From: Verrucosispora sp. WMMD573
GTDB lineage: Bacteria; Actinomycetota; Actinomycetes; Mycobacteriales; Micromonosporaceae
Assembly (NCBI RefSeq): GCF_027497175.1
Contig: NZ_CP114901.1
Span: 6,262,001 to 6,326,000, forward strand
Length of the DNA stretch: 64,000 nt
Direction of reading: 5' to 3'
A model generated the notes under the pieces. That model searched no databases and was not told where the DNA came from. It saw only the letters and a program-made list of their open reading frames with translations. The position numbers were made by a program, and so were the translations under genes. Within the stretch, counting starts at the first letter, position 1. Each line of letters begins with the position of its first letter. Positions 1 to 64,000 of the stretch are shown here, piece after piece.

Positions 1-15
1 CAACCTCATGATCAA
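1..15. repeat. Right arm of a TTGATCATGA hairpin cut by the window edge
   Basis: The first bases read CAACCTCATGATCAAC, which matches the right arm of the intergenic hairpins at 13649, 28124, 36553 and 42310. The left arm lies outside the window. Like the other copies it is followed at once by a G-rich tract, with five runs of at least three G between 18 and 46. I infer that it is the fifth member of the family. Confidence 0.6.
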
Positions 16-223
16 CAGGGGCTGGGGTGGGGGTCAGGGTGGGGGGTGGTATGACGCAGGTGGTATTGGATGGCGCTATCGCCTGTAACAGTATTAATCC
101 AGAATGGTCGATAGGCGTTCGGCCCTTGCGGGCACTGGGTCGAATCGGTGGACCATCCCGTCGCGCCGTCCCACCGCCGGCCCGGACGCTATCGACGCTT
201 CGGCGCGACGGGAGGGAGTGCAC

Positions 224-1513
224 ATGCGACCTGTTCGGATCGGTCTGGCCCTGGCCGTCGGCGCCCTGGTGGTGTCGATGCTCCCGGGGAGCTCACCCTC
301 GGTGGCCCACGACCCGGCCACCCCGGCCGGGCGCGCGTCGGCCCAGGAGTTCATGGCCCAGCGCGAACCCACTCAGCAACTCGTCGCGGCCGCTGCCGCG
401 ACCTGCACCAACGGCCAGGCGGCGGGCTACCCCTGCCGCAACGTGGACCTGCTGTCGTTCATGCCACTGTCCAGCATCGGCGGCAGCCAGGCCAACGACA
501 TCTGGGGCTGGACCGACCCGCAGACCGGCAAGGAGTACGCCCTGGTCGGTCGCCGCAACGGCACCTCGTTCGTGGACGTGTCCAACCCGACCGCCCCGGT
601 CTACCTGGGCAACCTGCCCGCGTACCAGAACCGCACCGCGATCTGGCGGGACATCAAGGTCTACCGGGACCACGCGTACGTGGTGGCGGACGTCTCCGGG
701 CACGGCATGCAGGTGTTCGACCTGACCCGGCTCCGTGGCGTCACCACGCCGCAGACCTGGACGGCCAACACGCACTACAGCCAGTTCGGCAACTCGCACA
801 ACATCGCCATCAACGAGCAGACCGGGTACGCGTACGCGGTCGGCACGAACACCTGCAGCGGCGGCCTGCACATGGTCGACATCCGCACCCCGAAGTCACC
901 GGTGTACGCCGGCTGCGTCAGCAACGACGGCTACACCCACGACACCCAGTGCGTGGTCTACCGGGGTCCGGACACCACCTACACCGGACGGGAGATCTGC
1001 GTCAGCTCCAACGAGGACACGGTGACCGTGGTCGACGTGACCACCAAGTCCGCGCCCCGTCAGCTGTCCCGCATCGGCTACACCGGTCGGGCGTACACCC
1101 ACCAGGGCTGGTTCACCGACAACCAGCGGTACTTCCTGCTCGACGACGAGTTGGACGAGACCCGGCGGGGGGTGCGGACGCAGACCTACATCTGGGACCT
1201 GGCCGACCTGGACGCACCTCGGCACATCGGCACCTACAGCGCCCCGTCCGGGGTGCAGGCCACCGATCACAACCAGTACGTCAAGGGCAGCTACAGCTAC
1301 CAGGCCAACTACCGGGCCGGGTTGCGCATCCTGGACCTGCGTAACGTAGCCAGCGGCTCGGCCACCGAGGCGGGATTCTTCGACATCTACCCGTCGAGCA
1401 ACAGCGCCTCGATGAACGGGGCGTGGAGCACCTATCCGTACTACCCGAGCGGCATCGTGGTGGTCAGCGGCATCGAGCAGGGGCTGTTCGTGCTCCGGCC
1501 CCGCTTGTCATGA
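224..1513 (+). CDS. Secreted choice-of-anchor B family (LVIVD-like) protein
   Basis: This 429-residue protein starts with a signal peptide (residues 1-29, hydrophobic core followed by SPSVA and a probable cleavage site). The body resembles the LVIVD/choice-of-anchor B family, a predicted beta-propeller. Typical repeats are visible, with FVDVSNPTAPVYLG near 112, MVDIRTPKSPVYAG near 215 and VVDVTTKSAPRQL near 267, plus a conserved THQGWFTDNQRYFLLDDELDE-type segment. The ATG at 224 is preferred because GGGAGGG precedes it and the signal peptide then begins at the N-terminus. The stop overlaps the next start as ATGA, so the two genes are probably translated together. The function of the family is not established; it is exported and probably binds a surface partner or ligand. 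Confidence 0.85.
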   Translation: MRPVRIGLALAVGALVVSMLPGSSPSVAHDPATPAGRASAQEFMAQREPTQQLVAAAAATCTNGQAAGYPCRNVDLLSFMPLSSIGGSQANDIWGWTDPQTGKEYALVGRRNGTSFVDVSNPTAPVYLGNLPAYQNRTAIWRDIKVYRDHAYVVADVSGHGMQVFDLTRLRGVTTPQTWTANTHYSQFGNSHNIAINEQTGYAYAVGTNTCSGGLHMVDIRTPKSPVYAGCVSNDGYTHDTQCVVYRGPDTTYTGREICVSSNEDTVTVVDVTTKSAPRQLSRIGYTGRAYTHQGWFTDNQRYFLLDDELDETRRGVRTQTYIWDLADLDAPRHIGTYSAPSGVQATDHNQYVKGSYSYQANYRAGLRILDLRNVASGSATEAGFFDIYPSSNSASMNGAWSTYPYYPSGIVVVSGIEQGLFVLRPRLS

Positions 1514-2436
1514 CCACCACCGACCATCGGCCGGCGACGGCCGCCGGCCAGGTCGAGGGGGCGTCCCAGCCGGGGCGCCCCCGCCCCGACCCGGTGCCGC
1601 CGGGCGGCACGGCGTGGCGGTACGCCGCCGCCGCGCTGGTGCTCAGCCTGACTCTGGCCGTCGGATTCTTCGCCGGTCGCGCCGGTGCGCCGGCCACCGG
1701 TCCGGCACCGCAGACAGCGTCCACCGCGCACCTCGGTCACGGCCCGGGCGGGCTGGAGGTGTCCCGCGACGGCTGGACCCTGACCCTGGACACGCCGAGC
1801 CTGACCGCCGGCCGGCCGGGCGAGCTGGCCTTTCGGATCACCGATGCGGCCAGCGCGGCGCTCACTGCCTTTCAGGAGAACCACGAGCGCCGCATGCACC
1901 TGATCCTGGTCGGTCGGGACCTCTCCGGCTACCAGCACGTACACCCGGAGATGTCGGCCGACGGCACCTGGCGGGTCACGGTCACCCCGACCGCGCCCGG
2001 CCCGCTGCGGGCCATCGCGGACTTCTGGCCGCAGGGGGCACCGGCGGGCGTCACGCTCGGTGTCGACGTGCCGGTTCCCGGCCGGTACGCCGCCGGTCCG
2101 CTGGCCCCACCCGAGGAGACGATCCTGGTGGACGGCTACACGGTCACCCTCGACGGTGGGCTGCGGGCGGGCGAGTCCAACCAGGTGCTCGTGTGGCTCG
2201 GGCACGACGGGCGGCCGGTCGACGACCTGCAACGGCACCTGGGCGCGTACGGGCACCTGGTGGCGCTACGCCAGGGCGATCTGGCCTACCTGCACGTGCA
2301 TCCGGCGGCGGCCAGCCAGCCCAGCTCGGTGGTGGCGTTCGGCGTCACCGTGCCGTCGGCCGGCACCTATCGGCTGTTCTTCGAGTTCCGGCACCTCGAC
2401 GAGGTACGCGTCGCCGCGTTCACCGTCACCGTGTGA
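1510..2436 (+). CDS. Membrane-anchored protein with duplicated HVHP-containing domain
   Basis: This 308-residue protein has a cytoplasmic Pro-rich tail (1-36), one transmembrane helix (about 37-57) and a long extracytoplasmic part. The outer part looks like two copies of a beta-rich domain. Each copy carries a His-rich motif (QHVHPEM near 142, LHVHPAA near 261) preceded by a similar stretch (MHLILVGRDLSGYQ and HLVALRQGDLAYL). The paired HVHP motifs suggest metal binding, perhaps copper, but this is inference. It overlaps the stop of the choice-of-anchor B gene by ATGA, so the two probably act together at the cell surface. Confidence 0.8.
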   Translation: MTTTDHRPATAAGQVEGASQPGRPRPDPVPPGGTAWRYAAAALVLSLTLAVGFFAGRAGAPATGPAPQTASTAHLGHGPGGLEVSRDGWTLTLDTPSLTAGRPGELAFRITDAASAALTAFQENHERRMHLILVGRDLSGYQHVHPEMSADGTWRVTVTPTAPGPLRAIADFWPQGAPAGVTLGVDVPVPGRYAAGPLAPPEETILVDGYTVTLDGGLRAGESNQVLVWLGHDGRPVDDLQRHLGAYGHLVALRQGDLAYLHVHPAAASQPSSVVAFGVTVPSAGTYRLFFEFRHLDEVRVAAFTVTV

Positions 2437-2458
2437 GTCGCGCTCGGCACCGACGAGC

Positions 2459-2503
2459 GGTGGCGGCCCGGGTGCCCCTGGAGGGGACACCGGGGCCGCC
2501 ACC
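2459..2503. terminator. Bidirectional hairpin between convergent genes
   Basis: Perfect 11-base arms (GGTGGCGGCCC at 2459-2469, GGGCCGCCACC at 2493-2503) enclose a smaller inner stem (GTGCCCC/GGGGACAC). The hairpin lies between the converging stops at 2436 and 2532. It has no T run, as is common for actinobacterial terminators. Confidence 0.6.
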
Positions 2504-2531
2504 TTCGCGGGTGACGCCGGGACGCGGCCCG

Positions 2532-2978
2532 TCAGCCGACGGCGGCCAGATCGGTCAGCCGGGCCAGCGAGTCCTCCAGGTCGGCGCCGACCCGACGCAG
2601 GCCGAGCCGGAGCAGGGCGGCCTTGACCGGGCCGGCCGGCCAGCGTACGACGATGAGCCGCACGACCGTGCCGCCCTCCTGTTCGTCGGGTGTGAGCTGG
2701 ACGTATATCTCGGTGCGCGCCTCCGCTCGGGCACCGGCGCCCTTGGCGCGTTCGCGCCAGCCGATCAGGGTCGGCTCCTGATAGGCGATCACCTCGGCCT
2801 CATGCGCGGCACCGCGTCCGGCCTGGACCAGCTGCCGCCGACCGAAGCCCTCCCCCGAGAGGACCTCGGCCGCACGGACCCCGGCCAGCCAGGCCGGCAA
2901 CTGCTCGGCCCGCTGCACCACGTCCCAGACCGCTTCCACCGGCGCCGCCACGTGCGCGCTGCGTTCCACGAGGATCAT
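2532..2978 (-). CDS. SRPBCC family protein (polyketide cyclase/Bet v1-like fold)
   Basis: This 148-residue protein begins MILVERSAHVAAPVEAVWDV, the usual first strand and helix of the SRPBCC (START-like) fold. It continues with PTLIGWRERAKG and GGTVVRLIV, typical of coenzyme Q-binding/polyketide-cyclase-like members that bind hydrophobic ligands. The start at 2978 is chosen because AGGAAG lies just upstream and the fold begins there. It is divergent from the GH1 operon across a 186-base, relatively AT-rich gap that must hold both promoters. No partner points to its ligand. Confidence 0.8.
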   Translation of the reverse strand: MILVERSAHVAAPVEAVWDVVQRAEQLPAWLAGVRAAEVLSGEGFGRRQLVQAGRGAAHEAEVIAYQEPTLIGWRERAKGAGARAEARTEIYVQLTPDEQEGGTVVRLIVVRWPAGPVKAALLRLGLRRVGADLEDSLARLTDLAAVG

Positions 2979-3164
2979 TTCCGTCTTCCTCCAGTGAGGA
3001 CATCCCACAATATTCGGCACTCTATGCGCAAAAACGGACGTATATGGACGGGTTCGTAAAAGACACGCCGAAAGGTATTGCTCTTCGCCGCCCGGAGACC
3101 TATGGCGTCCGGTCCGGCCGCCCCCTAGAGTTCCGAGCACATCTCGCATTTACCGGGAGGGCGC

Positions 3165-4511
3165 ATGCTGACCGCACCGATTCCCGAGTTCCCCGCCGGC
3201 TTCCGCTGGGGCGTCTCCACCTCCGCGTACCAGATCGAGGGCGCCACCGGCACCGACGGACGTGGACCGTCCATCTGGGACTCCTTCGCCCACACCGCCG
3301 GCCGGATCATCGACGGCAGCAGCGGCGACGTGGCCTGCGACCACTACCACCGGTACGCCGAGGATGTCGCCCTGATGGCCGGGCTGGGGGTCGGCGCGTA
3401 CCGCTTCTCGATCGCCTGGCCCCGGGTGCTGCCCAGCGGCACCGGCCCGGTCAATCCCGCGGGGCTGGACTTCTACGAGCGGCTGGTCGACGAGTTGCTC
3501 GCGCACGGCATCGATCCGGTCGCCACCCTGTTCCACTGGGACCTGCCCCAGCCGTTGGAGGACGCCGGGGGTTGGCTGAACCGGGACACCGCGCACCGGT
3601 TCGCCGAGTACGCGGACGTGGTGGCCGCCCGCCTCGGCGACCGGGTCCGACTCTGGATCACCCTCAACGAACCCTTCATCCACATGAGCCTCGGGCACGC
3701 CACCGGCGTCCACGCCCCCGGTCGGATGCTGCTCTTCGACGCCTTCCCGGTCGCCCACCACCAGTTGCTCGGCCACGGGCTCGCGGTCGCCGCGTTGCGT
3801 GCCCGCAGCACCAGCCCGGTGGCCATCGCCAACAACTACTCCCCGGTGCGCGTCGTCGGGGGCAGCCGCGCCGACGCCGCCGCGGCAGCGACCTACGACG
3901 CCCTGCACAACCGGCTCTTCACCGACCCGCTGCTCGGTCGCGGGTACCCGGCGGAACTGGACTTCGACACCGCCGTGGTCCGTGACGGCGACCTGGACGT
4001 GATCGCCGCGCCGATCGACGTGCTCGGCGTCAACTACTACAACCCCACCGCGGTACGCGCCCCCGAGGAGGGATCGCCGCTGCCCTTCGAGCTGGTGCCG
4101 CTCACCGGCTATCCGCGTACCGCCTTCGACTGGCCGGTGGTCCCGGAGGGACTGCGTGAGCTGCTCGGCTGGCTGCGTGACCGCTACGGCCTGGCGCTGC
4201 CGCCGATCCAGGTCACCGAGAGTGGCTGCGCCTACGACGACGCGCCCGACGCCGACGGGCAGGTGCCCGACCCGGACCGGATCACCTACCTGGACGGCCA
4301 CCTGCGGGCCGTCCGAGCCGCCATCGACGACGGGGTCGACGTGACCGGCTACTTCGTCTGGTCGCTGCTGGACAACTGGGAGTGGGCCGAGGGCTTCACC
4401 AAGCGATTCGGCCTGGTGCACGTGGACTTCGACACCGGGCAGCGCACGCCCAAATCCTCGTACGCCTGGCTGCGCGAGGTCATCGCGACCGCCCGGCGGG
4501 AACCTCGGTGA
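3165..4511 (+). CDS. GH1 family beta-glucosidase
   Basis: This 448-residue protein is full length for glycoside hydrolase family 1. It starts with [18 protein letters not shown], the family N-terminal signature. The acid/base glutamate is in TLNEPF (about residue 169) and the nucleophile in VTESG (about 352). The aglycone/sugar-binding segment [13 protein letters not shown] is near 400. There is no signal peptide, so it acts on sugars imported into the cytoplasm. GGGAGG precedes the ATG. The stop overlaps the GTG of the sugar-transporter gene, which points to an operon that imports and cleaves a beta-glucoside. I saw no CebR-like operator upstream. Confidence 0.93.
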
Positions 4512-5779
4512 CCACCGTCGACCCCACGCCGGCCTCGCTGCCGGCCGCGCTCGCCGAGCCGACCGTGCCGGTCCGACGCGGATGGATCGCGTTACTGTTC
4601 GCCGCCAACCTCGGCGTCTGGATGGCCTTTTTCACCCCGATCCAGGTGCTGCTGCCGCAGCAGATCGGGCAGATCGCACCGACGGAGAAGGAGACCATGC
4701 TGGCCGTGGTCACCGGCTTCGGCGCCCTCGCGGCGGTGCTAGCCAATCCGCTCGCCGGTGCCCTGTCGGACCGCACCTGCCTGCGACTGGGCCGGTGGGA
4801 GTTCGGCCGTCGGCACGTCTGGACCCTCGGCGGGGCGGTGCTCGGCGCGCTGGCGCTGGCCCTGCTGGCTCAGGCCCGCACCGTGCTCGGGGTGACCGTC
4901 GGCTGGGTGGCCGCGCAGGTCTGCTTCAACGCGATGCTGGCCAGCCTGACCGCCGCGGTGCCGGACCGGGTTCCGGTCGCGCAGCGGGGCGGCGTCTCCG
5001 GCTGGGTCGGCATCCCGCAGGCGCTGGGGCTGGTCCTCGGCGTCGTCCTGGTCACCGTCCTGGTCACCGGCAACACCGCCGGCTACCTGGCCGTCGCCGC
5101 CGCCGTCCTGCTGCTCGCCCTGCCGTTCGCGCTGCGCACCACCGACGACCCGCTGCCCCGCACGCACCGGCCGGCGCTGCGCGGCCTGCTCGCCGGGATG
5201 TGGGTCTCACCGCGCCGGTACCCGGACTTCGGCTGGGCCTGGATCACCCGGTTCCTGGTCCAGCTCGGCAACGCCTTCGGCACCCTCTACCTGCTCTACT
5301 TCCTCACCGACGAGGTCCGCATCGCCGACCCCGAGGGCGGGTTGCTGGTGCTGATCCTGCTCTACACCGCCGGGTTGATGACCACCACCGTCATCGCCGG
5401 ACGGCTTTCGGACCGCTCCGGCCGGCGGAAGGTCTTCGTGATCGCCGCGGGCGTGGTGATGGCCGCGGCGGCGCTGCTGCTGGCCGCCGCCCCCACCTGG
5501 CCGGTGGCGGTGGTCGCCGCGCTGGTCCTCGGCGCCGGCTACGGGGTGTACCTGTCGGTCGACGCCGCGCTGATCACCCAGGTGCTACCGAGGGCCACCG
5601 ACCGGGCCAAGGATCTCGGTGTGATCAACATTGCCAACTCCGCGCCCCAGGTGCTCGGTCCGGCCGTCTCCGCCCCGATCGTGGTGCACCTGGGCGGATA
5701 TCCGGCGCTCTACGCGACCACCGCCGCGGTGACCCTGCTCGGCAGCGTCCTGGTCCTGAGGATCCGCTCGGTGCCCTGA
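4508..5779 (+). CDS. MFS sugar transporter
   Basis: This 423-residue integral membrane protein has about 12 hydrophobic segments in two halves. The conserved MFS loop between helices 2 and 3 reads [23 protein letters not shown], and the equivalent in the second half is [15 protein letters not shown]. The charged loop resembles SLC45-type disaccharide transporters of actinobacteria. The GTG at 4508 overlaps the stop of the GH1 gene, so transporter and glucosidase are coupled. The likely substrate is a beta-linked disaccharide or glucoside; this is inferred from the neighbour. Confidence 0.87.
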
Positions 5780-5829
5780 GGCGTACCCCTTGGCCGAATG
5801 CGGTAGCGCGTCGCCGTAGGCTGGAGGTC

Positions 5830-7239
5830 GTGACGGTACGTGTGCGCTTCGCCCCTTCCCCGACCGGTATGTTCCATGTCGGCGGTGCCCGTTCGGCACT
5901 CCAGAACTGGATCTACGCCAGGCAGCAGGGCGGGGTGTTCGTGCTGCGCATCGAGGACACCGACGCAGCCCGCAACAAGCCGGAGTGGACCGAGGGCATC
6001 CTCTCCGCGCTGGACTGGATCGGCATCGAACGGGGCAGCTACGAGGGGCCCTACTTCCAGTCGTCGTACGCCGGTGAGCACCGGGCCGCCGCGCGGCGGC
6101 TGTACGAGGCGGGTCGGGCGTACTACTGCGACTGCACCCGCGAGGCCGTGCAGGCCCGCACCGGCAACCAGTACACCGGTTACGACGGCTACTGCCGCGA
6201 CCGGGCGCTGTCGCCCGGTGAGGGCCGGGCGCTGCGCTTCCGCACCCCCGACGAGGGCGCCACGGTGGTGACCGACCTGATCCGGGGCGAGCCGACCTTC
6301 GAGAACAAGCTCATCGAGGACTTCGTCATCGCCCGGGGGGACGGCTCTCCGGTCTTCCTGCTGGCCAACGTCGTGGACGACATGACGATGGGGATCACGC
6401 ACGTGATCCGGGCCGAGGAGCACCTGCCGAACACCCCGAAACAGCAGTTGCTCTGGGACGCGCTCGGGGTGAAGCCACCGATCTGGGCGCACGTGCCGGT
6501 GGTGGTCAACGAGAAGCGGCAGAAGCTCTCCAAGCGCCGTGACAAGGTCGCCCTGGAGGCGTACCGCGACGAGGGGTACCTCGCCGAGGCCATGCGCAAC
6601 TACCTGATGCTGCTCGGTTGGGCACCCTCCGGTGACCGGGAGATCGTGCCCTGGTCGGTCATCGAGGACGAGTTCCGGCTGACGGAGGTCAACCCGTCTC
6701 CCGCGTTCTTCGACGAGAAGAAGCTGCGCGCGTTCAACGGCGAGTACATCCGGGCGCTGCCCGTGGCGGAGTTCGTCGAGGCGTGCCAGCCCTGGCTGAC
6801 CGGCACCGGCACCATCGCGCCGCCGCCCTGGCAGCCGGCCGAGTTCGACCCGGCTGTGTTCGCCGCGGTCGCCCCGTTGGCGCAGACCCGCATCGCGGTG
6901 CTCAGCGAGATCGTGCCGAACGTCGACTTCCTCTTCGTCGAGTCCCCGTTGATCGACGAGGCGGCCTGGACGAAGGCGATGAAGGAGGGGTCGGCGGAGC
7001 TGCTCGACGCGGCCATCGCCGCCTTCGAGGCGGTCGATTCGTGGGACGCGGAGACGCTCAAGGCGACGCTGGAGGCGGTCGGCGCGGAGCGCGGCCTCAA
7101 GCTCGGCAAGGCCCAGGCGCCGGTGCGCGTCGCGGTCACCGGCCGTACCGTCGGCTTGCCGCTGTTCGAGTCGTTGGAGGTGCTCGGGCGCGAGCGCGCC
7201 CTGACCCGGATGCGCGCGGCCCGGGTCCGCCTGGTCTGA
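5830..7239 (+). CDS. gltX: Glutamyl-tRNA synthetase
   Basis: This 469-residue class I aminoacyl-tRNA synthetase charges tRNA-Glu in the cytoplasm. The HIGH-type motif appears in [20 protein letters not shown] near the N-terminus and the KMSKS-type motif as KLSKRR near residue 233. The C-terminal helical anticodon-binding region follows. The GTG at 5830 is the only start giving the usual N-terminus [11 protein letters not shown]; the open frame runs far upstream, but that part has no homology and overlaps the transporter gene. The length is normal for actinobacterial GluRS. No tRNA gene follows it. Confidence 0.95.
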
Positions 7240-7565
7240 CTCGCGGCGGACCCGCCGGGCCGTCCGCGCTCAGACACGCCGAACGCCACGCCCAACACCA
7301 CTGCCCAGGAACGTGTCGAACGCGCTACCCTGCCCCCCATCATGGCCTCCGCAAAGCTAAAATCCGCCCACTGCGTCGCGGCTGGTCGTTCATCGAGTCG
7401 CAATCGCAGATAGTTCCAATTAGTGTTCCATCAGCTGCAACCGATCGGCGTTCCGCGGAGTCTTTGAGTGGGTACCTGTCCTGTGGGCACGGTCACCACC
7501 GTCGGCCTTCCAACGTGTGTGACCCCTGCAGCACGGCCACCCATCGAACGGGGCGAGGAGGCGGC
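7240..7565. other. Intergenic region after gltX
   Basis: The gap is 326 bases. A weak hairpin just after the gltX stop (GCGGAC at 7246, GTCCGC at 7262, ten-base loop) may end transcription. A less GC-rich stretch around 7400-7450 is the likely promoter region for the next gene. I find no tRNA, no convincing reading frame and no clear -35/-10 pair. Confidence 0.35.
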
Positions 7566-8213
7566 ATGGTCCGACGGATGAGGCGACTGGCCGGGGCGAC
7601 GGCAGGTGCGGTGGCGGCGCTGCTGCTGTCGCTCACCTCTGCCGAGGCGGCCGGGGCGGCACCGAAGACGCCACCGGCCGGGGTGGACATCACCGGGCAC
7701 GGGCTGGCCGAGCCGTTGCGCCTGCGCGCCGACACCCACCCCAGCCATGTCGTCGCCGTCATCGAGCAGGTCAACCACAAGGGCCTGGTCCGCCAGTCCG
7801 GCGGCCCGAAGAAGGACGACCTCGGTCCGAAGTACACGGTCCTGGTGCTGGCCGGTGACGCTCCGAAGCAGACCTACGACCTGTACCCGAAGGCGGTCGG
7901 CGGGCCGCGCGTGTACCGCCCGGCGAAGCAGCCCGACCGGAAGGTCAGCGCGGCCTGGTACCTCGGACGGGTCAGCATGTCCGAGACGTTGCGCACCGCC
8001 GGTGTGCCGCTGGAACGGACCTACGAGGCGGTCAGCGGGGGTGCCGGCGGGGGTGAGCGCATCATTCCGGAGGACGCGCTCAACCCCGCGCAGGACATCA
8101 ACGAGGCGTTCAGCGAGCTGCGCCGCCTGCTCCTGCTCAACGTCGCGGTGGTGCTGGTGATCACCCTCGGGCTCGCCGGGATCGCCCTACTGATCCGTCG
8201 CCGCACCCGCTGA
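7566..8213 (+). CDS. Exported protein with C-terminal membrane anchor, unknown function
   Basis: This 215-residue protein has an N-terminal signal peptide (about 1-31, ending AEAAGAA) and a C-terminal transmembrane helix (about 186-208, LLLLNVAVVLVITLGLAGIA) followed by RRRTR. It is therefore held in the membrane with its central domain outside. The middle part (HVVAVIEQVNHKGLVRQSGG, PKYTVLVLAG) is not recognised. GAGGAGG precedes the ATG. It stands alone between gltX and a poorly coding region. Confidence 0.75.
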   Translation: MVRRMRRLAGATAGAVAALLLSLTSAEAAGAAPKTPPAGVDITGHGLAEPLRLRADTHPSHVVAVIEQVNHKGLVRQSGGPKKDDLGPKYTVLVLAGDAPKQTYDLYPKAVGGPRVYRPAKQPDRKVSAAWYLGRVSMSETLRTAGVPLERTYEAVSGGAGGGERIIPEDALNPAQDINEAFSELRRLLLLNVAVVLVITLGLAGIALLIRRRTR

Positions 8214-8329
8214 CGCCACCTCCCGGCGCGGGCTCGTGGTCCGCCGGGCGGACGCGCCGCAGCAGCCTGGCTTGCCTACCCGGCCGCTCAGCACCAACGA
8301 CCCGGCGGGCGTTCCCGCCGCAGGCTGCG

Positions 8330-8725
8330 GTGGGCTGGGCGAACCGGACCGTGCCGGTGCGCACCGGCCCAGCCGGGCAGGTCACTGCGGCACCCGCCAG
8401 CGGTCGGGTCACTCTGCGCGGCCGTGGACGGCTCGATGGCGCGCTGGCGGGGCACCGGTGGCTCGCCACCGCGCCGGCCGGCGGCCGGATCGTCCTCGGG
8501 ACGTTCCGCCATCCGACCGGTGCCCGGCTCGACCGGATGCGCCAGGCCGGGCTGCCGACGGTGGTGCTTGGCGAGGGCCGGCTGCTCGTGCGGGCCCGGT
8601 CGGCACGGCTCCCCCTGGGCACAGCCGTGGTCGGCCTCCCCGTACGCCATCGGCGTCTCCTCACGCTCGCCCTCACCCGCCGGCGCCCACCCGACGTGCC
8701 CTGTCACCGTACTGGCCGGTTCTGA
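8330..8725 (+). CDS. Possible small Arg-rich protein or gene remnant
   Basis: A 131-codon frame from a GTG has very high GC at third positions, as expected of coding DNA in this genome. Its product (basic, with ATAPAGGRIVLGTFRHPTGA and LPTVVLGEGRLLVRARSARL) matches nothing I recognise. No good ribosome binding site is visible and the downstream end becomes Arg/Pro-rich. It could be a real orphan protein, or the remains of a gene, in a 600-base gap that is otherwise empty. Confidence 0.3.
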   Translation: MGWANRTVPVRTGPAGQVTAAPASGRVTLRGRGRLDGALAGHRWLATAPAGGRIVLGTFRHPTGARLDRMRQAGLPTVVLGEGRLLVRARSARLPLGTAVVGLPVRHRRLLTLALTRRRPPDVPCHRTGRF

Positions 8726-8818
8726 CCGGCCGCGCAGCGCGTACCGGTTGACCCGCCGGCGGTGCCGTTGCCGACGCCTGCCGTCGAGGGCCAGGTCAGC
8801 GCATGTCAGGCTAGGCGG

Positions 8819-10066
8819 GTGAGCGAGTCGGGGGGCACGGACCTGTCAGCCACGCTGCGCCGGATCGAGCGGGCGGCCGGTGCGCTGGCCACCGCGAGCG
8901 TGGTCCGGATGGACGAGACCCTGCCCTGGTTCCGGGAACTACCGGCCGATCAGCGCTCCTGGGTGATGCTGGTGGCCCAGGCCGGCGCCCGCTCACTGGT
9001 CCAGTGGTTGCGCTCCGGCGGCGGGGCCGCCGAGGGCACCCAGGAGGTTTCCGACGAGGTGTTCGCCACCGCGCCGCAGGCGCTGGCCCGCTCGATCACC
9101 CTCCAGCAGACCGTCGCCCTGATCAAGGTGACCATCGACGTGGTCGAGGAGCAGGTCAGCGACCTCGCCGCCCCGGGCGAGGAGCCGCAGTTACGGGAGG
9201 CGGTGCTGCGGTATTCCCGGGAGATCGCCTTCGCCGCCGCCCGGGTCTACGCCCGGGCCGCCGAGTCGCGCGGTTCCTGGGACGCCCGGTTGCAGGCCCT
9301 GTTGGTGGACGCGCTGCTGCGCGGCGACTCGCCGGACGTGCTGGCCAGCCGCGCCGCCGCGCTCGGCTGGACCGACGCGCCACCGGTGGCGGTCGCGGTC
9401 GGTCCCTCCCCCGGCGGCGAGGTCGCCGCGGTTCTGCACACCGTCTATCGGCAGGCTCGACGGATCGGGGTCGAGGTGATCGGCGGCGTGCACGGCGACC
9501 GCCTGGTGATCGTGCTCGGCGGGGCGGCGGACCCGGTCGCGGCGACCGGCAAGCTGCTCACCGCCTTCGGCGACGGACCGGTGGTGGTCGGTCCGGCGGT
9601 GCCGAGCCTGGACGAGGCGACCGAGTCGGCCCGGGCGGCGTTGGCCGGATACCGGGCCGCCCCGGCCTGGCCGGCGGCGCCGCGCCCGGTGCACGCCGGT
9701 GATTTGCTGCCCGAGCGGGCCCTGGCGGGCGACGCCGAGGCCCGTCGGCGGCTGCGCCACGACGTGTACGCGGTGCTGGTCCGCGCGGGCGGTGAGCTGC
9801 TGGAGACGTTGGACGCCTTCTTCGCCGCCGGTGGCACGCTGGAGAGCGCTGCCCGGGCGCTGTACGTGCACCCGAACACGGTGCGCTACCGGCTGCGGCG
9901 GATCTCCGAGGTGACCGGTTTCAGCCCCCTGGCGCCCCGGGACGCCTTCGCGTTGCGGGTCGCGCTGACGGTCGGCCGGCTCGATCCGGTGGTACCGACC
10001 CAGACATTGGCCCCACCAGTCAGTAAAAGATCACAGCATGGTGATGACCAGCGTCAGTCTTTGTAG
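8819..10066 (+). CDS. fasR: PucR/CdaR-family regulator of fatty acid synthesis (FasR-like)
   Basis: This 415-residue protein has the C-terminal PucR-type helix-turn-helix (ESAARALYVHPNTVRYRLRR, about residues 340-375) after a central GGDEF-like/PucR region. In Streptomyces coelicolor the regulator FasR sits directly before fabD-fabH-acpP-fabF and activates that operon, and the same order holds here. This supports the FasR assignment more than sequence alone does. The GTG at 8819 is chosen over a start 57 bases upstream because SESGGTDLSATLRRIERAA is the expected N-terminus. It is separated from fabD by 78 bases that should carry the operon promoter and FasR site; I could not define the box. 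Confidence 0.85.
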   Translation: MSESGGTDLSATLRRIERAAGALATASVVRMDETLPWFRELPADQRSWVMLVAQAGARSLVQWLRSGGGAAEGTQEVSDEVFATAPQALARSITLQQTVALIKVTIDVVEEQVSDLAAPGEEPQLREAVLRYSREIAFAAARVYARAAESRGSWDARLQALLVDALLRGDSPDVLASRAAALGWTDAPPVAVAVGPSPGGEVAAVLHTVYRQARRIGVEVIGGVHGDRLVIVLGGAADPVAATGKLLTAFGDGPVVVGPAVPSLDEATESARAALAGYRAAPAWPAAPRPVHAGDLLPERALAGDAEARRRLRHDVYAVLVRAGGELLETLDAFFAAGGTLESAARALYVHPNTVRYRLRRISEVTGFSPLAPRDAFALRVALTVGRLDPVVPTQTLAPPVSKRSQHGDDQRQSL

Positions 10067-10144
10067 GATCCCTCCAACTGACCTAGTGCGGTTTGGTGCC
10101 AGCCGGCACAGCGCAACCCATGGGTATCCAGGAGAGTCATAGAC

Positions 10145-11125
10145 GTGCTCGCCGTACTCTGCCCCGGCCAGGGTTCCCAGAAACCCGGCTTTCTGACCCC
10201 CTGGCTCGACCTGCCCGACGCCGAGGCTCGACTGCGCTCCTGGTCCGAGCTGGCCGGCGTCGATCTGGTGCACCTCGGCACCACCGCCGACGCCGACGAG
10301 ATCCGGGACACCGCGCGCACCCAGCCGCTGCTGGTCGCCGCCGCGCTACTCGCCGCCGCGCAGCTGCCGATGCGCCAGGTCGCGGTGACCGCCGGGCACA
10401 GCGTCGGTGAACTCGGCGCGGCTGCGCTGGCCGGGGCGCTACCGGCGGAGGCGGCGATCACCCTCGCCGGCGTACGCGGCCGGGAGATGGCCGCCGCCTG
10501 CGCGCTGGAGCCGACCGGCATGGTCGCCGTGCTCGGTGGCGACGCCGACGAGGTGACCGCCGCGATCAGCGCGCACGGGCTGCACCCCGCCAACCGCAAC
10601 GGCAAGGGCCAGGTCGTCGCCGCCGGCGCGCTCGACGGGCTGGAGAAGCTGGCCGCGGAGCCACCGGAGCGGGTCCGGGTCGTCCGGTTGCAGGTGGCCG
10701 GCGCGTTCCACACCCCGTACATGGCTCCGGCGGAGGCGGCGCTGGCCACCGTCGCCGCCGGGATCACCCCGAGCGATCCGGACCGCATCCTGCTGTCCAA
10801 CCTCGACGGGACAGCTGTCGACAACGGCCGCGAGCTGCTCGAACGGCTGGTCCGCCAGGTCACCGCCCCGGTCCGCTGGGACCTGTGCATGGCCACTCTC
10901 GCCGGTCTCGGCGTGACCGGCGTGATCGAGCTGCCGCCCGCCGGCACGCTCGCCGGCCTGGTCAAGCGCGAGCTTGCCGGTGCCGGCGCGCCGGAGATCG
11001 TCACCTTGAAGACCCCGGACGACCTGCCCGCCGCCCAGGAGCTCATCGCCCGGCACGGCACGGTCAACGGAACCAGTCCGCACACGTCTCGCGACAACAC
11101 CGACGCTGGGGAGGCCTCGTCATGA
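10145..11125 (+). CDS. fabD: Malonyl-CoA:ACP transacylase
   Basis: This 326-residue enzyme transfers malonyl from CoA to acyl carrier protein for type II fatty acid synthesis. It begins MLAVLCPGQGSQKPG (GQGSQ motif at about 7-11). The nucleophilic serine is in GHSVGE near residue 86, and the catalytic histidine is in GAFHTPYM near 195. It is the first gene of the fab operon and overlaps fabH by ATGA. Family length is about 300-320 residues. Confidence 0.95.
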   Translation: MLAVLCPGQGSQKPGFLTPWLDLPDAEARLRSWSELAGVDLVHLGTTADADEIRDTARTQPLLVAAALLAAAQLPMRQVAVTAGHSVGELGAAALAGALPAEAAITLAGVRGREMAAACALEPTGMVAVLGGDADEVTAAISAHGLHPANRNGKGQVVAAGALDGLEKLAAEPPERVRVVRLQVAGAFHTPYMAPAEAALATVAAGITPSDPDRILLSNLDGTAVDNGRELLERLVRQVTAPVRWDLCMATLAGLGVTGVIELPPAGTLAGLVKRELAGAGAPEIVTLKTPDDLPAAQELIARHGTVNGTSPHTSRDNTDAGEASS

Positions 11126-12066
11126 CGGGCAGCCGGATCCTGTCCCTCGGGCACTACCAGCCGTCCCGGGTGGTGACCAACGACGAGATCGCCCAACTGG
11201 TGGAGACCAGCGACGAGTGGATCCGGGACCGGGTCGGCATCGCGACCCGCCGGATCGCCGGTGACGAGACGGTCGCCGACATGGCCGCCGCCGCGGCGGA
11301 CAAGGCCCTGGCGAACTCCGGCCTGACCGCCGCCGACATCGACCTAATCGTGGTCGCCACCTGCACCTCGATCGACCGCAGCCCGAACGTGGCCTGTCGG
11401 GTGGCCGCCAAACTGGGGATCAACGTTCCCGGGGCGTACGACGTGAACACCGCCTGCTCCGGCTTCGCGTACGCGCTGGGCACGGTCGACCACGCGATCC
11501 GCGCGGGCGCGTCCCGCAACGCCCTGGTGATCGGCGCGGAGAAGCTGTCCGACTTCACCGACTGGACCGACCGATCCACCTGCATCATCTTCGGCGACGG
11601 CGCGGGCGCGGCCGTGGTCACCGCCGCCCCCGAGGACGAGCCGGCGGGGGTCGGCCCGGTGGTGTGGGGCTCGGTGCCGGAGCGCGGCGACGCGGTACGC
11701 ATCGAGGGTTGGCGGCCGTACGTCGCCCAGGAGGGTCAGACGGTCTTCCGCTGGGCCACCACGGCGCTGGCACCGCTCGCCCTACAGGCGTGCGAACGGG
11801 CCGGTGTCGACCCGTCGGAGCTGGCCGCCTTCGTCCCGCATCAGGCCAACGCACGGATCATCGACGGCATCGCGAAGCGGCTGAACATCGGCCAGGCGAT
11901 CATCGCGAAGGACATCGTCGAATCCGGCAACACCTCCGCGGCCAGCATTCCGCTGGCCCTGTCCAAGCTGGTGGAGCGTCGCGAGGTGCCCTCGGGCGCA
12001 CCGGTGCTGCTGTTCGGCTTCGGTGGCGGCCTGACCTACGCCGGTCAGGTTGTCCGCTGCCCCTGA
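11122..12066 (+). CDS. fabH: 3-oxoacyl-ACP synthase III
   Basis: This 314-residue KAS III starts fatty acid chains by condensing acyl-CoA with malonyl-ACP. The Cys-His-Asn triad is visible: cysteine in DVNTACSGFAYAL (about 112), histidine in FVPHQANARI (about 239) and asparagine in ESGNTSAASIP (about 268). The ATG overlaps the fabD stop. In actinomycetes this enzyme usually accepts branched primers, which would fit iso/anteiso lipids, but specificity cannot be read from the sequence. Confidence 0.95.
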   Translation: MTGSRILSLGHYQPSRVVTNDEIAQLVETSDEWIRDRVGIATRRIAGDETVADMAAAAADKALANSGLTAADIDLIVVATCTSIDRSPNVACRVAAKLGINVPGAYDVNTACSGFAYALGTVDHAIRAGASRNALVIGAEKLSDFTDWTDRSTCIIFGDGAGAAVVTAAPEDEPAGVGPVVWGSVPERGDAVRIEGWRPYVAQEGQTVFRWATTALAPLALQACERAGVDPSELAAFVPHQANARIIDGIAKRLNIGQAIIAKDIVESGNTSAASIPLALSKLVERREVPSGAPVLLFGFGGGLTYAGQVVRCP

Positions 12067-12149
12067 TACCCCCACGGCGCGCGGCGCCGAGGAGCGACGG
12101 GTGGCGTCGCCGCCCCGTCGAGAGAACCCGATGAGAGGAACCAACCGCA

Positions 12150-12389
12150 ATGACCCGTGACGAGATCACCGCCGGCCTCGCCGAGATCCTCGAAGAGGTT
12201 GCCGGGGTGAACCCGGACGACGTGGCCGAGGGGAAGTCCTTCACCGACGACCTGGACGTCGACTCGCTCTCCATGGTGGAGGTCGTGGTCGCCGCCGAGG
12301 AGAAGTTCGGCGTCAAGATCCCTGACAACGAGGTGCAGAACCTCAAGACCGTCGGGGACGCCGTGAGCTACATCGAGGCGCAGTCCTGA
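12150..12389 (+). CDS. acpP: Acyl carrier protein
   Basis: This 79-residue acidic helical protein carries the growing chain on 4'-phosphopantetheine. The attachment serine is in DDLDVDSLSMVEVV, near residue 39. The helix III region KIPDNEVQNLKTVGDAVSYI is typical. It lies 83 bases after fabH and 2 bases before fabF, with GAGAGG upstream of the ATG. Confidence 0.95.
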   Translation: MTRDEITAGLAEILEEVAGVNPDDVAEGKSFTDDLDVDSLSMVEVVVAAEEKFGVKIPDNEVQNLKTVGDAVSYIEAQS

Positions 12390-12391
12390 TC

Positions 12392-13618
12392 ATGAGTCGC
12401 ATCGACGTCGTCGTCACCGGGCTCGGCGCGACCACCCCGCTGGGCGGGGACGTCGCGTCGACCTGGGACGCCATGCTCGCCGGCCGCTCCGGGGTGAGTC
12501 CGCTCGCCCAGGAGTGGGCCGCGCAACTGCCGGTCCGGATCGCCGCCCAACTCGCGGTCGATCCGGCCGGCCTGTTGGACCGGGTGAAGCTGCGCCGGTT
12601 GGACCGTTCCGAGGCGATCGCGCTGATCGCCGCCCATCAGGCATGGTCGGACTCCGGCCTGGCCGACTCCGGGCTCGACCCGGAGCGGCTCGGGGTGAGC
12701 GTCGGCTCGGGCATCGGTGGGGCGCTGACCCTGCTCGCCCAGGACGACATCCTGGAGGCGTCCGGTCCACGGCGGGTCTCCCCGCACACCATCCCGATGC
12801 TGATGCCGAACGGCCCGGCCGCCTGGGTCGGCCTGGAGTTGGGCGCCCGTGCGGGCGTGCACTCGGTGGCCAGCGCCTGCGCCACCGGCGCGGAGGCGAT
12901 CGCGCTCGGCCTGGACATGATCCGTGCCGGCCGCGCCGACGTGGTGGTGGCCGGCGGCACCGAGGCGGTCATCCACCCGCTGCCGATCGCCGGCTTCTCC
13001 TCGATGCGGGCGATGTCGACCCGCAACGACGAGCCGGAGCGGGCCTCCCGACCGTGGGACAAGGGCCGCGACGGCTTCGTGCTCGGCGAGGGCGCGGGCG
13101 TCGTCGTGCTGGAGCGCGCCGACCACGCCGCCGCCCGGGGTGCCCGGGTGTACGCGAGGCTCGCCGGGGCTGGCATCACCTCCGACGGCTTCGACATCGT
13201 CCAGCCGCACCCGGAGGGTGCCGGCGCGATCCGGGCGATCGCGAAGGCGATCTCCGACGCGGACGTGGCGAAGTCCGACATCGTCCACGTCAACGCGCAC
13301 GCCACCTCGACCCCGGTGGGCGACCTGGCGGAAATCACCGCGTTGCGGACCGCGTTGGGCGACCACCCGGTGCTCACCGCCACCAAGTCCATGTCCGGTC
13401 ACCTGCTCGGCGCGGCCGGCGCGCTGGAGTCGATCGCCACCATCCTGACGATCCGCGACAGCGTGGTGCCGCCGACGATCAACCTGGACGACCCGGACGA
13501 CGGTCTCACCCTGGAGGTGGCGGCCAACAAGGCACGGCACATGGACGTGCCCGCCGCGCTGAACAACTCGTTCGGCTTCGGCGGTCACAACGTGGCACTC
13601 GTCTTCACCCGCCCCTGA
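12392..13618 (+). CDS. fabF: 3-oxoacyl-ACP synthase II
   Basis: This 408-residue KAS II elongates acyl-ACP. The active cysteine lies in SVASACATGAEAI (about 163) and the two histidines in VNAHATSTPVGD and TKSMSGHLLGAAGA. The C-terminus ends NNSFGFGGHNVALVF as in the family. Two bases separate it from acpP. It is the last gene of the operon and is followed by a TTGATCATGA hairpin. Confidence 0.95.
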   Translation: MSRIDVVVTGLGATTPLGGDVASTWDAMLAGRSGVSPLAQEWAAQLPVRIAAQLAVDPAGLLDRVKLRRLDRSEAIALIAAHQAWSDSGLADSGLDPERLGVSVGSGIGGALTLLAQDDILEASGPRRVSPHTIPMLMPNGPAAWVGLELGARAGVHSVASACATGAEAIALGLDMIRAGRADVVVAGGTEAVIHPLPIAGFSSMRAMSTRNDEPERASRPWDKGRDGFVLGEGAGVVVLERADHAAARGARVYARLAGAGITSDGFDIVQPHPEGAGAIRAIAKAISDADVAKSDIVHVNAHATSTPVGDLAEITALRTALGDHPVLTATKSMSGHLLGAAGALESIATILTIRDSVVPPTINLDDPDDGLTLEVAANKARHMDVPAALNNSFGFGGHNVALVFTRP

Positions 13619-13648
13619 GCCGCCCCCCTCACCCCCCTCAGCCCTTGC

Positions 13649-13705
13649 TGATCATGAGGTTAGCGGCAGTTTGAAGATCAACTATTGCCGCTAACCTCAT
13701 GATCA
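13649..13705. repeat. TTGATCATGA-type intergenic hairpin
   Basis: Perfect 20-base arms (TGATCATGAGGTTAGCGGCA at 13649-13668 and its complement at 13686-13705) enclose a 17-base loop containing GATCAA. The element lies between the converging fabF and GH3 genes. C-rich sequence (13620-13643) precedes it, and a G-rich tract (13721-13752) follows and runs into the GH3 stop. It may act as a two-way terminator. Confidence 0.8.
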
Positions 13706-13728
13706 ACTGTGCAGGAGCGCGGGTGGGG

Positions 13729-15462
13729 TCAGGCTGGGCAGGTGGTGGGGGGTAGGCCGGGGACCTTGACCGGGGAGCGGCCCGTCGGGCGGGCCTTGCC
13801 GGCAAGCACCTCGGCCAGCGCGGTCATCGAGGCTCGGCTCGACGAGTAGGTGGCCAGCAGCGTGGCCGACTTCGCCTTGGCCAGCACGTACGGGGTGTCC
13901 ATAGCGACCGTGACCGCCGCGTCGGCCCGCAGGTCCTGCGAGCCGTCGCCGTAGCCGACCAGATGCACGACGGTGCCACCGCTGGGCACCACCTTCACGC
14001 CGGCCGAGGTCAGCGCCTCGGTCAACACCGCCCGGGTGTGCGCCCGCCCGCCCGACGAGGTGACGGTCACCGGACCACCGACGCCGGTGGTGTCGCACCG
14101 GCCGCGCAGCACGGACACCGCGCCGGCGGCCAGCGCGTCGACCGCCTCGCGGTGCGCCGGTGCGCTCAGCACGGACAACTCCGGTGCGGATCGGTCGCCC
14201 AGGGTGAACTTCATGGTCAGCACGCGGGTGGCCGCCTCGACCAGCCGGCTGCGGGGCAGCGTGCCGTCGCGCAACGCGGTCAGCAGCCCCTCGTACGCCT
14301 GGCCGACGTGCGGCGGCATGAGGATCAGGTCGTTGCCGGCCTTCAGCGCCCGCACCGCCGCCTCACCGGGCGGAAAGCGCCGGGCCGGCGGCATGTTCAT
14401 CCCATCGGTGATCACCACACCCTGGAAGCCGAGTTCCCCACGCAGCACCTCGGTGAGCAGCTTGTACGAGAACGTGGCGGCCACCCCCGGGTCGATCGAG
14501 CGCACGTCGAGGTGGGCGGACATCACGGCGAGCGCGCCGGCCTCGATGCCGGCGGTGAACGGCGGCCACGCCTCGGCTGCCAGCTTGCTGCGGGACTGGG
14601 CCAGTTGGGGCAGATCCTTGTGCGAGTCGACGGCGCTGTGGCCGTGGCCCGGAAAGTGCTTGAGGGTCGCGGCCACTCCGGCGCTCTGCAACCCGCGTAC
14701 CGCGCCGCCGACCTGGTCGGCCGCCTGCTGGGGATCCGCGCCGAACGAGCGGGACCCGATCACGGTGCTGCGGGTCACCAGCACGTCGGCCACCGGCGCG
14801 AAGTCGACGTTGATGCCCATGGCGGTCAGCTCGGTGCCGGCGGCCCGCCACGCGGCCTCGGTCAGGTCCGGGTCACCGGCGGCGCCGGCGCCGAGCGCGC
14901 TCGGCAACATGGTGACCCCGTCGGTGATCCGGGTGACCACTCCGTACTCCTGGTCGGTGCCGATCAGGAAGGGTGCCGCGCCGGCAGGCAGCCGCCCGGC
15001 GGCCTCGCGCAGCCCGGTGGTGAGCCTGCGGACCTGCTTCGGGTTGTCGACGTTCGTGGTCTCCTGGTTGCCCTGGGTGGGATCGTCCGCGCTGAAGCCC
15101 ACCAGGATCAGCCCGCCCAGGCGGTACTTCTCGACCATGTCGGCGGGTGTGTCCACTCCGGCCAGCGCCCGGTTACCGGCCGCCGAACCGGTCGACACCT
15201 TCGTCGCGTGGTCGCCGTACGCGTACGGCATCAGCACCTGGCCGACCAGGTCCTCGTCGGCGAGTTCGGCGACGAGGGCGGCGGCCCGGGTGGCCGGGTC
15301 CTCGGGTGGGGCGCTCGACGGCGGCGCGGGCTCCGTGACCGGGGTCGAGGCGGGGCCCGCCGAGGGGCGTTGGCCGGCCTCGGAACAGCCGGCGACTAGC
15401 AGCGCGGTCACCAGGACGAGCGCGGTGGCGACGCGCCGAGGGGTAGTCGACACGCGGACCAT
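13729..15462 (-). CDS. GH3 family lipoprotein, NagZ-like beta-N-acetylhexosaminidase
   Basis: This 577-residue protein has a lipoprotein signal (lipobox LLVAGC, Cys at about 26) and a Pro/Ser-rich linker, then a GH3 domain. The NagZ signature KHFPGHGHSAVDSHKDLP is present with the His/Asp pair used as acid/base. The nucleophile aspartate is probably in VVITDGMNM. A C-terminal GH3 (alpha/beta) domain follows. Placed outside the membrane, it should trim N-acetylglucosamine from muropeptides or chitin-type oligomers. The start is either this ATG or a GTG nine bases inside; both keep the lipobox. It converges on fabF. Confidence 0.88.
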   Translation of the reverse strand: MVRVSTTPRRVATALVLVTALLVAGCSEAGQRPSAGPASTPVTEPAPPSSAPPEDPATRAAALVAELADEDLVGQVLMPYAYGDHATKVSTGSAAGNRALAGVDTPADMVEKYRLGGLILVGFSADDPTQGNQETTNVDNPKQVRRLTTGLREAAGRLPAGAAPFLIGTDQEYGVVTRITDGVTMLPSALGAGAAGDPDLTEAAWRAAGTELTAMGINVDFAPVADVLVTRSTVIGSRSFGADPQQAADQVGGAVRGLQSAGVAATLKHFPGHGHSAVDSHKDLPQLAQSRSKLAAEAWPPFTAGIEAGALAVMSAHLDVRSIDPGVAATFSYKLLTEVLRGELGFQGVVITDGMNMPPARRFPPGEAAVRALKAGNDLILMPPHVGQAYEGLLTALRDGTLPRSRLVEAATRVLTMKFTLGDRSAPELSVLSAPAHREAVDALAAGAVSVLRGRCDTTGVGGPVTVTSSGGRAHTRAVLTEALTSAGVKVVPSGGTVVHLVGYGDGSQDLRADAAVTVAMDTPYVLAKAKSATLLATYSSSRASMTALAEVLAGKARPTGRSPVKVPGLPPTTCPA

Positions 15463-15513
15463 CCCACCAGTTCACCGCGTACCGGGCAACTTGACCTCTG
15501 CCCACGCGCCCGG

Positions 15514-16005
15514 TCAGCCGACCCGGGTGAGCAGGGTCACCGGTGCGCCGTCCCCGGCGTGGCGGTACGGCTCCAGTTCGGCGTCCCACGCGGTGCCGAG
15601 CGCCTTGTCGAGGGCGTGCGCCAGGGCCTCCGGCGCCCGTGCGCCGGCCATGATGCTGCGCAGCCGATCCTCGCCGAGCTGAATGTCCCCGGCGGCGCCC
15701 ACGGTCGCCCGGAACAGGCCCCGGCCCGGCACGTGCATGAAGCGCTCGCCGTCGACCCCGGGACTGGGCTCCTCGGTGACCTCGAAACGGATCATGGGCC
15801 ACTGCCGGAGGGCAGCGGCCAACTCGGCGCCCGTTCCCGGGCTACCGGACCACCCGCACTCGGCCCGGCGGGCGCCGGGATCGACGGGCTGAGCCGTCCA
15901 CTGCAGGTTGACCGGCGCGGCGAGGACGCGCGCGATCGCCCACTCGACGTGCGAGCACACGGCGAGCGGGGTCGAGTGGACGTATACGACGCCACGCGTT
16001 GGCAC
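15514..16005 (-). CDS. DUF3145 family protein
   Basis: This 163-residue protein begins MPTRGVVYVHSTPLAVCSHVEWAIARVL, the hallmark of DUF3145, a family found almost only in actinobacteria. The rest (PVNLQWTAQP, GELAAALR-type segment, RSIMAGARAPEAL) fits the family over its full length. Its function is unknown. GGGAGG lies correctly upstream of the GTG. It is 52 bases upstream of the GH3 start on the same strand and may share a transcript. Confidence 0.88.
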   Translation of the reverse strand: MPTRGVVYVHSTPLAVCSHVEWAIARVLAAPVNLQWTAQPVDPGARRAECGWSGSPGTGAELAAALRQWPMIRFEVTEEPSPGVDGERFMHVPGRGLFRATVGAAGDIQLGEDRLRSIMAGARAPEALAHALDKALGTAWDAELEPYRHAGDGAPVTLLTRVG

Positions 16006-16310
16006 GGTGACCTCCCGGAGTGCGAGGTGCGTCTTCCCCTACGACCTCGCCCGATCCGGGCTTGTGGAACACATGATGACTGCTGTGACGGATGGTACGC
16101 CAGGGAATCGGAAAATCCGCCGCCCGGAATACCCGGACAGGTGATCGGGGTTCCACCTCGTGACGCCGCGATGACCAGCCGGCATCGTGGGTCGTGTACA
16201 GTTCCATCGGCGGCCTGTGCCGCGTAAGCCTCCGCGGGTCTCGCCTTCCACGGCGCCCGCAACAGCCCCCGGACGTTCCGTCCTCCGTACGTCTTGCAAG
16301 GAGTACCTCC
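16006..16310. other. Divergent intergenic region
   Basis: The gap is 305 bases between the divergent DUF3145 gene and the 109-residue gene at 16311. It must hold both promoters. The segment 16095-16125 is the least GC-rich. I see no strong -35/-10 pair, repeat or additional gene. Confidence 0.4.
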
Positions 16311-16640
16311 GTGGCGAGCAACACCTCTAAGACCGCGCGCGCGTCAGTCCGGGCCGGCCAGGCTGGCCAGGGTGGCGCCCTCAGCGTGCTGGGCGAGTTC
16401 AAGTACGTCATCCCGCTCAACGGCGGCAAGCACGCCTACGTGCGGAACCTCACCAACGGCAAGACGGCGCACCTGCGCACCGACTCCGAGGCTTTCGTCG
16501 AGGAGATCCGGGTGCTGGCCGCCGCCGGTCACGCCGCCAAGATCCGCGCCGAGCTCAACGGTCTCAACGCCGCCCACCCGGGCGACGGCTGGGACGCCAC
16601 CGAGAAGCGCCTGGTCGAGGCCGGCGTCTTCGAGGCCTGA
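16311..16640 (+). CDS. Small conserved hypothetical protein
   Basis: This 109-residue protein has an Ala/Gly-rich start (ASNTSKTARASVRAG), a beta-strand region (FKYVIPLNGGKHAYVRNLTN) and two helical stretches (EAFVEEIRVLAAAGHAAKIR, KRLVEAGVF). AAGGAG is placed seven bases before the GTG, which fixes the start. No signal peptide or membrane segment is present. The composition and clear start make it a real gene, but I do not recognise a function. Confidence 0.75.
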   Translation: MASNTSKTARASVRAGQAGQGGALSVLGEFKYVIPLNGGKHAYVRNLTNGKTAHLRTDSEAFVEEIRVLAAAGHAAKIRAELNGLNAAHPGDGWDATEKRLVEAGVFEA

Positions 16641-16678
16641 TCGGCCGAGGGCCACGGTGCCCTCTCCGTACCACCTGT

Positions 16679-16711
16679 GAACGCCCGTCGGGTCTCGCCC
16701 GGCGGGCGTTC
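16679..16711. terminator. Hairpin between convergent genes
   Basis: Nine-base arms (GAACGCCCG at 16679, CGGGCGTTC at 16703) plus an inner CGGG/CCCG stem form a strong hairpin between the 109-residue gene and the carbonic anhydrase gene. Confidence 0.6.
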
Positions 16712-16717
16712 GCCGTC

Positions 16718-17374
16718 TCACGCCCGTTCCGGCGGGTCCAGCAGGGCGACCTCGCCGGTGCCAAGGTCGTAGACGGCGCCGGTGACGGCGACCCGGCCGG
16801 TGGCGACCGGCGGCGCCAGCCTCGGGTCGGCGCGCAGCGCGGCCACGGTACGGACCACGTGCCGGCGGACCGCGAGGGGCAGCAGGTTCGGTTCGTCCAG
16901 CCCCGCCTCGGTGACCGCCGGCGCGATCCGGTCGACCAGATGGGCCAACGCGCCACCCGGACGCCGGCCGGTACGCAGCGACTCCGCGGTCGCCTGCACC
17001 GCGCCACACCGCTCGTGGCCCAGCACCATCACCAGCGGCACGCCCAACACCTCGACCACGTACTCGATCGAGCCCAGCACCGCCCGGTCCAGCACCTGCC
17101 CTGCCGTGCGGATGACACAGATCGAGCCGAAGGTCTGGTCGAAGATCGCCTCCAACGGCACCCGCGAGTCGATGCAGCCCAGCACCACGGCGTACGGCTG
17201 CTGGTCGCCGGAGGCGGTCGCGGCCGCCGCGGTCACGTCGTGACCGTGCACCGGCTGTCCGCTGACGAAGCGCCGGTTGCCGGCGAGCAACTCGGCCAGA
17301 GCCGCGCGTGGCGTGCCCGCACGGGCCTGACCGGCCAGCGCGGAGCCGGCGGGTACGCCCTCCGTGGTTGCCAT
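16718..17374 (-). CDS. Beta-class carbonic anhydrase
   Basis: This 218-residue enzyme interconverts CO2 and bicarbonate in the cytoplasm. The zinc ligands are visible as CIDSR (Cys with the Asp-Arg dyad) and HERC (His and Cys). The segment VVLGCIDSRVPLE and the later VLGHERCGAVQA are typical of the family. The ATG at 17374 is preferred; upstream sequence in frame is Arg-rich and not conserved. It may supply bicarbonate for acyl-CoA carboxylation, but it is not linked in an operon. Confidence 0.92.
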   Translation of the reverse strand: MATTEGVPAGSALAGQARAGTPRAALAELLAGNRRFVSGQPVHGHDVTAAAATASGDQQPYAVVLGCIDSRVPLEAIFDQTFGSICVIRTAGQVLDRAVLGSIEYVVEVLGVPLVMVLGHERCGAVQATAESLRTGRRPGGALAHLVDRIAPAVTEAGLDEPNLLPLAVRRHVVRTVAALRADPRLAPPVATGRVAVTGAVYDLGTGEVALLDPPERA

Positions 17375-17522
17375 GTCCTCAGCCTGGCCGGGCCGTCGCC
17401 CGGGCGGAGCCGATCGACGAGATCTTCTCAACACCCCGGTTGGCGTGTTGTCATGACGGGTAGCCGGTGTTACCACCGGGTATCCCCGGTGTTACGCATC
17501 CGTGCGCCGTGGGGAGGTGGCG

Positions 17523-18446
17523 ATGCCGGAGCCGACCGAGGTACGGCTGGGCGACGACGTACGCCTGCACGTGGAGACCGCCGGCCCGACCGACGCCGAG
17601 GTGACCGCCGTGCTGCTGCACGGCTGGACCCTGGACGGGCGCAGTTGGCACCGGCAGCTGACCGCCCTCCGCGAGACGTTCGGTTCGGTCCGGGTGGTCA
17701 CCTACGACGCGCGTGGACACGGCCGGTCCAGCTGCATGGCGCTGCCCACGGCCACGCTGGCCCAGTTGGGCGACGACCTGGCCGCGGTGCTGGACGCGGT
17801 GGCGCCCACCGGTCCGGTGGTGTTGGTCGGTCACTCGATGGGCGGCATGACGATCATGGAGTACGCGCACCGCCACCCGGACCACTTCTCCCGACGCACC
17901 GCCGGTCTGGTCTTCGTCTCCACCACGGCCGAGGGGCACACCCACACCGTCTACGGCCTCTCTCCCCGAATCGCCCGGATCATCCGACTTGCGGAAACCA
18001 CCGGCGCCGGGGTTCTCGCCCGCTGTGGCGCCTGGCGACCGCCCCGAGCCCTGCTGCGCGCGCTCCGCCCGAGCATCCGGTGGATGCTGTTCGGGGACCG
18101 TTGCGACGCCACGGACATCCGGCTGGTCACCTCGGCGGTGGCCCGGGCCTCGCTGCGGTCGATCGGCGGGTTCCGCGCCTCCATCGGCACCCAGCACCGG
18201 CTGGCCACGCTCACCGCGCTGGCTCACCTGCCGGCGGCGGCGCTGGTCGGCGACCGGGACCGGCTCACCCCGCCGCCGTGCGCGGAGTCGATCGCCGCCG
18301 CGTTGCCCGCCACCGAGCTGACCGTCTGTCCCGGTGCCGGGCACATGCTGATGATGGAGCGGCCCGAGGAGGTCAACGCCGCCCTGGCCGGCGTGTTGCG
18401 CCGGGTCCTGGATGACCTCCCGGCCCGACAGCACGTCCGCCCCTGA
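17523..18446 (+). CDS. Alpha/beta hydrolase
   Basis: This 307-residue alpha/beta hydrolase has the nucleophile elbow VGHSMGGM, an acidic residue in GDRDRLTPP and the catalytic histidine in PGAGHMLMME. The oxyanion region is LLHGWTLDGRSW. A cap region lies between about residues 140 and 210. GGGAGG precedes the ATG at 17523. The substrate is unknown. It is divergent from the carbonic anhydrase and followed 90 bases later by the HelD gene. Confidence 0.87.
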   Translation: MPEPTEVRLGDDVRLHVETAGPTDAEVTAVLLHGWTLDGRSWHRQLTALRETFGSVRVVTYDARGHGRSSCMALPTATLAQLGDDLAAVLDAVAPTGPVVLVGHSMGGMTIMEYAHRHPDHFSRRTAGLVFVSTTAEGHTHTVYGLSPRIARIIRLAETTGAGVLARCGAWRPPRALLRALRPSIRWMLFGDRCDATDIRLVTSAVARASLRSIGGFRASIGTQHRLATLTALAHLPAAALVGDRDRLTPPPCAESIAAALPATELTVCPGAGHMLMMERPEEVNAALAGVLRRVLDDLPARQHVRP

Positions 18447-18536
18447 CGGTGCCCCGCCCAGTGCCGTTCCGGCCAGGTCGGGCGCGGGGCGTAATCTCGT
18501 GCGGTTGGCCGGGCGGCGTCACGAGGAGAGCGAGCG

Positions 18537-20651
18537 GTGGACCAGAGCACCCTGGATCAGGAGATCGCCGCCGAGCAACGGCATCTCGACCGGGTGTACG
18601 CGCGACTGGCCGAGCTGCGCCGATCCGCGGTCCGCGCGGAACGGGAGGGCTACCGACTGGCCCGGGTCGGCAACTTCGGTGCGCTGGTCGAGCGGGACGC
18701 CATGGTCTTCCACGCCGCGCAGCGACGTCACCTGCTCGACGCCGAGTACGAGGGGCTGGTCTTCGGCCGACTAGACCTGCGTGACGGGCAGACCCTGTAC
18801 GTCGGGCGACTCGGTATCCGCGACGAGGACGCCACCACACTCGTGGTGGACTGGCGGGCCCCGGCCGCCGCCGCCTTCTACCGGGCGACCCCGGCCGAGC
18901 CGCTGGGCGTCGTCCGGCGCCGCACCATCCAGTCCAGCGGTGAGCGGGTCACCCGGATCGAGGACGACCTGCTGGACCCGGACGCGGCCCCACCGGACAT
19001 GCCGGTGGTCGGCGACGGTGCGCTGCTGGCCACCCTGTCCCGGACCACCGGTCGGGGCATGCGGGACATCGTGGCCACCATCCAGCGCGAGCAGGACGAG
19101 GCGATCCGCTCCCCCGGCTCGGGAGTGACCCTCGTCTCCGGTGGTCCGGGCACCGGCAAGACGGCGGTGGCGCTGCACCGCGCGGCGTACCTGCTCTACG
19201 CCGACCGCAGCCGGTACGCCGGCGGCGGCATCCTGGTGATCGGCCCCTCCTCGGTCTTCGTCGAGTACATCGCCTCGGTGCTGCCGTCGCTGGGCGAGGA
19301 CACCGCCACCCTGCGCTCCCTGGGCAGCCTGTTCCCCGGGCTGGCGGCCACCCGCACCGACCCGCCGGAGGTGGCGGCGATCAAGGGTTCGCTGCGAATG
19401 CGCCGGGTGCTGGAACGGGCGGCCCGGGACGCGGTCCCCGACTCGCCGACCGAGCTGCGCCTGCTGTACCGGGGCGCGCTGCTGCGGTTGGAGCGGACCG
19501 AGCTGAACGCCATCCGGGACCGCGCGCTGCCTCGCGGCGCCCGGCGCAACGAGGTGCGTCGGGCCGGCTTCGACGGCGTGCTCGCCGCGCTCTGGGCGCA
19601 GGCTCGCCGGCTGGGCATCGCCGGGTTGCCGGAACAGCGTGCCTTCGAGGACGAGCTGATCGACCGGACGGACTTCCGCGAGTTCCTCAAGGCGTGGTGG
19701 CCCCGGCTGCACCCACGGCACGTGCTCGCCTGGCTGGCCGATCCGCAGCGACTGCGTCGCTACACCGGCGGCCTGCTCTCCGGTGCCGAGATCCGGCTGC
19801 TCGGTACGGCGTACCGGGGGCTGGACACGGCCGGCCCGACCGTCGCCGACGTCGCGCTGCTGGACGAGTTGGACGCGCTGCTCGGCAAGCCGATGCGTCC
19901 CGCCCGCCCGAAGCGCGACCCGTTCCAGCTGGCCGGTGGGGTACGTGAGCTGAGCACCCACGCCGACCGGCAGCGGGCCGCCCGGCAGGCCGCCCGGGAA
20001 CGTCCCGAGGACTACCGCGACTACGCCCATCTGGTGGTCGACGAGTCCCAGGACGTCTCACCGATGCAGTGGCGGATGGTGGGCCGACGCGGGCGGCTGG
20101 CGTCCTGGACGGTGGTGGGTGACCCGGCGCAGACCGCGTGGACGGGAGATCCACAGGAGTTGGCCCGGGCCCGCGACCAGGCGCTGGGACGCCGCCGCCG
20201 GCACCGGTTCACGCTCACCACGAACTACCGCAACTCGGCGGAGATCTTCGCGGTGGCGGCGGCCGAGATCCGGCGGGCGTACCCGGATCTCGCGTTGCCC
20301 ACCGCGGTCCGTTCCACCGGGATCGACCCGCTCCAGCTCAAGGTGCCGGCATCCGAGCTGGAGACCACCGTCGTGACGGCCAGCAGCGCCCTGCTCGGCG
20401 AGGTCGAGGGGACCGTCGGCGTGATCACTCCGGTGCCCCGGCGGAACCAGGTCGCGGCCTGGTTGGGGGCGCTGGGCGGGCAGCGGTTGCAGGTGGTGAC
20501 CAGCCTGGAGGCCAAGGGCATGGAGTACGACGGTGTGGTGCTGGTCGCCCCGACGGAGATCCGCGCGGAGCCCGGCTCCGGTGTCCGTACCCTCTACGTC
20601 GCGCTGTCCCGGGCCACCCAGCGGTTGACCACCGTCGACCCGACCGGTTGA
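18537..20651 (+). CDS. helD: HelD-like UvrD-family ATPase/RNA polymerase recycling factor
   Basis: This 704-residue protein has an N-terminal coiled coil (about 1-65, DQEIAAEQRHLDRVYARLAELRR), then a split SF1 helicase core. Walker A is GGPGTGKTAVAL (about 202-213), the DExx box is VVDESQDV, and motif V/VI appears as LEAKGMEYDGVV and YVALSRATQRL. HelD proteins bind RNA polymerase and release it from stalled complexes. Some actinobacterial HelD (HelR) protect against rifamycins and carry an upstream rifamycin-associated element; I do not see that palindrome here. GTG start with GAGGAG upstream. Confidence 0.88.
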   Translation: MDQSTLDQEIAAEQRHLDRVYARLAELRRSAVRAEREGYRLARVGNFGALVERDAMVFHAAQRRHLLDAEYEGLVFGRLDLRDGQTLYVGRLGIRDEDATTLVVDWRAPAAAAFYRATPAEPLGVVRRRTIQSSGERVTRIEDDLLDPDAAPPDMPVVGDGALLATLSRTTGRGMRDIVATIQREQDEAIRSPGSGVTLVSGGPGTGKTAVALHRAAYLLYADRSRYAGGGILVIGPSSVFVEYIASVLPSLGEDTATLRSLGSLFPGLAATRTDPPEVAAIKGSLRMRRVLERAARDAVPDSPTELRLLYRGALLRLERTELNAIRDRALPRGARRNEVRRAGFDGVLAALWAQARRLGIAGLPEQRAFEDELIDRTDFREFLKAWWPRLHPRHVLAWLADPQRLRRYTGGLLSGAEIRLLGTAYRGLDTAGPTVADVALLDELDALLGKPMRPARPKRDPFQLAGGVRELSTHADRQRAARQAARERPEDYRDYAHLVVDESQDVSPMQWRMVGRRGRLASWTVVGDPAQTAWTGDPQELARARDQALGRRRRHRFTLTTNYRNSAEIFAVAAAEIRRAYPDLALPTAVRSTGIDPLQLKVPASELETTVVTASSALLGEVEGTVGVITPVPRRNQVAAWLGALGGQRLQVVTSLEAKGMEYDGVVLVAPTEIRAEPGSGVRTLYVALSRATQRLTTVDPTG

Positions 20652-20732
20652 GATCGCGAGCCCGACGATTGCACTTATAGCGATGTTGGCATAGTTGCGT
20701 CCCCGGCCCGCCGGACCACGCAAGGTGTTCGG

Positions 20733-21650
20733 GTGGGCGCCGGCCAAGACCACCATCATGCTGCGGTGTCGAACGCCGCGCATCGCCACTCCGGCCGACT
20801 GTGGGCGGCGTTCGCCCTGCTCAGCACGCTGATGGTGGTTGAGGCGGTCACCGCCTTGCGGACCGGCTCGCTGGCCCTGCTCTCCGACGCCGGGCACATG
20901 TTCACCGACGTGCTGGGCATCGGGATGGCCCTCGCGGCCGTAGCCGCCACCCGGCGGGCCGACACGGACCCACAACGCACCTTCGGGCTCTACCGACTGG
21001 AGGTGCTCGCGGCCCTGGGCAACGCCGTCCTGCTCTCCGGCGTGGCGGTGTACGTGCTGGTCGAGGCGGTACGCCGATTCGGCGATCCGCCCGAGGTGCT
21101 CGCCGGCCCGGTCCTGGTGGTGGCGGCACTCGGCCTGCTCGCCAACGTCGCCGCGTTCGCCCTCCTGCGTCCCGGGGCACGGGAGAGCATCAACCTGCGC
21201 GGGGCGTACCTGGAGGTGCTGGGGGACCTGCTCGGGTCGCTCGGCGTGATCACGGCCGCCGCGCTGATCGCCGTCACCGACTGGTGGTGGGCCGATCCGC
21301 TGGTGGCCGTCGCGATCGCCACGTTCATCCTGCCCAGGACCTGGCGCCTGGGCCGGGCCGCGGTACGCATCCTGGTCCAGGCCGCTCCGGAACACCTTCA
21401 GGTCACCGCGGTGTACGACCGGCTGGCCGCGGTCCCGGGCGTGGCCGGCGTCCACGACCTGCACGTCTGGACGTTGACCTCCGGCATGGAGGTCGCCTCG
21501 GCGCACCTGACCGTGCGACCGGGCGCCGACGTCGGCGCCGTGCTGGCGGCGGCCCGCGCGGCGCTGCACGAGGACTTCCAGATCGAGCACGCGACCCTCC
21601 AGATCGAGCCGCGATCGGATCCGGGGCACTGCGGGGCGGCAGAGTGGTGA
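20733..21650 (+). CDS. Cation diffusion facilitator (Zn/Co/Cd efflux)
   Basis: This 305-residue protein has six predicted membrane helices and a cytoplasmic ferredoxin-like C-terminal domain. The His-rich N-terminus (QDHHHAAVSNAAHRH) and SDAGHMFTD in helix 2 are typical of CzcD/ZitB-type proton-coupled exporters. The second metal motif reads YLEVLGDLLGS, with glutamate where many zinc exporters have histidine. The 81-base upstream gap holds an AT-rich stretch (20680-20698) that may be promoter or operator. Confidence 0.88.
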   Translation: MGAGQDHHHAAVSNAAHRHSGRLWAAFALLSTLMVVEAVTALRTGSLALLSDAGHMFTDVLGIGMALAAVAATRRADTDPQRTFGLYRLEVLAALGNAVLLSGVAVYVLVEAVRRFGDPPEVLAGPVLVVAALGLLANVAAFALLRPGARESINLRGAYLEVLGDLLGSLGVITAAALIAVTDWWWADPLVAVAIATFILPRTWRLGRAAVRILVQAAPEHLQVTAVYDRLAAVPGVAGVHDLHVWTLTSGMEVASAHLTVRPGADVGAVLAAARAALHEDFQIEHATLQIEPRSDPGHCGAAEW

Positions 21651-21794
21651 CCGGAAGAATCGAAAAAGGGCCTTTTGTCCGCTTTTGTTCTGTTCTACTA
21701 GTCAACAACCGAACACCAGCAGTAACAGCAGCTGCACCGGTCACCTGGGCACCGGTAGGCTCGGACCCGGCCTCCGCCAGGCGGCACCCACCGG

Positions 21795-21928
21795 TGCCGG
21801 CGGCGACCGCCGCCTAATCGCCCGCCAGGGGCGAACCGGGGAACCATGTTCCTGGGGTGTATCCGCGCCAGCGGTAGGGATCTTCCGTCCCGAACCCGTC
21901 AGCTAACCCGGTCGGCGGCTGACGGAAG
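21795..21928 (+). promoter_or_regulatory. c-di-AMP (ydaO/yuaA) riboswitch
   Basis: The leader of the coiled-coil wall protein contains the conserved ydaO aptamer blocks in order: CCGCCTAATCGC, GGGGAACC, CTGGGGTGTATC, GGTAGGGATCTTCCGTCC, CGAACCCGTCAGCTAACC, then CGGCTGACGGAAGGA running into the ribosome binding site. In actinobacteria this riboswitch commonly controls secreted cell-wall hydrolases and resuscitation factors, and the gene here fits that. The block matches are seen directly; ligand and control direction come from knowledge of the family. Confidence 0.85.
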
Positions 21929-21937
21929 GACATGTGC

Positions 21938-23041
21938 ATGCCAGCAGTGGCAACGGTAAGACCGGCCGCCCGTACGGCGGCCCTGATCGCCGCCGCGCTC
22001 GCCCTCACCCTCGGCGTCGCGCTGGCCCCCTTCACCCCCGCCGCCGCGGCACCGCAGCCGTTGCGGGCGGCAGCACCGGGCGACGTGGACGACGAGGGCG
22101 GCACCCCGGCACTGCGGGCCCAACTGGAGGCCGCCAGCAAGGGCTACCTCGACGCCAGGACCGCGCTCGACCGCTCGGTGAAACGCCAGAAGACGCTCGC
22201 CGAGCAACTCAAGACGACCGAGAGCCAGGTCGCCGAGCGGGGTACCAAGGTCGCCGAGATCGCCGCGCAGGCGTACCGCAACGGGCGGCTGGGCGCCGCG
22301 TCGGCGCTGCTCAACAGCGGGTCACCGGCCGGCTTCATGGACCGGGCGGCGGCCCTGGACGCGGTGGCCGCCAACTCCGACCGCGCGCTGCGCGAGCTCC
22401 AGGCGGCCCGGGACGAGGTCAGCGCCACCAAGCAGGCCCTGGACGTCGAGATCCAGGAGCAACGCAAGCAGGTGGCCGTGATGGCCAAGCGCAAGGATCA
22501 GGCCGAGCGGGCGTTGACCGTGGCCATCGAGCGGGACGAGGCGGCCGAACGGGCCAGGGCCGCCGAGCGGGCCGCCCGGTCACCGTCGCGCAGCAGCGGG
22601 TCGAGCCCCACCGCCGAGCCCGCCCCCCGCAACTCCGACGGATCGTGGCCCTCGGAGTCGTGCAGCGTCAACGACCCGACCCCGGCCAACGGCTGCATCA
22701 CCCCACGCACCCTGCACGCGCTGAAGCAGGCCAAGTCGGCCGGCTTCACCCGGTACGTCTCCTGCTACCGCTCCGGCGGCTCAGGCGAGCACCCGAAGGG
22801 CCGAGCCTGCGACTTCGCGGCCCAGAAGAACGGCTTCGGCGGGGACGCGACCGGCGGCGACCGGACCTACGGCAACAACCTGGCGGCGTACTTCGTCAAG
22901 AACGCCGACCGGCTCGCGGTGCTCTACGTGATCTGGTACCGGCAGATCTGGCTGCCCAGCAGCGGTTGGAAATCCTACAGCGGCGCCCGGGGTGACCCGT
23001 CCAGCGACCACACCAACCACGTGCACCTGTCGGTGTACTGA
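21938..23041 (+). CDS. Secreted coiled-coil protein with VanY-like C-terminal domain
   Basis: The 367-residue product has a signal peptide (ending AAAAPQ), a long coiled coil (about 55-205, SVKRQKTLAEQLKTTESQVAE and similar), a Ser/Pro linker and a C-terminal domain. That domain has GEHPKGRACDFAA and DHTNHVHLSVY, the His/Asp pattern of VanY/M15-type peptidase folds found in ARB_07466-like secreted actinobacterial proteins. The ATG at 21938 fits GGAAGGA seven bases upstream; an ATG six bases earlier is too close. It probably works in peptidoglycan remodelling under c-di-AMP control. Confidence 0.85.
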   Translation: MPAVATVRPAARTAALIAAALALTLGVALAPFTPAAAAPQPLRAAAPGDVDDEGGTPALRAQLEAASKGYLDARTALDRSVKRQKTLAEQLKTTESQVAERGTKVAEIAAQAYRNGRLGAASALLNSGSPAGFMDRAAALDAVAANSDRALRELQAARDEVSATKQALDVEIQEQRKQVAVMAKRKDQAERALTVAIERDEAAERARAAERAARSPSRSSGSSPTAEPAPRNSDGSWPSESCSVNDPTPANGCITPRTLHALKQAKSAGFTRYVSCYRSGGSGEHPKGRACDFAAQKNGFGGDATGGDRTYGNNLAAYFVKNADRLAVLYVIWYRQIWLPSSGWKSYSGARGDPSSDHTNHVHLSVY

Positions 23042-23054
23042 CCTCCTCGTCGCG

Positions 23055-23100
23055 CCGGGTGAACCGCTCTTCACGAGCGGTTCACCCGGCATTGCGTTTT
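23055..23100 (+). terminator. Strong intrinsic terminator
   Basis: Perfect 15-base arms (CCGGGTGAACCGCTC and its complement) flank a five-base loop and are followed by a short T run ending at 23100. It lies 14 bases after the wall-protein stop. It is the only classical terminator with T residues that I found here. Confidence 0.85.
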
Positions 23101-23203
23101 CCCGTCGGCCGGCGGGGCACCGTCCCTTCGGCGCGCATCGACGCGTCTCCTTGGTTACCGTCGTACCAGGAAGCGGTATTTGTCCGCTAACGGGAGGAAC
23201 GCC

Positions 23204-23260
23204 ATGAACGAGCGAATCGCCAGACCCGGCGGCGGTACGGACAACGGGGTGCGGTCGTGA
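23204..23260 (+). CDS. Possible 18-residue leader peptide
   Basis: ATG at 23204 follows a strong GGGAGGA and opens an 18-codon frame (MNERIARPGGGTDNGVRS). It ends at TGA 23258-23260, overlapping the GTG of the kinase gene as GTGA. The kinase GTG has no good ribosome binding site of its own. Translation of the small frame may therefore deliver ribosomes to the kinase start. It could also mean that the true kinase start is misjudged, but no in-frame alternative is better. Confidence 0.4.
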   Translation: MNERIARPGGGTDNGVRS

Positions 23261-24234
23261 CCGGCCGCGTCATGATTTTCGCACCGACCCCGCTGCTGAC
23301 CGTGACCATCGACCAGCCGAGCGACGCGCCTGAACTGCACCTGCACCCGGGCGGGCAGGGTGTGTGGCAGGCCAGGATGGTGCTGTCCCTCGGCGTGGAC
23401 GTGGTGCTCTGCGCGGCGCTCGGCGGCGAGGTCGGGCAGGTCCTGGAACCGTTGCTGGTCAGCGAGGGAGTCGACCTCAAGGTGGTGGCCCGCGACTCCG
23501 GCGGCACCGGCGGGTACGTGCACGACCGCCGCGAGGGGACCCGTCGGGAGATCGTAGACGTCATCGGCCAGCCGTTGAGCCGGCACGAGCTGGACGAGTT
23601 GTACAACCTCGCGCTCGGTGAGGGCCTCCGCGCGCCGGTGAGCGTGTTGAGCGGGCCGAACCATCCGTCCCTGGTCCCCGCGGACCTCTACCGGCGCTTC
23701 GCCGCCGATCTCGGCGCCAACGGTGGCCGGGTGGTGGTGGACCTCTGCGGCGAGCACCTCGCGGCCGTCCTGGAGAGCGGCGTCTTCTTCCTCAAGGTGA
23801 GCCACGAGGAGCTGATCGCCGACCGGCGGGCCGACGGCGACGACGAGGAACAACTCACCCGCGCGATGTACGACCTGCACGCCTCCGGTGCCGAGAACGT
23901 GGTGGTCAGCCGGGCCGACAAGCCCGCGTTGGCGCTGGTAGACGGCGAGGTGTTCGAGGTGCGGATGCCACGACTGGAGGCCGCCGATCCGCGCGGGGCG
24001 GGCGACTCGATGACCGCCGGGGTGGCCGCCGTGGTGGCCCAGGGCGGCGATGTCCGCACGGCGATCCGAACCGGCGCGGCGGCCGGCGCGCTCAACGTCA
24101 CCCGACACGGCCTCGGCACCGGCCGCCTCGACTCGATCAACGGCCTCGTCGACCGGGTCCGGTTGGAACCGGCGGGCGGCCGTCCCCAGGAGCGGACCAC
24201 CCCCGACGAACTGGCACAACGGGCGGGTGGCTGA
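23257..24234 (+). CDS. PfkB-family sugar kinase, 1-phosphofructokinase-like
   Basis: This 325-residue ribokinase/PfkB-fold enzyme has the anion-hole and catalytic motif DPRGAGDSMTAG (catalytic Asp about 250) and the N-terminal glycine-rich HPGGQGVWQARMVLSLG. Overall it resembles 1-phosphofructokinase or tagatose-6-phosphate kinase. There is no neighbouring PTS gene to support fructose. The stop overlaps surE by ATGA, so kinase and surE form an operon. Confidence 0.85.
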   Translation: MTGRVMIFAPTPLLTVTIDQPSDAPELHLHPGGQGVWQARMVLSLGVDVVLCAALGGEVGQVLEPLLVSEGVDLKVVARDSGGTGGYVHDRREGTRREIVDVIGQPLSRHELDELYNLALGEGLRAPVSVLSGPNHPSLVPADLYRRFAADLGANGGRVVVDLCGEHLAAVLESGVFFLKVSHEELIADRRADGDDEEQLTRAMYDLHASGAENVVVSRADKPALALVDGEVFEVRMPRLEAADPRGAGDSMTAGVAAVVAQGGDVRTAIRTGAAAGALNVTRHGLGTGRLDSINGLVDRVRLEPAGGRPQERTTPDELAQRAGG

Positions 24235-25058
24235 TGACGCTACGGGTGCTGATCACCAACGACGACGGGATCGCCGCGCCGGGCATCCAGGCGCTGGCCC
24301 GGGCCGCCGTCGACCGGGGCCTGGATGTGGTGGTGGCTGCCCCGCTGGAGGAGGCGAGCGGCACCAGCGCCGCGATGAGCGCCGTGGAGCAGGACGGGCA
24401 CGTGGTGGTCCGCGAGCATCCGTTGCCGGAACTCGACGGGGTGCCGGCGTTCGGCGTCGGTGGCTCGCCCGGGTTCATCGCGCTCATCGCCGTACACGGC
24501 GCTTTCGGACCGCCGCCGTCGGTGCTGCTGTCGGGAATCAACCGGGGCGCCAACGCGGGGCGCGCGGTGCTGCACTCCGGCACGGTCGGGGCCGCCTTCA
24601 CCGCCGCGGCGAACGGCTGCCGGGCGATGGCGGTGTCGCTGGACGTGCTCTCGGCCGGTGAGGCCACCGCGGCCAGCGGAGGTGCCGCGGTGGCGGCTGC
24701 CGCCCGGGTACGCGACGCCGAACGGAACTGGGCCACCGCCGCCCGCGTCGCCCTGGATCTGCTGCCCCGGCTGACCGCCGCACCGACGGAGAGCGTGCTC
24801 AACGTCAACGCGCCGGATCTACCGCTGGGTCGGCTGCGCGGGGTACGCCAGGCCACCCTGGCGACTTTCGGCCAGGTGCAGATGACCGTGGCCGAGTCCG
24901 GGCACGGCTTCGTGCGCACCTCGTTGGAGGAGCCGGGACAGGCGGTACAGCCCGGCACAGATCTGGCTCTGCTCGCCGACGGCTATGCCTCGGTGACCGC
25001 GGTGCGGGCGGTCACCGAGGCGGCCGACGTGGATCTGTCCGGCCTCGACGGGGAGTGA
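24234..25058 (+). CDS. surE: 5'/3'-nucleotidase SurE
   Basis: This 274-residue metal-dependent phosphatase begins MTLRVLITNDDGIAAPGI, with the family NDDG metal site. It continues with SGINRGANAGRAVLHSGTVGAA, the conserved SurE signature (NxGxN region and STVGAA). The C-terminal part is typical though shorter than in some bacteria. It is translated with the upstream kinase through an ATGA overlap. SurE removes phosphate from nucleoside monophosphates in stationary phase. Confidence 0.92.
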   Translation: MTLRVLITNDDGIAAPGIQALARAAVDRGLDVVVAAPLEEASGTSAAMSAVEQDGHVVVREHPLPELDGVPAFGVGGSPGFIALIAVHGAFGPPPSVLLSGINRGANAGRAVLHSGTVGAAFTAAANGCRAMAVSLDVLSAGEATAASGGAAVAAAARVRDAERNWATAARVALDLLPRLTAAPTESVLNVNAPDLPLGRLRGVRQATLATFGQVQMTVAESGHGFVRTSLEEPGQAVQPGTDLALLADGYASVTAVRAVTEAADVDLSGLDGE

Positions 25059-25084
25059 CCAGGGCCCTGCGGTCGTCGCGGCGG

Positions 25085-25450
25085 TCAGGCGCCCGGGAGC
25101 ACTTCGGGCGCCGTGGCCGCCCCGGCGTAGTAGGGCTCGGGCGCGCCGAAGAGACCGAGCAGGCCGGTCACCCAGAGTTGCCGGTGCACGAACCGGCTCG
25201 GCTCGGTGACGACCAGCTTCACCCCGCTGACCTCGGCGGTCTGGAATCCGGCGACCATCGCGCTGATGCCCACCGAGTCGATGAAGGTGACCAGCCGCAT
25301 GTTGAGCTCGATCCGGGCCGGCCGCCCCTTGGCCAGCACCTCGGCGATTGCCTCTTTCACCTCGTACGCGGTGTCGACGTCGATCTCGCCCCGAGGGACG
25401 ATCTCGATGACACCACCGGGCCGAACCGTCTGCAGGATCGACAGGCTCAC
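25085..25450 (-). CDS. STAS-domain anti-sigma factor antagonist
   Basis: This 121-residue protein is a single STAS domain. The phosphorylation site lies in FIDSVGISAM, and GVIEIVPRGEIDVDTAYEV is the usual first strand-turn. Such proteins (RsbV, SpoIIAA, BldG type) capture an anti-sigma kinase until phosphorylated. No anti-sigma factor lies next to it, so its partner is elsewhere. The C-terminal 20 residues are extra. Confidence 0.87.
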   Translation of the reverse strand: MSLSILQTVRPGGVIEIVPRGEIDVDTAYEVKEAIAEVLAKGRPARIELNMRLVTFIDSVGISAMVAGFQTAEVSGVKLVVTEPSRFVHRQLWVTGLLGLFGAPEPYYAGAATAPEVLPGA

Positions 25451-25788
25451 GCGAGCACCTCCACTCGCCCGTACGACGGGCGCCTCATCAGTACGCGGGC
25501 CGCGACCGACAGTATTCCTTCAAGCACCTCGGTCGCCACCCCTCGGGATGAGCAATTCACGGATCCGGGCACGACAAATCACCCACATCCGAACTTTATT
25601 GGCCTTATCACTCAGCGTTCGGCTGCCGCCGACGCCGCCGAACCAGCGTAGCGGGCCGACGCCATCCCCGTCGTTTTCCAGCACTGCCGGCGTGCCCACG
25701 AGCACCGGCCCTGACCTGCGCTGGACGCGCGACGGTGGCACGGTGTGCCTAGCATCACGGGTGACCCCTATGACGGGAGGACGACATC
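25451..25788. other. Divergent intergenic region
   Basis: These 338 bases separate the STAS gene from the poly-Asp lipoprotein gene. The segment 25545-25620 is less GC-rich and probably carries promoters. No clear promoter boxes, repeats or further genes were seen. Confidence 0.4.
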
Positions 25789-25938
25789 ATGCTCCGCAGA
25801 CTCGCCGCGCTCGCCGGTGTCAGTGCCCTACTAGCCCTCGTACTGGCCTGCGGGTTCGGCGGCGGTGACGGTGACGACGACGATGACGATGACGACGACT
25901 TCGCCCGCGCCGCGGTGGTGGCGGTCGTCGTCCGCTGA
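25789..25938 (+). CDS. Very small poly-aspartate lipoprotein
   Basis: A 49-residue protein follows GGGAGGA with good spacing. Residues 1-20 form a lipoprotein signal with lipobox LVLAC (Cys21). The mature part is only 29 residues: GFGGGDG, nine consecutive aspartates (29-37), then the hydrophobic ending FARAAVVAVVVR. Aspartate is encoded by mixed GAC/GAT codons, so it is not a simple DNA repeat. The acidic run could bind calcium or another cation at the membrane surface. I know no family. Confidence 0.65.
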   Translation: MLRRLAALAGVSALLALVLACGFGGGDGDDDDDDDDDFARAAVVAVVVR

Positions 25939-26138
25939 CCCCACCCGGTGCGGCGAACCGGGCGCGGCCTGAACCACGCCCGGGGACGCACCTGCCCTTC
26001 CGGTCGGGGCGGGTGGTTCGATGGTTTGCGTCCGGGTCGGTGTGGGCACAGCCTCTCGATGCGAACCGCCACCGGCCGGACAACGCCGCCGACAGCTGAT
26101 GCGTGCACCGGCTCCGGCACTGTCGAGGAGGGAACCAC

Positions 26139-26552
26139 ATGTTCGGAACACATCTGCTGGAGCGCCGCAGCAAGCCGGAGCGGATCGCGGACCAGGCGTG
26201 GCAACACCTCGTCTCGGCGGTGAACAACGCCGGCGACAGCATCCGCGACTCCGCCCGTACCGCCCGCCACAGCTCCGCCGGTTTCGCCGGCGACGCCGGT
26301 GACCTGGTCGAGTCGGCCGCCGAGGAGGCGCGTCACCGGGCCAGCCGCGCCTTCGACGCACTCGCCGGACGCCGCCCGGCGCTGCCGTGGACGTTGCTGA
26401 TCGGCGCCGCCCTGGTCGGTGCCGCGGTCGGTTGGGCCGCCGGTACCGCCGCACGCGCCGCCGGCAGCCGTGACCGGGCACTGGAGGACATCGAGTTCGT
26501 CGACGTGAACCGACCCGACTCCCCCGCCGACCCGACCGATCCCGTCAGCTGA
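26139..26552 (+). CDS. Membrane protein with one helix, YtxH-like layout
   Basis: This 137-residue protein has an amphipathic helical N-terminal half (KPERIADQAWQHLVSAVNNAGDSIRDS), one transmembrane segment (about 88-110, LPWTLLIGAALVGAAVGWAA) and an acidic tail. GAGGAGGG precedes the ATG. It looks like general-stress membrane proteins found near BON-domain genes in actinobacteria, but no precise function is known. A large hairpin follows. Confidence 0.72.
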   Translation: MFGTHLLERRSKPERIADQAWQHLVSAVNNAGDSIRDSARTARHSSAGFAGDAGDLVESAAEEARHRASRAFDALAGRRPALPWTLLIGAALVGAAVGWAAGTAARAAGSRDRALEDIEFVDVNRPDSPADPTDPVS

Positions 26553-26558
26553 CGGTCT

Positions 26559-26612
26559 CCGCGACGACGGGCCCCACCGACCGAGGCGGTCGGGCGGGGC
26601 CCGTCGTCGCGG
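26559..26612. terminator. Large GC hairpin terminator
   Basis: Seventeen-base perfect arms (CCGCGACGACGGGCCCC at 26559-26575 and its complement at 26596-26612) hold an inner ACCGACC/GGTCGGG stem. It begins seven bases after the preceding stop. Confidence 0.8.
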
Positions 26613-26806
26613 TCACCCTTGCACCCGCCGGCACCTTCCGAGCAGCGCCGGTCAGGGCTGCCGACCTCGTCCGATCCGGGTGAGGCCAATTCACCCGGAT
26701 GGTCACCAGGCTCGGTCGCGGCGGACCTGGCGTGCCGGACCCGCCGACCGGCACCTAGCGTGCCGGCTCGCCGGTCCGCGCCAGCACGGTGAGAAGGGAG
26801 CGACCG

Positions 26807-27496
26807 ATGGCCAGCATCTCGACGATCAACCGCACCGACCAGGACATCCAGTCCGCGGTGCTGGACGAACTCGACTGGGAGCCCCGGGTCCGGCCGCACG
26901 AGATCGGGGTGACCGTCACCGAGGGCGTGGTCACGCTGACCGGGCGGGTGGACAGCTACGCCAAGAAGTGGGCGGCCGAGCGCGCCGCGCACCGGGTCGC
27001 TCAGGTGCGGGCGGTGGCCAACGACCTGGCGGTGCGACTGGTGACCGGCGCCGAACGCACCGACCCGGAGATCGCCGCCGCGGTCCAGCACGCCCTCCAG
27101 TGGCAGGCGTTCGTGCCGGTCGACGCGCTCGACGTCACGGTTTCCCAGGGCTGGGTCACCCTGCACGGCGAGGTCGAGTGGGAGTACCAGCGCCGCGCCG
27201 CCGAACAGGCCGTCGGCCAACTGAAGGGCGTACTCGGGGTCAGCAACGGCATGAGCGTCCGGCCGTCGGTACGCCCGGACGGCGCCCTGCTGGCCCGGCG
27301 CATCGTCGACGCGCTGGCCCGAAACCGGGCCACCGACGCGGAACAGGTGACGGTACGCGTACACGGCGACACGGTGCTGCTCGGCGGACTGGTGCACTCG
27401 ATGCCCGAACGCGCCGAGGTGGAGCGGGTCGTCTGGTCCGCCCCCGGCATCCGTGAGGTGCAGAACCACATCGCGGTCGCCCCGGTGCTCCGCTGA
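26807..27496 (+). CDS. Protein with three BON domains
   Basis: This 229-residue protein consists of three consecutive BON domains (about 15-80, 90-155, 160-227). Each has the glycine strand pattern (VTVTEGVVTLTGRVDS, VTVSQGWVTLHGEVEW, VRVHGDTVLLGGLVHS). BON domains bind membranes or phospholipid and are common in osmotic and general stress proteins (OsmY, Kbp). There is no signal peptide, so it is cytoplasmic or membrane associated. The ATG at 26807 with GAAGGGA upstream is preferred to a GTG 18 bases earlier. Confidence 0.88.
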   Translation: MASISTINRTDQDIQSAVLDELDWEPRVRPHEIGVTVTEGVVTLTGRVDSYAKKWAAERAAHRVAQVRAVANDLAVRLVTGAERTDPEIAAAVQHALQWQAFVPVDALDVTVSQGWVTLHGEVEWEYQRRAAEQAVGQLKGVLGVSNGMSVRPSVRPDGALLARRIVDALARNRATDAEQVTVRVHGDTVLLGGLVHSMPERAEVERVVWSAPGIREVQNHIAVAPVLR

Positions 27497-27510
27497 GTCG
27501 CCGGAACCAC

Positions 27511-27543
27511 CCGGGTCGGGTGAGTCGCGCTCACCCGACCCGG
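27511..27543. terminator. Hairpin after the BON gene
   Basis: Thirteen-base perfect arms (CCGGGTCGGGTGA and its complement) with a seven-base loop start 14 bases after the BON stop and end 16 bases before the next start. It is probably the terminator of the BON gene, though it could also affect the leader of the DsbA-like gene. Confidence 0.7.
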
Positions 27544-27559
27544 TCCGAGGCTGGGGGGT

Positions 27560-28117
27560 ATGACCGATCAGCTGACCACACCCCTACAGGTCACTGCGCG
27601 ACTCCGTACACCCGTCACCGAGCACGACCACATCCGTGGTCCGCTGGACGCGCCGGTGACGATCGTCGAGTACGGCGACTTCCAGTGCCCCTTCTGCGGC
27701 CTCGCCCACGCCAATCTGACGGAGGCGCTGCGGCAGCGCGCCGACACCGTCCGCCACGTCTACCGTCACTTCCCAATCACCAACATCCACCCGTACGCCG
27801 AACGGGCCGCCGAGGCCGCGGAGGCCGCCGGGCGGCGGGGTCAGTTCTGGGAGATGCACGACTGGCTCTACGAGCACCAGGACCAGTTGGATCCGGTGCA
27901 CCTGACGCTCGGTGTCGAACAGCTCGGCCTGCCGGTCCACGAGGTGGAGGCGGAGATCGGACGGCACGCCCACGGCGACCGGATCCGACACGACTTCGTC
28001 GGCGCCATCCGCAGCGGGGTCGACGCCACCCCGACCCTCTTCATCAACGACATCCGCCACAACGGCGACTTCGCCCCACCCACCCTCCTCACCGCCATCG
28101 ACACCGCCAACCCCTGA
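27560..28117 (+). CDS. DsbA-like thioredoxin-fold protein
   Basis: This 185-residue protein has a thioredoxin fold with the CPFC active site in VEYGDFQCPFCGLAH and the cis-proline region GVDATPTLFIND. It lacks a signal peptide, so it is a cytoplasmic oxidoreductase of the DsbA/FrnE type, also seen fused to NhaA antiporters in actinobacteria. It stands between the BON gene and the large LuxR regulator, in an area that looks stress related. Confidence 0.87.
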   Translation: MTDQLTTPLQVTARLRTPVTEHDHIRGPLDAPVTIVEYGDFQCPFCGLAHANLTEALRQRADTVRHVYRHFPITNIHPYAERAAEAAEAAGRRGQFWEMHDWLYEHQDQLDPVHLTLGVEQLGLPVHEVEAEIGRHAHGDRIRHDFVGAIRSGVDATPTLFINDIRHNGDFAPPTLLTAIDTANP

Positions 28118-28123
28118 GCCCTC

Positions 28124-28184
28124 GTTGATCATGAAGTTGTTGTGCCCCGCCGCGGGGTGGCGCGACAACAACTTCATGATCAAC
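28124..28184. repeat. TTGATCATGA-type intergenic hairpin
   Basis: Arms GTTGATCATGAAGTTGTTGT (28124-28143) and its complement (28165-28184) are perfect over 20 bases. The loop holds a GC-rich inner hairpin (CCCCG/CGGGG) in place of the GATCAA loop of the other copies. It lies between converging genes and is followed by G runs at 28193-28209. Confidence 0.8.
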
Positions 28185-28213
28185 GCGAAGGAGGGCGGGT
28201 GGGGGTGGGCTGG

Positions 28214-30943
28214 TCAGATTAGGTGGAGTTGGCGGGCGCGGCGGACGGCGTCGCGACGGCGGGTGGCGTCGAGCTTGCGGTAGATGTTGCGGACATGGGT
28301 CTTGACCGTGTTGACGGAGACCGACAGTTCGGCGGCGATCTCCACGTTGGACAGGATGCTCTGGAGGTAGCGCAGGATCGTCAGCTCCCGCTCGGTGAGC
28401 GGCTCGTCCAACGGCGGCACCGCCGCGTCGGGAGTGCCCGTGGCGACCGCACCGGGCGGTGCGTCGACCGCGCGTACCAGGTCACTCACCAGTGGCCAGT
28501 GGGCAGTGCCGGAGTCGAGGTGGGCGGTGAGCAGTTCCCGCAGTCCCGGCTCGGCCTGCCGGAACGGGCGACGGTAATCCTCCGGTGCGGCCAGGTCGAG
28601 CGCCTGCTCCAGCAGCCGGCCCGCCCGACGGTCGTCACCGGCGCGGATGGCCAGCACCGTGGCCAGCAGCGCGGCGTCGAGGCGTACCGGCAGCGGCCAG
28701 TCGGCCGCCGGTGCGGCGGTCCAGTCCGGCAGCAGACGGTCGGCGGCAGGTGGGTCACCGGCCCGCAGTTCGGTCCGGGCCGCCGCGACGGCCAGCGCCG
28801 CCGCCGCCGCACCTGTCGTCGGACCGGACGACGGCTCACCGGCCAGTTCCCGGGCGGTCTGCACATCGCCCCGCGCGCTGTGCAGATCCAGTTCGGCGGC
28901 GCGCAGCCACGAACCCAGCTCACCGCCGCGTGTACCCCACCCGGTGCGGGCCTCCACCAGCAGCCGGTGGCCGACACTCGGCTCCCCTTCGTCGAGGCGC
29001 AGGTAGGCGCGGCACCAACCGGCCACCGCGACGGGCACCGGTTCCGCTCCAGCCGGCGCGGCCAGGCCCAGGTGCGCCTCGGCCTCCGCCGGCTGGTTCC
29101 GGTGCAGCGCCACGACGGCCAGCGCCAGATGCGCGTACCCGCAGTCGAGCAACGCCGCCCAGCCCTGACCGGACGGCAGAGCCAACGCCGCCCGGGCCAT
29201 TTCCTCGGCGGCGCGCAGCTGTCCACGCAGCGCCGCCACCAGGGACCACCGGCTGGCGCAGACCAGTTCGGTGCGCGGACGTGCCGCCTCCCGGGCGGCC
29301 GCCAGCGCTTCGGCGAAGCCGCTCGCCGCCCCGGTCAGGTCGCCGTCGTCGAACACCAGTAGGGCGAGCGCGGTGCCGGCCACGGCCCGCACGTCGGCGT
29401 CCTCACCGGCGTGGGCGGCCCGTGGGTCGCCGGTCGGGTGTCCACCGTCCGTGGCGAGCAGGCGGGCGGCGGCGTCGCGTACGGGCTGCGGGTCGCCGGC
29501 CAGTCGGGCCAGGGTGAGTTCGACCGCGGCGACCAGCCGGTCGAACCGGGACCGACGCGGTTGCGGCAGCCGGCGGGTGTGCCCGCCGGCCAGCCGCAGG
29601 AAAGCCTCGGCCGCCCCGGTGTCGCCGCCGAGGGCCCGTTCGGCGGCGCAGGCCAGCGCGAGTTCCGGGTCGCGTTCCACCGCCTCCGGCGGGGGTGGCG
29701 CGGGCACCGGCCCGCCGCCGGCCGGTCGCTCGTAGGGCACCAGTTCCGGCCACCGGACCACGAACAGATCGGTGGCGGAGGTCCAGTCACCGGCGGCGAG
29801 CGCGTGACGCAACGCGGCCGCCGGTCGGCCGTTGCCGGCGTACCATCCGGCCGCCCGCAGGTGCAGGTCGCGCAGCTCCGCCGGGGGCAGCCGGACCAGT
29901 TCGCGGTGCAGCAGGTCGGCCAGCAGCGGATGGCACCGATACCACACCGGCCGGCTGCCGTCGTGGTGGAGCAGACCGTTGTCGTGGGCGATAGCGCGCA
30001 GGCGCTCCTCGGCGTCCGCGTCCCCACTGAGCGCGGCGGCCAGGCCGGCGCAGACGGCATCGACGACCGCCGCACGGCGCAGCAACTCACGGTCCGTCGA
30101 CTCCAGCCCGGCCAGCGGCTCCGCTCGCAGGTAGCCGGCGATCTCCGGCTGGTCGGCGCCGAGTTCGCCGATCCAGCGTTCCGGATCCGGCTGGTCGCGC
30201 AGGGCGAGGGCGGCGATCCGCAGCACGGCCGCCCATCCCCCGGTCAGCTGCCGCAGCCGGGCCACCGCGGCGGCCGGCACCGCCACCCCGTGCGCGGTGA
30301 GCAGGTCGGCGGTCTCGTCGCCGGTGAACGCCAGGTCGTCCGGGCCGATGTCGGTCAACTCCCCGGCCAGTCGCAGCCGGTGCACCGCCAGCGGCGGACC
30401 GGTCCGTCCGGCCGCCACCAGCCGTAGCCGCTGCTCGCTGTGGCGCAGCAGGAACTCCAGACCGGCCAGCGCCGCCGGTTCGGTGATCCGGTGCAGGTCG
30501 TCCACGATCAGCACCACCGGCCGTTCCCGGGCGGCGAGGGCGGCGGCGACGATCTCCAACTCGTCCGGTCGCGGTGCCCGGTCGGGCAGCGGTGTCTGCG
30601 CCGGATCCACGACCGCGCGCAACGCGGCACCCAGATACGACCAGAGGCGGTCCGGGTCGTCACCCGCCTCGACCGACACCCAGGCCGGCGCCGGGGCCTG
30701 CGGTTCGGCCTCCTGCCGCGTCCGTCGCCAGGTGGCCAACAGCGTGGTCTTACCCCAGCCGGCGGGGGCCCGCAGCAGAGTGACCGGGCGGGTCACCGCC
30801 TCGTCGAGCAACCGGGCCAGCCGGGGCCGCAGCACCATCGCTTCTCCCGGCGCGGCGGGCGCGAGGCGGGAAGCCAGCAGGGGTGGGCCGCCCGGTGCGC
30901 GGACCGCCACGTCGGCCCGGACGGTGCTGCGGTCATCCGGCAT
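28214..30943 (-). CDS. Large ATP-binding LuxR-family (MalT-like) regulator
   Basis: This 909-residue regulator has an N-terminal STAND-type ATPase (Walker A APAGWGKTTLL, Walker B VVLIVDDLH), a long helical repeat region rich in Ala/Leu (about 400-820, TPR/MalT-like) and a C-terminal LuxR helix-turn-helix (LTERELTILRYL through SVNTVKTHVRNIYRKL). Such proteins switch on genes when a small ligand binds. The ATG at 30943 is preferred to the longer frame, which would run 279 bases further into the promoter region of the divergent gene. Its targets may include the neighbouring dehydrogenase operon. Confidence 0.87.
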   Translation of the reverse strand: MPDDRSTVRADVAVRAPGGPPLLASRLAPAAPGEAMVLRPRLARLLDEAVTRPVTLLRAPAGWGKTTLLATWRRTRQEAEPQAPAPAWVSVEAGDDPDRLWSYLGAALRAVVDPAQTPLPDRAPRPDELEIVAAALAARERPVVLIVDDLHRITEPAALAGLEFLLRHSEQRLRLVAAGRTGPPLAVHRLRLAGELTDIGPDDLAFTGDETADLLTAHGVAVPAAAVARLRQLTGGWAAVLRIAALALRDQPDPERWIGELGADQPEIAGYLRAEPLAGLESTDRELLRRAAVVDAVCAGLAAALSGDADAEERLRAIAHDNGLLHHDGSRPVWYRCHPLLADLLHRELVRLPPAELRDLHLRAAGWYAGNGRPAAALRHALAAGDWTSATDLFVVRWPELVPYERPAGGGPVPAPPPPEAVERDPELALACAAERALGGDTGAAEAFLRLAGGHTRRLPQPRRSRFDRLVAAVELTLARLAGDPQPVRDAAARLLATDGGHPTGDPRAAHAGEDADVRAVAGTALALLVFDDGDLTGAASGFAEALAAAREAARPRTELVCASRWSLVAALRGQLRAAEEMARAALALPSGQGWAALLDCGYAHLALAVVALHRNQPAEAEAHLGLAAPAGAEPVPVAVAGWCRAYLRLDEGEPSVGHRLLVEARTGWGTRGGELGSWLRAAELDLHSARGDVQTARELAGEPSSGPTTGAAAAALAVAAARTELRAGDPPAADRLLPDWTAAPAADWPLPVRLDAALLATVLAIRAGDDRRAGRLLEQALDLAAPEDYRRPFRQAEPGLRELLTAHLDSGTAHWPLVSDLVRAVDAPPGAVATGTPDAAVPPLDEPLTERELTILRYLQSILSNVEIAAELSVSVNTVKTHVRNIYRKLDATRRRDAVRRARQLHLI

Positions 30944-31155
30944 CCGGCCCACCCCCACGGACGCGTGCTCCCTCCCCCGGTCCTGCGGCGGGCGGTTACC
31001 CGGCCCTCGCCGGTTCACCCCTTCTGGGGGAACCGGGTTCACCCGGCCCGCGGCGAGGCTGGCGATGAGCTGGGCAGACGCGTCGCGAATCCGCACCCAC
31101 CGACGCCGTTCGGCGGGACGGAACACCCGGTGCGCAAGCGGGAGCGGAGGTACGA

Positions 31156-31620
31156 GTGGGACAGGTCGGGACTGTTGTCGCGGTGGCCGGCGCCCTCGGC
31201 GTGACGGTTGCCAGGGCCGCACGCACCGCTGTCACCCGGCGGCGGACCCGGCACGCTCGATACCCGGGAGGTTGGCAGGTGGTGACGGTCGACCGGCCGC
31301 CGGAGCAGGTGCTGCCCACCGGGGCCTGGCCGGTGCCGCTCCGCCGCCTCGACGGTGCCGTCGAGGTCGCGGTGGCGCGCGCGCCGGGTGGCCGGGGTAC
31401 CGAACTGGCGGCCCGGCCACGGCCGCACGCGGCCTGGCCCGGGCTCGCCGCGCACCTGCTCGGCGACGATCCCGGCCTGCTGGTACGGCAGGCGTTGTGG
31501 CAGGTCAAACAGCTCGCCGAGACCGGCGAGGTGCTGCGCGTCGACCGGACACCCGGCGAGCGCGGGCCGGTGGCGTCGACCCACAGCTTCCCGTCGCGAA
31601 CGGACGGGCCGCCACGGTGA
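31156..31620 (+). CDS. Short SRPBCC-related protein
   Basis: This 154-residue protein resembles only the second half of cyclase/dehydrase-type SRPBCC proteins: VAVARAPGGRGTELAARP, then LRQALWQVKQLAETGEVLRV, which is the family's usual C-terminal helix. The N-terminal 35 residues are hydrophobic then basic (VVAVAGALGVTVARAARTAVTRRR) and may sit at the membrane. The ligand-pocket strands are poorly preserved. The stop overlaps the dehydrogenase GTG, so the two are co-translated. Confidence 0.65.
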   Translation: MGQVGTVVAVAGALGVTVARAARTAVTRRRTRHARYPGGWQVVTVDRPPEQVLPTGAWPVPLRRLDGAVEVAVARAPGGRGTELAARPRPHAAWPGLAAHLLGDDPGLLVRQALWQVKQLAETGEVLRVDRTPGERGPVASTHSFPSRTDGPPR

Positions 31621-32771
31621 GAGCGCTGTGCTGGACCACCGGTGGCGAGTTGGCCGTCCGCCAGGTGCCCGATCCGGAGCTGCGTAACGACCACGACGTG
31701 ATCGTCCGGGTGCGGCGCAGCGCCACCTGCGGTGCCGACCTGCCGCTGCTCACCGGGCAGGCGCCGGGCCTGGCCGCAGGTGACGTGCTCGGCCACGAGT
31801 TCCTCGGCGACGTGGTCGAGGCCGGCCCCGGCGTACGCCGGCACCGGATCGGCGACCGGGTGGTGGTAGGCGCGTCGGTGGCCTGCGGCGCCTGCTGGTA
31901 CTGCCGGCACGGGCTCCCCTCGTGCTGCGACAACGGCAGCAGCGACCCGACCGCGAGCGAGGCGGAGTGGGGGCACCCGGTGGCGGGTTGCTTCGGCCAG
32001 CCCCGGGCCGCAGGTGGTTTCGCCGGCAGCCACGCCGAGTACGTCCGGGTGCCGTACGCCGACGTCGGGGCGTTTCCGGTGCCGGAGTCCGTCGGCGACG
32101 ACCGGGCCGTGTTCGCCTCGGACGCCGCACCGGCCGGCTGGCTGGGTGCCGAGGGAGGCGAGGTGCAGCCCGGTGACGTGGTGGCGGTGTGGGGCGCGGG
32201 TGCGGTCGGTCAGCTGGCCGCCCGGGCCGCCTGGCTGCTCGGCGCCGAGCGGGTGGTCATCGTCGACCGGCACCCCACGCGGCTGCTGCTGGCGCGCCAG
32301 CACGTCGGCGCAGAGACCATCGACCGGCGGGACACCGATGTCGCGGAGCAGTTGCGGGAGTTCAGTGGTGGGCGGGGACCCGACGTGTGCGTCGAGGCGG
32401 TCGGCGGCCCGGCGGGGGAACACCGCTCACTCGCCGACCGGTTCACCGGCCGCGCTCGGGTGCCGGAGGCGGTCCGGGAGGCAGTGTACGCCTGCCGCAA
32501 GGGTGGCAGCGTCTTCGTCCTCAACGGCGGCGTCCGGCATGTCGACGCCTTTCCGGCCGGCGTCGTCGTGCACAAGGGACTGACCGTGCGCGGGGGACGC
32601 CAGCACGGCCAGCGGCACATCCCGATGCTGCTGGACCGGATGGCCCGCGACGAGCTGCGTACCGAGCACCTGGCCACGCACCACTTCCCGCTGGAGCGGG
32701 CCGCAGAGGGTTACGCCCTGTTCCGGGACCGGCCCGAGGAGTGCCTCCGCGCCGTGTTCACTCCGCACTGA
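31617..32771 (+). CDS. Zinc-dependent alcohol dehydrogenase
   Basis: This 384-residue medium-chain dehydrogenase has the catalytic zinc region TCGADLPL and GHEFLGDVVEAG. The structural zinc loop has four cysteines (CGACWYCRHGLPSCC), and the NAD-binding glycine motif is GAGAVGQLAA. It resembles the formaldehyde/threonine-dehydrogenase-like class often paired with stress genes. The substrate is not known. It overlaps the small SRPBCC-like gene by GTGA and is followed 43 bases later by the saccharopine-dehydrogenase-like gene. Confidence 0.88.
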   Translation: MRALCWTTGGELAVRQVPDPELRNDHDVIVRVRRSATCGADLPLLTGQAPGLAAGDVLGHEFLGDVVEAGPGVRRHRIGDRVVVGASVACGACWYCRHGLPSCCDNGSSDPTASEAEWGHPVAGCFGQPRAAGGFAGSHAEYVRVPYADVGAFPVPESVGDDRAVFASDAAPAGWLGAEGGEVQPGDVVAVWGAGAVGQLAARAAWLLGAERVVIVDRHPTRLLLARQHVGAETIDRRDTDVAEQLREFSGGRGPDVCVEAVGGPAGEHRSLADRFTGRARVPEAVREAVYACRKGGSVFVLNGGVRHVDAFPAGVVVHKGLTVRGGRQHGQRHIPMLLDRMARDELRTEHLATHHFPLERAAEGYALFRDRPEECLRAVFTPH

Positions 32772-32814
32772 CCGGCAACGGGCGGATCGGCGGTGGCGGT
32801 GGCATGATCGCGGG

Positions 32815-34002
32815 ATGGCTGCCCAACGGTCGTACGACGTGGTGTTGTTCGGGGCGACCGGGTTCACCGGTGGGCTCACCGCCCGCTACCTGGCCCGGCA
32901 CGCGCCGCCGGGGCTGAGCTGGGCGATCGCCGGCCGCAACCCCGACAAGCTGGCCGCGGTCCGCGACCAGGTGGCCACCATCGATCCGGCGCTGGCCGGG
33001 TTGCCGCTGCTCACCGCCGACGTCACCGACCCTGCCTCGTTGCGTGCGGTGGCCGCCGACGCCCGGGTGGTGGCCAGCACCGTGGGTCCGTACGTGCACC
33101 ACGGCGAACCGCTGGTGGCCGCCTGCGCCGCCGCCGGCACCGACTACCTCGACATCACCGGCGAACCGGAGTTCGTCGACCGGATGTATCTGCGCCATCA
33201 CGCCGAGGCGGTGCGCACCGGCGCCCGGCTCGTGCACGCCTGCGGCTTCGACTCGATCCCGCACGACCTCGGTGTCTGGTTCACGATCAAGCAACTGCCC
33301 GCCGACGCCGCGATCACCGTGGACGGGTACGTGCGGGCGGGCGGCCGGTTCTCCGCCGGCACGTACCACTCGGCGCTGACCGCCTTCTCGCGTACCGCCG
33401 AGGCGTCGCGGGCGGCCCGCGAACGCCGCGCCGCCGAGCCTCGCCCGACCGACCGGCGGGTCCGGGCCGTGCCGGGCAGGCTGGCCCGATCGCGGGACCT
33501 GCCGGTCTGGGCGGTGCCGCTGCCGACCATCGACCCGCAGGTGGTCCGCCGCTCGGCGGCGGCCCGCCCCGAGTATGGTCCGGATTTCCGGTACCGGCAC
33601 TTTGCGGCCGTACGGCGGCTGCCGACGGTGCTGGCCGCCGGTGCGGGGCTCGGTGCCGTGGTCGGGCTGGTGAAGCTGCCGCCGACCCGGCGCTGGCTGC
33701 TCGGCCGGCTCGCCTCCGGGCAGGGCCCCAGCGCCGAGCAGCGGACGAAGTCGTGGTTCACGGTTCGTTTCGTCGGCGTCGGCGACGGCCGTCGCGTGGT
33801 GACGGAGGTGGCCGGTGGCGACCCCGGCTACGACGAGACCGCGAAGATGCTCGCCGAGTCGGCGCTCTGTCTGGCCTGCGACGACCTGCCGGCCACCGCC
33901 GGTCAGGTCACGCCGGTCACCGCGATGGGCGACGCGCTGCTGCACCGACTCACCGCTGCCGGCATCACCTTCCGGGTGCTGAAGGAGGAGCCGGTGGCTT
34001 GA
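32815..34002 (+). CDS. Saccharopine dehydrogenase-like NAD(P)-binding protein
   Basis: This 395-residue protein has a Rossmann fold (VVLFGATGFTGGLTARYL) and the segments AGRNPDKLAAV, VGPYVHHGEPLV and HACGFDSIPHDLG. These are the marks of the saccharopine dehydrogenase/trans-acting enoyl reductase group (as in mycobacterial Rv2449c-like proteins). Length is normal. True lysine metabolism is unlikely; a role in lipid or polyketide reduction is more usual for the group. It is the last gene before the MerR-DnaN fusion. Confidence 0.85.
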   Translation: MAAQRSYDVVLFGATGFTGGLTARYLARHAPPGLSWAIAGRNPDKLAAVRDQVATIDPALAGLPLLTADVTDPASLRAVAADARVVASTVGPYVHHGEPLVAACAAAGTDYLDITGEPEFVDRMYLRHHAEAVRTGARLVHACGFDSIPHDLGVWFTIKQLPADAAITVDGYVRAGGRFSAGTYHSALTAFSRTAEASRAARERRAAEPRPTDRRVRAVPGRLARSRDLPVWAVPLPTIDPQVVRRSAAARPEYGPDFRYRHFAAVRRLPTVLAAGAGLGAVVGLVKLPPTRRWLLGRLASGQGPSAEQRTKSWFTVRFVGVGDGRRVVTEVAGGDPGYDETAKMLAESALCLACDDLPATAGQVTPVTAMGDALLHRLTAAGITFRVLKEEPVA

Positions 34003-34021
34003 CCCTCGACCAGGTCGAGGG
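34003..34021. promoter_or_regulatory. MerR-type palindromic operator
   Basis: A perfect 19-base palindrome, CCCTCGACCAGGTCGAGGG, lies directly after the preceding stop and 14 bases before the MerR-DnaN start. The CCTC-N9-GAGG form is like operators of SoxR and other MerR proteins. The position suggests that the fusion protein controls its own gene. The sequence is seen; the binding is inferred. Confidence 0.6.
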
Positions 34022-34035
34022 GGCAGGATCGGGTC

Positions 34036-35127
34036 GTGAACAGTGACCTGCGCAGCATCGGCGAGCTGGCTCGGGCCAGCGGGCTGACGGTGAGCGCGCT
34101 GCGGTTCTACGACGCCGCCGGGGTGCTGGTCCCGGCCCTGGTCGACCCGGTCACCGGATACCGGTGGTACGCCGAGGATCAGGTGGCGTCGGCCCGGCTG
34201 GTGGCCGGGCTACGTCGGATCGGCCTGCCGGTCGCCGAGATCGCCCGAGCGGTACGCGCGGAACCCCCGATGGTGCACCGGCTGCTCGACGCGCACCTGG
34301 GGCGGCTGGCCGACGGACTGGCCGAGGCGCGCCGCGAGGCGGACCGGATCCGCCGCCTGCTCGCCGCCGACCAACCCCCGTCGGCCACTCGACTCGCTCT
34401 GACCGGGCATGAGCTGTCCGCCGCCGTGGACGCCGTCCGGTTCGCGGTCGGCTCCGACCCGACGCTGCCGGGGTTGGCGGGCGTGCTGCTCGACGTGACC
34501 GACGAGGGCGTGCGGCTGGTGGCGACCGACCGGCACCGGCTGGCGGTGGCGACGGCCGGTGCGACGGTGCGCGGTCCGGCGGTGCGTGCGCTGCTGCCGG
34601 TGGCCGCGGTCGACCGGCTGCGTCGGTTGTCCGGCGCGGCGGCCACCGGCGAGGTGCGGCTGACCCTGGTCGGACGACAGGCCGTCGCCGACGTAGCCGG
34701 GCGTCGGCTGCGGGTGACGACCCTGCCGTACGACTTTCCGGACTACCGCCCCCTGCTGCCGGCAGCGACCGGCGGGCCGGCCCGCCGGGTGCCGGTGGAC
34801 GCGCCGTGGCTGGTCGCCGCGCTACGGTCGGGAACCCCGACGGTGACCCGAGAACATGCGGGTGGCCCTCTGCCGGTGACCGTGCTGGGGCTGGGCGGTG
34901 GGGACGCACTACGTCTGCTCGGCCCGGACGAACTGGCCGACGACCCGGCCGGTCGGGCCGACGCCGAACTGCGGGTCGGCGTCAACGGGGGATACCTGCT
35001 CGACGCACTGCGCGCGGCGGGCGATGGGCGCCTGGTGCTGGAGCTGGACGGCCCGGTCACCCCGCTCGCGATTCGCCGGCCCGACGATCCGGCGGCCTTC
35101 TCCATCCTGATGCCGATCCGGCTCTGA
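34036..35127 (+). CDS. MerR regulator fused to DNA polymerase III beta-clamp-like domains
   Basis: This 363-residue protein has an N-terminal MerR helix-turn-helix (about 5-75, SIGELARASGLTVSALRFYD with VTGYRWYAEDQV), a helical linker, then about 250 residues like DnaN. DnaN-like marks are VRLVATDRHRLAVA, RLRVTTLPYDFPDYRPLLP (clamp linker) and the C-terminal IRRPDDPAAFSILMPIRL. Only two clamp-like domains fit, so domain I of the sliding clamp is missing. It cannot replace DnaN; the clamp part may be a sensor, a dimer scaffold or a docking site for clamp-binding peptides. GTG start. Confidence 0.85.
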   Translation: MNSDLRSIGELARASGLTVSALRFYDAAGVLVPALVDPVTGYRWYAEDQVASARLVAGLRRIGLPVAEIARAVRAEPPMVHRLLDAHLGRLADGLAEARREADRIRRLLAADQPPSATRLALTGHELSAAVDAVRFAVGSDPTLPGLAGVLLDVTDEGVRLVATDRHRLAVATAGATVRGPAVRALLPVAAVDRLRRLSGAAATGEVRLTLVGRQAVADVAGRRLRVTTLPYDFPDYRPLLPAATGGPARRVPVDAPWLVAALRSGTPTVTREHAGGPLPVTVLGLGGGDALRLLGPDELADDPAGRADAELRVGVNGGYLLDALRAAGDGRLVLELDGPVTPLAIRRPDDPAAFSILMPIRL

Positions 35128-35265
35128 CCGGGGCGACCGTCCGTCCGGCTCGGACGTCGGAGACCGCCGGTCCGGGGTGGTTCGGGTGCGGGAGGCGGGG
35201 CGATTCGGGCGCGACGGTAGCATCTGGAGGTCCACCCGAGCCCGGACGGAGGCGTACGGAGCAGC

Positions 35266-36543
35266 ATGCTCGACATGGAGTTGATCCGGAAGGATCGCGA
35301 CGCGGTGGCGGCCGCGCTGGCGAAGCGGCTCGACGCCGCCGAGGTCGACCGGGCGCTGGACGATATCCAGCAGCTCGACCGGGAGCGCCGCCGGCTGATC
35401 AGTGAGATCGACGGGGAGCGTCAGCGCCGCAAGGCCGAGGCGCGGGCGTACGCGCAGGCGAAGCGGGCCGGTGTCGAACCGCAGGTCACCTCCGACGACG
35501 GCCGGAAGCAGGTCGCCGAGCTGGAAGCGGAACTCGACGAGGTGCAGACGCGGCTGCGTACCACCATGAGCGAGTTGCCCAACCTACCCGCCGAGGACGT
35601 GCTGCCCGGCGGCAAGGAGGCCAACCGGGTGGTGAAGACCTTCGGTGCGCCACCCGCCATCGAGAAGGTCCGCGACCATGTCGAGCTGAGCCGGATGCTG
35701 GGTCTGGTCGACCACGAACGCGGCGTCAAGCTCGGCGGCTCCGGCTTCTGGATGTACACCGGGCTGGGCGCCCGGCTGGAGTGGGCGCTGATCAACTGGC
35801 TGATCGAGCGGAACATCGAGGCCGGGTACGAGTTCCTCCTGCCGCCGCACCTGCTGCTGGACAGCGCCGGCTTCGCCGCCGGCCAGTTCCCCAAGTTCTA
35901 CGACGACGTCTATCACCTGGACAAGCAGTCCGCGCCGCGCGGGCAGTTCCTGCTGCCCACGGCGGAGACGGCGATCCTCGGCGCGTACCAGGACGAGATC
36001 CTGGAGACCGCGAAGCTGCCGCTCAAGGTGTTCGCGTACACCCCGTGCTACCGGCGCGAGGCGGCCGGCTCGCACTCCGACGAGCGAGGCACCGTGCGGG
36101 GTCACCAGTTCAACAAGGTGGAGATCTTCCAGTTCACCCTGCCAGAGCAGGCCGCCGCGGCGCTGGAGCAGATGGTCAGCCACGCGGAGAGCCTGGTCGA
36201 GGGGTTGGGTCTGCACTACCAGCGCAGCCTGCTCGCGGCCGGTGACTCCAGCGCGTCGATGCGCAAGACCCTCGACATCGAGGTGTGGATGCCCAGCACG
36301 GGCAAGTACAAGGAGGTCTCGTCGGTCTCCTGGGGCGGTGACTACCAGGCCCGCCGGGCGGCGATCCGCTATCGTGAGCCGGGCGGCAAGCAGACCCGCT
36401 TCGTACACACCCTCAACGGCTCCGCCCTGGCCACCAGCCGCCTCCTCCCGGCCATCCTGGAACAGTTCCAGCAGCCCGACGGCTCGGTCCTGGTCCCCGA
36501 AGTCCTCCGCCCCCGCCTCAACACCGACCGCCTAACCCCTTAA
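35266..36543 (+). CDS. serS: Seryl-tRNA synthetase
   Basis: This 425-residue class II synthetase begins MLDMELIRKDRDAVAAAL and has the long N-terminal coiled-coil arm (about 30-110) that binds tRNA-Ser. Motif 2 is CYRREAAGSHSDERGTVRGHQF and motif 3 lies in LNGSALATSRLLPAILEQFQ. The length is normal. No tRNA or T-box leader is seen upstream. It is followed by a TTGATCATGA hairpin. Confidence 0.96.
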   Translation: MLDMELIRKDRDAVAAALAKRLDAAEVDRALDDIQQLDRERRRLISEIDGERQRRKAEARAYAQAKRAGVEPQVTSDDGRKQVAELEAELDEVQTRLRTTMSELPNLPAEDVLPGGKEANRVVKTFGAPPAIEKVRDHVELSRMLGLVDHERGVKLGGSGFWMYTGLGARLEWALINWLIERNIEAGYEFLLPPHLLLDSAGFAAGQFPKFYDDVYHLDKQSAPRGQFLLPTAETAILGAYQDEILETAKLPLKVFAYTPCYRREAAGSHSDERGTVRGHQFNKVEIFQFTLPEQAAAALEQMVSHAESLVEGLGLHYQRSLLAAGDSSASMRKTLDIEVWMPSTGKYKEVSSVSWGGDYQARRAAIRYREPGGKQTRFVHTLNGSALATSRLLPAILEQFQQPDGSVLVPEVLRPRLNTDRLTP

Positions 36544-36552
36544 CCCACTCGT

Positions 36553-36613
36553 GTTGATCATGAGGTTAGCGGCAGTTTCAGAGATCAATAATGCCGCTAA
36601 CCTCATGATCAAC
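36553..36613. repeat. TTGATCATGA-type intergenic hairpin
   Basis: This is the best copy: 22-base perfect arms (36553-36574 and 36592-36613), beginning GTTGATCATGAGGTTAGC, with a 17-base loop containing GAGATCAA. It lies between the converging serS and TlpA-like genes. Five G runs (36614-36648) follow immediately and reach the stop codon of the TlpA-like gene. Confidence 0.85.
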
Positions 36614-36650
36614 GGGACGGGGCAAGGGGGGCAGGCAAGGGGGCGGGGCG

Positions 36651-37223
36651 TCAGGCGGCCAGGGCGGTTACTCGGCGGGTGAGGTCCTCGCCGTCGAGCC
36701 AACCCTGGTGGATGATCCGGCCGTCGCGGTCGATGATGACGAAGGTGCTCTGCTCGACGACCTCGAAGCGCCGCCAGATCGCCCCCGCGTGGTCCTCGAT
36801 CTGCGGCATCGGGCCCAGCTCGAACTCGGTGACGAAGTCGGTCATCGCCTTGCGTTCACCGAGCCCGGCGACGCCGATGATCGGCACGGTCTCCCGGAAG
36901 CCGGGCTCGATCTCGGCGATCGTCCACGCCTGGCTGGCGCAGGTGGCACACCACGGCGCCCAGAACCAGAGCACCACCGGTCGGCCGGCCAGGGTGGCGG
37001 CGTCGAAGGCCACGCCGTCCAGGGTGGTGCCGGTGAACCGCAAGGTGTCCGGCACCGGGCTGACCGACCCGGTCGACGGGGACGAGGCGGACGCCGAGCC
37101 ACCCGCCTGCGGGGCCGCCTCGGCGTCCGGACCGGTGCCGCATCCGGCGGTGGCCAGCACGGCTGCGAGCAGAGCGGCGGTGACCGCCCCGGCGGACCCT
37201 CTCGTCGTCGAAAGCGATCCCAT
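36651..37223 (-). CDS. TlpA/DsbE-like thioredoxin lipoprotein
   Basis: This 190-residue protein has a lipoprotein signal (lipobox LATAGC, Cys about 28), a Ser/Pro linker, and a thioredoxin fold with the redox pair in WFWAPWCATCASQA. The cis-proline region is EQSTFVIIDRDGRI. It is similar to actinobacterial DsbE/DsbF-type extracellular disulfide proteins. It lies 60 bases downstream of the NuoF-like gene on the same strand, so it may share the redox operon transcript. Confidence 0.88.
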   Translation of the reverse strand: MGSLSTTRGSAGAVTAALLAAVLATAGCGTGPDAEAAPQAGGSASASSPSTGSVSPVPDTLRFTGTTLDGVAFDAATLAGRPVVLWFWAPWCATCASQAWTIAEIEPGFRETVPIIGVAGLGERKAMTDFVTEFELGPMPQIEDHAGAIWRRFEVVEQSTFVIIDRDGRIIHQGWLDGEDLTRRVTALAA

Positions 37224-37283
37224 CCGCGTCTCCTTCGGTTCGCGCGCCCCCGCCCGGGCGGCCGCACCGCCCCGGTCGGCGGC

Positions 37284-38750
37284 TCAGGCCTCGGTCAACC
37301 GCAGCGCCAGCGCGGGGCAGACCTTCACCGCCTTCACCGCGCCCTCCCGCAGCCAGGTCGGTACGGGGGTGGGCGGGAAGGCGGGGTATCCGTTCTGGTC
37401 CAGCCGGATGAAGTCCGGCACCACGTGGGCGCAGAGACCGTGCCCGTCGCAGCGGGACCAGTCCAGGACCAGCTTCTGCGGGTCGGGGTCGGGAGCGCCG
37501 GGCAGACCCATCATGCCCTTGACCCGCCGTCCGCAGCCCTCGCCGGTGGTGTGCTTCTTCAGGTCGTCGGCGAAGACCTCCATCGCCGAGAGCGCGAAGC
37601 GGGACGTACCGTCGGGGTGGCTGCACGCGCCGCGCCCCTTGACGTCGCCGGCGGCGGCCCGGACGACCTCGACCGGCGCGCTGCCGGAAACCGCCAGATC
37701 GACGGCGCGGGCCAGGTCGGGCAGACCCCGCTTGCACGGGCCGCACTGCCCGGCCGACTCGCCGGCCAGGTAACGGACCACCTGCGCCGCCTCGCCGAGT
37801 GGGCAGGTGTCGTTGGCCAGCGGGACGATGATGCCGGCGCCGAGCGTGCCGCCGACCGCGGCGAGCCCCTTGCGGGAGACCTCGGCCTGCTCCGCCGCCT
37901 CCCTCGTGATCCACTTGCCGTGGTAGCCGCCCATGAGGATGCCGGGACCGTCCGGCACCTCGCACAGTTCGAGGATCTCGGCCAGCGGGGTGCCGGCCGC
38001 GCACTCCACCACCGCGTGGCGTTTCGCCGCGCCGGTGACGCTAAGCAGCACAGTGCCGGGTTCGTCGTCGGTGCCGAGCGCCGCGTACTCGTACGGGCCG
38101 AGTCGGGCGGCGATCGCCAACTGGGCGTACGTCTCGGCGTTCGACAGCAGGGTCGGCATCCCGCCGACGCCGGAGTCGCTGGAACGCCTCTTGGTGCCGG
38201 GCGGAATGTGCGGCAGGCCGTTGATCCCGTTCACCAGCGCGCCGCCCTCACCGCTGATGAACCGGTGCGGCACCGTCACGACGCTTGTCGGTGCCGGCAT
38301 CCGCCGCTCGTCCAGGGCCTCCAACAGGGATTCCCGGCCCACCAGGTCGTCGGCCACGCAGAGCACGATCTCCTCGGCGTCCAACGCGAACGCGGCCAGG
38401 GCGGCACCGTCGAGAATCAGGTGCGGTGCCCGGGTGAGCAGGACCTTGTCCTTCCAACTGGCCGGCTCGCCCTCGGTGGCGTTGACCACGACCACGGGCG
38501 GCAGATCCTGGCGTTCACAGGACTCCAGCACCGCCCGCAGCTTGCGGGCGAACGGGAAGCCGGCCCCGCCCTTGCCCTTGAGCTGGATGCCTTCGGCGAG
38601 GCGCAGCAGCCCGGAGGGCTCCATCGGGCTGATCGGGCCGTGCACCAGCTCGTGGGCGCGCAGGTCAAGCCGGCCGAACTCGGCGAACCCCGCGGTGAGC
38701 CGAGGCTCACCGACGGCGGCCACCGGGGGTACGGCGGTCCGCATCGTCAC
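37284..38750 (-). CDS. NuoF-like NADH-binding protein with C-terminal ferredoxin domain
   Basis: This 488-residue protein resembles the flavin/NADH-binding subunit of complex I: GIQLKGKGGAGFPFARKL, then NATEGEPASWKDK, ETYAQLAI and SAGQCGPCKRG from the iron-sulfur part. At the C-terminus is a small ferredoxin-like domain (WSRCDGHGLCAHVVPDFI and VKVCPALAL), suggesting a 3Fe-4S cluster. It probably passes electrons between NADH and its membrane partner. The start overlaps the stop of the upstream haem membrane gene by GTGA, so the two form an operon. Confidence 0.87.
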   Translation of the reverse strand: MTMRTAVPPVAAVGEPRLTAGFAEFGRLDLRAHELVHGPISPMEPSGLLRLAEGIQLKGKGGAGFPFARKLRAVLESCERQDLPPVVVVNATEGEPASWKDKVLLTRAPHLILDGAALAAFALDAEEIVLCVADDLVGRESLLEALDERRMPAPTSVVTVPHRFISGEGGALVNGINGLPHIPPGTKRRSSDSGVGGMPTLLSNAETYAQLAIAARLGPYEYAALGTDDEPGTVLLSVTGAAKRHAVVECAAGTPLAEILELCEVPDGPGILMGGYHGKWITREAAEQAEVSRKGLAAVGGTLGAGIIVPLANDTCPLGEAAQVVRYLAGESAGQCGPCKRGLPDLARAVDLAVSGSAPVEVVRAAAGDVKGRGACSHPDGTSRFALSAMEVFADDLKKHTTGEGCGRRVKGMMGLPGAPDPDPQKLVLDWSRCDGHGLCAHVVPDFIRLDQNGYPAFPPTPVPTWLREGAVKAVKVCPALALRLTEA

Positions 38751-40516
38751 TTGGCCTCGCCCCGCAGCCCGGCCCAGTAGGCGCCGTCGACCGAGTCCGG
38801 GTCGGCCCGGCGGCGGCGCCGGCTCTCCGCCGACGAGGCCCGGCGGGCCCGGCGCGAGGCCAGGTCGACCAGGGTGGGGGTGTCGTCGTCCGCCACGTCG
38901 TCCTCCGGGGCGTACCGGGCCGGAGGACGCCAGTAGTCAGCCTCCGCCTCCGGCAGGTCGTCCTCGGCGCTGTGCCGCCCACCACCGCTGCGGGGCGCGG
39001 CGGAGATCGGCGAGCCGGAGATGGGTGCACCGGAGATCGGGTCGGCCGAGGTCGAGGCGGTCGACTCCCACCGGCGCGGGCTGTCCCAGGGCTCCTCCGG
39101 CTCGTCCTCCATCCGCTGCGGGGCGGCCGAGTACCGGCTGTCGGTCCGGGACCGGCGGGAACGGCCGTACTCCTCCTCGTCGTCGGAGTCGCGGCGGCGG
39201 CGTCGCACCGGCTCCTCGTACTCCATCAGGTCCTCGTCGCGACGGGACGCACGACGGCCCACCGGCTCGCGCTCCTCCTCGCGCCGCGACCGGCGGCCGG
39301 TCGACTCCTCGTCGCGTCGCGACCGGCGGGCCACCGGCTCCTCCTCGACCCGCGCCGCACGCCGCCCGGTGGTCTCCTGCTCCTCGCCGCGGCGGGCGGA
39401 ACGTCGGCTGCCCGGCTCGGCGTCACGACGCCGGCGCGCCACCGGCTCCAGCACCTCGGTCTCGCGGCGCACCACCCGCTCCAGTTCCTCCTCCTCGTGG
39501 CGTGAGGCGCGCCGGACGACCGGCTCGAACTCCTCGTCGCGACGATCCCGGCCGGACCGGACCGGTTCGCCCAACGTGCCCGGCTCAGGAACCACCGGCA
39601 CGGTGAACCGTTCCGGGTCGTTGCGCCGGATGGTGGGGCTGGCCCAGGTACCGGAGGTGCTGTCGGCCCAACTGGTGTCGCGACGGACCCGCTTCTCCCG
39701 ACCGTCGTCGGCTTCGTCGCGCCGGCCGGTCAGGGTGCCGAGCAGGGACTTGCCCCGGGTCTCCTCGGTGGGCTTGGCCCCGCTCATCACCTCGTTCAGG
39801 ACGGCGGCCTGCTGCCGCTCGCGGCTGCGCCGTTGCAGGGTGACCGAGAGCCGGACCATCAGGGCGATCACGACCAGCAGCGCGCAGGCGAAGTAGCTCA
39901 GCCCCACCCAGGTGGCGGGCGGGCGGCCGGCGAGCAGACCGTGGAAGATGGCGAACGGCCAGGAGACGTACGCCATGGAGTGCAGGGCACGCCACACCCA
40001 CTTCGGGCCGACGTCGGCAAACCGGGCCCGAATGATCCCGGTCCAGAGCACACCCACCATGAGCAGCGCGGCGATGGTGCCCAGCCCGATGTAGAGGCCC
40101 CGGCCACCGACGAACGGCACGGCGGCGTCGGTCATCCCCGCCCGGCCGCTGGCGATCTTGGTGATGACGTGGAAGGCCAGCCCGGCCACGCCGAGGATGC
40201 CGGTGGCCCGGTGCGCGGACTGCATCAGCACCCGGTGCCGGATGAGCAGCACCAGCCGGTCGGTGGCGAGCAGCCCCATCATCACCGTGAGGCTCAACGC
40301 GACCAGCGCGATCACGCCGGCGAAGAACTCGGTGAAGAAGAAGCCCATCGCGTACATCTGCTGACCCGCGCCGGTGAGCATCGTCAACGCCCAGAACGCG
40401 GCGAGCCCGGACGCGGAAAGCGCCATGATCTGGCCGCGGGACCGGACGCGGATCCCTCGACTGCTGCTGCTGGTACGTACGGCAGCTGCCTTCTCGTTCT
40501 GCGTAGCCCGGACCAT
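38747..40516 (-). CDS. Ferric reductase-like membrane protein with long charged repeat tail
   Basis: The N-terminal 230 residues have about six membrane helices and conserved histidines (RHRVLMQSAHRATG, LAFHVITK, ALHSMAYVSWPFAIFHGLL) like ferric reductase/cytochrome b-type domains that bind haem. The remaining 340 residues are a cytoplasmic disordered tail of Arg/Glu repeats (RRASRHEEEELERVVRRE and similar) followed by Ser/Ile/Pro repeats (DPISGAPISGSPISAAP). The ATG at 40516 has GAGGAG upstream. It overlaps the NuoF-ferredoxin gene, so the pair may move electrons from NADH through the membrane. Confidence 0.83.
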   Translation of the reverse strand: MVRATQNEKAAAVRTSSSSRGIRVRSRGQIMALSASGLAAFWALTMLTGAGQQMYAMGFFFTEFFAGVIALVALSLTVMMGLLATDRLVLLIRHRVLMQSAHRATGILGVAGLAFHVITKIASGRAGMTDAAVPFVGGRGLYIGLGTIAALLMVGVLWTGIIRARFADVGPKWVWRALHSMAYVSWPFAIFHGLLAGRPPATWVGLSYFACALLVVIALMVRLSVTLQRRSRERQQAAVLNEVMSGAKPTEETRGKSLLGTLTGRRDEADDGREKRVRRDTSWADSTSGTWASPTIRRNDPERFTVPVVPEPGTLGEPVRSGRDRRDEEFEPVVRRASRHEEEELERVVRRETEVLEPVARRRRDAEPGSRRSARRGEEQETTGRRAARVEEEPVARRSRRDEESTGRRSRREEEREPVGRRASRRDEDLMEYEEPVRRRRRDSDDEEEYGRSRRSRTDSRYSAAPQRMEDEPEEPWDSPRRWESTASTSADPISGAPISGSPISAAPRSGGGRHSAEDDLPEAEADYWRPPARYAPEDDVADDDTPTLVDLASRRARRASSAESRRRRRADPDSVDGAYWAGLRGEAK

Positions 40517-40691
40517 CTGCTCCTCGATCGTCTCGCGGCGGCGCACCGCCGGCCGACCCTGTTCCCCACTCCAGTACGCAGCGCGGCTCCAGTCGGATCA
40601 GTGTCGTAAGAAAAAATCTCGGCGAGTTGTCGAACCGCCCCGCCACCCGGCGCGTATAGCGGCCCCGCCGCCGACCGTCCACACCAGCACA

Positions 40692-40749
40692 TTGACAGAC
40701 GTTGAAATCGGCTTGTAACCTTTCTGAAATTTTCAGTCCCGGTTGCAAG
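40692..40749 (+). promoter_or_regulatory. Promoter and nested dyad before the first amylase
   Basis: TTGACA (about 40692) is a perfect -35 box, with TGTAAC about 16 bases on as a possible -10. The -10 overlaps a nested dyad: outer arms CTTGTAACC and GGTTGCAAG (8 of 9 pair) surround inner CTGAAATTTTCAG (40724-40736). The half-site TTGCAAG is the reverse of CTTGCAA, close to the CTTGCAG heptamer before the second amylase. It is probably an operator for sugar-responsive repression. Confidence 0.5.
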
Positions 40750-40802
40750 GTCCGGGCAGCCCGCACCACTTCCCCCGTCCCCCGGCACCCCTGGAGCACC
40801 CG

Positions 40803-42251
40803 ATGCATCGACGTCGACTCCGCCCGGCGATCGTCGCCCTCGCCCTGATCGCCGGGCTCCTCGCCCCCGGCGTGGCGACCGCACCCCCGGCGGCCGCCAC
40901 CCCCAGTGGCGGCAAGAAGGTCATCGCCAACCTCTTCGAGTGGAACTGGCCCTCGGTCGCCAGCGAGTGCAACAGCACCCTCGGCCCGAAGGGCTACGGC
41001 TTCGTCCAGGTGTCACCACCACAGGAGCACGTACGCGGCAACCAGTGGTGGGTGGCCTACCAGCCGGTCAGCTACCGGATCGAGTCCCGCAAGGGCACCC
41101 GCGCGCAGTTCAAGTCCATGGTCGACACCTGTCACGCGGCCGGCGTGAAAGTGATCGTCGACGCGGTCATCAACCACATGTCCGGCCAGGACAACGGTGG
41201 GACCGGCTGGGCCGGCTCGACCTACCAGCACCACGTCTACCCCGGCATCTACCAGTCGCAGGACTTCCACTACTGCGGGCGCAACGGCAACAACGACATC
41301 GCCAACTACAACGACCGCTACGAGGTGCAGAACTGCGAGCTGGTCAACCTCTCGGACCTGAAGACGGAGTCCGACTACGTCCGCTCCCGGCTGGCCGCGT
41401 ACCTCAATGACCTGCTGTCGCTCGGAGTGGACGGTTTCCGGCTGGACGCCAGCAAGCACATGCCGGCGGCCGACATCGCCAACATCCGCAGCCGGCTCAA
41501 CCGGTCGGCATACATCGTGCAGGAGGTCATCTACGGCGCGGGCGAGCCGATCACACCGAACGAGTACACCGGCAACGGTGACGTGCACGAGTTCCGCTAC
41601 GGCAAGGACCTGGCCCGGGTGTTCCGCTCCGAGCGGCTGGCGTACCTGCGCAACTTCGGCGAGGGCTGGGGCCACCTGCCCAGCGGCGTGTCCTCGGTCT
41701 TCGTGGACAACCACGACACCCAGCGCGACGACGGGGGCGTGCTCACCTACCGCGACCGGGGCATCTACGCGCTGGCCAACGCGTTCATGCTGGCCTGGCC
41801 GTACGGCTCCCCGACGGTGATGTCGAGCTACACCTTCAGCAGCCGCGACGCCGGCCCACCCTCGGACGGCAACAACAAGACGCGCAACACGGTCTGCTAC
41901 TCCGGCTGGGAGTGCGAACACCGCTGGCCGGTGATCGCGAACATGGTCGGCTTCCGCAACGCCACCGAGGGCGCCGCAGTCAGCAACTGGTACGACAACG
42001 GCAACAACCACATCGCCTTCAGCCGCACCGGCCGGGGCTTCATCACCATCAACGACGAGGGCTCCGCGATCAACGGCCGCTCCTACTACACCGGACTCCC
42101 GGCCGGCCGCTACTGCGACGTCATCCACGGCACCTTCACCAACGGCACCTGCTCCGGACCGGTCGTCACCGTCGACGCCAACGGCTGGTTCGCCGCCAAC
42201 ATCCCCGCCCACGACGCCATAGCCCTCCACCAAAACGCCCGCCTCCCCTAA
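40803..42251 (+). CDS. Secreted alpha-amylase, GH13
   Basis: This 482-residue enzyme has a signal peptide (ending APPAAATPSG) and a GH13 catalytic domain. The catalytic residues are in GFRLDASKH (nucleophile Asp), IVQEVIYG (acid/base Glu) and VDNHDTQR (transition-state Asp). The N-terminal VIANLFEWNWPSVASEC is typical of actinomycete amylases. It lacks a starch-binding domain, unlike the second amylase at 56954. The ATG at 40803 gives a clean signal peptide. Confidence 0.92.
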   Translation: MHRRRLRPAIVALALIAGLLAPGVATAPPAAATPSGGKKVIANLFEWNWPSVASECNSTLGPKGYGFVQVSPPQEHVRGNQWWVAYQPVSYRIESRKGTRAQFKSMVDTCHAAGVKVIVDAVINHMSGQDNGGTGWAGSTYQHHVYPGIYQSQDFHYCGRNGNNDIANYNDRYEVQNCELVNLSDLKTESDYVRSRLAAYLNDLLSLGVDGFRLDASKHMPAADIANIRSRLNRSAYIVQEVIYGAGEPITPNEYTGNGDVHEFRYGKDLARVFRSERLAYLRNFGEGWGHLPSGVSSVFVDNHDTQRDDGGVLTYRDRGIYALANAFMLAWPYGSPTVMSSYTFSSRDAGPPSDGNNKTRNTVCYSGWECEHRWPVIANMVGFRNATEGAAVSNWYDNGNNHIAFSRTGRGFITINDEGSAINGRSYYTGLPAGRYCDVIHGTFTNGTCSGPVVTVDANGWFAANIPAHDAIALHQNARLP

Positions 42252-42300
42252 CCCCCACCCACCCCACCCACCCCACCCACCCTCCTCCCGAGGGCCCGGG
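42252..42300. repeat. C-rich tract left of a hairpin
   Basis: Directly after the amylase stop the sequence is made of CCCACCC-like units through about 42285, then a GC-rich palindromic stretch (GGGCCCGGGGGCCC). On the minus strand it is a four-run G motif. It forms the left flank of the hairpin at 42310. Confidence 0.6.
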
Positions 42301-42309
42301 GGCCCGCGT

Positions 42310-42366
42310 TGATCATGAGGTTATTGCCCAGATTGGAGATCAAAAAGGGCAATAACCTCATGATCA
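42310..42366. repeat. TTGATCATGA-type intergenic hairpin
   Basis: Perfect 20-base arms (TGATCATGAGGTTATTGCCC at 42310-42329 and its complement at 42347-42366) with a 17-base loop holding GAGATCAA. The inner stem differs from the other copies but is matched on both sides. G runs follow at 42372-42400. It lies between genes in the same direction, amylase and transpeptidase. Confidence 0.8.
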
Positions 42367-42423
42367 CGCTTGGGGTGAGGGGGAAAGGGGGTAGAAGGGG
42401 TTGTTTAGGGTTATTGTGGGTAG

Positions 42424-43338
42424 GTGGGGGTTTTGGGGTTTCTGGGGTCGCGGGGGCGGCGGGGGGTCGCTGTCGGGGTGGGCTTGGCGGCGCTGATGGG
42501 TGGGGCCGCGTACACGGGATGGGCGCTGACGCCGACGCCCGGGGCGACTCCCGTCGCCGGGCCCACCGGTGAGGCGCTGACGCCGACGGCGGAGGTGCCG
42601 CCGTCGGCGGACGCCGAGCGGGTGCTGCCCGCAGCACCGGCGCCCGACGGGCTACCGGAGATCGACTACGACCCGGCCCCTGCCGGTTTCCCCGACGACC
42701 CGGACGCCCTCGACACCACACCGCTGACCCGGGGCCTGCACCCGACCCGGAGGATCGCCGCGTACGACGCGCCCGGTGGCCGCCCGCTGGCGTTCCTGAT
42801 GCCGACGATCAGCGAGGTGGAGCTGACCGTGCCGATCGCCCGCCGCGAGTCCGGCTGGACGGCGGTGCTGCTTCCCTCGGCCAACCGCAAACTGGCCTGG
42901 CTGCCACCCGGCGGCTTCCGCACCGTCGCGCTGCACGACCAGATCGTGGTGGAACGCACCCCGTTCCGGCTCACCTGGTACCGCGACGGCACCGCCCAAC
43001 AGTCCTGGCAGATCAGCCTCGGCCAACGTGGCCAGGAAACCCCACTCGGCCGGACCTTCGTGCTGGGCCGCACCCCACCACCGGAGTCGGTCTACGGCGG
43101 GGTGGACATCTACGCCCTCGGCTCGATCCCCGACGACCTGGACTCGGTGCCCGCCGGGCTGCGCGGCGCCCACATCGGGATCCACACCTGGTACCACGAC
43201 GGTGAGCTGGGCCAGCAGACCACGAACGGCTGCATCCGGTTGACCGCCACCGGTCAGCGCCTGCTGCTGGAGAAACTGCGTCCGGGCACGCCGGTGGTGG
43301 TCGTCGACGAACTGCCCACCCCACCCGCCACCGCCTGA
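42424..43338 (+). CDS. L,D-transpeptidase (YkuD domain), exported
   Basis: This 304-residue protein has an N-terminal signal/anchor (about 11-32, GRRGVAVGVGLAALMGG), a Pro/Thr-rich linker and a C-terminal YkuD domain. The catalytic cysteine is in TTNGCIRL and the conserved histidine in HIGIHTWY. L,D-transpeptidases cross-link peptidoglycan or attach proteins to it. The usual motif is S/T-H-G-C, and here the histidine is replaced by asparagine. The GTG start is weak; a later ATG (about 42496) would shorten the signal. Confidence 0.82.
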   Translation: MGVLGFLGSRGRRGVAVGVGLAALMGGAAYTGWALTPTPGATPVAGPTGEALTPTAEVPPSADAERVLPAAPAPDGLPEIDYDPAPAGFPDDPDALDTTPLTRGLHPTRRIAAYDAPGGRPLAFLMPTISEVELTVPIARRESGWTAVLLPSANRKLAWLPPGGFRTVALHDQIVVERTPFRLTWYRDGTAQQSWQISLGQRGQETPLGRTFVLGRTPPPESVYGGVDIYALGSIPDDLDSVPAGLRGAHIGIHTWYHDGELGQQTTNGCIRLTATGQRLLLEKLRPGTPVVVVDELPTPPATA

Positions 43339-43378
43339 GGCCGTGGTCGGGGAAACAGCCGCTCGATCATCCGACGAC

Positions 43379-45397
43379 TCACAACCGCAGGGCAGCGACC
43401 GCGTCGTCGAGCGTGGCCGCTCGGGCCAGCGGCTGAACGGACGCGCCCTCGGCCAGCCAGAGCCGACAACCCGTCCGGTCGAACGACGCCACCACCGGCT
43501 GCCCGGCATAGTGCCGGCCGACCCGCCGCAGCGGAACGGTCGGGTCCGGCACCGGCGGTGATGGGGCCGCCTGCGGTGCGGGTACCGGCCGGTCCGGCTC
43601 CCGGGGCACGGCGGCGAGCAGGTGACTGTCGAGGTACTCGACGCACCGGGCCACGGCCAGCTCGACGCTGGCGCAGAACGGAAACTCCGCCCCCACCTCG
43701 GCGTCGCGCGCCAGCAGCCGGACATCCCACCGCTCGCCCTGGATCTTCGTCGGGTCGCCCGCGTCGAGCCGGTGGTCGCAGTAGGTGAGCACGGCGATCA
43801 GGTCGAGCGCGTGGGCGAGCCGCAGCAGGTCGGTAAGCGGCGGCACGTCCGGTGCGGCGGCCAGCACGAACAGCCGCGCCCCGGGCAGCCCGCCGCCGAT
43901 CCGCTCGACGTGCTGGCGGGCCGGCTCGACGGCGGGATCGAAGACTGTCACCGTGCCGTCGAGCAGGTCCTGGTCGATTGGCTGCCCCTCGTCGAGGCGG
44001 GTCAGGTCGGCCGGACGTACCCCGAAGGTGCCGGCGTGCCGGGCCACCCGCCAGCGCCCGCCCAGTTGGTGCACCGGCGTGCCGTTGGGCTGGTGGCCGA
44101 TCACCGGAGCCGGCTCCCCCGGCACCGGACGCCACGTCTCGTGGCTGACCCGCCTCAGGTCGGTCACGGTGACGGTCAGCGCCGCCGGGATCCGGCCGCC
44201 GTCGTGGCAGGTGAAGCAGGCCAGGCCCGACGGCGCGAAGCCGGCCCCGGAGCAGTGCGGACACTGCGGGTCCGGCCCGGACGCACCGATCCGGCAGTGG
44301 CAGCGGCGCAGCCGGGTGCCGGGCCGGCAGTCCGGGCAGGGCCGGTGCTCGATCGGCTCGCCCCACCAGGCCGGGTCGGGTGGCTCGGTGACCCGGCGCA
44401 CCGTCTCCCGCACGTATCTGACGATCTGGCCGGTGTCCCGCTCATGCAGCTTCTCGACGCTGCCCGCCGGGCAGAGCGGGGTGTGCCACCAGCGCCCGTC
44501 GCGCCAGATCGCCTGGGCCCCGGGTGCGTCCCCGACCAGGTCCGCGAGAATCTTCCGGGAGAGCCCTCCAAGGTCCACCGCCGGGGGTACGCCGGCAGCC
44601 GGCACCGGCAGCACCGTGTACGCGGGCGCATGCCGTCCCCGCTCGTCGAGCCCGTGCATGGCGCTGACCACTGTGGTGGCGGCGGCCACCGACGCCAGGT
44701 CGGCGGACCCGATGACCCGGTCCTCGTCCGGCACCGGCGAGCCGGGTAGCTCGTAGCGGATCTGCCAGGTCAACCAGTCGTGCCGGCGACGGGCGTCCAC
44801 CACGAGGTCGAGGTGCAGCAGGTCGGCCAGGCCGCAGAGTCGGGCTAGCTCACGCCCCGGATCAGGCGGTGGCGGCAGCTCGGTGCTGCGTCCCACGTAG
44901 ACCCGCCACGGGTCGAAGTCCTGCCCGACCAGGGCCGCCGCCTCCATCGCCAACCGCTGCCGTTCCGGCAGGTCGGGCCGCCACGTCTTCGGCAACCAAC
45001 CGAGCGTGTCGTCCAACTCCCGCCCACCCCAGCGCGGACGCAGCCCACGCACCCCGACCGGGCCGGCCAGCTCGGCGACGACCGGCCGGGCCCGCCGCAC
45101 CCGTTCGTCGTCGACCGGCGGCAGCGCCCCGCCGGGTACCAGTCGCCGCGACGCCGCCGCCCCGGTGTCCAGGTTGACCACTGTCACCACGAGCTGCGCC
45201 CGCCGCCGCCCACCCCGCCCGCACCTGTGGCACGCCTCCGCGACGCTGCCGTCACCGCCACAGACCTGGCAATCGGCGTACGCCTCGTCCCGATGCTCGC
45301 TCCCTTCCACCACGAGCCGGTCCCCGCCGTCCGTGCAGAAGCACCGCCGCACCAGGAAGCCCAGCCCCGAGCACTCGTCGCAGTCGACCACCGTCAT
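43379..45397 (-). CDS. Protein with two DnaJ-type zinc-finger blocks, unknown function
   Basis: This 672-residue protein has a cysteine block near the N-terminus (CDECSGLG at 6-13, then CFC, CQVCGGDG and CHRCGRGG) and a second near residue 370 (CPDC, CHC, CPHCSGAG, CFTCHDGG). The CxxCxGxG form is that of the DnaJ zinc finger, but there is no J domain. Each block is followed by a similar strand (AQLVVTVVNLDTG and AALTVTVTDLRR) and by a related Leu-rich region, so the protein is an internal duplication. The ATG overlaps the stop of the upstream 86-residue gene. Chaperone or RNA binding is possible. Confidence 0.78.
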   Translation of the reverse strand: MTVVDCDECSGLGFLVRRCFCTDGGDRLVVEGSEHRDEAYADCQVCGGDGSVAEACHRCGRGGRRRAQLVVTVVNLDTGAAASRRLVPGGALPPVDDERVRRARPVVAELAGPVGVRGLRPRWGGRELDDTLGWLPKTWRPDLPERQRLAMEAAALVGQDFDPWRVYVGRSTELPPPPDPGRELARLCGLADLLHLDLVVDARRRHDWLTWQIRYELPGSPVPDEDRVIGSADLASVAAATTVVSAMHGLDERGRHAPAYTVLPVPAAGVPPAVDLGGLSRKILADLVGDAPGAQAIWRDGRWWHTPLCPAGSVEKLHERDTGQIVRYVRETVRRVTEPPDPAWWGEPIEHRPCPDCRPGTRLRRCHCRIGASGPDPQCPHCSGAGFAPSGLACFTCHDGGRIPAALTVTVTDLRRVSHETWRPVPGEPAPVIGHQPNGTPVHQLGGRWRVARHAGTFGVRPADLTRLDEGQPIDQDLLDGTVTVFDPAVEPARQHVERIGGGLPGARLFVLAAAPDVPPLTDLLRLAHALDLIAVLTYCDHRLDAGDPTKIQGERWDVRLLARDAEVGAEFPFCASVELAVARCVEYLDSHLLAAVPREPDRPVPAPQAAPSPPVPDPTVPLRRVGRHYAGQPVVASFDRTGCRLWLAEGASVQPLARAATLDDAVAALRL

Positions 45398-45654
45398 CGG
45401 CGACCACCGCCCAACCGCCGGGCGCAGTCGCCGTCGTGGTCGGCCCGCAACAGGCACCGCCGGCCGGTCGACAGCAGCAGGTCACAGAAGACCCGATGGC
45501 GTACGCCCTGCTCGTCCTCGGCCGACACGGTGGTCTCTCCCGGGTCGGCCGGCGGCAGCACCGACGCCCACCGGGCCACCACCCGGGCCAGCCGCTGCGC
45601 CGCGAGCAGATCCGACGCGGCCACCGGCAGGTGTACCACCCACCGCCCGCTCAC
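45394..45654 (-). CDS. Small protein with C-terminal Cys/His motif
   Basis: This 86-residue protein has an N-terminal strand-helix (WVVHLPVAASDLLAAQRLAR) and ends with a Cys/His motif (VFCDLL, then RCLLRADHDGDCARRL) that could hold a zinc ion. It starts at an ATGA overlap with the DivIVA gene stop and ends at an ATGA overlap with the zinc-finger gene, so the three are one translation unit. No family is recognised. Confidence 0.72.
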   Translation of the reverse strand: MSGRWVVHLPVAASDLLAAQRLARVVARWASVLPPADPGETTVSAEDEQGVRHRVFCDLLLSTGRRCLLRADHDGDCARRLGGGRR

Positions 45655-46067
45655 CTGTGGCGTCCCTGGTTCGCCGGCCGCTGATGAGGGTCAGCCTGGC
45701 CCACGCTCGGCTGGTTGAGGCGAGCCTGCCGCGCCTGGGCCTGCTCGGACTGCCACCGCCGCAGCGCCTCCCGGACCCGCGCCGACTCCCGGTCGGCCGC
45801 CGCCACCTGCCGGTACGCGGCTTCCAGGTCACCGGCCACCCGGTCGAGGAACGCGACCACCTCCACCGGGTCGTAGCCCCGCCGCCCCAGCCGGAACCGC
45901 CGATCCCGCACCTGCCACGGCCGCAACGGCCGGTAGGTCGCCGCCCGGTAACAGGTGCCCGTTTCGTGCCGCTCGTCACGCTGGTTGCCGGGCCGCGCGG
46001 CATGGCTAGGTTCGGGCCGCCCGCGGTGCCCTGGGTCGTGCCGGCGACGCCGGAAGGGGATGCGCAT
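45651..46067 (-). CDS. DivIVA-domain protein
   Basis: This 138-residue protein has a basic N-terminal region (MRIPFRRRRHD) and a DivIVA-like motif (LRPWQVRDRRFRLGRRGYDPVEVVAFLDRVAGDL, about 48-80), followed by a coiled coil to about residue 115 and a Gln/Pro tail. DivIVA domains recognise curved membrane at poles and septa. It is the first gene of the operon that ends with the zinc-finger protein, which suggests the operon works at the cell pole or septum. Confidence 0.8.
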   Translation of the reverse strand: MRIPFRRRRHDPGHRGRPEPSHAARPGNQRDERHETGTCYRAATYRPLRPWQVRDRRFRLGRRGYDPVEVVAFLDRVAGDLEAAYRQVAAADRESARVREALRRWQSEQAQARQARLNQPSVGQADPHQRPANQGRHR

Positions 46068-46397
46068 GACAGACCTCGCTCTCGTTGGCGTAGGCGATGT
46101 GGAAGGCGGGCCCATCGGCCCGCCGCGCACCGACGGACCCGCCCGGCACCTGCCACCGCAGCCCTCATCGGCAGTACGGCAACAGGGCAGACATGGCCGC
46201 TGAGCAGCGGTTCCACAGTGGCCGTGGACAGAGTGAAGCACCGGGAGGACTCAATTGCAATGTCGCAATAGGGGCGTTCGGTGAGCGATCTCGCTATCGA
46301 AACTTACTTACAGTGTTGTGTCTATTGATTGTGAGACACTCGGTGGCTTCAATTGGGCGAAAGGATGTCGAACCATCCCAGCCACCGGAGGGCGACA
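46068..46397. other. Divergent control region with AT-rich island
   Basis: The 330 bases between the DivIVA operon and the XRE regulator include a clearly less GC-rich part (46250-46345). It contains a small inverted repeat, ATTGC-6-GCAAT at 46254-46269, and low-GC segments around 46300-46330 that may hold the promoter of the regulator. The shift in base composition fits an accessory region. Confidence 0.45.
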
Positions 46398-47303
46398 GTG
46401 TCACAGTCAGTGACAGGATCGACGATGCTGAGGCGTCAGATCGGCCGTAAATTTGAGTCGCTGCGCAAGGCAGCAGGGCTCACTATGGAGCAGGCCGCGG
46501 AGCGGCTGGACCGAGCACGCGCCACGCTGCATCGGATCGAGAACGGCGCCGAGCACGTTCGCTTCCGCCAGGCTGACGTGCAGCAGATGCTTGACCTCTA
46601 CGGCGCGTCCAGCGACGATCGGCAACTCCTGCTCGCTCTGACAGCGGCGACGCGGGAGAACAAGAACTGGTGGCATGACTACATCGGCGCGGGCCTACCA
46701 CGCTGGTTCCAGCTCTACATCGGTCTCGAAGCGGCGGCGTCCAGTATCCGCCAGTACGAGGCCGAACTGGTACCGGGCCTGCTTCAAACTCGCGCCTACG
46801 CCGAGCAGGTCTTCACGATGCCGGGCGGTGCGATCGACGCGGCGGACGACCAAGAGCAGCGTCGGGCTGTTCAGCTCCGCGTCGAAAGGCAGAGCCTCCT
46901 CACACGCTTCTCGCCTCCGCAACTCAGCGTGATAATCAACGAGGCTGTGTTGCGCCGCCCCGTGGGCAACGCGACGATCATGGCCGAGCAACTCCACCAG
47001 ATCGCCAAGGCTGCGGAGCTACCCAACGTGACCATCCAAGTTCTAGCTTTTTCTGCCGGACTACATGCGGGCGCGATGGCCGGAGCGTTCTCACTTCTGG
47101 AGTTCCCCAGAGACGGCCAGGACCGGGAGATCGAGCCACCCGTGGCGTATCTCGACGCCGCGACCGGAGCCATCTACCTCGACAAGCCTCACGAGACAGC
47201 GGCCTACAACATGATCTGGGCAGACATGACGAGTCGCGCCCTGAACGAGTCAAGATCCAAGGACCTGATCCAGCAGATCGCAGAGGAGTATTCCCGTGCT
47301 TGA
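46398..47303 (+). CDS. XRE-family regulator with DUF5753 domain
   Basis: This 301-residue protein has an N-terminal helix-turn-helix (LRRQIGRKFESLRKAAGLTMEQAAERL through RATLHRIENG) and a long C-terminal DUF5753 region (YIGLEAAASSIRQYEAELVPGLLQTRAYAEQV). Such proteins, with a small DUF397 partner, are abundant in Streptomyces and relatives (WhiJ/BldB-type systems). GGAGGG precedes the GTG at 46398; upstream starts are in frame but lack it. Its gene overlaps the DUF397 gene by eight bases. Confidence 0.88.
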   Translation: MSQSVTGSTMLRRQIGRKFESLRKAAGLTMEQAAERLDRARATLHRIENGAEHVRFRQADVQQMLDLYGASSDDRQLLLALTAATRENKNWWHDYIGAGLPRWFQLYIGLEAAASSIRQYEAELVPGLLQTRAYAEQVFTMPGGAIDAADDQEQRRAVQLRVERQSLLTRFSPPQLSVIINEAVLRRPVGNATIMAEQLHQIAKAAELPNVTIQVLAFSAGLHAGAMAGAFSLLEFPRDGQDREIEPPVAYLDAATGAIYLDKPHETAAYNMIWADMTSRALNESRSKDLIQQIAEEYSRA

Positions 47304-47496
47304 CCAGACCGGTGCCGTCTGGCGCAAGTCCAGCCGCAGCAACAACGGCGGAAACTGCGTCGAGGTCGCCGACAACCTCGCAGGATCAGTCGGCTTGCGA
47401 GACAGCAAGAATCCCAGCGGGCCGGTTCTGTCGGTCAACGCTAGGGCTTGGAGCGCCTTCGTGACGGGCGTCAAGCAGGGCGCGTTCAGCAACTGA
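47296..47496 (+). CDS. DUF397 protein
   Basis: This 66-residue protein has the family pattern VWRKSSRSNNGGNCVEVADN, then VGLRDSKNPSGPVLSV and WSAFVTGVKQGAF. DUF397 proteins act with the neighbouring XRE regulator, probably in development or antibiotic control. The gene starts inside the last codons of the regulator. Confidence 0.88.
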   Translation: MLDQTGAVWRKSSRSNNGGNCVEVADNLAGSVGLRDSKNPSGPVLSVNARAWSAFVTGVKQGAFSN

Positions 47497-47678
47497 CATC
47501 GACACTGCGGTTGGGGTCGTCCAGACTCAGGGTCTCGCTCGCCGTTGCGCGGCCAGCAGCCGACCGGTCGTGCGTGGGGCTGCCGACTCTGCTCCATCTC
47601 GGATAGTGTTCGTCCCGCCACGGATTCATGAACATCGGCCGGTGTTCGTCGGCACCGGCAGCGGTCGGGGAGGACGCT

Positions 47679-47942
47679 ATGGCCAGCATTGAGCAAGTGA
47701 AGGCCGCGCTCGCCCAGGCAGCCGAGCAGAGCAATGCCACCACCCACCAGATCCGGGCGGCCATCGACGGCACCGAGCAGGTACTCGCCCGGCTGCGGGC
47801 GGTCGCCGCCGGCACCGGACATCCGTCGATCGCCGAGGCCATCGCCCGCGCCGAGCAGAGCAAGCAACGGCTGATCGAGGCAGCGACGACGCTTCAAGGC
47901 AGCACCCAGGCCGCCCGGCAGTACATCAACGTCCTGGGCTGA
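47679..47942 (+). CDS. Small helical protein of the unknown cassette, gene 1
   Basis: This 87-residue Ala/Gln-rich protein (MASIEQVKAALAQAAEQSNATTHQI) is predicted almost fully alpha-helical, with helices broken near AGTGHPS. GGGAGGA precedes the ATG. Size and helix-turn-helix hairpin shape resemble WXG100-type small proteins, but no WXG motif is present. It starts the five-gene unit and lies 182 bases after the DUF397 gene. Confidence 0.72.
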   Translation: MASIEQVKAALAQAAEQSNATTHQIRAAIDGTEQVLARLRAVAAGTGHPSIAEAIARAEQSKQRLIEAATTLQGSTQAARQYINVLG

Positions 47943-47944
47943 CC

Positions 47945-48205
47945 GTGAGCATCGGCGACGTCAAGGCGACCCTGCGGGACGGTACCCGGTCGCTTGACCA
48001 GGCGAAGGCGACGGTCGAGCGCATCGCAACCACCCTGGCCGAGGCACAGAGCCTCACCCTGGCCACCCTGCACGACAGCCAACACTCGGAGGCCGAGGAG
48101 GCGCGCCGCGCGCTGGCCGCCGCAACACGCGAAGTGGAGCTGACGCTGCGGAACATCGGCGTCGCGAAGAAGCGCGCCATCGCGTTCATGGATGCCCTCG
48201 GATGA
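47945..48205 (+). CDS. Small helical protein of the unknown cassette, gene 2
   Basis: This 86-residue helical protein (MSIGDVKATLRDGTRSLDQAKATVERI) has the same length and general layout as the gene before it and may be a distant copy. It begins two bases after that gene's stop and overlaps the next gene as ATGA. It has no cysteines, signal or membrane segment. Confidence 0.72.
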   Translation: MSIGDVKATLRDGTRSLDQAKATVERIATTLAEAQSLTLATLHDSQHSEAEEARRALAAATREVELTLRNIGVAKKRAIAFMDALG

Positions 48206-48858
48206 GCAGCCTTGTCGCCGAGGTAGTAGCCCAGCTCGCCACGGCGATCCGGCAGCTCGACACGCTCGCTGTGACGGCCGCGCACGCTCAGGAAGAGATC
48301 GACCAGGGCCACAGCCGATACGTGGAGGCAAGCCAGGGCACGGAACAGCCGGATTCCCGAGCGGCGGTGACGCACTGTCGTACGGCCGCCGACAGGGCAG
48401 GTCGGCTCGGCCGGCTGACCAGCAATGCCGCCGGGCATCTGGCTACCTATGCGAACGTGATCGCGCCTGGCTCCGTCCCCGTCCGTGCGGACGCTGGCGA
48501 CGCATCGCCGTCCGGCGAGCGCTTGGTCGGCGAGTCGGAGGGGCGAGGCAGTCGCGCCGAAGCTTTCCTCCGACGTCATGTCAAGAAGGCCGACGAGACG
48601 GAAGGCAACCTCCAGAACGCCGAGCAGGCCGCGACGACGGCGTTCCGTGAATTTGTCCGGGATGTCAAAGGAGGTCCGGGCGGCACATCGACTTCCACCA
48701 CTCAGCCGAAGCCCGCCGCGCCCGCGGATCGCCCGCAGTTGGAGCACCCGGTCACCTCAGTCATCATGGCAGCCGGCGCGGTGGTCGTCGGGGTCAAGGG
48801 CTTGTGGAACATGACCAAGAAGCATCGGGAGAGGAAGCGTCGTGACGATCAGTCCTGA
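48202..48858 (+). CDS. Helical protein with C-terminal membrane segment, gene 3
   Basis: This 218-residue protein starts with long helices (MSSLVAEVVAQLATAIRQLD), has a low-complexity middle (GGPGGTSTSTTQPKPAAP) and ends with a short hydrophobic segment (SVIMAAGAVVVGVKGLW) and a basic tail (KKHRERKRRDD). It may be anchored in the membrane at its C-terminus. It overlaps genes 2 and 4, so translation is coupled. The function is unknown. Confidence 0.72.
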   Translation: MSSLVAEVVAQLATAIRQLDTLAVTAAHAQEEIDQGHSRYVEASQGTEQPDSRAAVTHCRTAADRAGRLGRLTSNAAGHLATYANVIAPGSVPVRADAGDASPSGERLVGESEGRGSRAEAFLRRHVKKADETEGNLQNAEQAATTAFREFVRDVKGGPGGTSTSTTQPKPAAPADRPQLEHPVTSVIMAAGAVVVGVKGLWNMTKKHRERKRRDDQS

Positions 48859-49267
48859 GATGATCGCCTATATCCGCACCATGGTGAAGGGCGAGCACGC
48901 CGAGAACGACCGCATCGAGGCCCGGCTCGATGCCCAGGGCTGGGACGGCTTCGGCACGCTGCTCGGTGCTGTCTTCTACTTCGCCGTGAACCGCCGCTTC
49001 CCCAATGGGGCGAGCCCGGACGAGGTGATCCGGTTCGTCAGTGAGATGCGGAGCACGACGACCGGCGGACCCAGTACCGACGCGATGAGCGCGGAGAAGC
49101 TGATCAGCGCCGCTCTCGACCCGAGCATTGACACTGATATCGACCCGACTATTGCCGGCCGCATCCAGGGCTTGACCATCCTGCACACCCTGGGCGCTGG
49201 CACCGTCTCCGACGATGAGTTAGACCAACTTTTGGCCGAGGCAGCAGCTCTCGCCAGCCGGGTCTAG
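48842..49267 (+). CDS. Unknown protein, gene 4 of the cassette, paralogue of gene 5
   Basis: This 141-residue protein contains a conserved core, FYFAVNRRFPNGASPDEVIRFV, that is also found in gene 5 (AIAVNRRFGPSASPADVAQFV). The C-terminal halves also align (IQGLTILHTL against AELIVLTHFLQ, then DELDQLLAEA against EQLDAFVAEA). The start overlaps the end of gene 3 by 17 bases. It is soluble and helical. I do not know the family's function. Confidence 0.74.
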   Translation: MTISPEMIAYIRTMVKGEHAENDRIEARLDAQGWDGFGTLLGAVFYFAVNRRFPNGASPDEVIRFVSEMRSTTTGGPSTDAMSAEKLISAALDPSIDTDIDPTIAGRIQGLTILHTLGAGTVSDDELDQLLAEAAALASRV

Positions 49268-49323
49268 CATCCGGGCCCGGATACAGCGATCTGACCGCCC
49301 AGCCGGGATCAGGAGACGTGGTC

Positions 49324-49746
49324 GTGACGAAGCTGGGTGAGTTGATCCAGGCAATGGCCCGCAGTGACTGGGACACGACCGACTCCCTCATTGCGGATCT
49401 TGACCGCGCCAAGTGGGCTGGTGGTCTCCAGGTGATCGGTGCCGCCTTCGCGATCGCTGTCAACCGACGCTTCGGACCGAGCGCTTCCCCCGCCGACGTC
49501 GCTCAGTTCGTGGCCGCCGCCCGGGCCAGCTACGAGGAGGGGGACAGCCTTCCCGCGCTTGAAATGGAGGGGCTGATCCGTGCCGCCCTCGGCGAAGCCG
49601 AGCTAGCCGACAACATCGCGCCGGACGTGGCGCTCGGTGCGGAGCTGATCGTCCTGACCCACTTCCTTCAAGAAGCCAACCTGACGCAGGAGCAACTCGA
49701 CGCCTTCGTGGCCGAGGCGGAACAAACCGCTACGGAGTACATGTAG
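49324..49746 (+). CDS. Unknown protein, gene 5 of the cassette, paralogue of gene 4
   Basis: This 140-residue protein is similar to gene 4 over most of its length, with the shared NRRF-x2-SASP/GASP core and the acidic C-terminal helix. The GTG at 49324 is seven bases after AGGAGA; the GTG six bases earlier is too near. It ends seven bases before the next gene. Confidence 0.74.
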   Translation: MTKLGELIQAMARSDWDTTDSLIADLDRAKWAGGLQVIGAAFAIAVNRRFGPSASPADVAQFVAAARASYEEGDSLPALEMEGLIRAALGEAELADNIAPDVALGAELIVLTHFLQEANLTQEQLDAFVAEAEQTATEYM

Positions 49747-49752
49747 ATCCGG

Positions 49753-50079
49753 ATGCGGGTCTCCGCACTCGGGCCGTACAACGAGCATTTGACCCGCGAC
49801 GTCGGTGCCCTCCATCTGGCGTTGCTCGTGCTCAGCGTGATGGCCTGGCGGCGACCGACGCCGTCCGCGCTGCGGATGGCCGGCGGTGCCTGGCTGATCT
49901 TCACCGCGGTGCACTTTCTCTGGCACTCCCTGCACTTGCAGGTCCACCCACCAGCGGACCAGATCGGCAACGTGATCGCACTCGGCGGCAACCTGGCGCT
50001 GGCCATCCTGCTGCTGCTACCGGACCGCCCGGTCGCGGCGCAACAGCACGTCACCGTCTCGCCAGAGCAGCCGTCCTGA
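49753..50079 (+). CDS. Shortened integral membrane protein
   Basis: This 108-residue protein has about three membrane helices. It begins MRVSALGPYNEHLTRDVGALHLALLVL, a motif that in related actinobacterial proteins I recall as sitting after a first helix and a F-x2-FPG region. That first third is missing, so this copy looks truncated at its 5' end. No matching frame is seen upstream, where the gene 5 stop lies only seven bases away. Confidence 0.65.
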   Translation: MRVSALGPYNEHLTRDVGALHLALLVLSVMAWRRPTPSALRMAGGAWLIFTAVHFLWHSLHLQVHPPADQIGNVIALGGNLALAILLLLPDRPVAAQQHVTVSPEQPS

Positions 50080-50123
50080 CGCCCCGCGTGGTGGCGTTGA
50101 CGGTAGGGCGGGACGACAGCAGG

Positions 50124-50849
50124 ATGGCGCGGGTGGAATCGAAGGAGTTGAAGGAACGGGCGCAGGCACTGCGGGCCGCCGGTAAGACGCCCAAGCAGAT
50201 CGCCCGCGATCTCGGGGTCACCCGTGCGGTGGTCACCCGGCTGGTGCGGGGCGTCGATGTCGTACGGCCGGGGCGGGTGCATCCGGCGGAGCTGCCGCTG
50301 CTTGGCTGCTGGGTCAGCCGGCAGTGGAGCAACGGCCTCCGCGTGGCCGACCGACCGGCGGACTGGGTCGACGACGCCGAGCTGCCGCCGATGGCGATGG
50401 GTGCCGGTCTGGTCAGCGTGGCGGTCGCCCGGGCGGATGGCGACGCGGTGAGCACCTGCGGCTTCCTGGTCGACACCTACTGTCTCGGCGTGAAGAATGC
50501 CCTGCCACCGGTCACCTCCGATCCCGACGAGGTGCCGTATTTTGTGGCCGAGTTCTTCTCTGCCTACGACACGCCGCCGCTCCAGGCTCCCATCGAGCTC
50601 GCCCGGCACCTGATCTTCGGCGCTGTCGACTACGCCCGCGACCTCGGCTTCGACCCGCATCGTGACTTCTACAGCGCCGCACCGCATCTTGGCACCTGGG
50701 AGCCGCCGAGCCGGATCACCTTCGGCCTCGACGGCAAACCCTTCTTCCACCAAGGCCCGCACGACAACCCAGAGCGGATCATGCGTACCCTCGACCGGAC
50801 GGTCGGCCGCGACAACTACCACTTCACCGTCGTCCCGACTCTGCTCTGA
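50124..50849 (+). CDS. Helix-turn-helix protein, unknown function
   Basis: This 241-residue protein has an N-terminal helix-turn-helix (LKERAQALRAAGKTPKQIARDLGVTRAVVTRLVR) and a C-terminal domain with TYCLGVKNALPP and ARHLIFGAVDYARDLGFDPH. The latter pattern occurs in a family of uncharacterised actinobacterial proteins. The ATG at 50124 begins right at the HTH region. It could be a regulator with a bound-metal or ligand domain. Confidence 0.72.
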   Translation: MARVESKELKERAQALRAAGKTPKQIARDLGVTRAVVTRLVRGVDVVRPGRVHPAELPLLGCWVSRQWSNGLRVADRPADWVDDAELPPMAMGAGLVSVAVARADGDAVSTCGFLVDTYCLGVKNALPPVTSDPDEVPYFVAEFFSAYDTPPLQAPIELARHLIFGAVDYARDLGFDPHRDFYSAAPHLGTWEPPSRITFGLDGKPFFHQGPHDNPERIMRTLDRTVGRDNYHFTVVPTLL

Positions 50850-50872
50850 CGACAACCTGGGGAGGAACGTTG

Positions 50873-52201
50873 GTGGTCGAGCAGGTGGCCGGGTTCGTCC
50901 GCCGGACCGAGCGGTACGCGGCCGACGATGTGCACGCCGTGCTGCGCTTGTGTGATTCCGGACGGCTGCGGTGCAGCGAGAAGACGCGGCGGCCGGCAGC
51001 GGCCACCGTGGTCGAGGTGGCCAAGACGCTGTCCTCGGGTGACTTCTATCCGGACGAGCCGATCGCCGCGTTCGCCTGGCCGCTGCTGGTGCAGGCGGGC
51101 GGTCTCGCCGAGATCACCAGCGGGAAGCTGCAACTGACCGCGAAGGGCCGGGCCGCCCTCGGTAAGCCGGCCGCCGCAGTCGTGCAGACGTTGTGGCGGT
51201 CGTGGCTGACCAAGGGCCTGATCGACGAGTTCAGCCGGGTCGAGAACATCAAGGGGCAGCGTGCCGCCAACGTGCTGACCGCGCCGAAGGCACGGCGGCA
51301 GAAGGTGTCCGAGGCGCTCGCGGCCCAACCTGTCGGCGAGTGGGTCGACGTGGACGATCTCTTCGCGCAGATGAAGCAGACCGCCTGGTCACCGCGGGTC
51401 GCGCGCAGCGAGCGGGCACTGTGGAAGCTGTACCTGGAGGATCCGCAGTACGGCAGCCTCGGCTACGCCGGGTTCGGCGAATGGGAGCTGCTGGAGGGCC
51501 GTTACACCCTGGCGGTGCTCTTCGAGTACGCGGCGACGCTGGGCCTGATCGACGTCGCCTACGACAAGCCGGGTGGCGCCCGCGACGACTACCACGGGAA
51601 CTGGGGTGCCGACTATCTCGACGCCCTCAGCCGGTACGACGGGCTGCGGGCGATCCGCCTCAACGACCTCGGTGCCTACGTGCTCGGCGTGCATAAGCAG
51701 TACACGCCACCGGAGCCGGAGGCACCCGAACGTACCGTGAAGGTGTTGCCCAACCTCGACGTGGTGGCGGTGGGCCGGCTTTCCCCAGCCGAGTTGCTGG
51801 TGCTGGAGAGCTACGCCCGCCGTACCGGTGACCACGTCTGGACAGTGAGCCGGGAGAGTCTGCTCGTCGCCGTCGACGCCGGGCGGCAGCCGGACGACTT
51901 CGCCGGATTTCTGCGGGAGCGGGCCGCGCAACCTGACCTGCCCGGGCCGCTGCTGACGCTGTTCGATGAGATCGCCGAGCGGGCCGGGCGGCTCACCGAC
52001 CTGGGGCCGGTACGCCTCATCGCCTGTGCGGACCCGGCCCTGGCCATGCTGATCAGCCACGACCGGAAGCTACGGCCGCTGTGCCGGCTGGTCGGTGACC
52101 GGCACCTGGCCGTACCCATGAACCGGGAGCAGGACTTTCGCCGAGCGCTTACCACCCTCGGCTATGCCGTCCCAGCTGACGGCTCGCACCGACCCGGATA
52201 A
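50873..52201 (+). CDS. Helicase-associated domain protein without motor
   Basis: This 442-residue protein resembles the Helicase_C_3 (XPB/Ssl2-type) associated domain. The segment VKVLPNLDVVAVGRLSPAELLVLESYARR and FAGFLRERAAQPDLPGPLLTLFDEIAERAGRL matches that family, and the N-terminal part is made of winged-helix-like segments. No Walker A or DEAD/DExx box is present. GGAGGA precedes the start (TTG 50870 or GTG 50873). It may help a helicase or bind DNA by itself. Confidence 0.75.
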   Translation: MVEQVAGFVRRTERYAADDVHAVLRLCDSGRLRCSEKTRRPAAATVVEVAKTLSSGDFYPDEPIAAFAWPLLVQAGGLAEITSGKLQLTAKGRAALGKPAAAVVQTLWRSWLTKGLIDEFSRVENIKGQRAANVLTAPKARRQKVSEALAAQPVGEWVDVDDLFAQMKQTAWSPRVARSERALWKLYLEDPQYGSLGYAGFGEWELLEGRYTLAVLFEYAATLGLIDVAYDKPGGARDDYHGNWGADYLDALSRYDGLRAIRLNDLGAYVLGVHKQYTPPEPEAPERTVKVLPNLDVVAVGRLSPAELLVLESYARRTGDHVWTVSRESLLVAVDAGRQPDDFAGFLRERAAQPDLPGPLLTLFDEIAERAGRLTDLGPVRLIACADPALAMLISHDRKLRPLCRLVGDRHLAVPMNREQDFRRALTTLGYAVPADGSHRPG

Positions 52202-52560
52202 CCGCCCAGTCGGCTGACGATCCGCAGCACCTGGGCCAGCTCGCTGGCCTCGAAGACGCCGTCGGCGGCGTGCCGCTCGAACACCGCGACAGTCCGGGTC
52301 GCCCGGTGGATCATCTGATCGAGGTCGTCGGCGATGTCCGCACGGCGCCCCGCGATCACCGCTTGGGCGAGATCGTCGGCCCTGGCGGTGTAGAGGAAGA
52401 CCTTCAGTGACCGGCACACCCCCCACCAGCGCAGCGCGTACTCCTGTGCGGTGATCGGGCTGCCGGAGCGCGCCGCCTTCAGCGCCCGCGCGGAGGAGGG
52501 TTCCGACCGCGCCAGTTCGTCGGCATGGTCGGCCAACACGTCAGCGGTTTCGATCCCCAT
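52162..52560 (-). CDS. Small hypothetical helical protein
   Basis: This 132-residue protein is alpha-helical and soluble (IETADVLADHADELARSEPSSARAL, then YALRWWGVCRSLKVFLYTARADDLAQAV). It converges on the helicase-associated gene, and the two 3' ends overlap by 40 bases. I do not recognise the family. Confidence 0.6.
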   Translation of the reverse strand: MGIETADVLADHADELARSEPSSARALKAARSGSPITAQEYALRWWGVCRSLKVFLYTARADDLAQAVIAGRRADIADDLDQMIHRATRTVAVFERHAADGVFEASELAQVLRIVSRLGGYPGRCEPSAGTA

Positions 52561-52692
52561 CCCGCCATTCAAGCAACGGTGGAAGCAACCGGGGTAGGCG
52601 ATAACAGCCAGACTGCTGACAAACGGTCAGGGCAGCGGATCGGTGACGTCCGGCCCTGGCATGGGCACGGGCTACGGGGGTATGACCGAGAC

Positions 52693-53832
52693 ATGAGGGC
52701 GAGTTTCCGGCTCGGGCGGATCGCGGGCGTACCGGTCGGGGTCAACTGGAGTGTCCTGGTCATTTTCGCGCTGATCTGGTGGGGGCTGTCGGCCAACCTG
52801 TTCCCGGAGTCGTACCCGGACCGGTCCGTGGTCGCGTACCTGCTGGCCGGGCTGACCGCCGCGGTGGTCTTCTTTCTCGGCCTGCTCGCCCACGAGGTGT
52901 CGCACGCGGTGGTGGCCAAGCGCAACGGTCTGGGCGTGCAGGGGATCACCCTGTGGCTCTTCGGTGGCGTCGCCGAGCTGCGCGGCGAGGCCCGCTCCCC
53001 CGGTGCCGAGCTGCGCATCTCCGGTATCGGCCCGCTGGTCAGTCTGATCATCGGCGTATTCTTCGGCGCCATCGCGACGCTGCTCGCCCTGGCCGGGGTC
53101 GAGGGGTTACTGCTGGGTGTGATGGCCTGGCTCGGCGGCATCAACCTGCTGCTGGCGGTGTTCAACATTCTGCCGGCGGCACCGCTGGACGGCGGGCGGC
53201 TGCTGCGGGCGGCGGTGTGGAAGGCGACCGGCGACCGGACCCGCGCCACTGTGGTGGCGGCCCGAGCCGGCTGGATCCTCGGCCTGGCACTCATCGGGTT
53301 CGGCCTGTGGCGGTTCCTCACCGGCACCGGGGTCGGCGGGTTGTGGCTGGCGTTGATCGGCTGGTTCCTGATCGGCGCGGCCACCATGGAGGAGCGGCAG
53401 GCCCGGGTGGGCGACGCGCTGCGCGGCATCCGGGTCGCCGACGTGATGACCCCGCAGCCGCAGACCGCCTCGGGTGAGCTGACGGTGGCCGATTTCGTGG
53501 ACAACTACCTCTTCGCGTACCGGCACACGGCGCTGCCGCTGACCGAGGACGGCCGGCCGGTCGGGCTGGTCACCCTCGACCGGGTACGCGGCGTGCCGTC
53601 CGGCGAGCGGGGCAGCACCACCCTGGCGGCGGTGGCCTGCCGTGCCGACGACCTGGTGCTCGCCTCCCCCGACGAGCCGCTTACCGACCTGCTGCCCCGA
53701 CTCAGTGACTGTGCCGACGGCCGGGCGCTGGTGGTCACCGACGGCCGCCTGGTCGGCATCGTCTCCCCCAGCGACATCAGCCGTGCCGTCCAGCGCAGCA
53801 GCATGCGCGACCAGCTCGCCACCGGCCGCTGA
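52693..53832 (+). CDS. Site-2 protease (M50) with CBS domains
   Basis: This 379-residue membrane protease has the zinc site HEVSH (about 76-80) and the second motif NILPAAPLDGGRLLRAAVWK (about 158-180). The C-terminal 140 residues form two CBS domains (VADVMTPQPQTASGELTVADFV and VLASPDEPLTDLLPRLSD) that sense adenine nucleotides. Similar proteins cut anti-sigma factors or other membrane regulators. The ATG at 52693 is chosen because membrane segments then start at once. Confidence 0.9.
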   Translation: MRASFRLGRIAGVPVGVNWSVLVIFALIWWGLSANLFPESYPDRSVVAYLLAGLTAAVVFFLGLLAHEVSHAVVAKRNGLGVQGITLWLFGGVAELRGEARSPGAELRISGIGPLVSLIIGVFFGAIATLLALAGVEGLLLGVMAWLGGINLLLAVFNILPAAPLDGGRLLRAAVWKATGDRTRATVVAARAGWILGLALIGFGLWRFLTGTGVGGLWLALIGWFLIGAATMEERQARVGDALRGIRVADVMTPQPQTASGELTVADFVDNYLFAYRHTALPLTEDGRPVGLVTLDRVRGVPSGERGSTTLAAVACRADDLVLASPDEPLTDLLPRLSDCADGRALVVTDGRLVGIVSPSDISRAVQRSSMRDQLATGR

Positions 53833-53937
53833 CCGCAGGCATGTGCATGCCGACAGCCTCAGCGCACGTGGGCTGATCCTAGTTCGAGGTCCGGGCACGT
53901 CCACCGGGCCGCACCGCGTCGGTACGACGGGTCGTTG

Positions 53938-55173
53938 TCAGCGGGGAAACAGCTTGTCGAGTTCCTCGGTGCGGAATTTTCCCTTGGGGTCGAGGCGGTT
54001 GACCAACGCGGCGAAGTCGGTCCAGCGGGGGTAGGTCGCGGCGATCGTCCCGGTCGGCATCGTGAAGACCTTGCCCCAGTGCGGCCGGGGCGCGAACGGG
54101 GCCAGTGCCCGCTCGACCTCGGCGAGGACCGGCAGTACCGCCGCCGCGTCGGCGATCCAGGTGAAGTGCACCGCGAGGCTGTCGCGGTCGTACTGCGGGC
54201 TGAGCCACAGCCCGTCGGCGGCGATGGTGCGCAGCTCGCTGGTCTGCGCGACCGGGGCGATCAGGTGCGCCACCTCGTCCAGCGCGGCGAGCGCCGCGCC
54301 GGCCGCCGCGCGGGGCAGATGGTATTCGGACTGCAACTCGTCGCCGTTGCTCGGCGTGAAGCCGAGCCGGAAGTGCGGCAGCCGCTCGTGCCAGGGGCCG
54401 GGCTCGCCGAGCTGCTCGGTGCAGTTGACCACCGGCATGCCGGGCACCGGATGCCAGGGCCGGTCGGCGGCCGTGGTGTCGAGCCAGCCCGCCGGGGGCG
54501 CGGGCTGGTCCGCGAGCTGCTTGCGCCAGACCTGGGTACCGCGCGTCGAGCGCCAGTCGGTGAAGACACTGACGCTGTACGCCGAGGCGAGCGCCGCGTC
54601 CAGCGCCTCGCGGGGCAGGTCGAGGCGGACGTACTGGCGTACCTCGAAGGTCGGCACCACGTCCAGGGCGAGCCGGGTGACGACGCCCAGCGCGCCGAGG
54701 GAGACCACCATACCGGTGAAATCGGGGTCGGTGCGGTCCACGGTGAGCAGGTCACCGGCGGCGGTGACCAGTTCCAGGCCGGCGACGGCGGTGGCCAGGT
54801 TGCCGACGGTCTCGCCAGAGCCGTGGGTGCCGGTGATGACCGCGCCGGCCACCGAGATGTGCGGCAGCGAGGCGAGATTGGCCAGCGCGTACCCGCGCTC
54901 GTGCAGCCAGGTGGCCAGGTCGCCGTAGCGCAGCGCGGCCGGCACGTGCACCACCCGCCGCTGCTCGTCCAGTTGCGGGGTGGCCGGCAGCCCGGTCAGC
55001 GTGACCAGGTCGCCGGTGGTGTCGCCGAGCCGGTTGAAGGAGTGTCCGCTGCCCACCGCCCGGAGCCGGGCACTGCCGGCGACCAACTTCCGCAGCTCGT
55101 CGATCGAGGACGGACGGTGGTACGCCCGGGCTGCGTACTCGACGTTGCCGGCCCAGTTGCGGTGCGTCGACAC
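53938..55173 (-). CDS. FAD-linked alditol/gulonolactone-type oxidase
   Basis: This 411-residue oxidase has the FAD-binding PCMH-like region with the covalent histidine in VGSGHSFN and the THGSG motif. The end (LDPKGKFRTEELDKLF) resembles actinobacterial alditol (xylitol) oxidases. It oxidises a polyol with oxygen and makes H2O2. It stands alone, convergent with the M50 gene. Confidence 0.87.
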   Translation of the reverse strand: MSTHRNWAGNVEYAARAYHRPSSIDELRKLVAGSARLRAVGSGHSFNRLGDTTGDLVTLTGLPATPQLDEQRRVVHVPAALRYGDLATWLHERGYALANLASLPHISVAGAVITGTHGSGETVGNLATAVAGLELVTAAGDLLTVDRTDPDFTGMVVSLGALGVVTRLALDVVPTFEVRQYVRLDLPREALDAALASAYSVSVFTDWRSTRGTQVWRKQLADQPAPPAGWLDTTAADRPWHPVPGMPVVNCTEQLGEPGPWHERLPHFRLGFTPSNGDELQSEYHLPRAAAGAALAALDEVAHLIAPVAQTSELRTIAADGLWLSPQYDRDSLAVHFTWIADAAAVLPVLAEVERALAPFAPRPHWGKVFTMPTGTIAATYPRWTDFAALVNRLDPKGKFRTEELDKLFPR

Positions 55174-55232
55174 TCCCGACCCCCTCTGCCCGCCAGCGGT
55201 TACCGCCGGCTCCGTCGGGGAACCCTACGCCG

Positions 55233-55661
55233 ATGAGCAGCTACCGTGATCCCGCCCCTCGCGGCGACGTGTATCCCTCCGAGGAAGAGATCGACCCGGC
55301 CGGCAGCGGCGTGGAACCCGCCACTGGTTTCGCCGGCACCGTCGACGGCTCCCCGGTCACCTGGTCCGACGCCGGGCCGTGGGCGAGCCAGCCGGATCCG
55401 CAGCCCAGCCCCACCCCGGAACCGGTGCCGGCACCGCCGCCCACCCCCGGCCCGCCGCCCCGGGTCGAGACCGGCGCCCGGTCGATCGTGACCCGACACA
55501 TGGACGGTTCGGTGCAGGTGGTCACCGATTTCGACGGCGACGGCGTGGCGGACCAGGTGCAGTTCGACCTCGACGGCGACGGGCTACCGGACGTCACCTA
55601 CCTCGACCGCGACCGGGACGGCCAACTGGACACGGTGCTGCGCGAGGAGCATCGGGTCTGA
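55233..55661 (+). CDS. Pro-rich protein with calcium-binding-type Asp repeats
   Basis: This 142-residue protein has a Pro-rich middle (PDPQPSPTPEPVPAPPPTP) and a C-terminal set of DxDxDG loops (DFDGDGVADQVQFDLDGDGLPD, then DRDRDGQLD), like EF-hand or thrombospondin-type calcium repeats. No signal peptide is visible. Binding of calcium is inferred. Confidence 0.72.
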   Translation: MSSYRDPAPRGDVYPSEEEIDPAGSGVEPATGFAGTVDGSPVTWSDAGPWASQPDPQPSPTPEPVPAPPPTPGPPPRVETGARSIVTRHMDGSVQVVTDFDGDGVADQVQFDLDGDGLPDVTYLDRDRDGQLDTVLREEHRV

Positions 55662-55767
55662 CCCGTCGCCCGGCCCGCCTCGCCCGCCCGCGATCGGGCC
55701 CGCGCCGCGACACACGGAGCCGGACCGCGACGGGCGGAGCGCGGCGAGGCATTCCCGCGTCGGCAGG

Positions 55768-56697
55768 TCAGAGCTGCCGCATGACCTCGGTGGCGACCAG
55801 GTCCAGGTGATCCAGGTCGGTCAGGTCGAGCACCTGGAGGTAGAGGCGCTGGCTGCCGATCTCCGCGTACCGGCCGATGGTGTCGATGACCTCGGCGGGG
55901 GTGCCGGCGAGGCCGTTGACGCGCAGCTCGTCCGGCTCGCGGCCGATCGCGGCGGCCCGCCGCGCCACCTCGGCATCGTCCTTGCCGCAGCAGAGCACCA
56001 GCGCGTTGGACCAGGTCAGCTGGGCCGGGTCGCGGCCGATGTCGACGCAGGCGGCACGGACCCGCTGGAACTGGGCCACCGTCTCGTCGATCGAGACGAA
56101 CGGCAGGTTGAACTCGTCGGCGTAGCGGGCGGCTAGCTGCGGCGTACGCTTCGCGCCCTTGCCACCGAGCAGAATCGGCGGGTGCGGGCGCTGGACCGGC
56201 TTGGGCAGCGCGGGCGAGTCGCTGACCTGGTAGTGCCGGCCGGTGAAGTCGAACGTCTCGCCCGGCGGGGTGCGCCAGAGACCGGTGATCACCGCCAGCT
56301 GCTCGTCCAGCCGGTCGAACCGCTCACCCAACGGCGGGAAGGGAATCCCGTACGCCTGGTGCTCGGCGTCGTACCAGCCGGTGCCGATGCCCAGCTCGAC
56401 CCGCCCGCCGCTCATCTGGTCGACCTGGGCCACGGTGATCGCGAGCGGGCCGGGCAGCCGGAACGTCGCGGCGCTCATCAGCGTGCCGAGCCGGATGGAT
56501 CGGGTGTCCCGGGCCAGCCCGGCCAGCGTCGTCCAGGCGTCGGTGGGGCCGGGCTCGCCGCTGCCCGATCCCATCTTCAGGTAGTGGTCCGACCGAAAGA
56601 AGGCGCCGAAGCCGGTCTCCTCGGCTCGCCGGGCCACGGCGAGCAGGTCGTCGTAGCTGGCACCCTGCTGGGGCTCGGTGAAGATCCGCAGTTCCAT
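55768..56697 (-). CDS. LLM-class F420-dependent oxidoreductase
   Basis: This 309-residue luciferase-like monooxygenase has FFRSDHYLKMGS, LGTLMSAATFRLPG, VDQMSGGRVELGIGTGWYDAEH and RPHPPILLGGKGAKRT, the usual marks of F420-using members in actinobacteria. It probably reduces or oxidises a small substrate with coenzyme F420. The ATG at 56697 is the conserved start (MELRIFTEPQ). Confidence 0.88.
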   Translation of the reverse strand: MELRIFTEPQQGASYDDLLAVARRAEETGFGAFFRSDHYLKMGSGSGEPGPTDAWTTLAGLARDTRSIRLGTLMSAATFRLPGPLAITVAQVDQMSGGRVELGIGTGWYDAEHQAYGIPFPPLGERFDRLDEQLAVITGLWRTPPGETFDFTGRHYQVSDSPALPKPVQRPHPPILLGGKGAKRTPQLAARYADEFNLPFVSIDETVAQFQRVRAACVDIGRDPAQLTWSNALVLCCGKDDAEVARRAAAIGREPDELRVNGLAGTPAEVIDTIGRYAEIGSQRLYLQVLDLTDLDHLDLVATEVMRQL

Positions 56698-56775
56698 GGG
56701 TCGAGCATAGGTAAGCCACCGGCGGTGGCGCTCGGGGACGCTCGCCGGCCACTTCCGGAACCAGAGCCGAAAATT

Positions 56776-56903
56776 TTTGCAGGTCTTGCAGGTGGCCGCA
56801 AGAGACGATACCTCTTTGCACCAGGTGGCGAAAGACAGGTTTCCAACTATCGATGCTCCTGTTACGGTCACGCAATCACCGCAACTTCTTGCACATCTTG
56901 CAG
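56776..56903 (+). promoter_or_regulatory. Two pairs of CTTGCAG-type direct repeats
   Basis: TTTGCAG (56776) and CTTGCAG (56785) form one pair; CTTGCAC (56888) and CTTGCAG (56897) form another. In each pair the heptamers start nine bases apart. CTTGCAG repeats are, to my knowledge, the recognition sequence of the MalR/Reg1 LacI-type repressor at Streptomyces amylase promoters. The second pair ends 50 bases before the amylase GTG, so repression near the transcription start is likely. Confidence 0.6.
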
Positions 56904-56953
56904 GAAGCCTAGCTGTCACCGACATCTGCCTGACCGTCCCCGAGGAGGGCACC

Positions 56954-59128
56954 GTGCGTATCCCCCGTCCCCGCGCCGCGATCCCCGCGGCCCTGGCCGC
57001 GATACTTGTCGCGGTCGGTCTCACCACCGTCGCCGGCGGCACCGGGCCGGCCAGCGCCGCCGACGTACGCGCCAACGGCGACGCCATCGTCCACCTGTTC
57101 CAGTGGCGGTGGAACTCCGTCGCCACCGAGTGCGAGCGCAACCTCGGCCCCAACGGCTGGGGCGGCGTACAGGTCTCCCCGCCGCAGGAGCACGTGGTGC
57201 TGCCCAGCGCCGAGGGCGCCACCTACCCGTGGTGGCAGGACTACCAGCCGGTGTCGTACCGGCTCGATCAGACCCGGCGGGGCACGAAGGCCGAGTTCGT
57301 CGACATGGTCCAGCGCTGTCGCGCCCAGGGCGTCAAGATCTATGTGGACATGGTTCTCAACCACATGAGCGGCACCGGCTCGGCCGGCAGCGGCCCGGGC
57401 AGCGCGGGCACCGTCTACAGCAAGTACAGCTACCCGAACCTGTTCAACGACGGCTCGGGCGACAGCTACGGCTACGCCGATTTCGGGCCCTGCTACCGGC
57501 GGATCAGCAACTGGGGCAACAAGCAGGAGGTGCAGGACTGCGAACTGCTCGACCTGGCCGACCTCAACACCGCCGACCCGGAGGTGCGGCGAAAGGTCGC
57601 CAAGTACATGAACGCGGTGATCGACCTCGGGGTCGCCGGGTTCCGGGTGGACGCCGCCAAGCACGTACAGGAGGCGCACCTGGCCGACATCATCAGTCGA
57701 CTGCGGGACGTGCCCGGCTTCGGCGGCCGGCCGGACCTGTTCCACGAGGTGTACGGCGACGGCACCATCCCCTACACCGCGTACGCCCCGTACGGCGGGG
57801 TGACCAACTTCGACTACCAGCGGGCCGTGTCCTCGGCGTTCCGCGACGGCAACATTGCCCTGCTGGGCAACCTGCCCAACTACGGCGGGCTGACCGCACA
57901 GCAGGCGGTGGTGTTCATCGACAACCACGACACGCAGCGGGAAAACCCGACGCTCACCTACAAGAGCGGCGCCCGCTACTACCTGGCGGACACGTTCATG
58001 ATGGCCCACCCATACGGCCGGCCCCAGCTGATGTCGAGCTACGCGTACGGCTCCGTGCACGGGCAGGGCCCGCCCAGCAGTCCCAACGGCACCACCCTGG
58101 CCACCGACTGCGCCAGCGACGCGTGGATCTGCGAGCACCGCGACCCCGGGGTGGCCGGCATGCCGGGCTTCCGTAACGCGGTTGCCGGCACCGGCATCGG
58201 GTCGGTCACCACCGAGGGCAACGGCCGGCTGGCGTTCGCCCGGGGCAACCGGGGGTACGCCGCCTTCAACGCCACCGGCAGCACCTGGAGCCGCAGTTTC
58301 GCCACCTCGCTGCCGGACGGCCGCTACTGCAACGTGGGCCGGGGCGCGTACGACCGGTCGACCGGGGCCTGCCCGGGTGGCGCGGTCACCGTCACCGGTG
58401 GCAGCTTCAGCGCCGCCATTCCGGCCGACCAGGCGGTGGCCCTACACGTCGAGGCCCGGCTGAACGGCGTCACCCCGAGCCCGACGCCTACCGCGACGCC
58501 GACCACCACGCCGACGCCGACCGCGAGCCCGTCCCCGCCGGCCGGGTCGACCCGGTTCACCGCGACCGTCTCCACCGACCCGGGGCAGGAGGTGTACGTC
58601 GTCGGTTCGGTTCCGCAGCTCGGCTCCTGGAACCCGAGCAACGGGGTGAAACTGTCCACCACGTCGGGCAGCTACCCGACCTGGACCGGGTCGGTGGACA
58701 TTCCGACCGGCACCGCGTTCGAGTGGAAGCTGGTGAAGGTCGGCAACGGCACGACGCAGTGGGAGAACGACCCCAACCGCACCGGCACCGGCGGTACCGC
58801 CGTGACCGCCACCTGGAACCAGCCCGCGAGCGACCCACCGGGCGACGCCACGGTCTCCGTACGGCTCACCGCCAGCACCACGTACGGGCAGCACATGTAT
58901 CTGGTCGGCGACCTGCCCGCACTCGGCGGCTGGGATCCGGCCCGAGGGATCCGGCTGGCACCGACGGAGTATCCGGTCTGGACGGGTGCGGTACGCCTGC
59001 CCGCCGGCACCACCTTCTCCTACAAGTACGTCAAGCGAACCGACTCCGGCCAGGTGGTGTGGGAGTCGGGCGCGAACCGTACCGCCACCACCACCGGTTC
59101 GCCGACGCTCACCGACACCTGGCGCTGA
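56954..59128 (+). CDS. Secreted alpha-amylase GH13 with two CBM20 starch-binding domains
   Basis: This 724-residue enzyme has a signal peptide (about 1-35, ending GPASAAD). The GH13 domain shows GFRVDAAKH, HEVYGDG and IDNHDTQR. A Pro/Thr linker (TPSPTPTATPTTTPTP) is followed by two CBM20-type domains (about 540-630 and 635-724), with QVYVVGSVPQLGSWNPSNGV-like and MYLVGDLPALGGWDPARGIR motifs. GAGGAGG precedes the GTG. It should degrade raw starch outside the cell and resembles the amylase at 40803, with added binding domains. Confidence 0.93.
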   Translation: MRIPRPRAAIPAALAAILVAVGLTTVAGGTGPASAADVRANGDAIVHLFQWRWNSVATECERNLGPNGWGGVQVSPPQEHVVLPSAEGATYPWWQDYQPVSYRLDQTRRGTKAEFVDMVQRCRAQGVKIYVDMVLNHMSGTGSAGSGPGSAGTVYSKYSYPNLFNDGSGDSYGYADFGPCYRRISNWGNKQEVQDCELLDLADLNTADPEVRRKVAKYMNAVIDLGVAGFRVDAAKHVQEAHLADIISRLRDVPGFGGRPDLFHEVYGDGTIPYTAYAPYGGVTNFDYQRAVSSAFRDGNIALLGNLPNYGGLTAQQAVVFIDNHDTQRENPTLTYKSGARYYLADTFMMAHPYGRPQLMSSYAYGSVHGQGPPSSPNGTTLATDCASDAWICEHRDPGVAGMPGFRNAVAGTGIGSVTTEGNGRLAFARGNRGYAAFNATGSTWSRSFATSLPDGRYCNVGRGAYDRSTGACPGGAVTVTGGSFSAAIPADQAVALHVEARLNGVTPSPTPTATPTTTPTPTASPSPPAGSTRFTATVSTDPGQEVYVVGSVPQLGSWNPSNGVKLSTTSGSYPTWTGSVDIPTGTAFEWKLVKVGNGTTQWENDPNRTGTGGTAVTATWNQPASDPPGDATVSVRLTASTTYGQHMYLVGDLPALGGWDPARGIRLAPTEYPVWTGAVRLPAGTTFSYKYVKRTDSGQVVWESGANRTATTTGSPTLTDTWR

Positions 59129-59151
59129 CCACCTGGCACCGCCCGCACCGT

Positions 59152-59186
59152 GCGGCCCCTCCCGTTCCCCGATCGGGAGGGGCCGC
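59152..59186. terminator. Hairpin between amylase and ABC operon
   Basis: Thirteen-base perfect arms (GCGGCCCCTCCCG and its complement) with a nine-base loop lie between the converging amylase and permease genes. Confidence 0.7.
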
Positions 59187-59249
59187 CCCCGTCCCACGGT
59201 GCGCCGAGCGGCCGGCGTCGACCCATTTCGGACGCCGGCCCGTCGACGG

Positions 59250-59945
59250 TCAGGGCGTCGCGCGTCGGATGGTCAGGTAGCTGAGGCCGGCGAGCAGCAG
59301 GGTGAACAGCGCCGGCCAGCCGACCAGCAGGGCCCAGCCCGGTTGGTCGGCGAACCAGCCGCCGATCGCCGACCACCAGCCCCGCCAGGTGGCGAGCACG
59401 CCGAGCCCACCGATCCCGGCCAACGCAACGGTGCTCAGCATCAGCATGCCGTTGACTCCCCAGCGCTTGAAGACCAGCGCGATGGCGATGCCGATGAAGC
59501 CGAGCAGCAGGAACGGGATCGCGAAGCCGAGGAACCGCAGCACCGGGTTGTCCACCAGCAGGAAGGGAATGCCGAAGAAGGTCAGGTTGACGCCCCACCC
59601 GTCGGTGGCCTCCTCTATCACGGCCAGCAGGTAGAGCACCGCCGCGTAGCTGGCCGCCTGCCCGAGGTAGTTGAGCACGTTGCCGAGGTAGAAGCTGCGG
59701 CGTGAGACGCCCAGCCCGATGGCGAACGGAAAGTCATGGGTGATCGCGTTGATGCTGGCGACGAACATCACCACGTAGATGCTCATCAGCCCACCGGTGG
59801 TCGGCTCGAAGTCGTCGGCCTCGTTCATCGCGCTGAACAGGGCCAGGTTGATGAGGAAGCTGAGCGCGAGGATCCCCCACGGCCAGCCGACCACGCTGCG
59901 CCAGCCGACGAACTGGAGCCGAGCCACGGTCAGGGCGCGGTTCAT
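59250..59945 (-). CDS. ABC transporter permease
   Basis: This 231-residue membrane protein has about six helices (WPWGILALSFLINLALF, FLLLGFIGIAIALVF, WPALFTLLLAGLSYL) and resembles ABC-2/YtrC-type permeases without known substrate. The ATG overlaps the end of the ATPase gene by ATGA, so ATPase and permease form one transporter, controlled by the GntR gene upstream. Confidence 0.83.
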   Translation of the reverse strand: MNRALTVARLQFVGWRSVVGWPWGILALSFLINLALFSAMNEADDFEPTTGGLMSIYVVMFVASINAITHDFPFAIGLGVSRRSFYLGNVLNYLGQAASYAAVLYLLAVIEEATDGWGVNLTFFGIPFLLVDNPVLRFLGFAIPFLLLGFIGIAIALVFKRWGVNGMLMLSTVALAGIGGLGVLATWRGWWSAIGGWFADQPGWALLVGWPALFTLLLAGLSYLTIRRATP

Positions 59946-60862
59946 CGGACAGCCTCCTTGTCTGCCACAGCGGCGCTACCGGCCGCGTGCCCGTTTGTCG
60001 AGGTGGTCAGGCGTACGACGATGTCCTGCAACGAGGACGCCTCGAGGTCGAGGCCCAGGGACCGGGCGCGGTCGTGCGCAGCAGGGCCGAAGTCGCCGCG
60101 TACGGTGGCCCGGGCCGTGCCGCCGAGCGACGCCCGGTGCAGTTCGGTGCCGGTACGGGAGAATTCGTCCACCGCCGCGACCGGACCGGAGACGGTGACC
60201 ACCTGGCCACGCAGCGCCTCCGCCTCGACGTCGAGCAGGAGCCGACCCCGGTCGATCAGCAGGACGTGCTCGATCAGGTCGCTGACCTCGTCGATGAGGT
60301 GCGTCGACAGCACGATGGTGCGTGGATGCTCGGTGTAGTCGGCCAGCAGGTGGTCGTAGAAGAGCTGCCGGGAGACGGCGTCCAGGCCCAGGTAGGGCTC
60401 GTCGAAGAAGGTCAGCGGGGCACGCGAGGCGAGCCCGACGACGATGCCGAGCGCGGAGAGCATGCCGCGGGAGAGCTTGCGGACGTTGCGCCCTCGCGGC
60501 AACTGGAACACGTCGACCAGTCGCTGGGCGAGCGCCTCGTCCCAACCCGGATGCACCAGGCGGGCCGCCTGCAAGACATGCGCGACCCGCAGGTGCGACG
60601 GGTAGGTCTGGCTCTCCTTGATGAAGGAGATCCGGGAGAGCACCTGTTCGTTCTCGTACGGGTGCTGCCCGAAGACGCTGACCTCACCGCTGCTGGCGAA
60701 GTTCTGCGCGGTGAGGATCTGCATCAGGGTGGTCTTGCCGGCACCGTTGCGCCCCAGCAGGCCGTGGATCCGATGCTCGGCAAGCGAGAAGCTGACCCCG
60801 TCCAGGGCGGTGACGTCCTGGTACCGCTTGGTCAGATCGGTGACGGTGACGACCGCGCTCAC
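59942..60862 (-). CDS. ABC transporter ATP-binding protein
   Basis: This 306-residue ATPase has Walker A GRNGAGKTTLM, Walker B LTFFDEPYLGLDAV and the H-loop STHLIDEV. The signature motif reads LSRGM rather than the usual LSGGQ. A C-terminal extension of about 85 residues follows. Start GTG overlaps the stop of the GntR gene. The set GntR-ATPase-permease matches the YtrA-type operons that respond to cell-wall stress in Gram-positives. Confidence 0.88.
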   Translation of the reverse strand: MSAVVTVTDLTKRYQDVTALDGVSFSLAEHRIHGLLGRNGAGKTTLMQILTAQNFASSGEVSVFGQHPYENEQVLSRISFIKESQTYPSHLRVAHVLQAARLVHPGWDEALAQRLVDVFQLPRGRNVRKLSRGMLSALGIVVGLASRAPLTFFDEPYLGLDAVSRQLFYDHLLADYTEHPRTIVLSTHLIDEVSDLIEHVLLIDRGRLLLDVEAEALRGQVVTVSGPVAAVDEFSRTGTELHRASLGGTARATVRGDFGPAAHDRARSLGLDLEASSLQDIVVRLTTSTNGHAAGSAAVADKEAVR

Positions 60863-61230
60863 TGGCCCTCCTCCCAGGTGTCGATCATGTTCTTGAGTTC
60901 GCCCGGTTCGATGCCGAGCTTGCGCGCCTCGGTGAGCAGCGGCCGGACGTACTGCCGGGCGAACTCGTCGCGACGCCGGCCGCGGAGCTTCACCCGGGCG
61001 CCGGGAGAGACGAACATGCCGATTCCTCGCTTCTTGTAGAGAGTTCCGTCGTCGACCAGCTTGTTGACCCCCTTGGCGGCGGTCGCGGGATTGATCCGGT
61101 GGAAGGCGGCCAGCTCGTTGGTCGAGGGCACCTGGCCCTCCTCTGCGAGGGTCCCGTCCAGGATCGAGTTCTCCAGCAGCTCGGCGATCTGAAGGAAGAT
61201 CGGCCGGCCGTCCTCCATCACGTCCACCAT
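60859..61230 (-). CDS. GntR/YtrA-family regulator
   Basis: This 123-residue regulator has a GntR winged helix (PIFLQIAELLENSILDG through VPSTNELAAFHRINPATAAKGVNKL) and a short C-terminal helix, as in the YtrA subfamily. It probably represses its own operon. The ATG at 61230 has GGGG upstream. It is the first gene of the operon. Confidence 0.9.
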   Translation of the reverse strand: MVDVMEDGRPIFLQIAELLENSILDGTLAEEGQVPSTNELAAFHRINPATAAKGVNKLVDDGTLYKKRGIGMFVSPGARVKLRGRRRDEFARQYVRPLLTEARKLGIEPGELKNMIDTWEEGQ

Positions 61231-61260
61231 CCCCAGACGCCACCCTGGTTGGCTGGTTCA

Positions 61261-61272
61261 TTACTCATGTAA
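61261..61272. promoter_or_regulatory. Possible GntR operator
   Basis: TTAC-TCAT-GTAA lies 30 bases before the GntR start, where a self-regulating repressor would bind. The palindrome is short, so the assignment is weak. Confidence 0.3.
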
Positions 61273-61610
61273 CTAACCATGCAACCAGAGTGGCATCGCT
61301 GTCAAGGCGGCGCCAGGTCCGTCCGAGCGGCGGCGGATCGCGAGACACAAGAGGCGAGCCAGGTCGGGGCGAATCGCGGAAACAGCCGACCGGAACGCGA
61401 CCATTCGGATACGAGTTTGGATCCAGGCGAATTCCAGAATGTTGAACAGCGCCAGCGGTAGGTCGATTAGCGGCACCAGTGACGCGGGTCCCCAAAGCTC
61501 GCAAAATTGCCGTTCACAGAGGTCTCGCAACATCGATGTCACCCACCACCACCTGCAACTTCGTTGAAATCGCACCGACATTCGACGATGTCTCAGCACG
61601 GTTACGAAAC

Positions 61611-61640
61611 TTGACGACCAGATTTCACGGTGGCAATACT
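61611..61640 (+). promoter_or_regulatory. Possible IclR promoter
   Basis: TTGACG (61611) and AATACT (61635), 18 bases apart, are acceptable -35 and -10 boxes in an AT-rich segment of the 475-base gap between the GntR and IclR genes. The palindrome follows 20 bases later. Confidence 0.35.
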
Positions 61641-61659
61641 TGGCGTACCTGAAATCATA

Positions 61660-61674
61660 TTCAACATTGTTGAA
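61660..61674. promoter_or_regulatory. Palindromic operator before IclR
   Basis: TTCAACATTGTTGAA is a perfect palindrome 31 bases before the IclR start, with several TTGAAAT half-copies nearby (61563, 61671, and 61685 as CTGAAAT). IclR proteins often bind their own promoters, so this is the best operator candidate for the IclR-GH35 operon. Confidence 0.55.
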
Positions 61675-61705
61675 ATTCAAGTTGACTGAAATTCGGGAGG
61701 GAATG

Positions 61706-62566
61706 GTGGCCGGCATTCAGTCCGTGTCGCGGACGCTGCGCATCCTCGACGCCGTGGCCGCCAAGCCGCGTGGGCTGACGCTGCAGGCGATCGCCCGCGC
61801 GGTGGAGGCCAACGTGACGACGGTGCACAACTTCCTGGCCACCCTGGTGCATGAGGGGTATCTCGCCCAGGAACGCAGCCGAGGGCCCTACACGGTCGGA
61901 CCCCGGTTGCTAGCCCTGGCCAACACCATCGGCGTGGTCCATCAGGAACTGACCTCGGTGGCGCTGCCCTGGATCGAACGCTTCCGCGACCAGGTAGACG
62001 AGACCCTGCACCTGAGTGTCCTGGTCGGCCGGGAAGCCACCGACATCCTGTTCATCGAGAGCAGCCAGTCGGTGCGGTTCACCTCGTCGGTCGGCAAGCG
62101 AATGCCGCTGCACGCCAGCGCAGCCGGCAAGATCCTCCTCGCCTGGCGTCCGCCCGGTGATGTGGACGGGCTGTTGGACGCGACACTGCCCGCGTACACG
62201 ACCGAGACGGTGACCGATCGCACGGAGCTGGACCAGCATCTGGCCGAGGTCCGTGACCGTGGTTACGCGGTCAACCTCGGCGAGCTGGATCCGTCGGTGC
62301 GCTGCATCGCCGGACCGATCCGTGACCGCAACGGCCAAGTGGTCGCCGCGCTGAGCATGTCCGCCCCGGTGTTCCGCTTTCCAGACAACTCCGTCCACGC
62401 GCTACAGGACCTGATGGCCAGGACCGTGCGGGCGATCAGCGACCAGATGAGCCTCAGCACCAACCGCAGCACGCTCAGCAGCCACGGCGATGCCGCGGGA
62501 CCGATCAGCCACGACACACCGATCTCCCCGGCACCGGGGGTCGGAGCAGGAGGAAGGACAGCATGA
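61706..62566 (+). CDS. IclR-family regulator
   Basis: This 286-residue regulator has an N-terminal winged helix (VSRTLRILDAVAAKPRGLTLQAIARAV) and a C-terminal IclR ligand domain (FTSSVGKRMPLHASAAGKILLAW, SVRCIAGPIRDRNGQVVAALSMS). GTG 61706 is five bases after GGAGG; ATG 61703 is possible but closer. The C-terminal 35 residues are extra. It overlaps the GH35-like gene by ATGA and so is likely to control it. Confidence 0.87.
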   Translation: MAGIQSVSRTLRILDAVAAKPRGLTLQAIARAVEANVTTVHNFLATLVHEGYLAQERSRGPYTVGPRLLALANTIGVVHQELTSVALPWIERFRDQVDETLHLSVLVGREATDILFIESSQSVRFTSSVGKRMPLHASAAGKILLAWRPPGDVDGLLDATLPAYTTETVTDRTELDQHLAEVRDRGYAVNLGELDPSVRCIAGPIRDRNGQVVAALSMSAPVFRFPDNSVHALQDLMARTVRAISDQMSLSTNRSTLSSHGDAAGPISHDTPISPAPGVGAGGRTA

Positions 62567-64000
62567 CCAGCCGCGTCCGTATCGCCCGCAAGAGCATCCT
62601 GATCGACGACGAACCGATCTACGTACGCTCCGGCGAACTCCCCTACTACCGCACCGACCCGGCAAGTTGGCGGCACCGTCTCGACGAGGCCCGCAACGCC
62701 AATCTGAACTGTGTCGCCAGCTACATCCCCTGGGAGTGGCACGAGCCCACCGAGGGCACGCTCGACCTGGACGGCCGTACCCACCCCCAGCGTGACCTCG
62801 TGCGCTACCTGGACCTGGTCGCCGACAGCGGGCTGCACCTGATGATCCGGCCCGGCCCGTTCATCAACTCGGAGTTCCGCTACGGCGGGCACCCGGCCTG
62901 GGTCTTCGACAACCACCCACAGCTGTGGAGCCGCGACTCGGACGACAAGCCGGCGCTGTGGCGGGGACATGGCGTGCCGATTCCGGCCCAGTTGCACCCC
63001 GATTTCCTGTCCCTGGTGGACCGCTGGTACGAGCAGGTGGTACCGCTGCTGGCCCGGTACACCATCGGCAACGGCGGACCGATCGTGCTCAGCCAGCCGG
63101 ACAACGAGATGAACATCGCCTTCACCTACGGGCTGGGGCACTCCCTCTACGACACGCACTCCATCGGCGACGGCACCACGCCAGGGTTGTGGCAGCGCTG
63201 GTTGTTGGAGCGGTACGGCTCGGTCGAGGCGGTGGCCCGCCGCCACGGGCTCCGCGTGAGCGGCGTGGCCGAGTTGGCCCCGCCCCGTCGGGCGGCGGCG
63301 GACCCGGCCGGGCGGCGGCGGATCGCCGACTGGCTGGACTACAAGACCTGGTACATCTTCACCTACGCCAGCCACCTGGTGGACCGCTTTCGGGACCTCG
63401 GCCTTGATGTGCCGTTCACCATGAACGAGCCGGTCAACATGATGTTCAAGGGCGGCGACCACGCCGCGGCGTCGGACTTCTTCCGGCACGAGGAAGGCCA
63501 GTACTTCACCACCGGGCACCTCTACCTCACCGGCGGCGAGCAGGACCTGATCGGTGTGCCGACCACGCTGTACCGGCTGGAGCTGGTAAAGCTGCTGGAT
63601 CTCGCCGGGCCGACATTCGTCGCCGAACTCGCCTCCGGGTGGGTCGACCTGACCCGCAACCGGGCGCACTACAACTTCGACCTGCTGACCCGGCTGGCGC
63701 TCGGGCACGGTCTGGACGGCTACAACATCTACATGTTCTCCGGCGGGTACAACGCGCCGGGTTCAAACAACTACGGTCGGGACTACCACTGGAACGCACC
63801 GGTCCTACCTGACGGCACCCGGCACCCCACCTTCGACCGGCTGGCCCGCACCGGCGCGTGGATCTCCGGCTGGCAGCCGGAGTTGGTCGACACCGAGAAG
63901 GAGTTCGACTTCTACCTGGCGCTCTCCACAGACCTGGCTTACCAGGCCCGCTGGATGGACGAGGTCACCGTGCTCAGCCCCGGTAGCGACGACACCTTCG
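62563..64000 (+). CDS. GH35-like beta-galactosidase, cut by window edge
   Basis: The frame starts at ATG 62563 with GGAGGA upstream and remains open for 479 codons to the right edge. It has no signal peptide. Family marks are RPGPFINSEFRYGGHPAWVF (GH35 has RPGPY-x5-GG-x-PAW), SQPDNEMNIAF (probable acid/base Glu) and FVAELASGWVDL (probable nucleophile Glu). It therefore probably removes galactose or a similar sugar inside the cell. It is coupled to the IclR gene by an ATGA overlap. The C-terminus and full domain set lie outside the window. Confidence 0.82.
   Translation, partial: MTSRVRIARKSILIDDEPIYVRSGELPYYRTDPASWRHRLDEARNANLNCVASYIPWEWHEPTEGTLDLDGRTHPQRDLVRYLDLVADSGLHLMIRPGPFINSEFRYGGHPAWVFDNHPQLWSRDSDDKPALWRGHGVPIPAQLHPDFLSLVDRWYEQVVPLLARYTIGNGGPIVLSQPDNEMNIAFTYGLGHSLYDTHSIGDGTTPGLWQRWLLERYGSVEAVARRHGLRVSGVAELAPPRRAAADPAGRRRIADWLDYKTWYIFTYASHLVDRFRDLGLDVPFTMNEPVNMMFKGGDHAAASDFFRHEEGQYFTTGHLYLTGGEQDLIGVPTTLYRLELVKLLDLAGPTFVAELASGWVDLTRNRAHYNFDLLTRLALGHGLDGYNIYMFSGGYNAPGSNNYGRDYHWNAPVLPDGTRHPTFDRLARTGAWISGWQPELVDTEKEFDFYLALSTDLAYQARWMDEVTVLSPGSDDTF

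What the first reader, a model, noticed from the sequence alone, without database searches (positions are those of the whole stretch)
36553..36613. Family of intergenic hairpins with TTGATCATGA ends and covarying stems
Four complete copies (13649, 28124, 36553, 42310) and one half copy (1) share the end (G)TTGATCATGARGTT, while the inner stem changes (TAGCGGCA, TGTTGT, TAGCGGCA, TATTGCCC) and its partner changes with it. Three copies have a 17-base loop holding (A/G)GATCAA, a third copy of the end half-site. Three lie between converging genes. The covariation means the folded or cruciform structure is kept by selection or copying. It may be a two-way terminator, a REP/MITE-like element or a protein site.
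Basis: partly seen in the sequence, partly recalled or inferred. Interest (0 to 1): 0.78.

Follow-up and report, generated by a model that had tools for sequence, protein, structure and literature searches.

The report
Palindromes paired with a homing-type nuclease
Short mirror-image DNA elements, nearly always 59 letters long, sit just after many genes of a soil bacterium, and the same elements bracket the gene of a DNA-cutting enzyme that probably recognises and spreads them, which looks like a so far undescribed counterpart of the known REP repeat systems.

Summary
The window (a Micromonospora genome, G000) holds four complete 59-bp palindromes and half of a fifth; the genome holds at least 77, and relatives across the order carry them at genome-specific lengths (59, 60, 70 bp). 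They lie a median 29 nt after stop codons, mostly between convergent genes, flanked C-rich left and G-rich right, and rarely share a site with an ordinary hairpin.

Main new result: a partner. Genes for an AbiEi-type DNA-binding protein fused to a Vsr/homing-endonuclease-like domain are bracketed by matching palindromes in 13 of 19 cases tested (10 by program, 3 by eye). Different paralogs have different palindrome families; within the 59-bp family, nuclease lineage matches arm/loop class. Of 1863 control genes, 4 were so bracketed, 2 of them this nuclease.

Elements change in place: same site, other subfamily, or inverted. G-U and A-C mismatches are equally common, so the covariation need not mean RNA selection.

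Best reading: a REP/RAYT-like two-part system with an unrelated nuclease that cuts palindromes and lets repair copy them; at gene ends they serve as two-way 3'-end hairpins. Binding, cutting and termination are inferred, not shown.

The parts
1..15 (.). right end of a complete 59-bp palindrome cut by the window edge (G000:C1:6261957-6262015)
13648..13706 (.). 59-bp palindrome, class A loop, 29 nt after the fabF-like gene 12392-13618 (+), convergent
28125..28183 (.). 59-bp palindrome, class B-like loop, 7 nt after gene 27560-28117 (+), convergent; no element at the orthologous site of G197
36554..36612 (.). 59-bp palindrome, class A loop, 10 nt after serS 35266-36543 (+), convergent; among 30 Micromonospora serS loci only the own one shows a 59-bp element as best hairpin
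42309..42367 (.). 59-bp palindrome, class B arms with class A loop, 57 nt after gene 40743-42251 (+), tandem; at the same site G197 has a 59-bp element with CAAGA ends

Best explanation
The palindromes are the dispersed half of a two-part system. The other half is a chromosomal protein made of an AbiEi-type DNA-binding part and a Vsr-like/homing-endonuclease-like nuclease domain; its gene is usually bracketed by two palindromes of the matching family (the own copies lie outside the window, at about 489 kb and 1625 kb). Shown: near-fixed length and conserved ends, place at gene 3' ends, the bracketing, agreement of nuclease lineage with palindrome class inside the 59-bp family, replacement of one subfamily by another at the same site, inversion in place. 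Inferred: one protein molecule binds each arm (AbiEi proteins bind 23-bp inverted repeats; those of Rv2827c are 13 bp apart, a span of 59 bp), the nuclease domains cut near the loop motif, and repair from another copy or from the other arm rewrites the element. Copies persist at gene 3' ends because there they act as two-way 3'-end hairpins (terminator, or barrier to 3' exonucleases), probably helped by C-rich, Rho-site-like flanks.
Against: No binding, cutting or termination data. 6 of 19 genes are not bracketed on both sides by a match, and 3 of the 13 rest on degenerate or partly seen copies judged by eye. Three of the six genes read in G047, G248 and G289 were chosen because an element lies next to them. 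Adjacency by coordinates alone is only modestly above chance in each genome. The 5' copy could simply be an autoregulatory operator. Several bracketed genes are orthologs, so not independent. 60- and 70-bp brackets do not group with the 59-bp clade. One own 59-bp-bracketed nuclease is frameshifted. No U-tract.
Confidence: 0.6

Rival explanations
1. Global operator: the AbiEi-nuclease protein only binds the palindromes as a regulator or chromosome organiser; the nuclease part is unused, and the sites spread by ordinary recombination.
For: AbiEi proteins bind inverted repeats as autorepressors (passages of PMC3985639, and PMC7319586); one bracket lies 5' of each bracketed gene.
Against: The other bracket lies 3' of the gene; the acidic residues E208, D241, E252 and D254 are invariant in 39 homologs; elements lie after genes, 13 of 214 in divergent regions, unlike operators.
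Confidence: 0.2
2. Plain two-way terminators: hairpins kept by selection on RNA pairing; likeness between copies comes from recombination, and the nuclease link is accidental.
For: 3'-end place, exclusion of other hairpins, strong RNA folds, other hairpins at orthologous sites.
Against: G-U and A-C mismatches equal, 49 to 46; near-fixed length and loop register; no U-tract; bracketing of the nuclease.
Confidence: 0.13
3. REPIN moved by a RAYT-type Y1 transposase.
For: Two conserved inverted ends, fixed spacing and a compensating spacer hairpin resemble REPINs (passages of PMC3116915).
Against: No Y1_Tnp match in the own genome; 32 of 121 family genomes have one and element-rich genomes such as G012, G026, G140, G154 and G003 do not. 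No solo half-sites.
Confidence: 0.03
4. DNA uptake sequence that pairs up in terminators.
For: In Neisseria and Pasteurellaceae uptake sequences often form terminator hairpins (passages of PMC1852404).
Against: Of 88 half-site 14-mers in 864 kb of own sequence 2 are not in a detected element, one at the window edge and one in a 61-bp copy.
Confidence: 0.01

Closest known systems
REP/REPIN with RAYT (REP-associated tyrosine transposase)
   Same: Many dispersed intergenic palindromes; conserved inverted ends, fixed spacing, compensating inner changes; enzyme gene bracketed by two palindromes of its own type; enzyme and palindrome vary together (passages of PMC3116915 and PMC2817692).
   Different: Enzyme is AbiEi plus Vsr-like nuclease, not a Y1 transposase; no GT(A/G)G head; no solo half-elements; placed at gene 3' ends rather than at random between genes.
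AbiEi antitoxin/autorepressor and its operator (AbiE system, Rv2827c)
   Same: N-terminal part has the AbiEi fold; inverted-repeat sites of similar span (23-3-23 bp, and 23-13-23 bp).
   Different: Extra nuclease domain; sites dispersed at gene 3' ends, not only in its own promoter. A partner toxin gene was not searched for systematically.
Vsr-like homing endonucleases (I-Bth0305I)
   Different: No intron or intein host; the element is a solo palindrome and the gene need not travel with it (inferred).
U-lacking or I-shaped terminators and trimmed Rho-dependent 3' ends of GC-rich bacteria
   Same: Strong hairpin shortly after the stop codon, no U-tract, C-rich upstream (passages of PMC8269248).
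   Different: Conserved ends, near-fixed length and loop motif; elements are 39-58% GC while their flanks are about 75%.

Membership tests
REP/REPIN-RAYT | Y1 transposase (RAYT) gene in the genome, flanked by the repeats | tested here: not met
   PF01797: 0 matches in G000 at E 1e-5
REP/REPIN-RAYT | GT(A/G)G head at the palindrome | tested here: not met
   Ends read GTTGATCATGA..TCATGATCAAC in the listed copies; the head is described in PMC2817692
REP/REPIN-RAYT | Two inverted conserved ends, fixed spacing, compensating changes | tested here: met
REP/REPIN-RAYT (as a way of working) | Enzyme gene bracketed by two palindromes of its family | tested here: met
   With another enzyme: 13 of 19, control 4 of 1863
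Canonical intrinsic terminator | U-tract after the hairpin | tested here: not met
   13 of 316 with 3 or more U in 8 nt
Terminator or 3'-end hairpin in general | Hairpin just after stop codons | tested here: met
   Median 29 nt, 289 of 316 within 100 nt
Terminator or 3'-end hairpin in general | Transcripts end there | not testable with these tools
   No RNA data
AbiEi-type operator | Inverted repeats of fixed geometry next to an AbiEi-fold gene | tested here: met
   geometry from PMC7319586
AbiEi-type operator | Bound by the protein | not testable with these tools
   -
Homing endonuclease system | Homing-endonuclease fold | tested here: met
Homing endonuclease system | Cuts alleles without its own copy | not testable with these tools
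   -
DNA uptake sequence | Very many solo copies | tested here: not met
Rfam family | Match to a curated RNA family | tested here: not met
   Window at gathering threshold: only a riboswitch elsewhere; 14 loci at E 0.1: one weak match far below its gathering score
MITE of a larger transposon | Target duplication, related full transposon | tested here: inconclusive
   No solo half-sites; the clearest presence/absence pair differs by more than the 59 bp; no systematic transposon search

The most novel reading that the evidence does not exclude
A new class of selfish or domesticated element: palindromes that home into palindromes. An AbiEi-fold protein has gained a homing-endonuclease domain; it cuts its cognate palindromes at gene 3' ends, and repair copies them from elsewhere or from their own other arm, so each genome's set of 3'-end hairpins is rewritten to the type its nuclease recognises. 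Many actinobacterial proteins now labelled 'type IV toxin-antitoxin AbiEi' or 'DUF559' would belong to it.
Probability: 0.5. Interest if true: 0.92.

Novelty: new variant of a known kind. Interest (0 to 1): 0.8.

Why it matters
If true, it gives a function to a common protein group that is now named after a toxin-antitoxin system, and a mechanism by which whole sets of 3'-end hairpins are kept alike and replaced. It would be a second, apparently independent invention of the palindrome-plus-enzyme arrangement known from REP/RAYT, so open questions about such systems (why at gene ends, selfish or useful, how copies stay alike) become testable with an unrelated enzyme. It also shows that near-perfect stem covariation can come from DNA-level copying and is not by itself proof of a functional RNA.

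Tried and rejected
No use: the sequence itself in papers (88 papers hold one of the strings, the 20 listed are unrelated); themed paper searches, whose listings show no paper on these palindromes or on a link of DUF559/AbiEi-nuclease proteins with palindromes (only the top rows were seen; most subscription journals are not held). Viral contigs: no element, no nuclease relative (102). Nuclease relatives: none in plasmids (100, query own 1624827) or phages (101, query G055). Genes next to own elements share no family (80 genes, one weakly similar pair).

Rejected or weakened: RAYT (40); uptake sequence (72); arms exchanged while the loop stays, as a rule (9 switched pairs, loop likeness no better than chance, p 0.85; single pairs such as L091/L109 look like it); flank pairing as a general longer stem (only position 1 and a few long runs exceed composition). 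The first site comparison (111 of 120) was biased, because targets had been fetched for carrying an element; so is the set of 38 and 35 sites. Loop strand bias (B 15:5, p 0.04; A 19:17) is not used. The depleted stretch was chosen after seeing the positions. Lenient hits ignored by eye: L110:5725.

Full report
1. What is in the window. Four complete 59-bp palindromes and half of a fifth. The end motif is far above chance (11 against 0.53). The genome has 52 copies with exact ends and none for the backwards control. A covariance model of 41 copies lists 77 distinct sites in its 150 rows; more exist (e.g. L177:18939). Of 153 matches in 136 records 138 are exactly 59 bp.

2. Range. Exact ends occur in 26 of 61 relatives, all in the own genus; the model finds copies also where exact ends are absent (G003, G012). 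It hits 50 of 121 genomes and 20 of 44 genera of the family at E 1e-3, 37 of 150 in the order at E 1e-5, 21 of them in other families, and 3 of 246 across the phylum at E 1e-6, one outside the order (stricter filters). In the listed rows length is genome-specific: G055 nearly all 59 bp, G047 60, G289 70, G248 59 and 70, G209 61-62. The end TTGATCATG recurs there (GTGATCATG or CTGATCATG in G289 and G209), the arms differ, and the loop core CGACACGC recurs in G055, G047, G289 and one G248 copy, not in the 59-bp G248 copies or the G209 copy.

3. Anatomy. Ends TTGATCATGARGTT, arms that vary but stay complementary, and a loop whose motif has an exact register: TYGATCT starts at position 25 or 26 (class A), CACGCCG at 25 or 26 in 48 of 49 (class B). 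74 and 51 of 214 loops carry them against 0.55 and 1.7 after shuffling; 14 are class C and 75 have none of these. The half-site practically never stands alone: own 2 of 88, G197 1 of 83, G126/G106 0 of 28.

4. Place. In 864 kb of own sequence, fetched around elements, 32 of 61 are convergent, 23 tandem, 4 divergent, 2 overlap a called gene; of 443 intergenic regions 91 are convergent (p 6e-7). Over the loci held, 265 distinct elements, 51 dropped (overlap or edge), 214 classified: 115 convergent, 86 tandem, 13 divergent; stop-to-element median 29 nt. Genes come from a simple codon-usage script, so single calls can be wrong. The 30 nt upstream are 59% C and 20% G, against 40% and 34% at 3' ends without an element, and the C-rich/G-rich pair is present in all four orientations. 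In convergent regions another hairpin is found in 2 of 31 with an element and 33 of 74 without (p 9e-5).

5. Sites over time. At the serS site of 30 Micromonospora loci (best hairpin within 200 nt): 1 has the 59-bp element (own), 15 have shorter hairpins, 4 a 70-89 bp palindrome of CGATCTTGCA type or similar, 1 a doubtful one, 9 none. At the fabF site of 30 family loci only the own one shows it. In G197, whose flanking genes are about 95% identical, 17 own elements map to stretches held for two contigs; the script scored 11 element, 3 other hairpin, 3 none. One of the none is a degenerate element, so 12; one of the 12 lies in a stretch that I had chosen for its element, leaving 11 of 16. Of the 12, 7 are another subfamily (CAAGA instead of CATGA ends), 6 of 11 without the chosen one. 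In 32 orthologous pairs, a set chosen around elements, 9 have switched arms with unrelated loops. 4 of 18 comparable pairs are inverted in place, one of the 4 doubtful; the clearest has 20 of 21 loop bases identical after inversion; loop and whole-element inversion cannot be told apart. G-U and A-C mismatches in tandem copies are 49 and 46. This fits template switching between arms, proposed as a maker of compensating changes in PMC8794818 (abstract and outline seen).

6. The partner. In G055 the gene between two elements 1.1 kb apart gives weak Pfam matches to AbiEi, DUF559 and MTES_1575; the gene between two own elements is its relative. In the loci held 12 such genes were found; 9 lie next to 59-bp elements, and L179, L316 and L351 next to other palindromes. 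In six genomes 42 genes match at E 1e-5, split rows of two broken own genes counted once. I tested 19: own 7 of 7, G197 5 of 5, G055 1 of 1, G047 2 of 4, G248 2 of 13, G289 2 of 12. Matched on both sides: 4, 3, 1, 2, 1, 2, in all 13. Ten are by program; three rest on my eye: G197 C22:27306 (3' copy degenerate), G197 C22:258950 (5' copy cut by the stretch), G248 3335127 (3' copy half). Not matched: own 942409 and its G197 ortholog C28:44090 (5' side only), own 4087017 (none), own 1914767 (broken gene, decayed 3' copy), G197 C17:354218 (unclear), G248 1498098. Of the six read in G047, G248 and G289 three were picked for a neighbouring element; of the other three, two are bracketed. Families at the brackets: 59/60/70-bp TTGATCATG, 77-bp CGATCATGCA, TTCGGGGAAG, GGGTACGTTTCTTGTC, GATCWTGGTCCG, GACTGAGTAGAGATCGACG, CGATGTCGGGGACATCGG. 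Dispersed copies elsewhere are shown for the first three only; GGGTACGTTTCTTGTC occurs only as the two brackets in the stretches held.

7. Control. Of 1863 genes 4 have palindromes sharing an arm 9-mer on both sides; 2 are this nuclease (five such genes lie in these loci), one is flanked by two 59-bp elements, one by a duplicated 39-bp hairpin (p 3e-5). Adjacency to a listed element by coordinates alone is weaker: expected 0.02-0.13 genes per genome, observed 1-2, p 0.007-0.09.

8. Lineage match. The 8 nucleases with 59-bp brackets in the tree, including G055, form one clade, 100/98; those with 60/70-bp TTGATCATG brackets lie elsewhere, one on a long branch. A-type nucleases (L110, L053, L129, L105, own 489104) have class A brackets, 9 of 9 elements; B-type (L020, L098, own 1624827) class B arms, 6 of 6, 5 of 6 by loop; some are orthologs. 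G197 has one clade member, bracketed by CAAGA-type copies as far as seen, and at least 29 of its 55 copies have that end, while at least 53 of 62 own copies have CATGA.

10. Mechanism, with odds. Nuclease and palindrome belong together, about 0.9; nuclease acts on the palindrome, 0.75; rewriting by cut and repair, 0.6; 3'-end hairpin role, 0.6. AbiEi binds 23-bp repeats 3 bp apart, Rv2827c 23-bp repeats 13 bp apart (passages); the span of 59 bp is a lead, not a test.

11. Comparison. It works like REP/RAYT (passages) but is not a member: RAYT and GT(A/G)G head were tested and not met. No paper on the pairing showed up in the listings of my ten searches.

Noticed in passing
window 21801-21933 (+): c-di-AMP riboswitch, 88.8 bits, gathering score 38.
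   Followed up: no
G000 3.70-5.75 Mb: 5 of the 77 listed sites fall in this 2.05-Mb stretch, about 24 expected (stretch chosen after looking). It may be the less conserved part of the chromosome.
   Followed up: no
L239, L242, L262 (serS site); L087; G197 stretches: A 70-89 bp palindrome family with CGATCTTGCACTTT ends sits at the same kind of site; 7 paired copies in 1.2 Mb of G197, 1 in 864 kb of own sequence. Its nuclease was not identified.
   Followed up: partly
L180:17088, L205:4516, L209:3769, L193:11168: Another repeated palindrome with CCTTTGCTCTGCTTCA ends, about 71-125 bp, 6 paired copies in own stretches.
   Followed up: no
L177:9617, L015, L012 flanks: Long C-rich/G-rich simple tracts beside elements differ strongly between own and G197 although the genes are about 95% identical.
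   Followed up: partly
L321:2401 (G197) against L181 (own): Element present in G197 and absent in own; the difference is larger than 59 bp, so there is no clean insertion boundary.
   Followed up: partly
G000:C1:489104-490041: The own A-type nuclease gene reads in two frames (frameshift), while class A elements remain numerous.
   Followed up: no
G197: Contig C21 is 521,288 bp, the length of FOLJ01000002.1 (Verrucosispora sediminis CGMCC 4.3550), so G197 is probably that strain.
   Followed up: no
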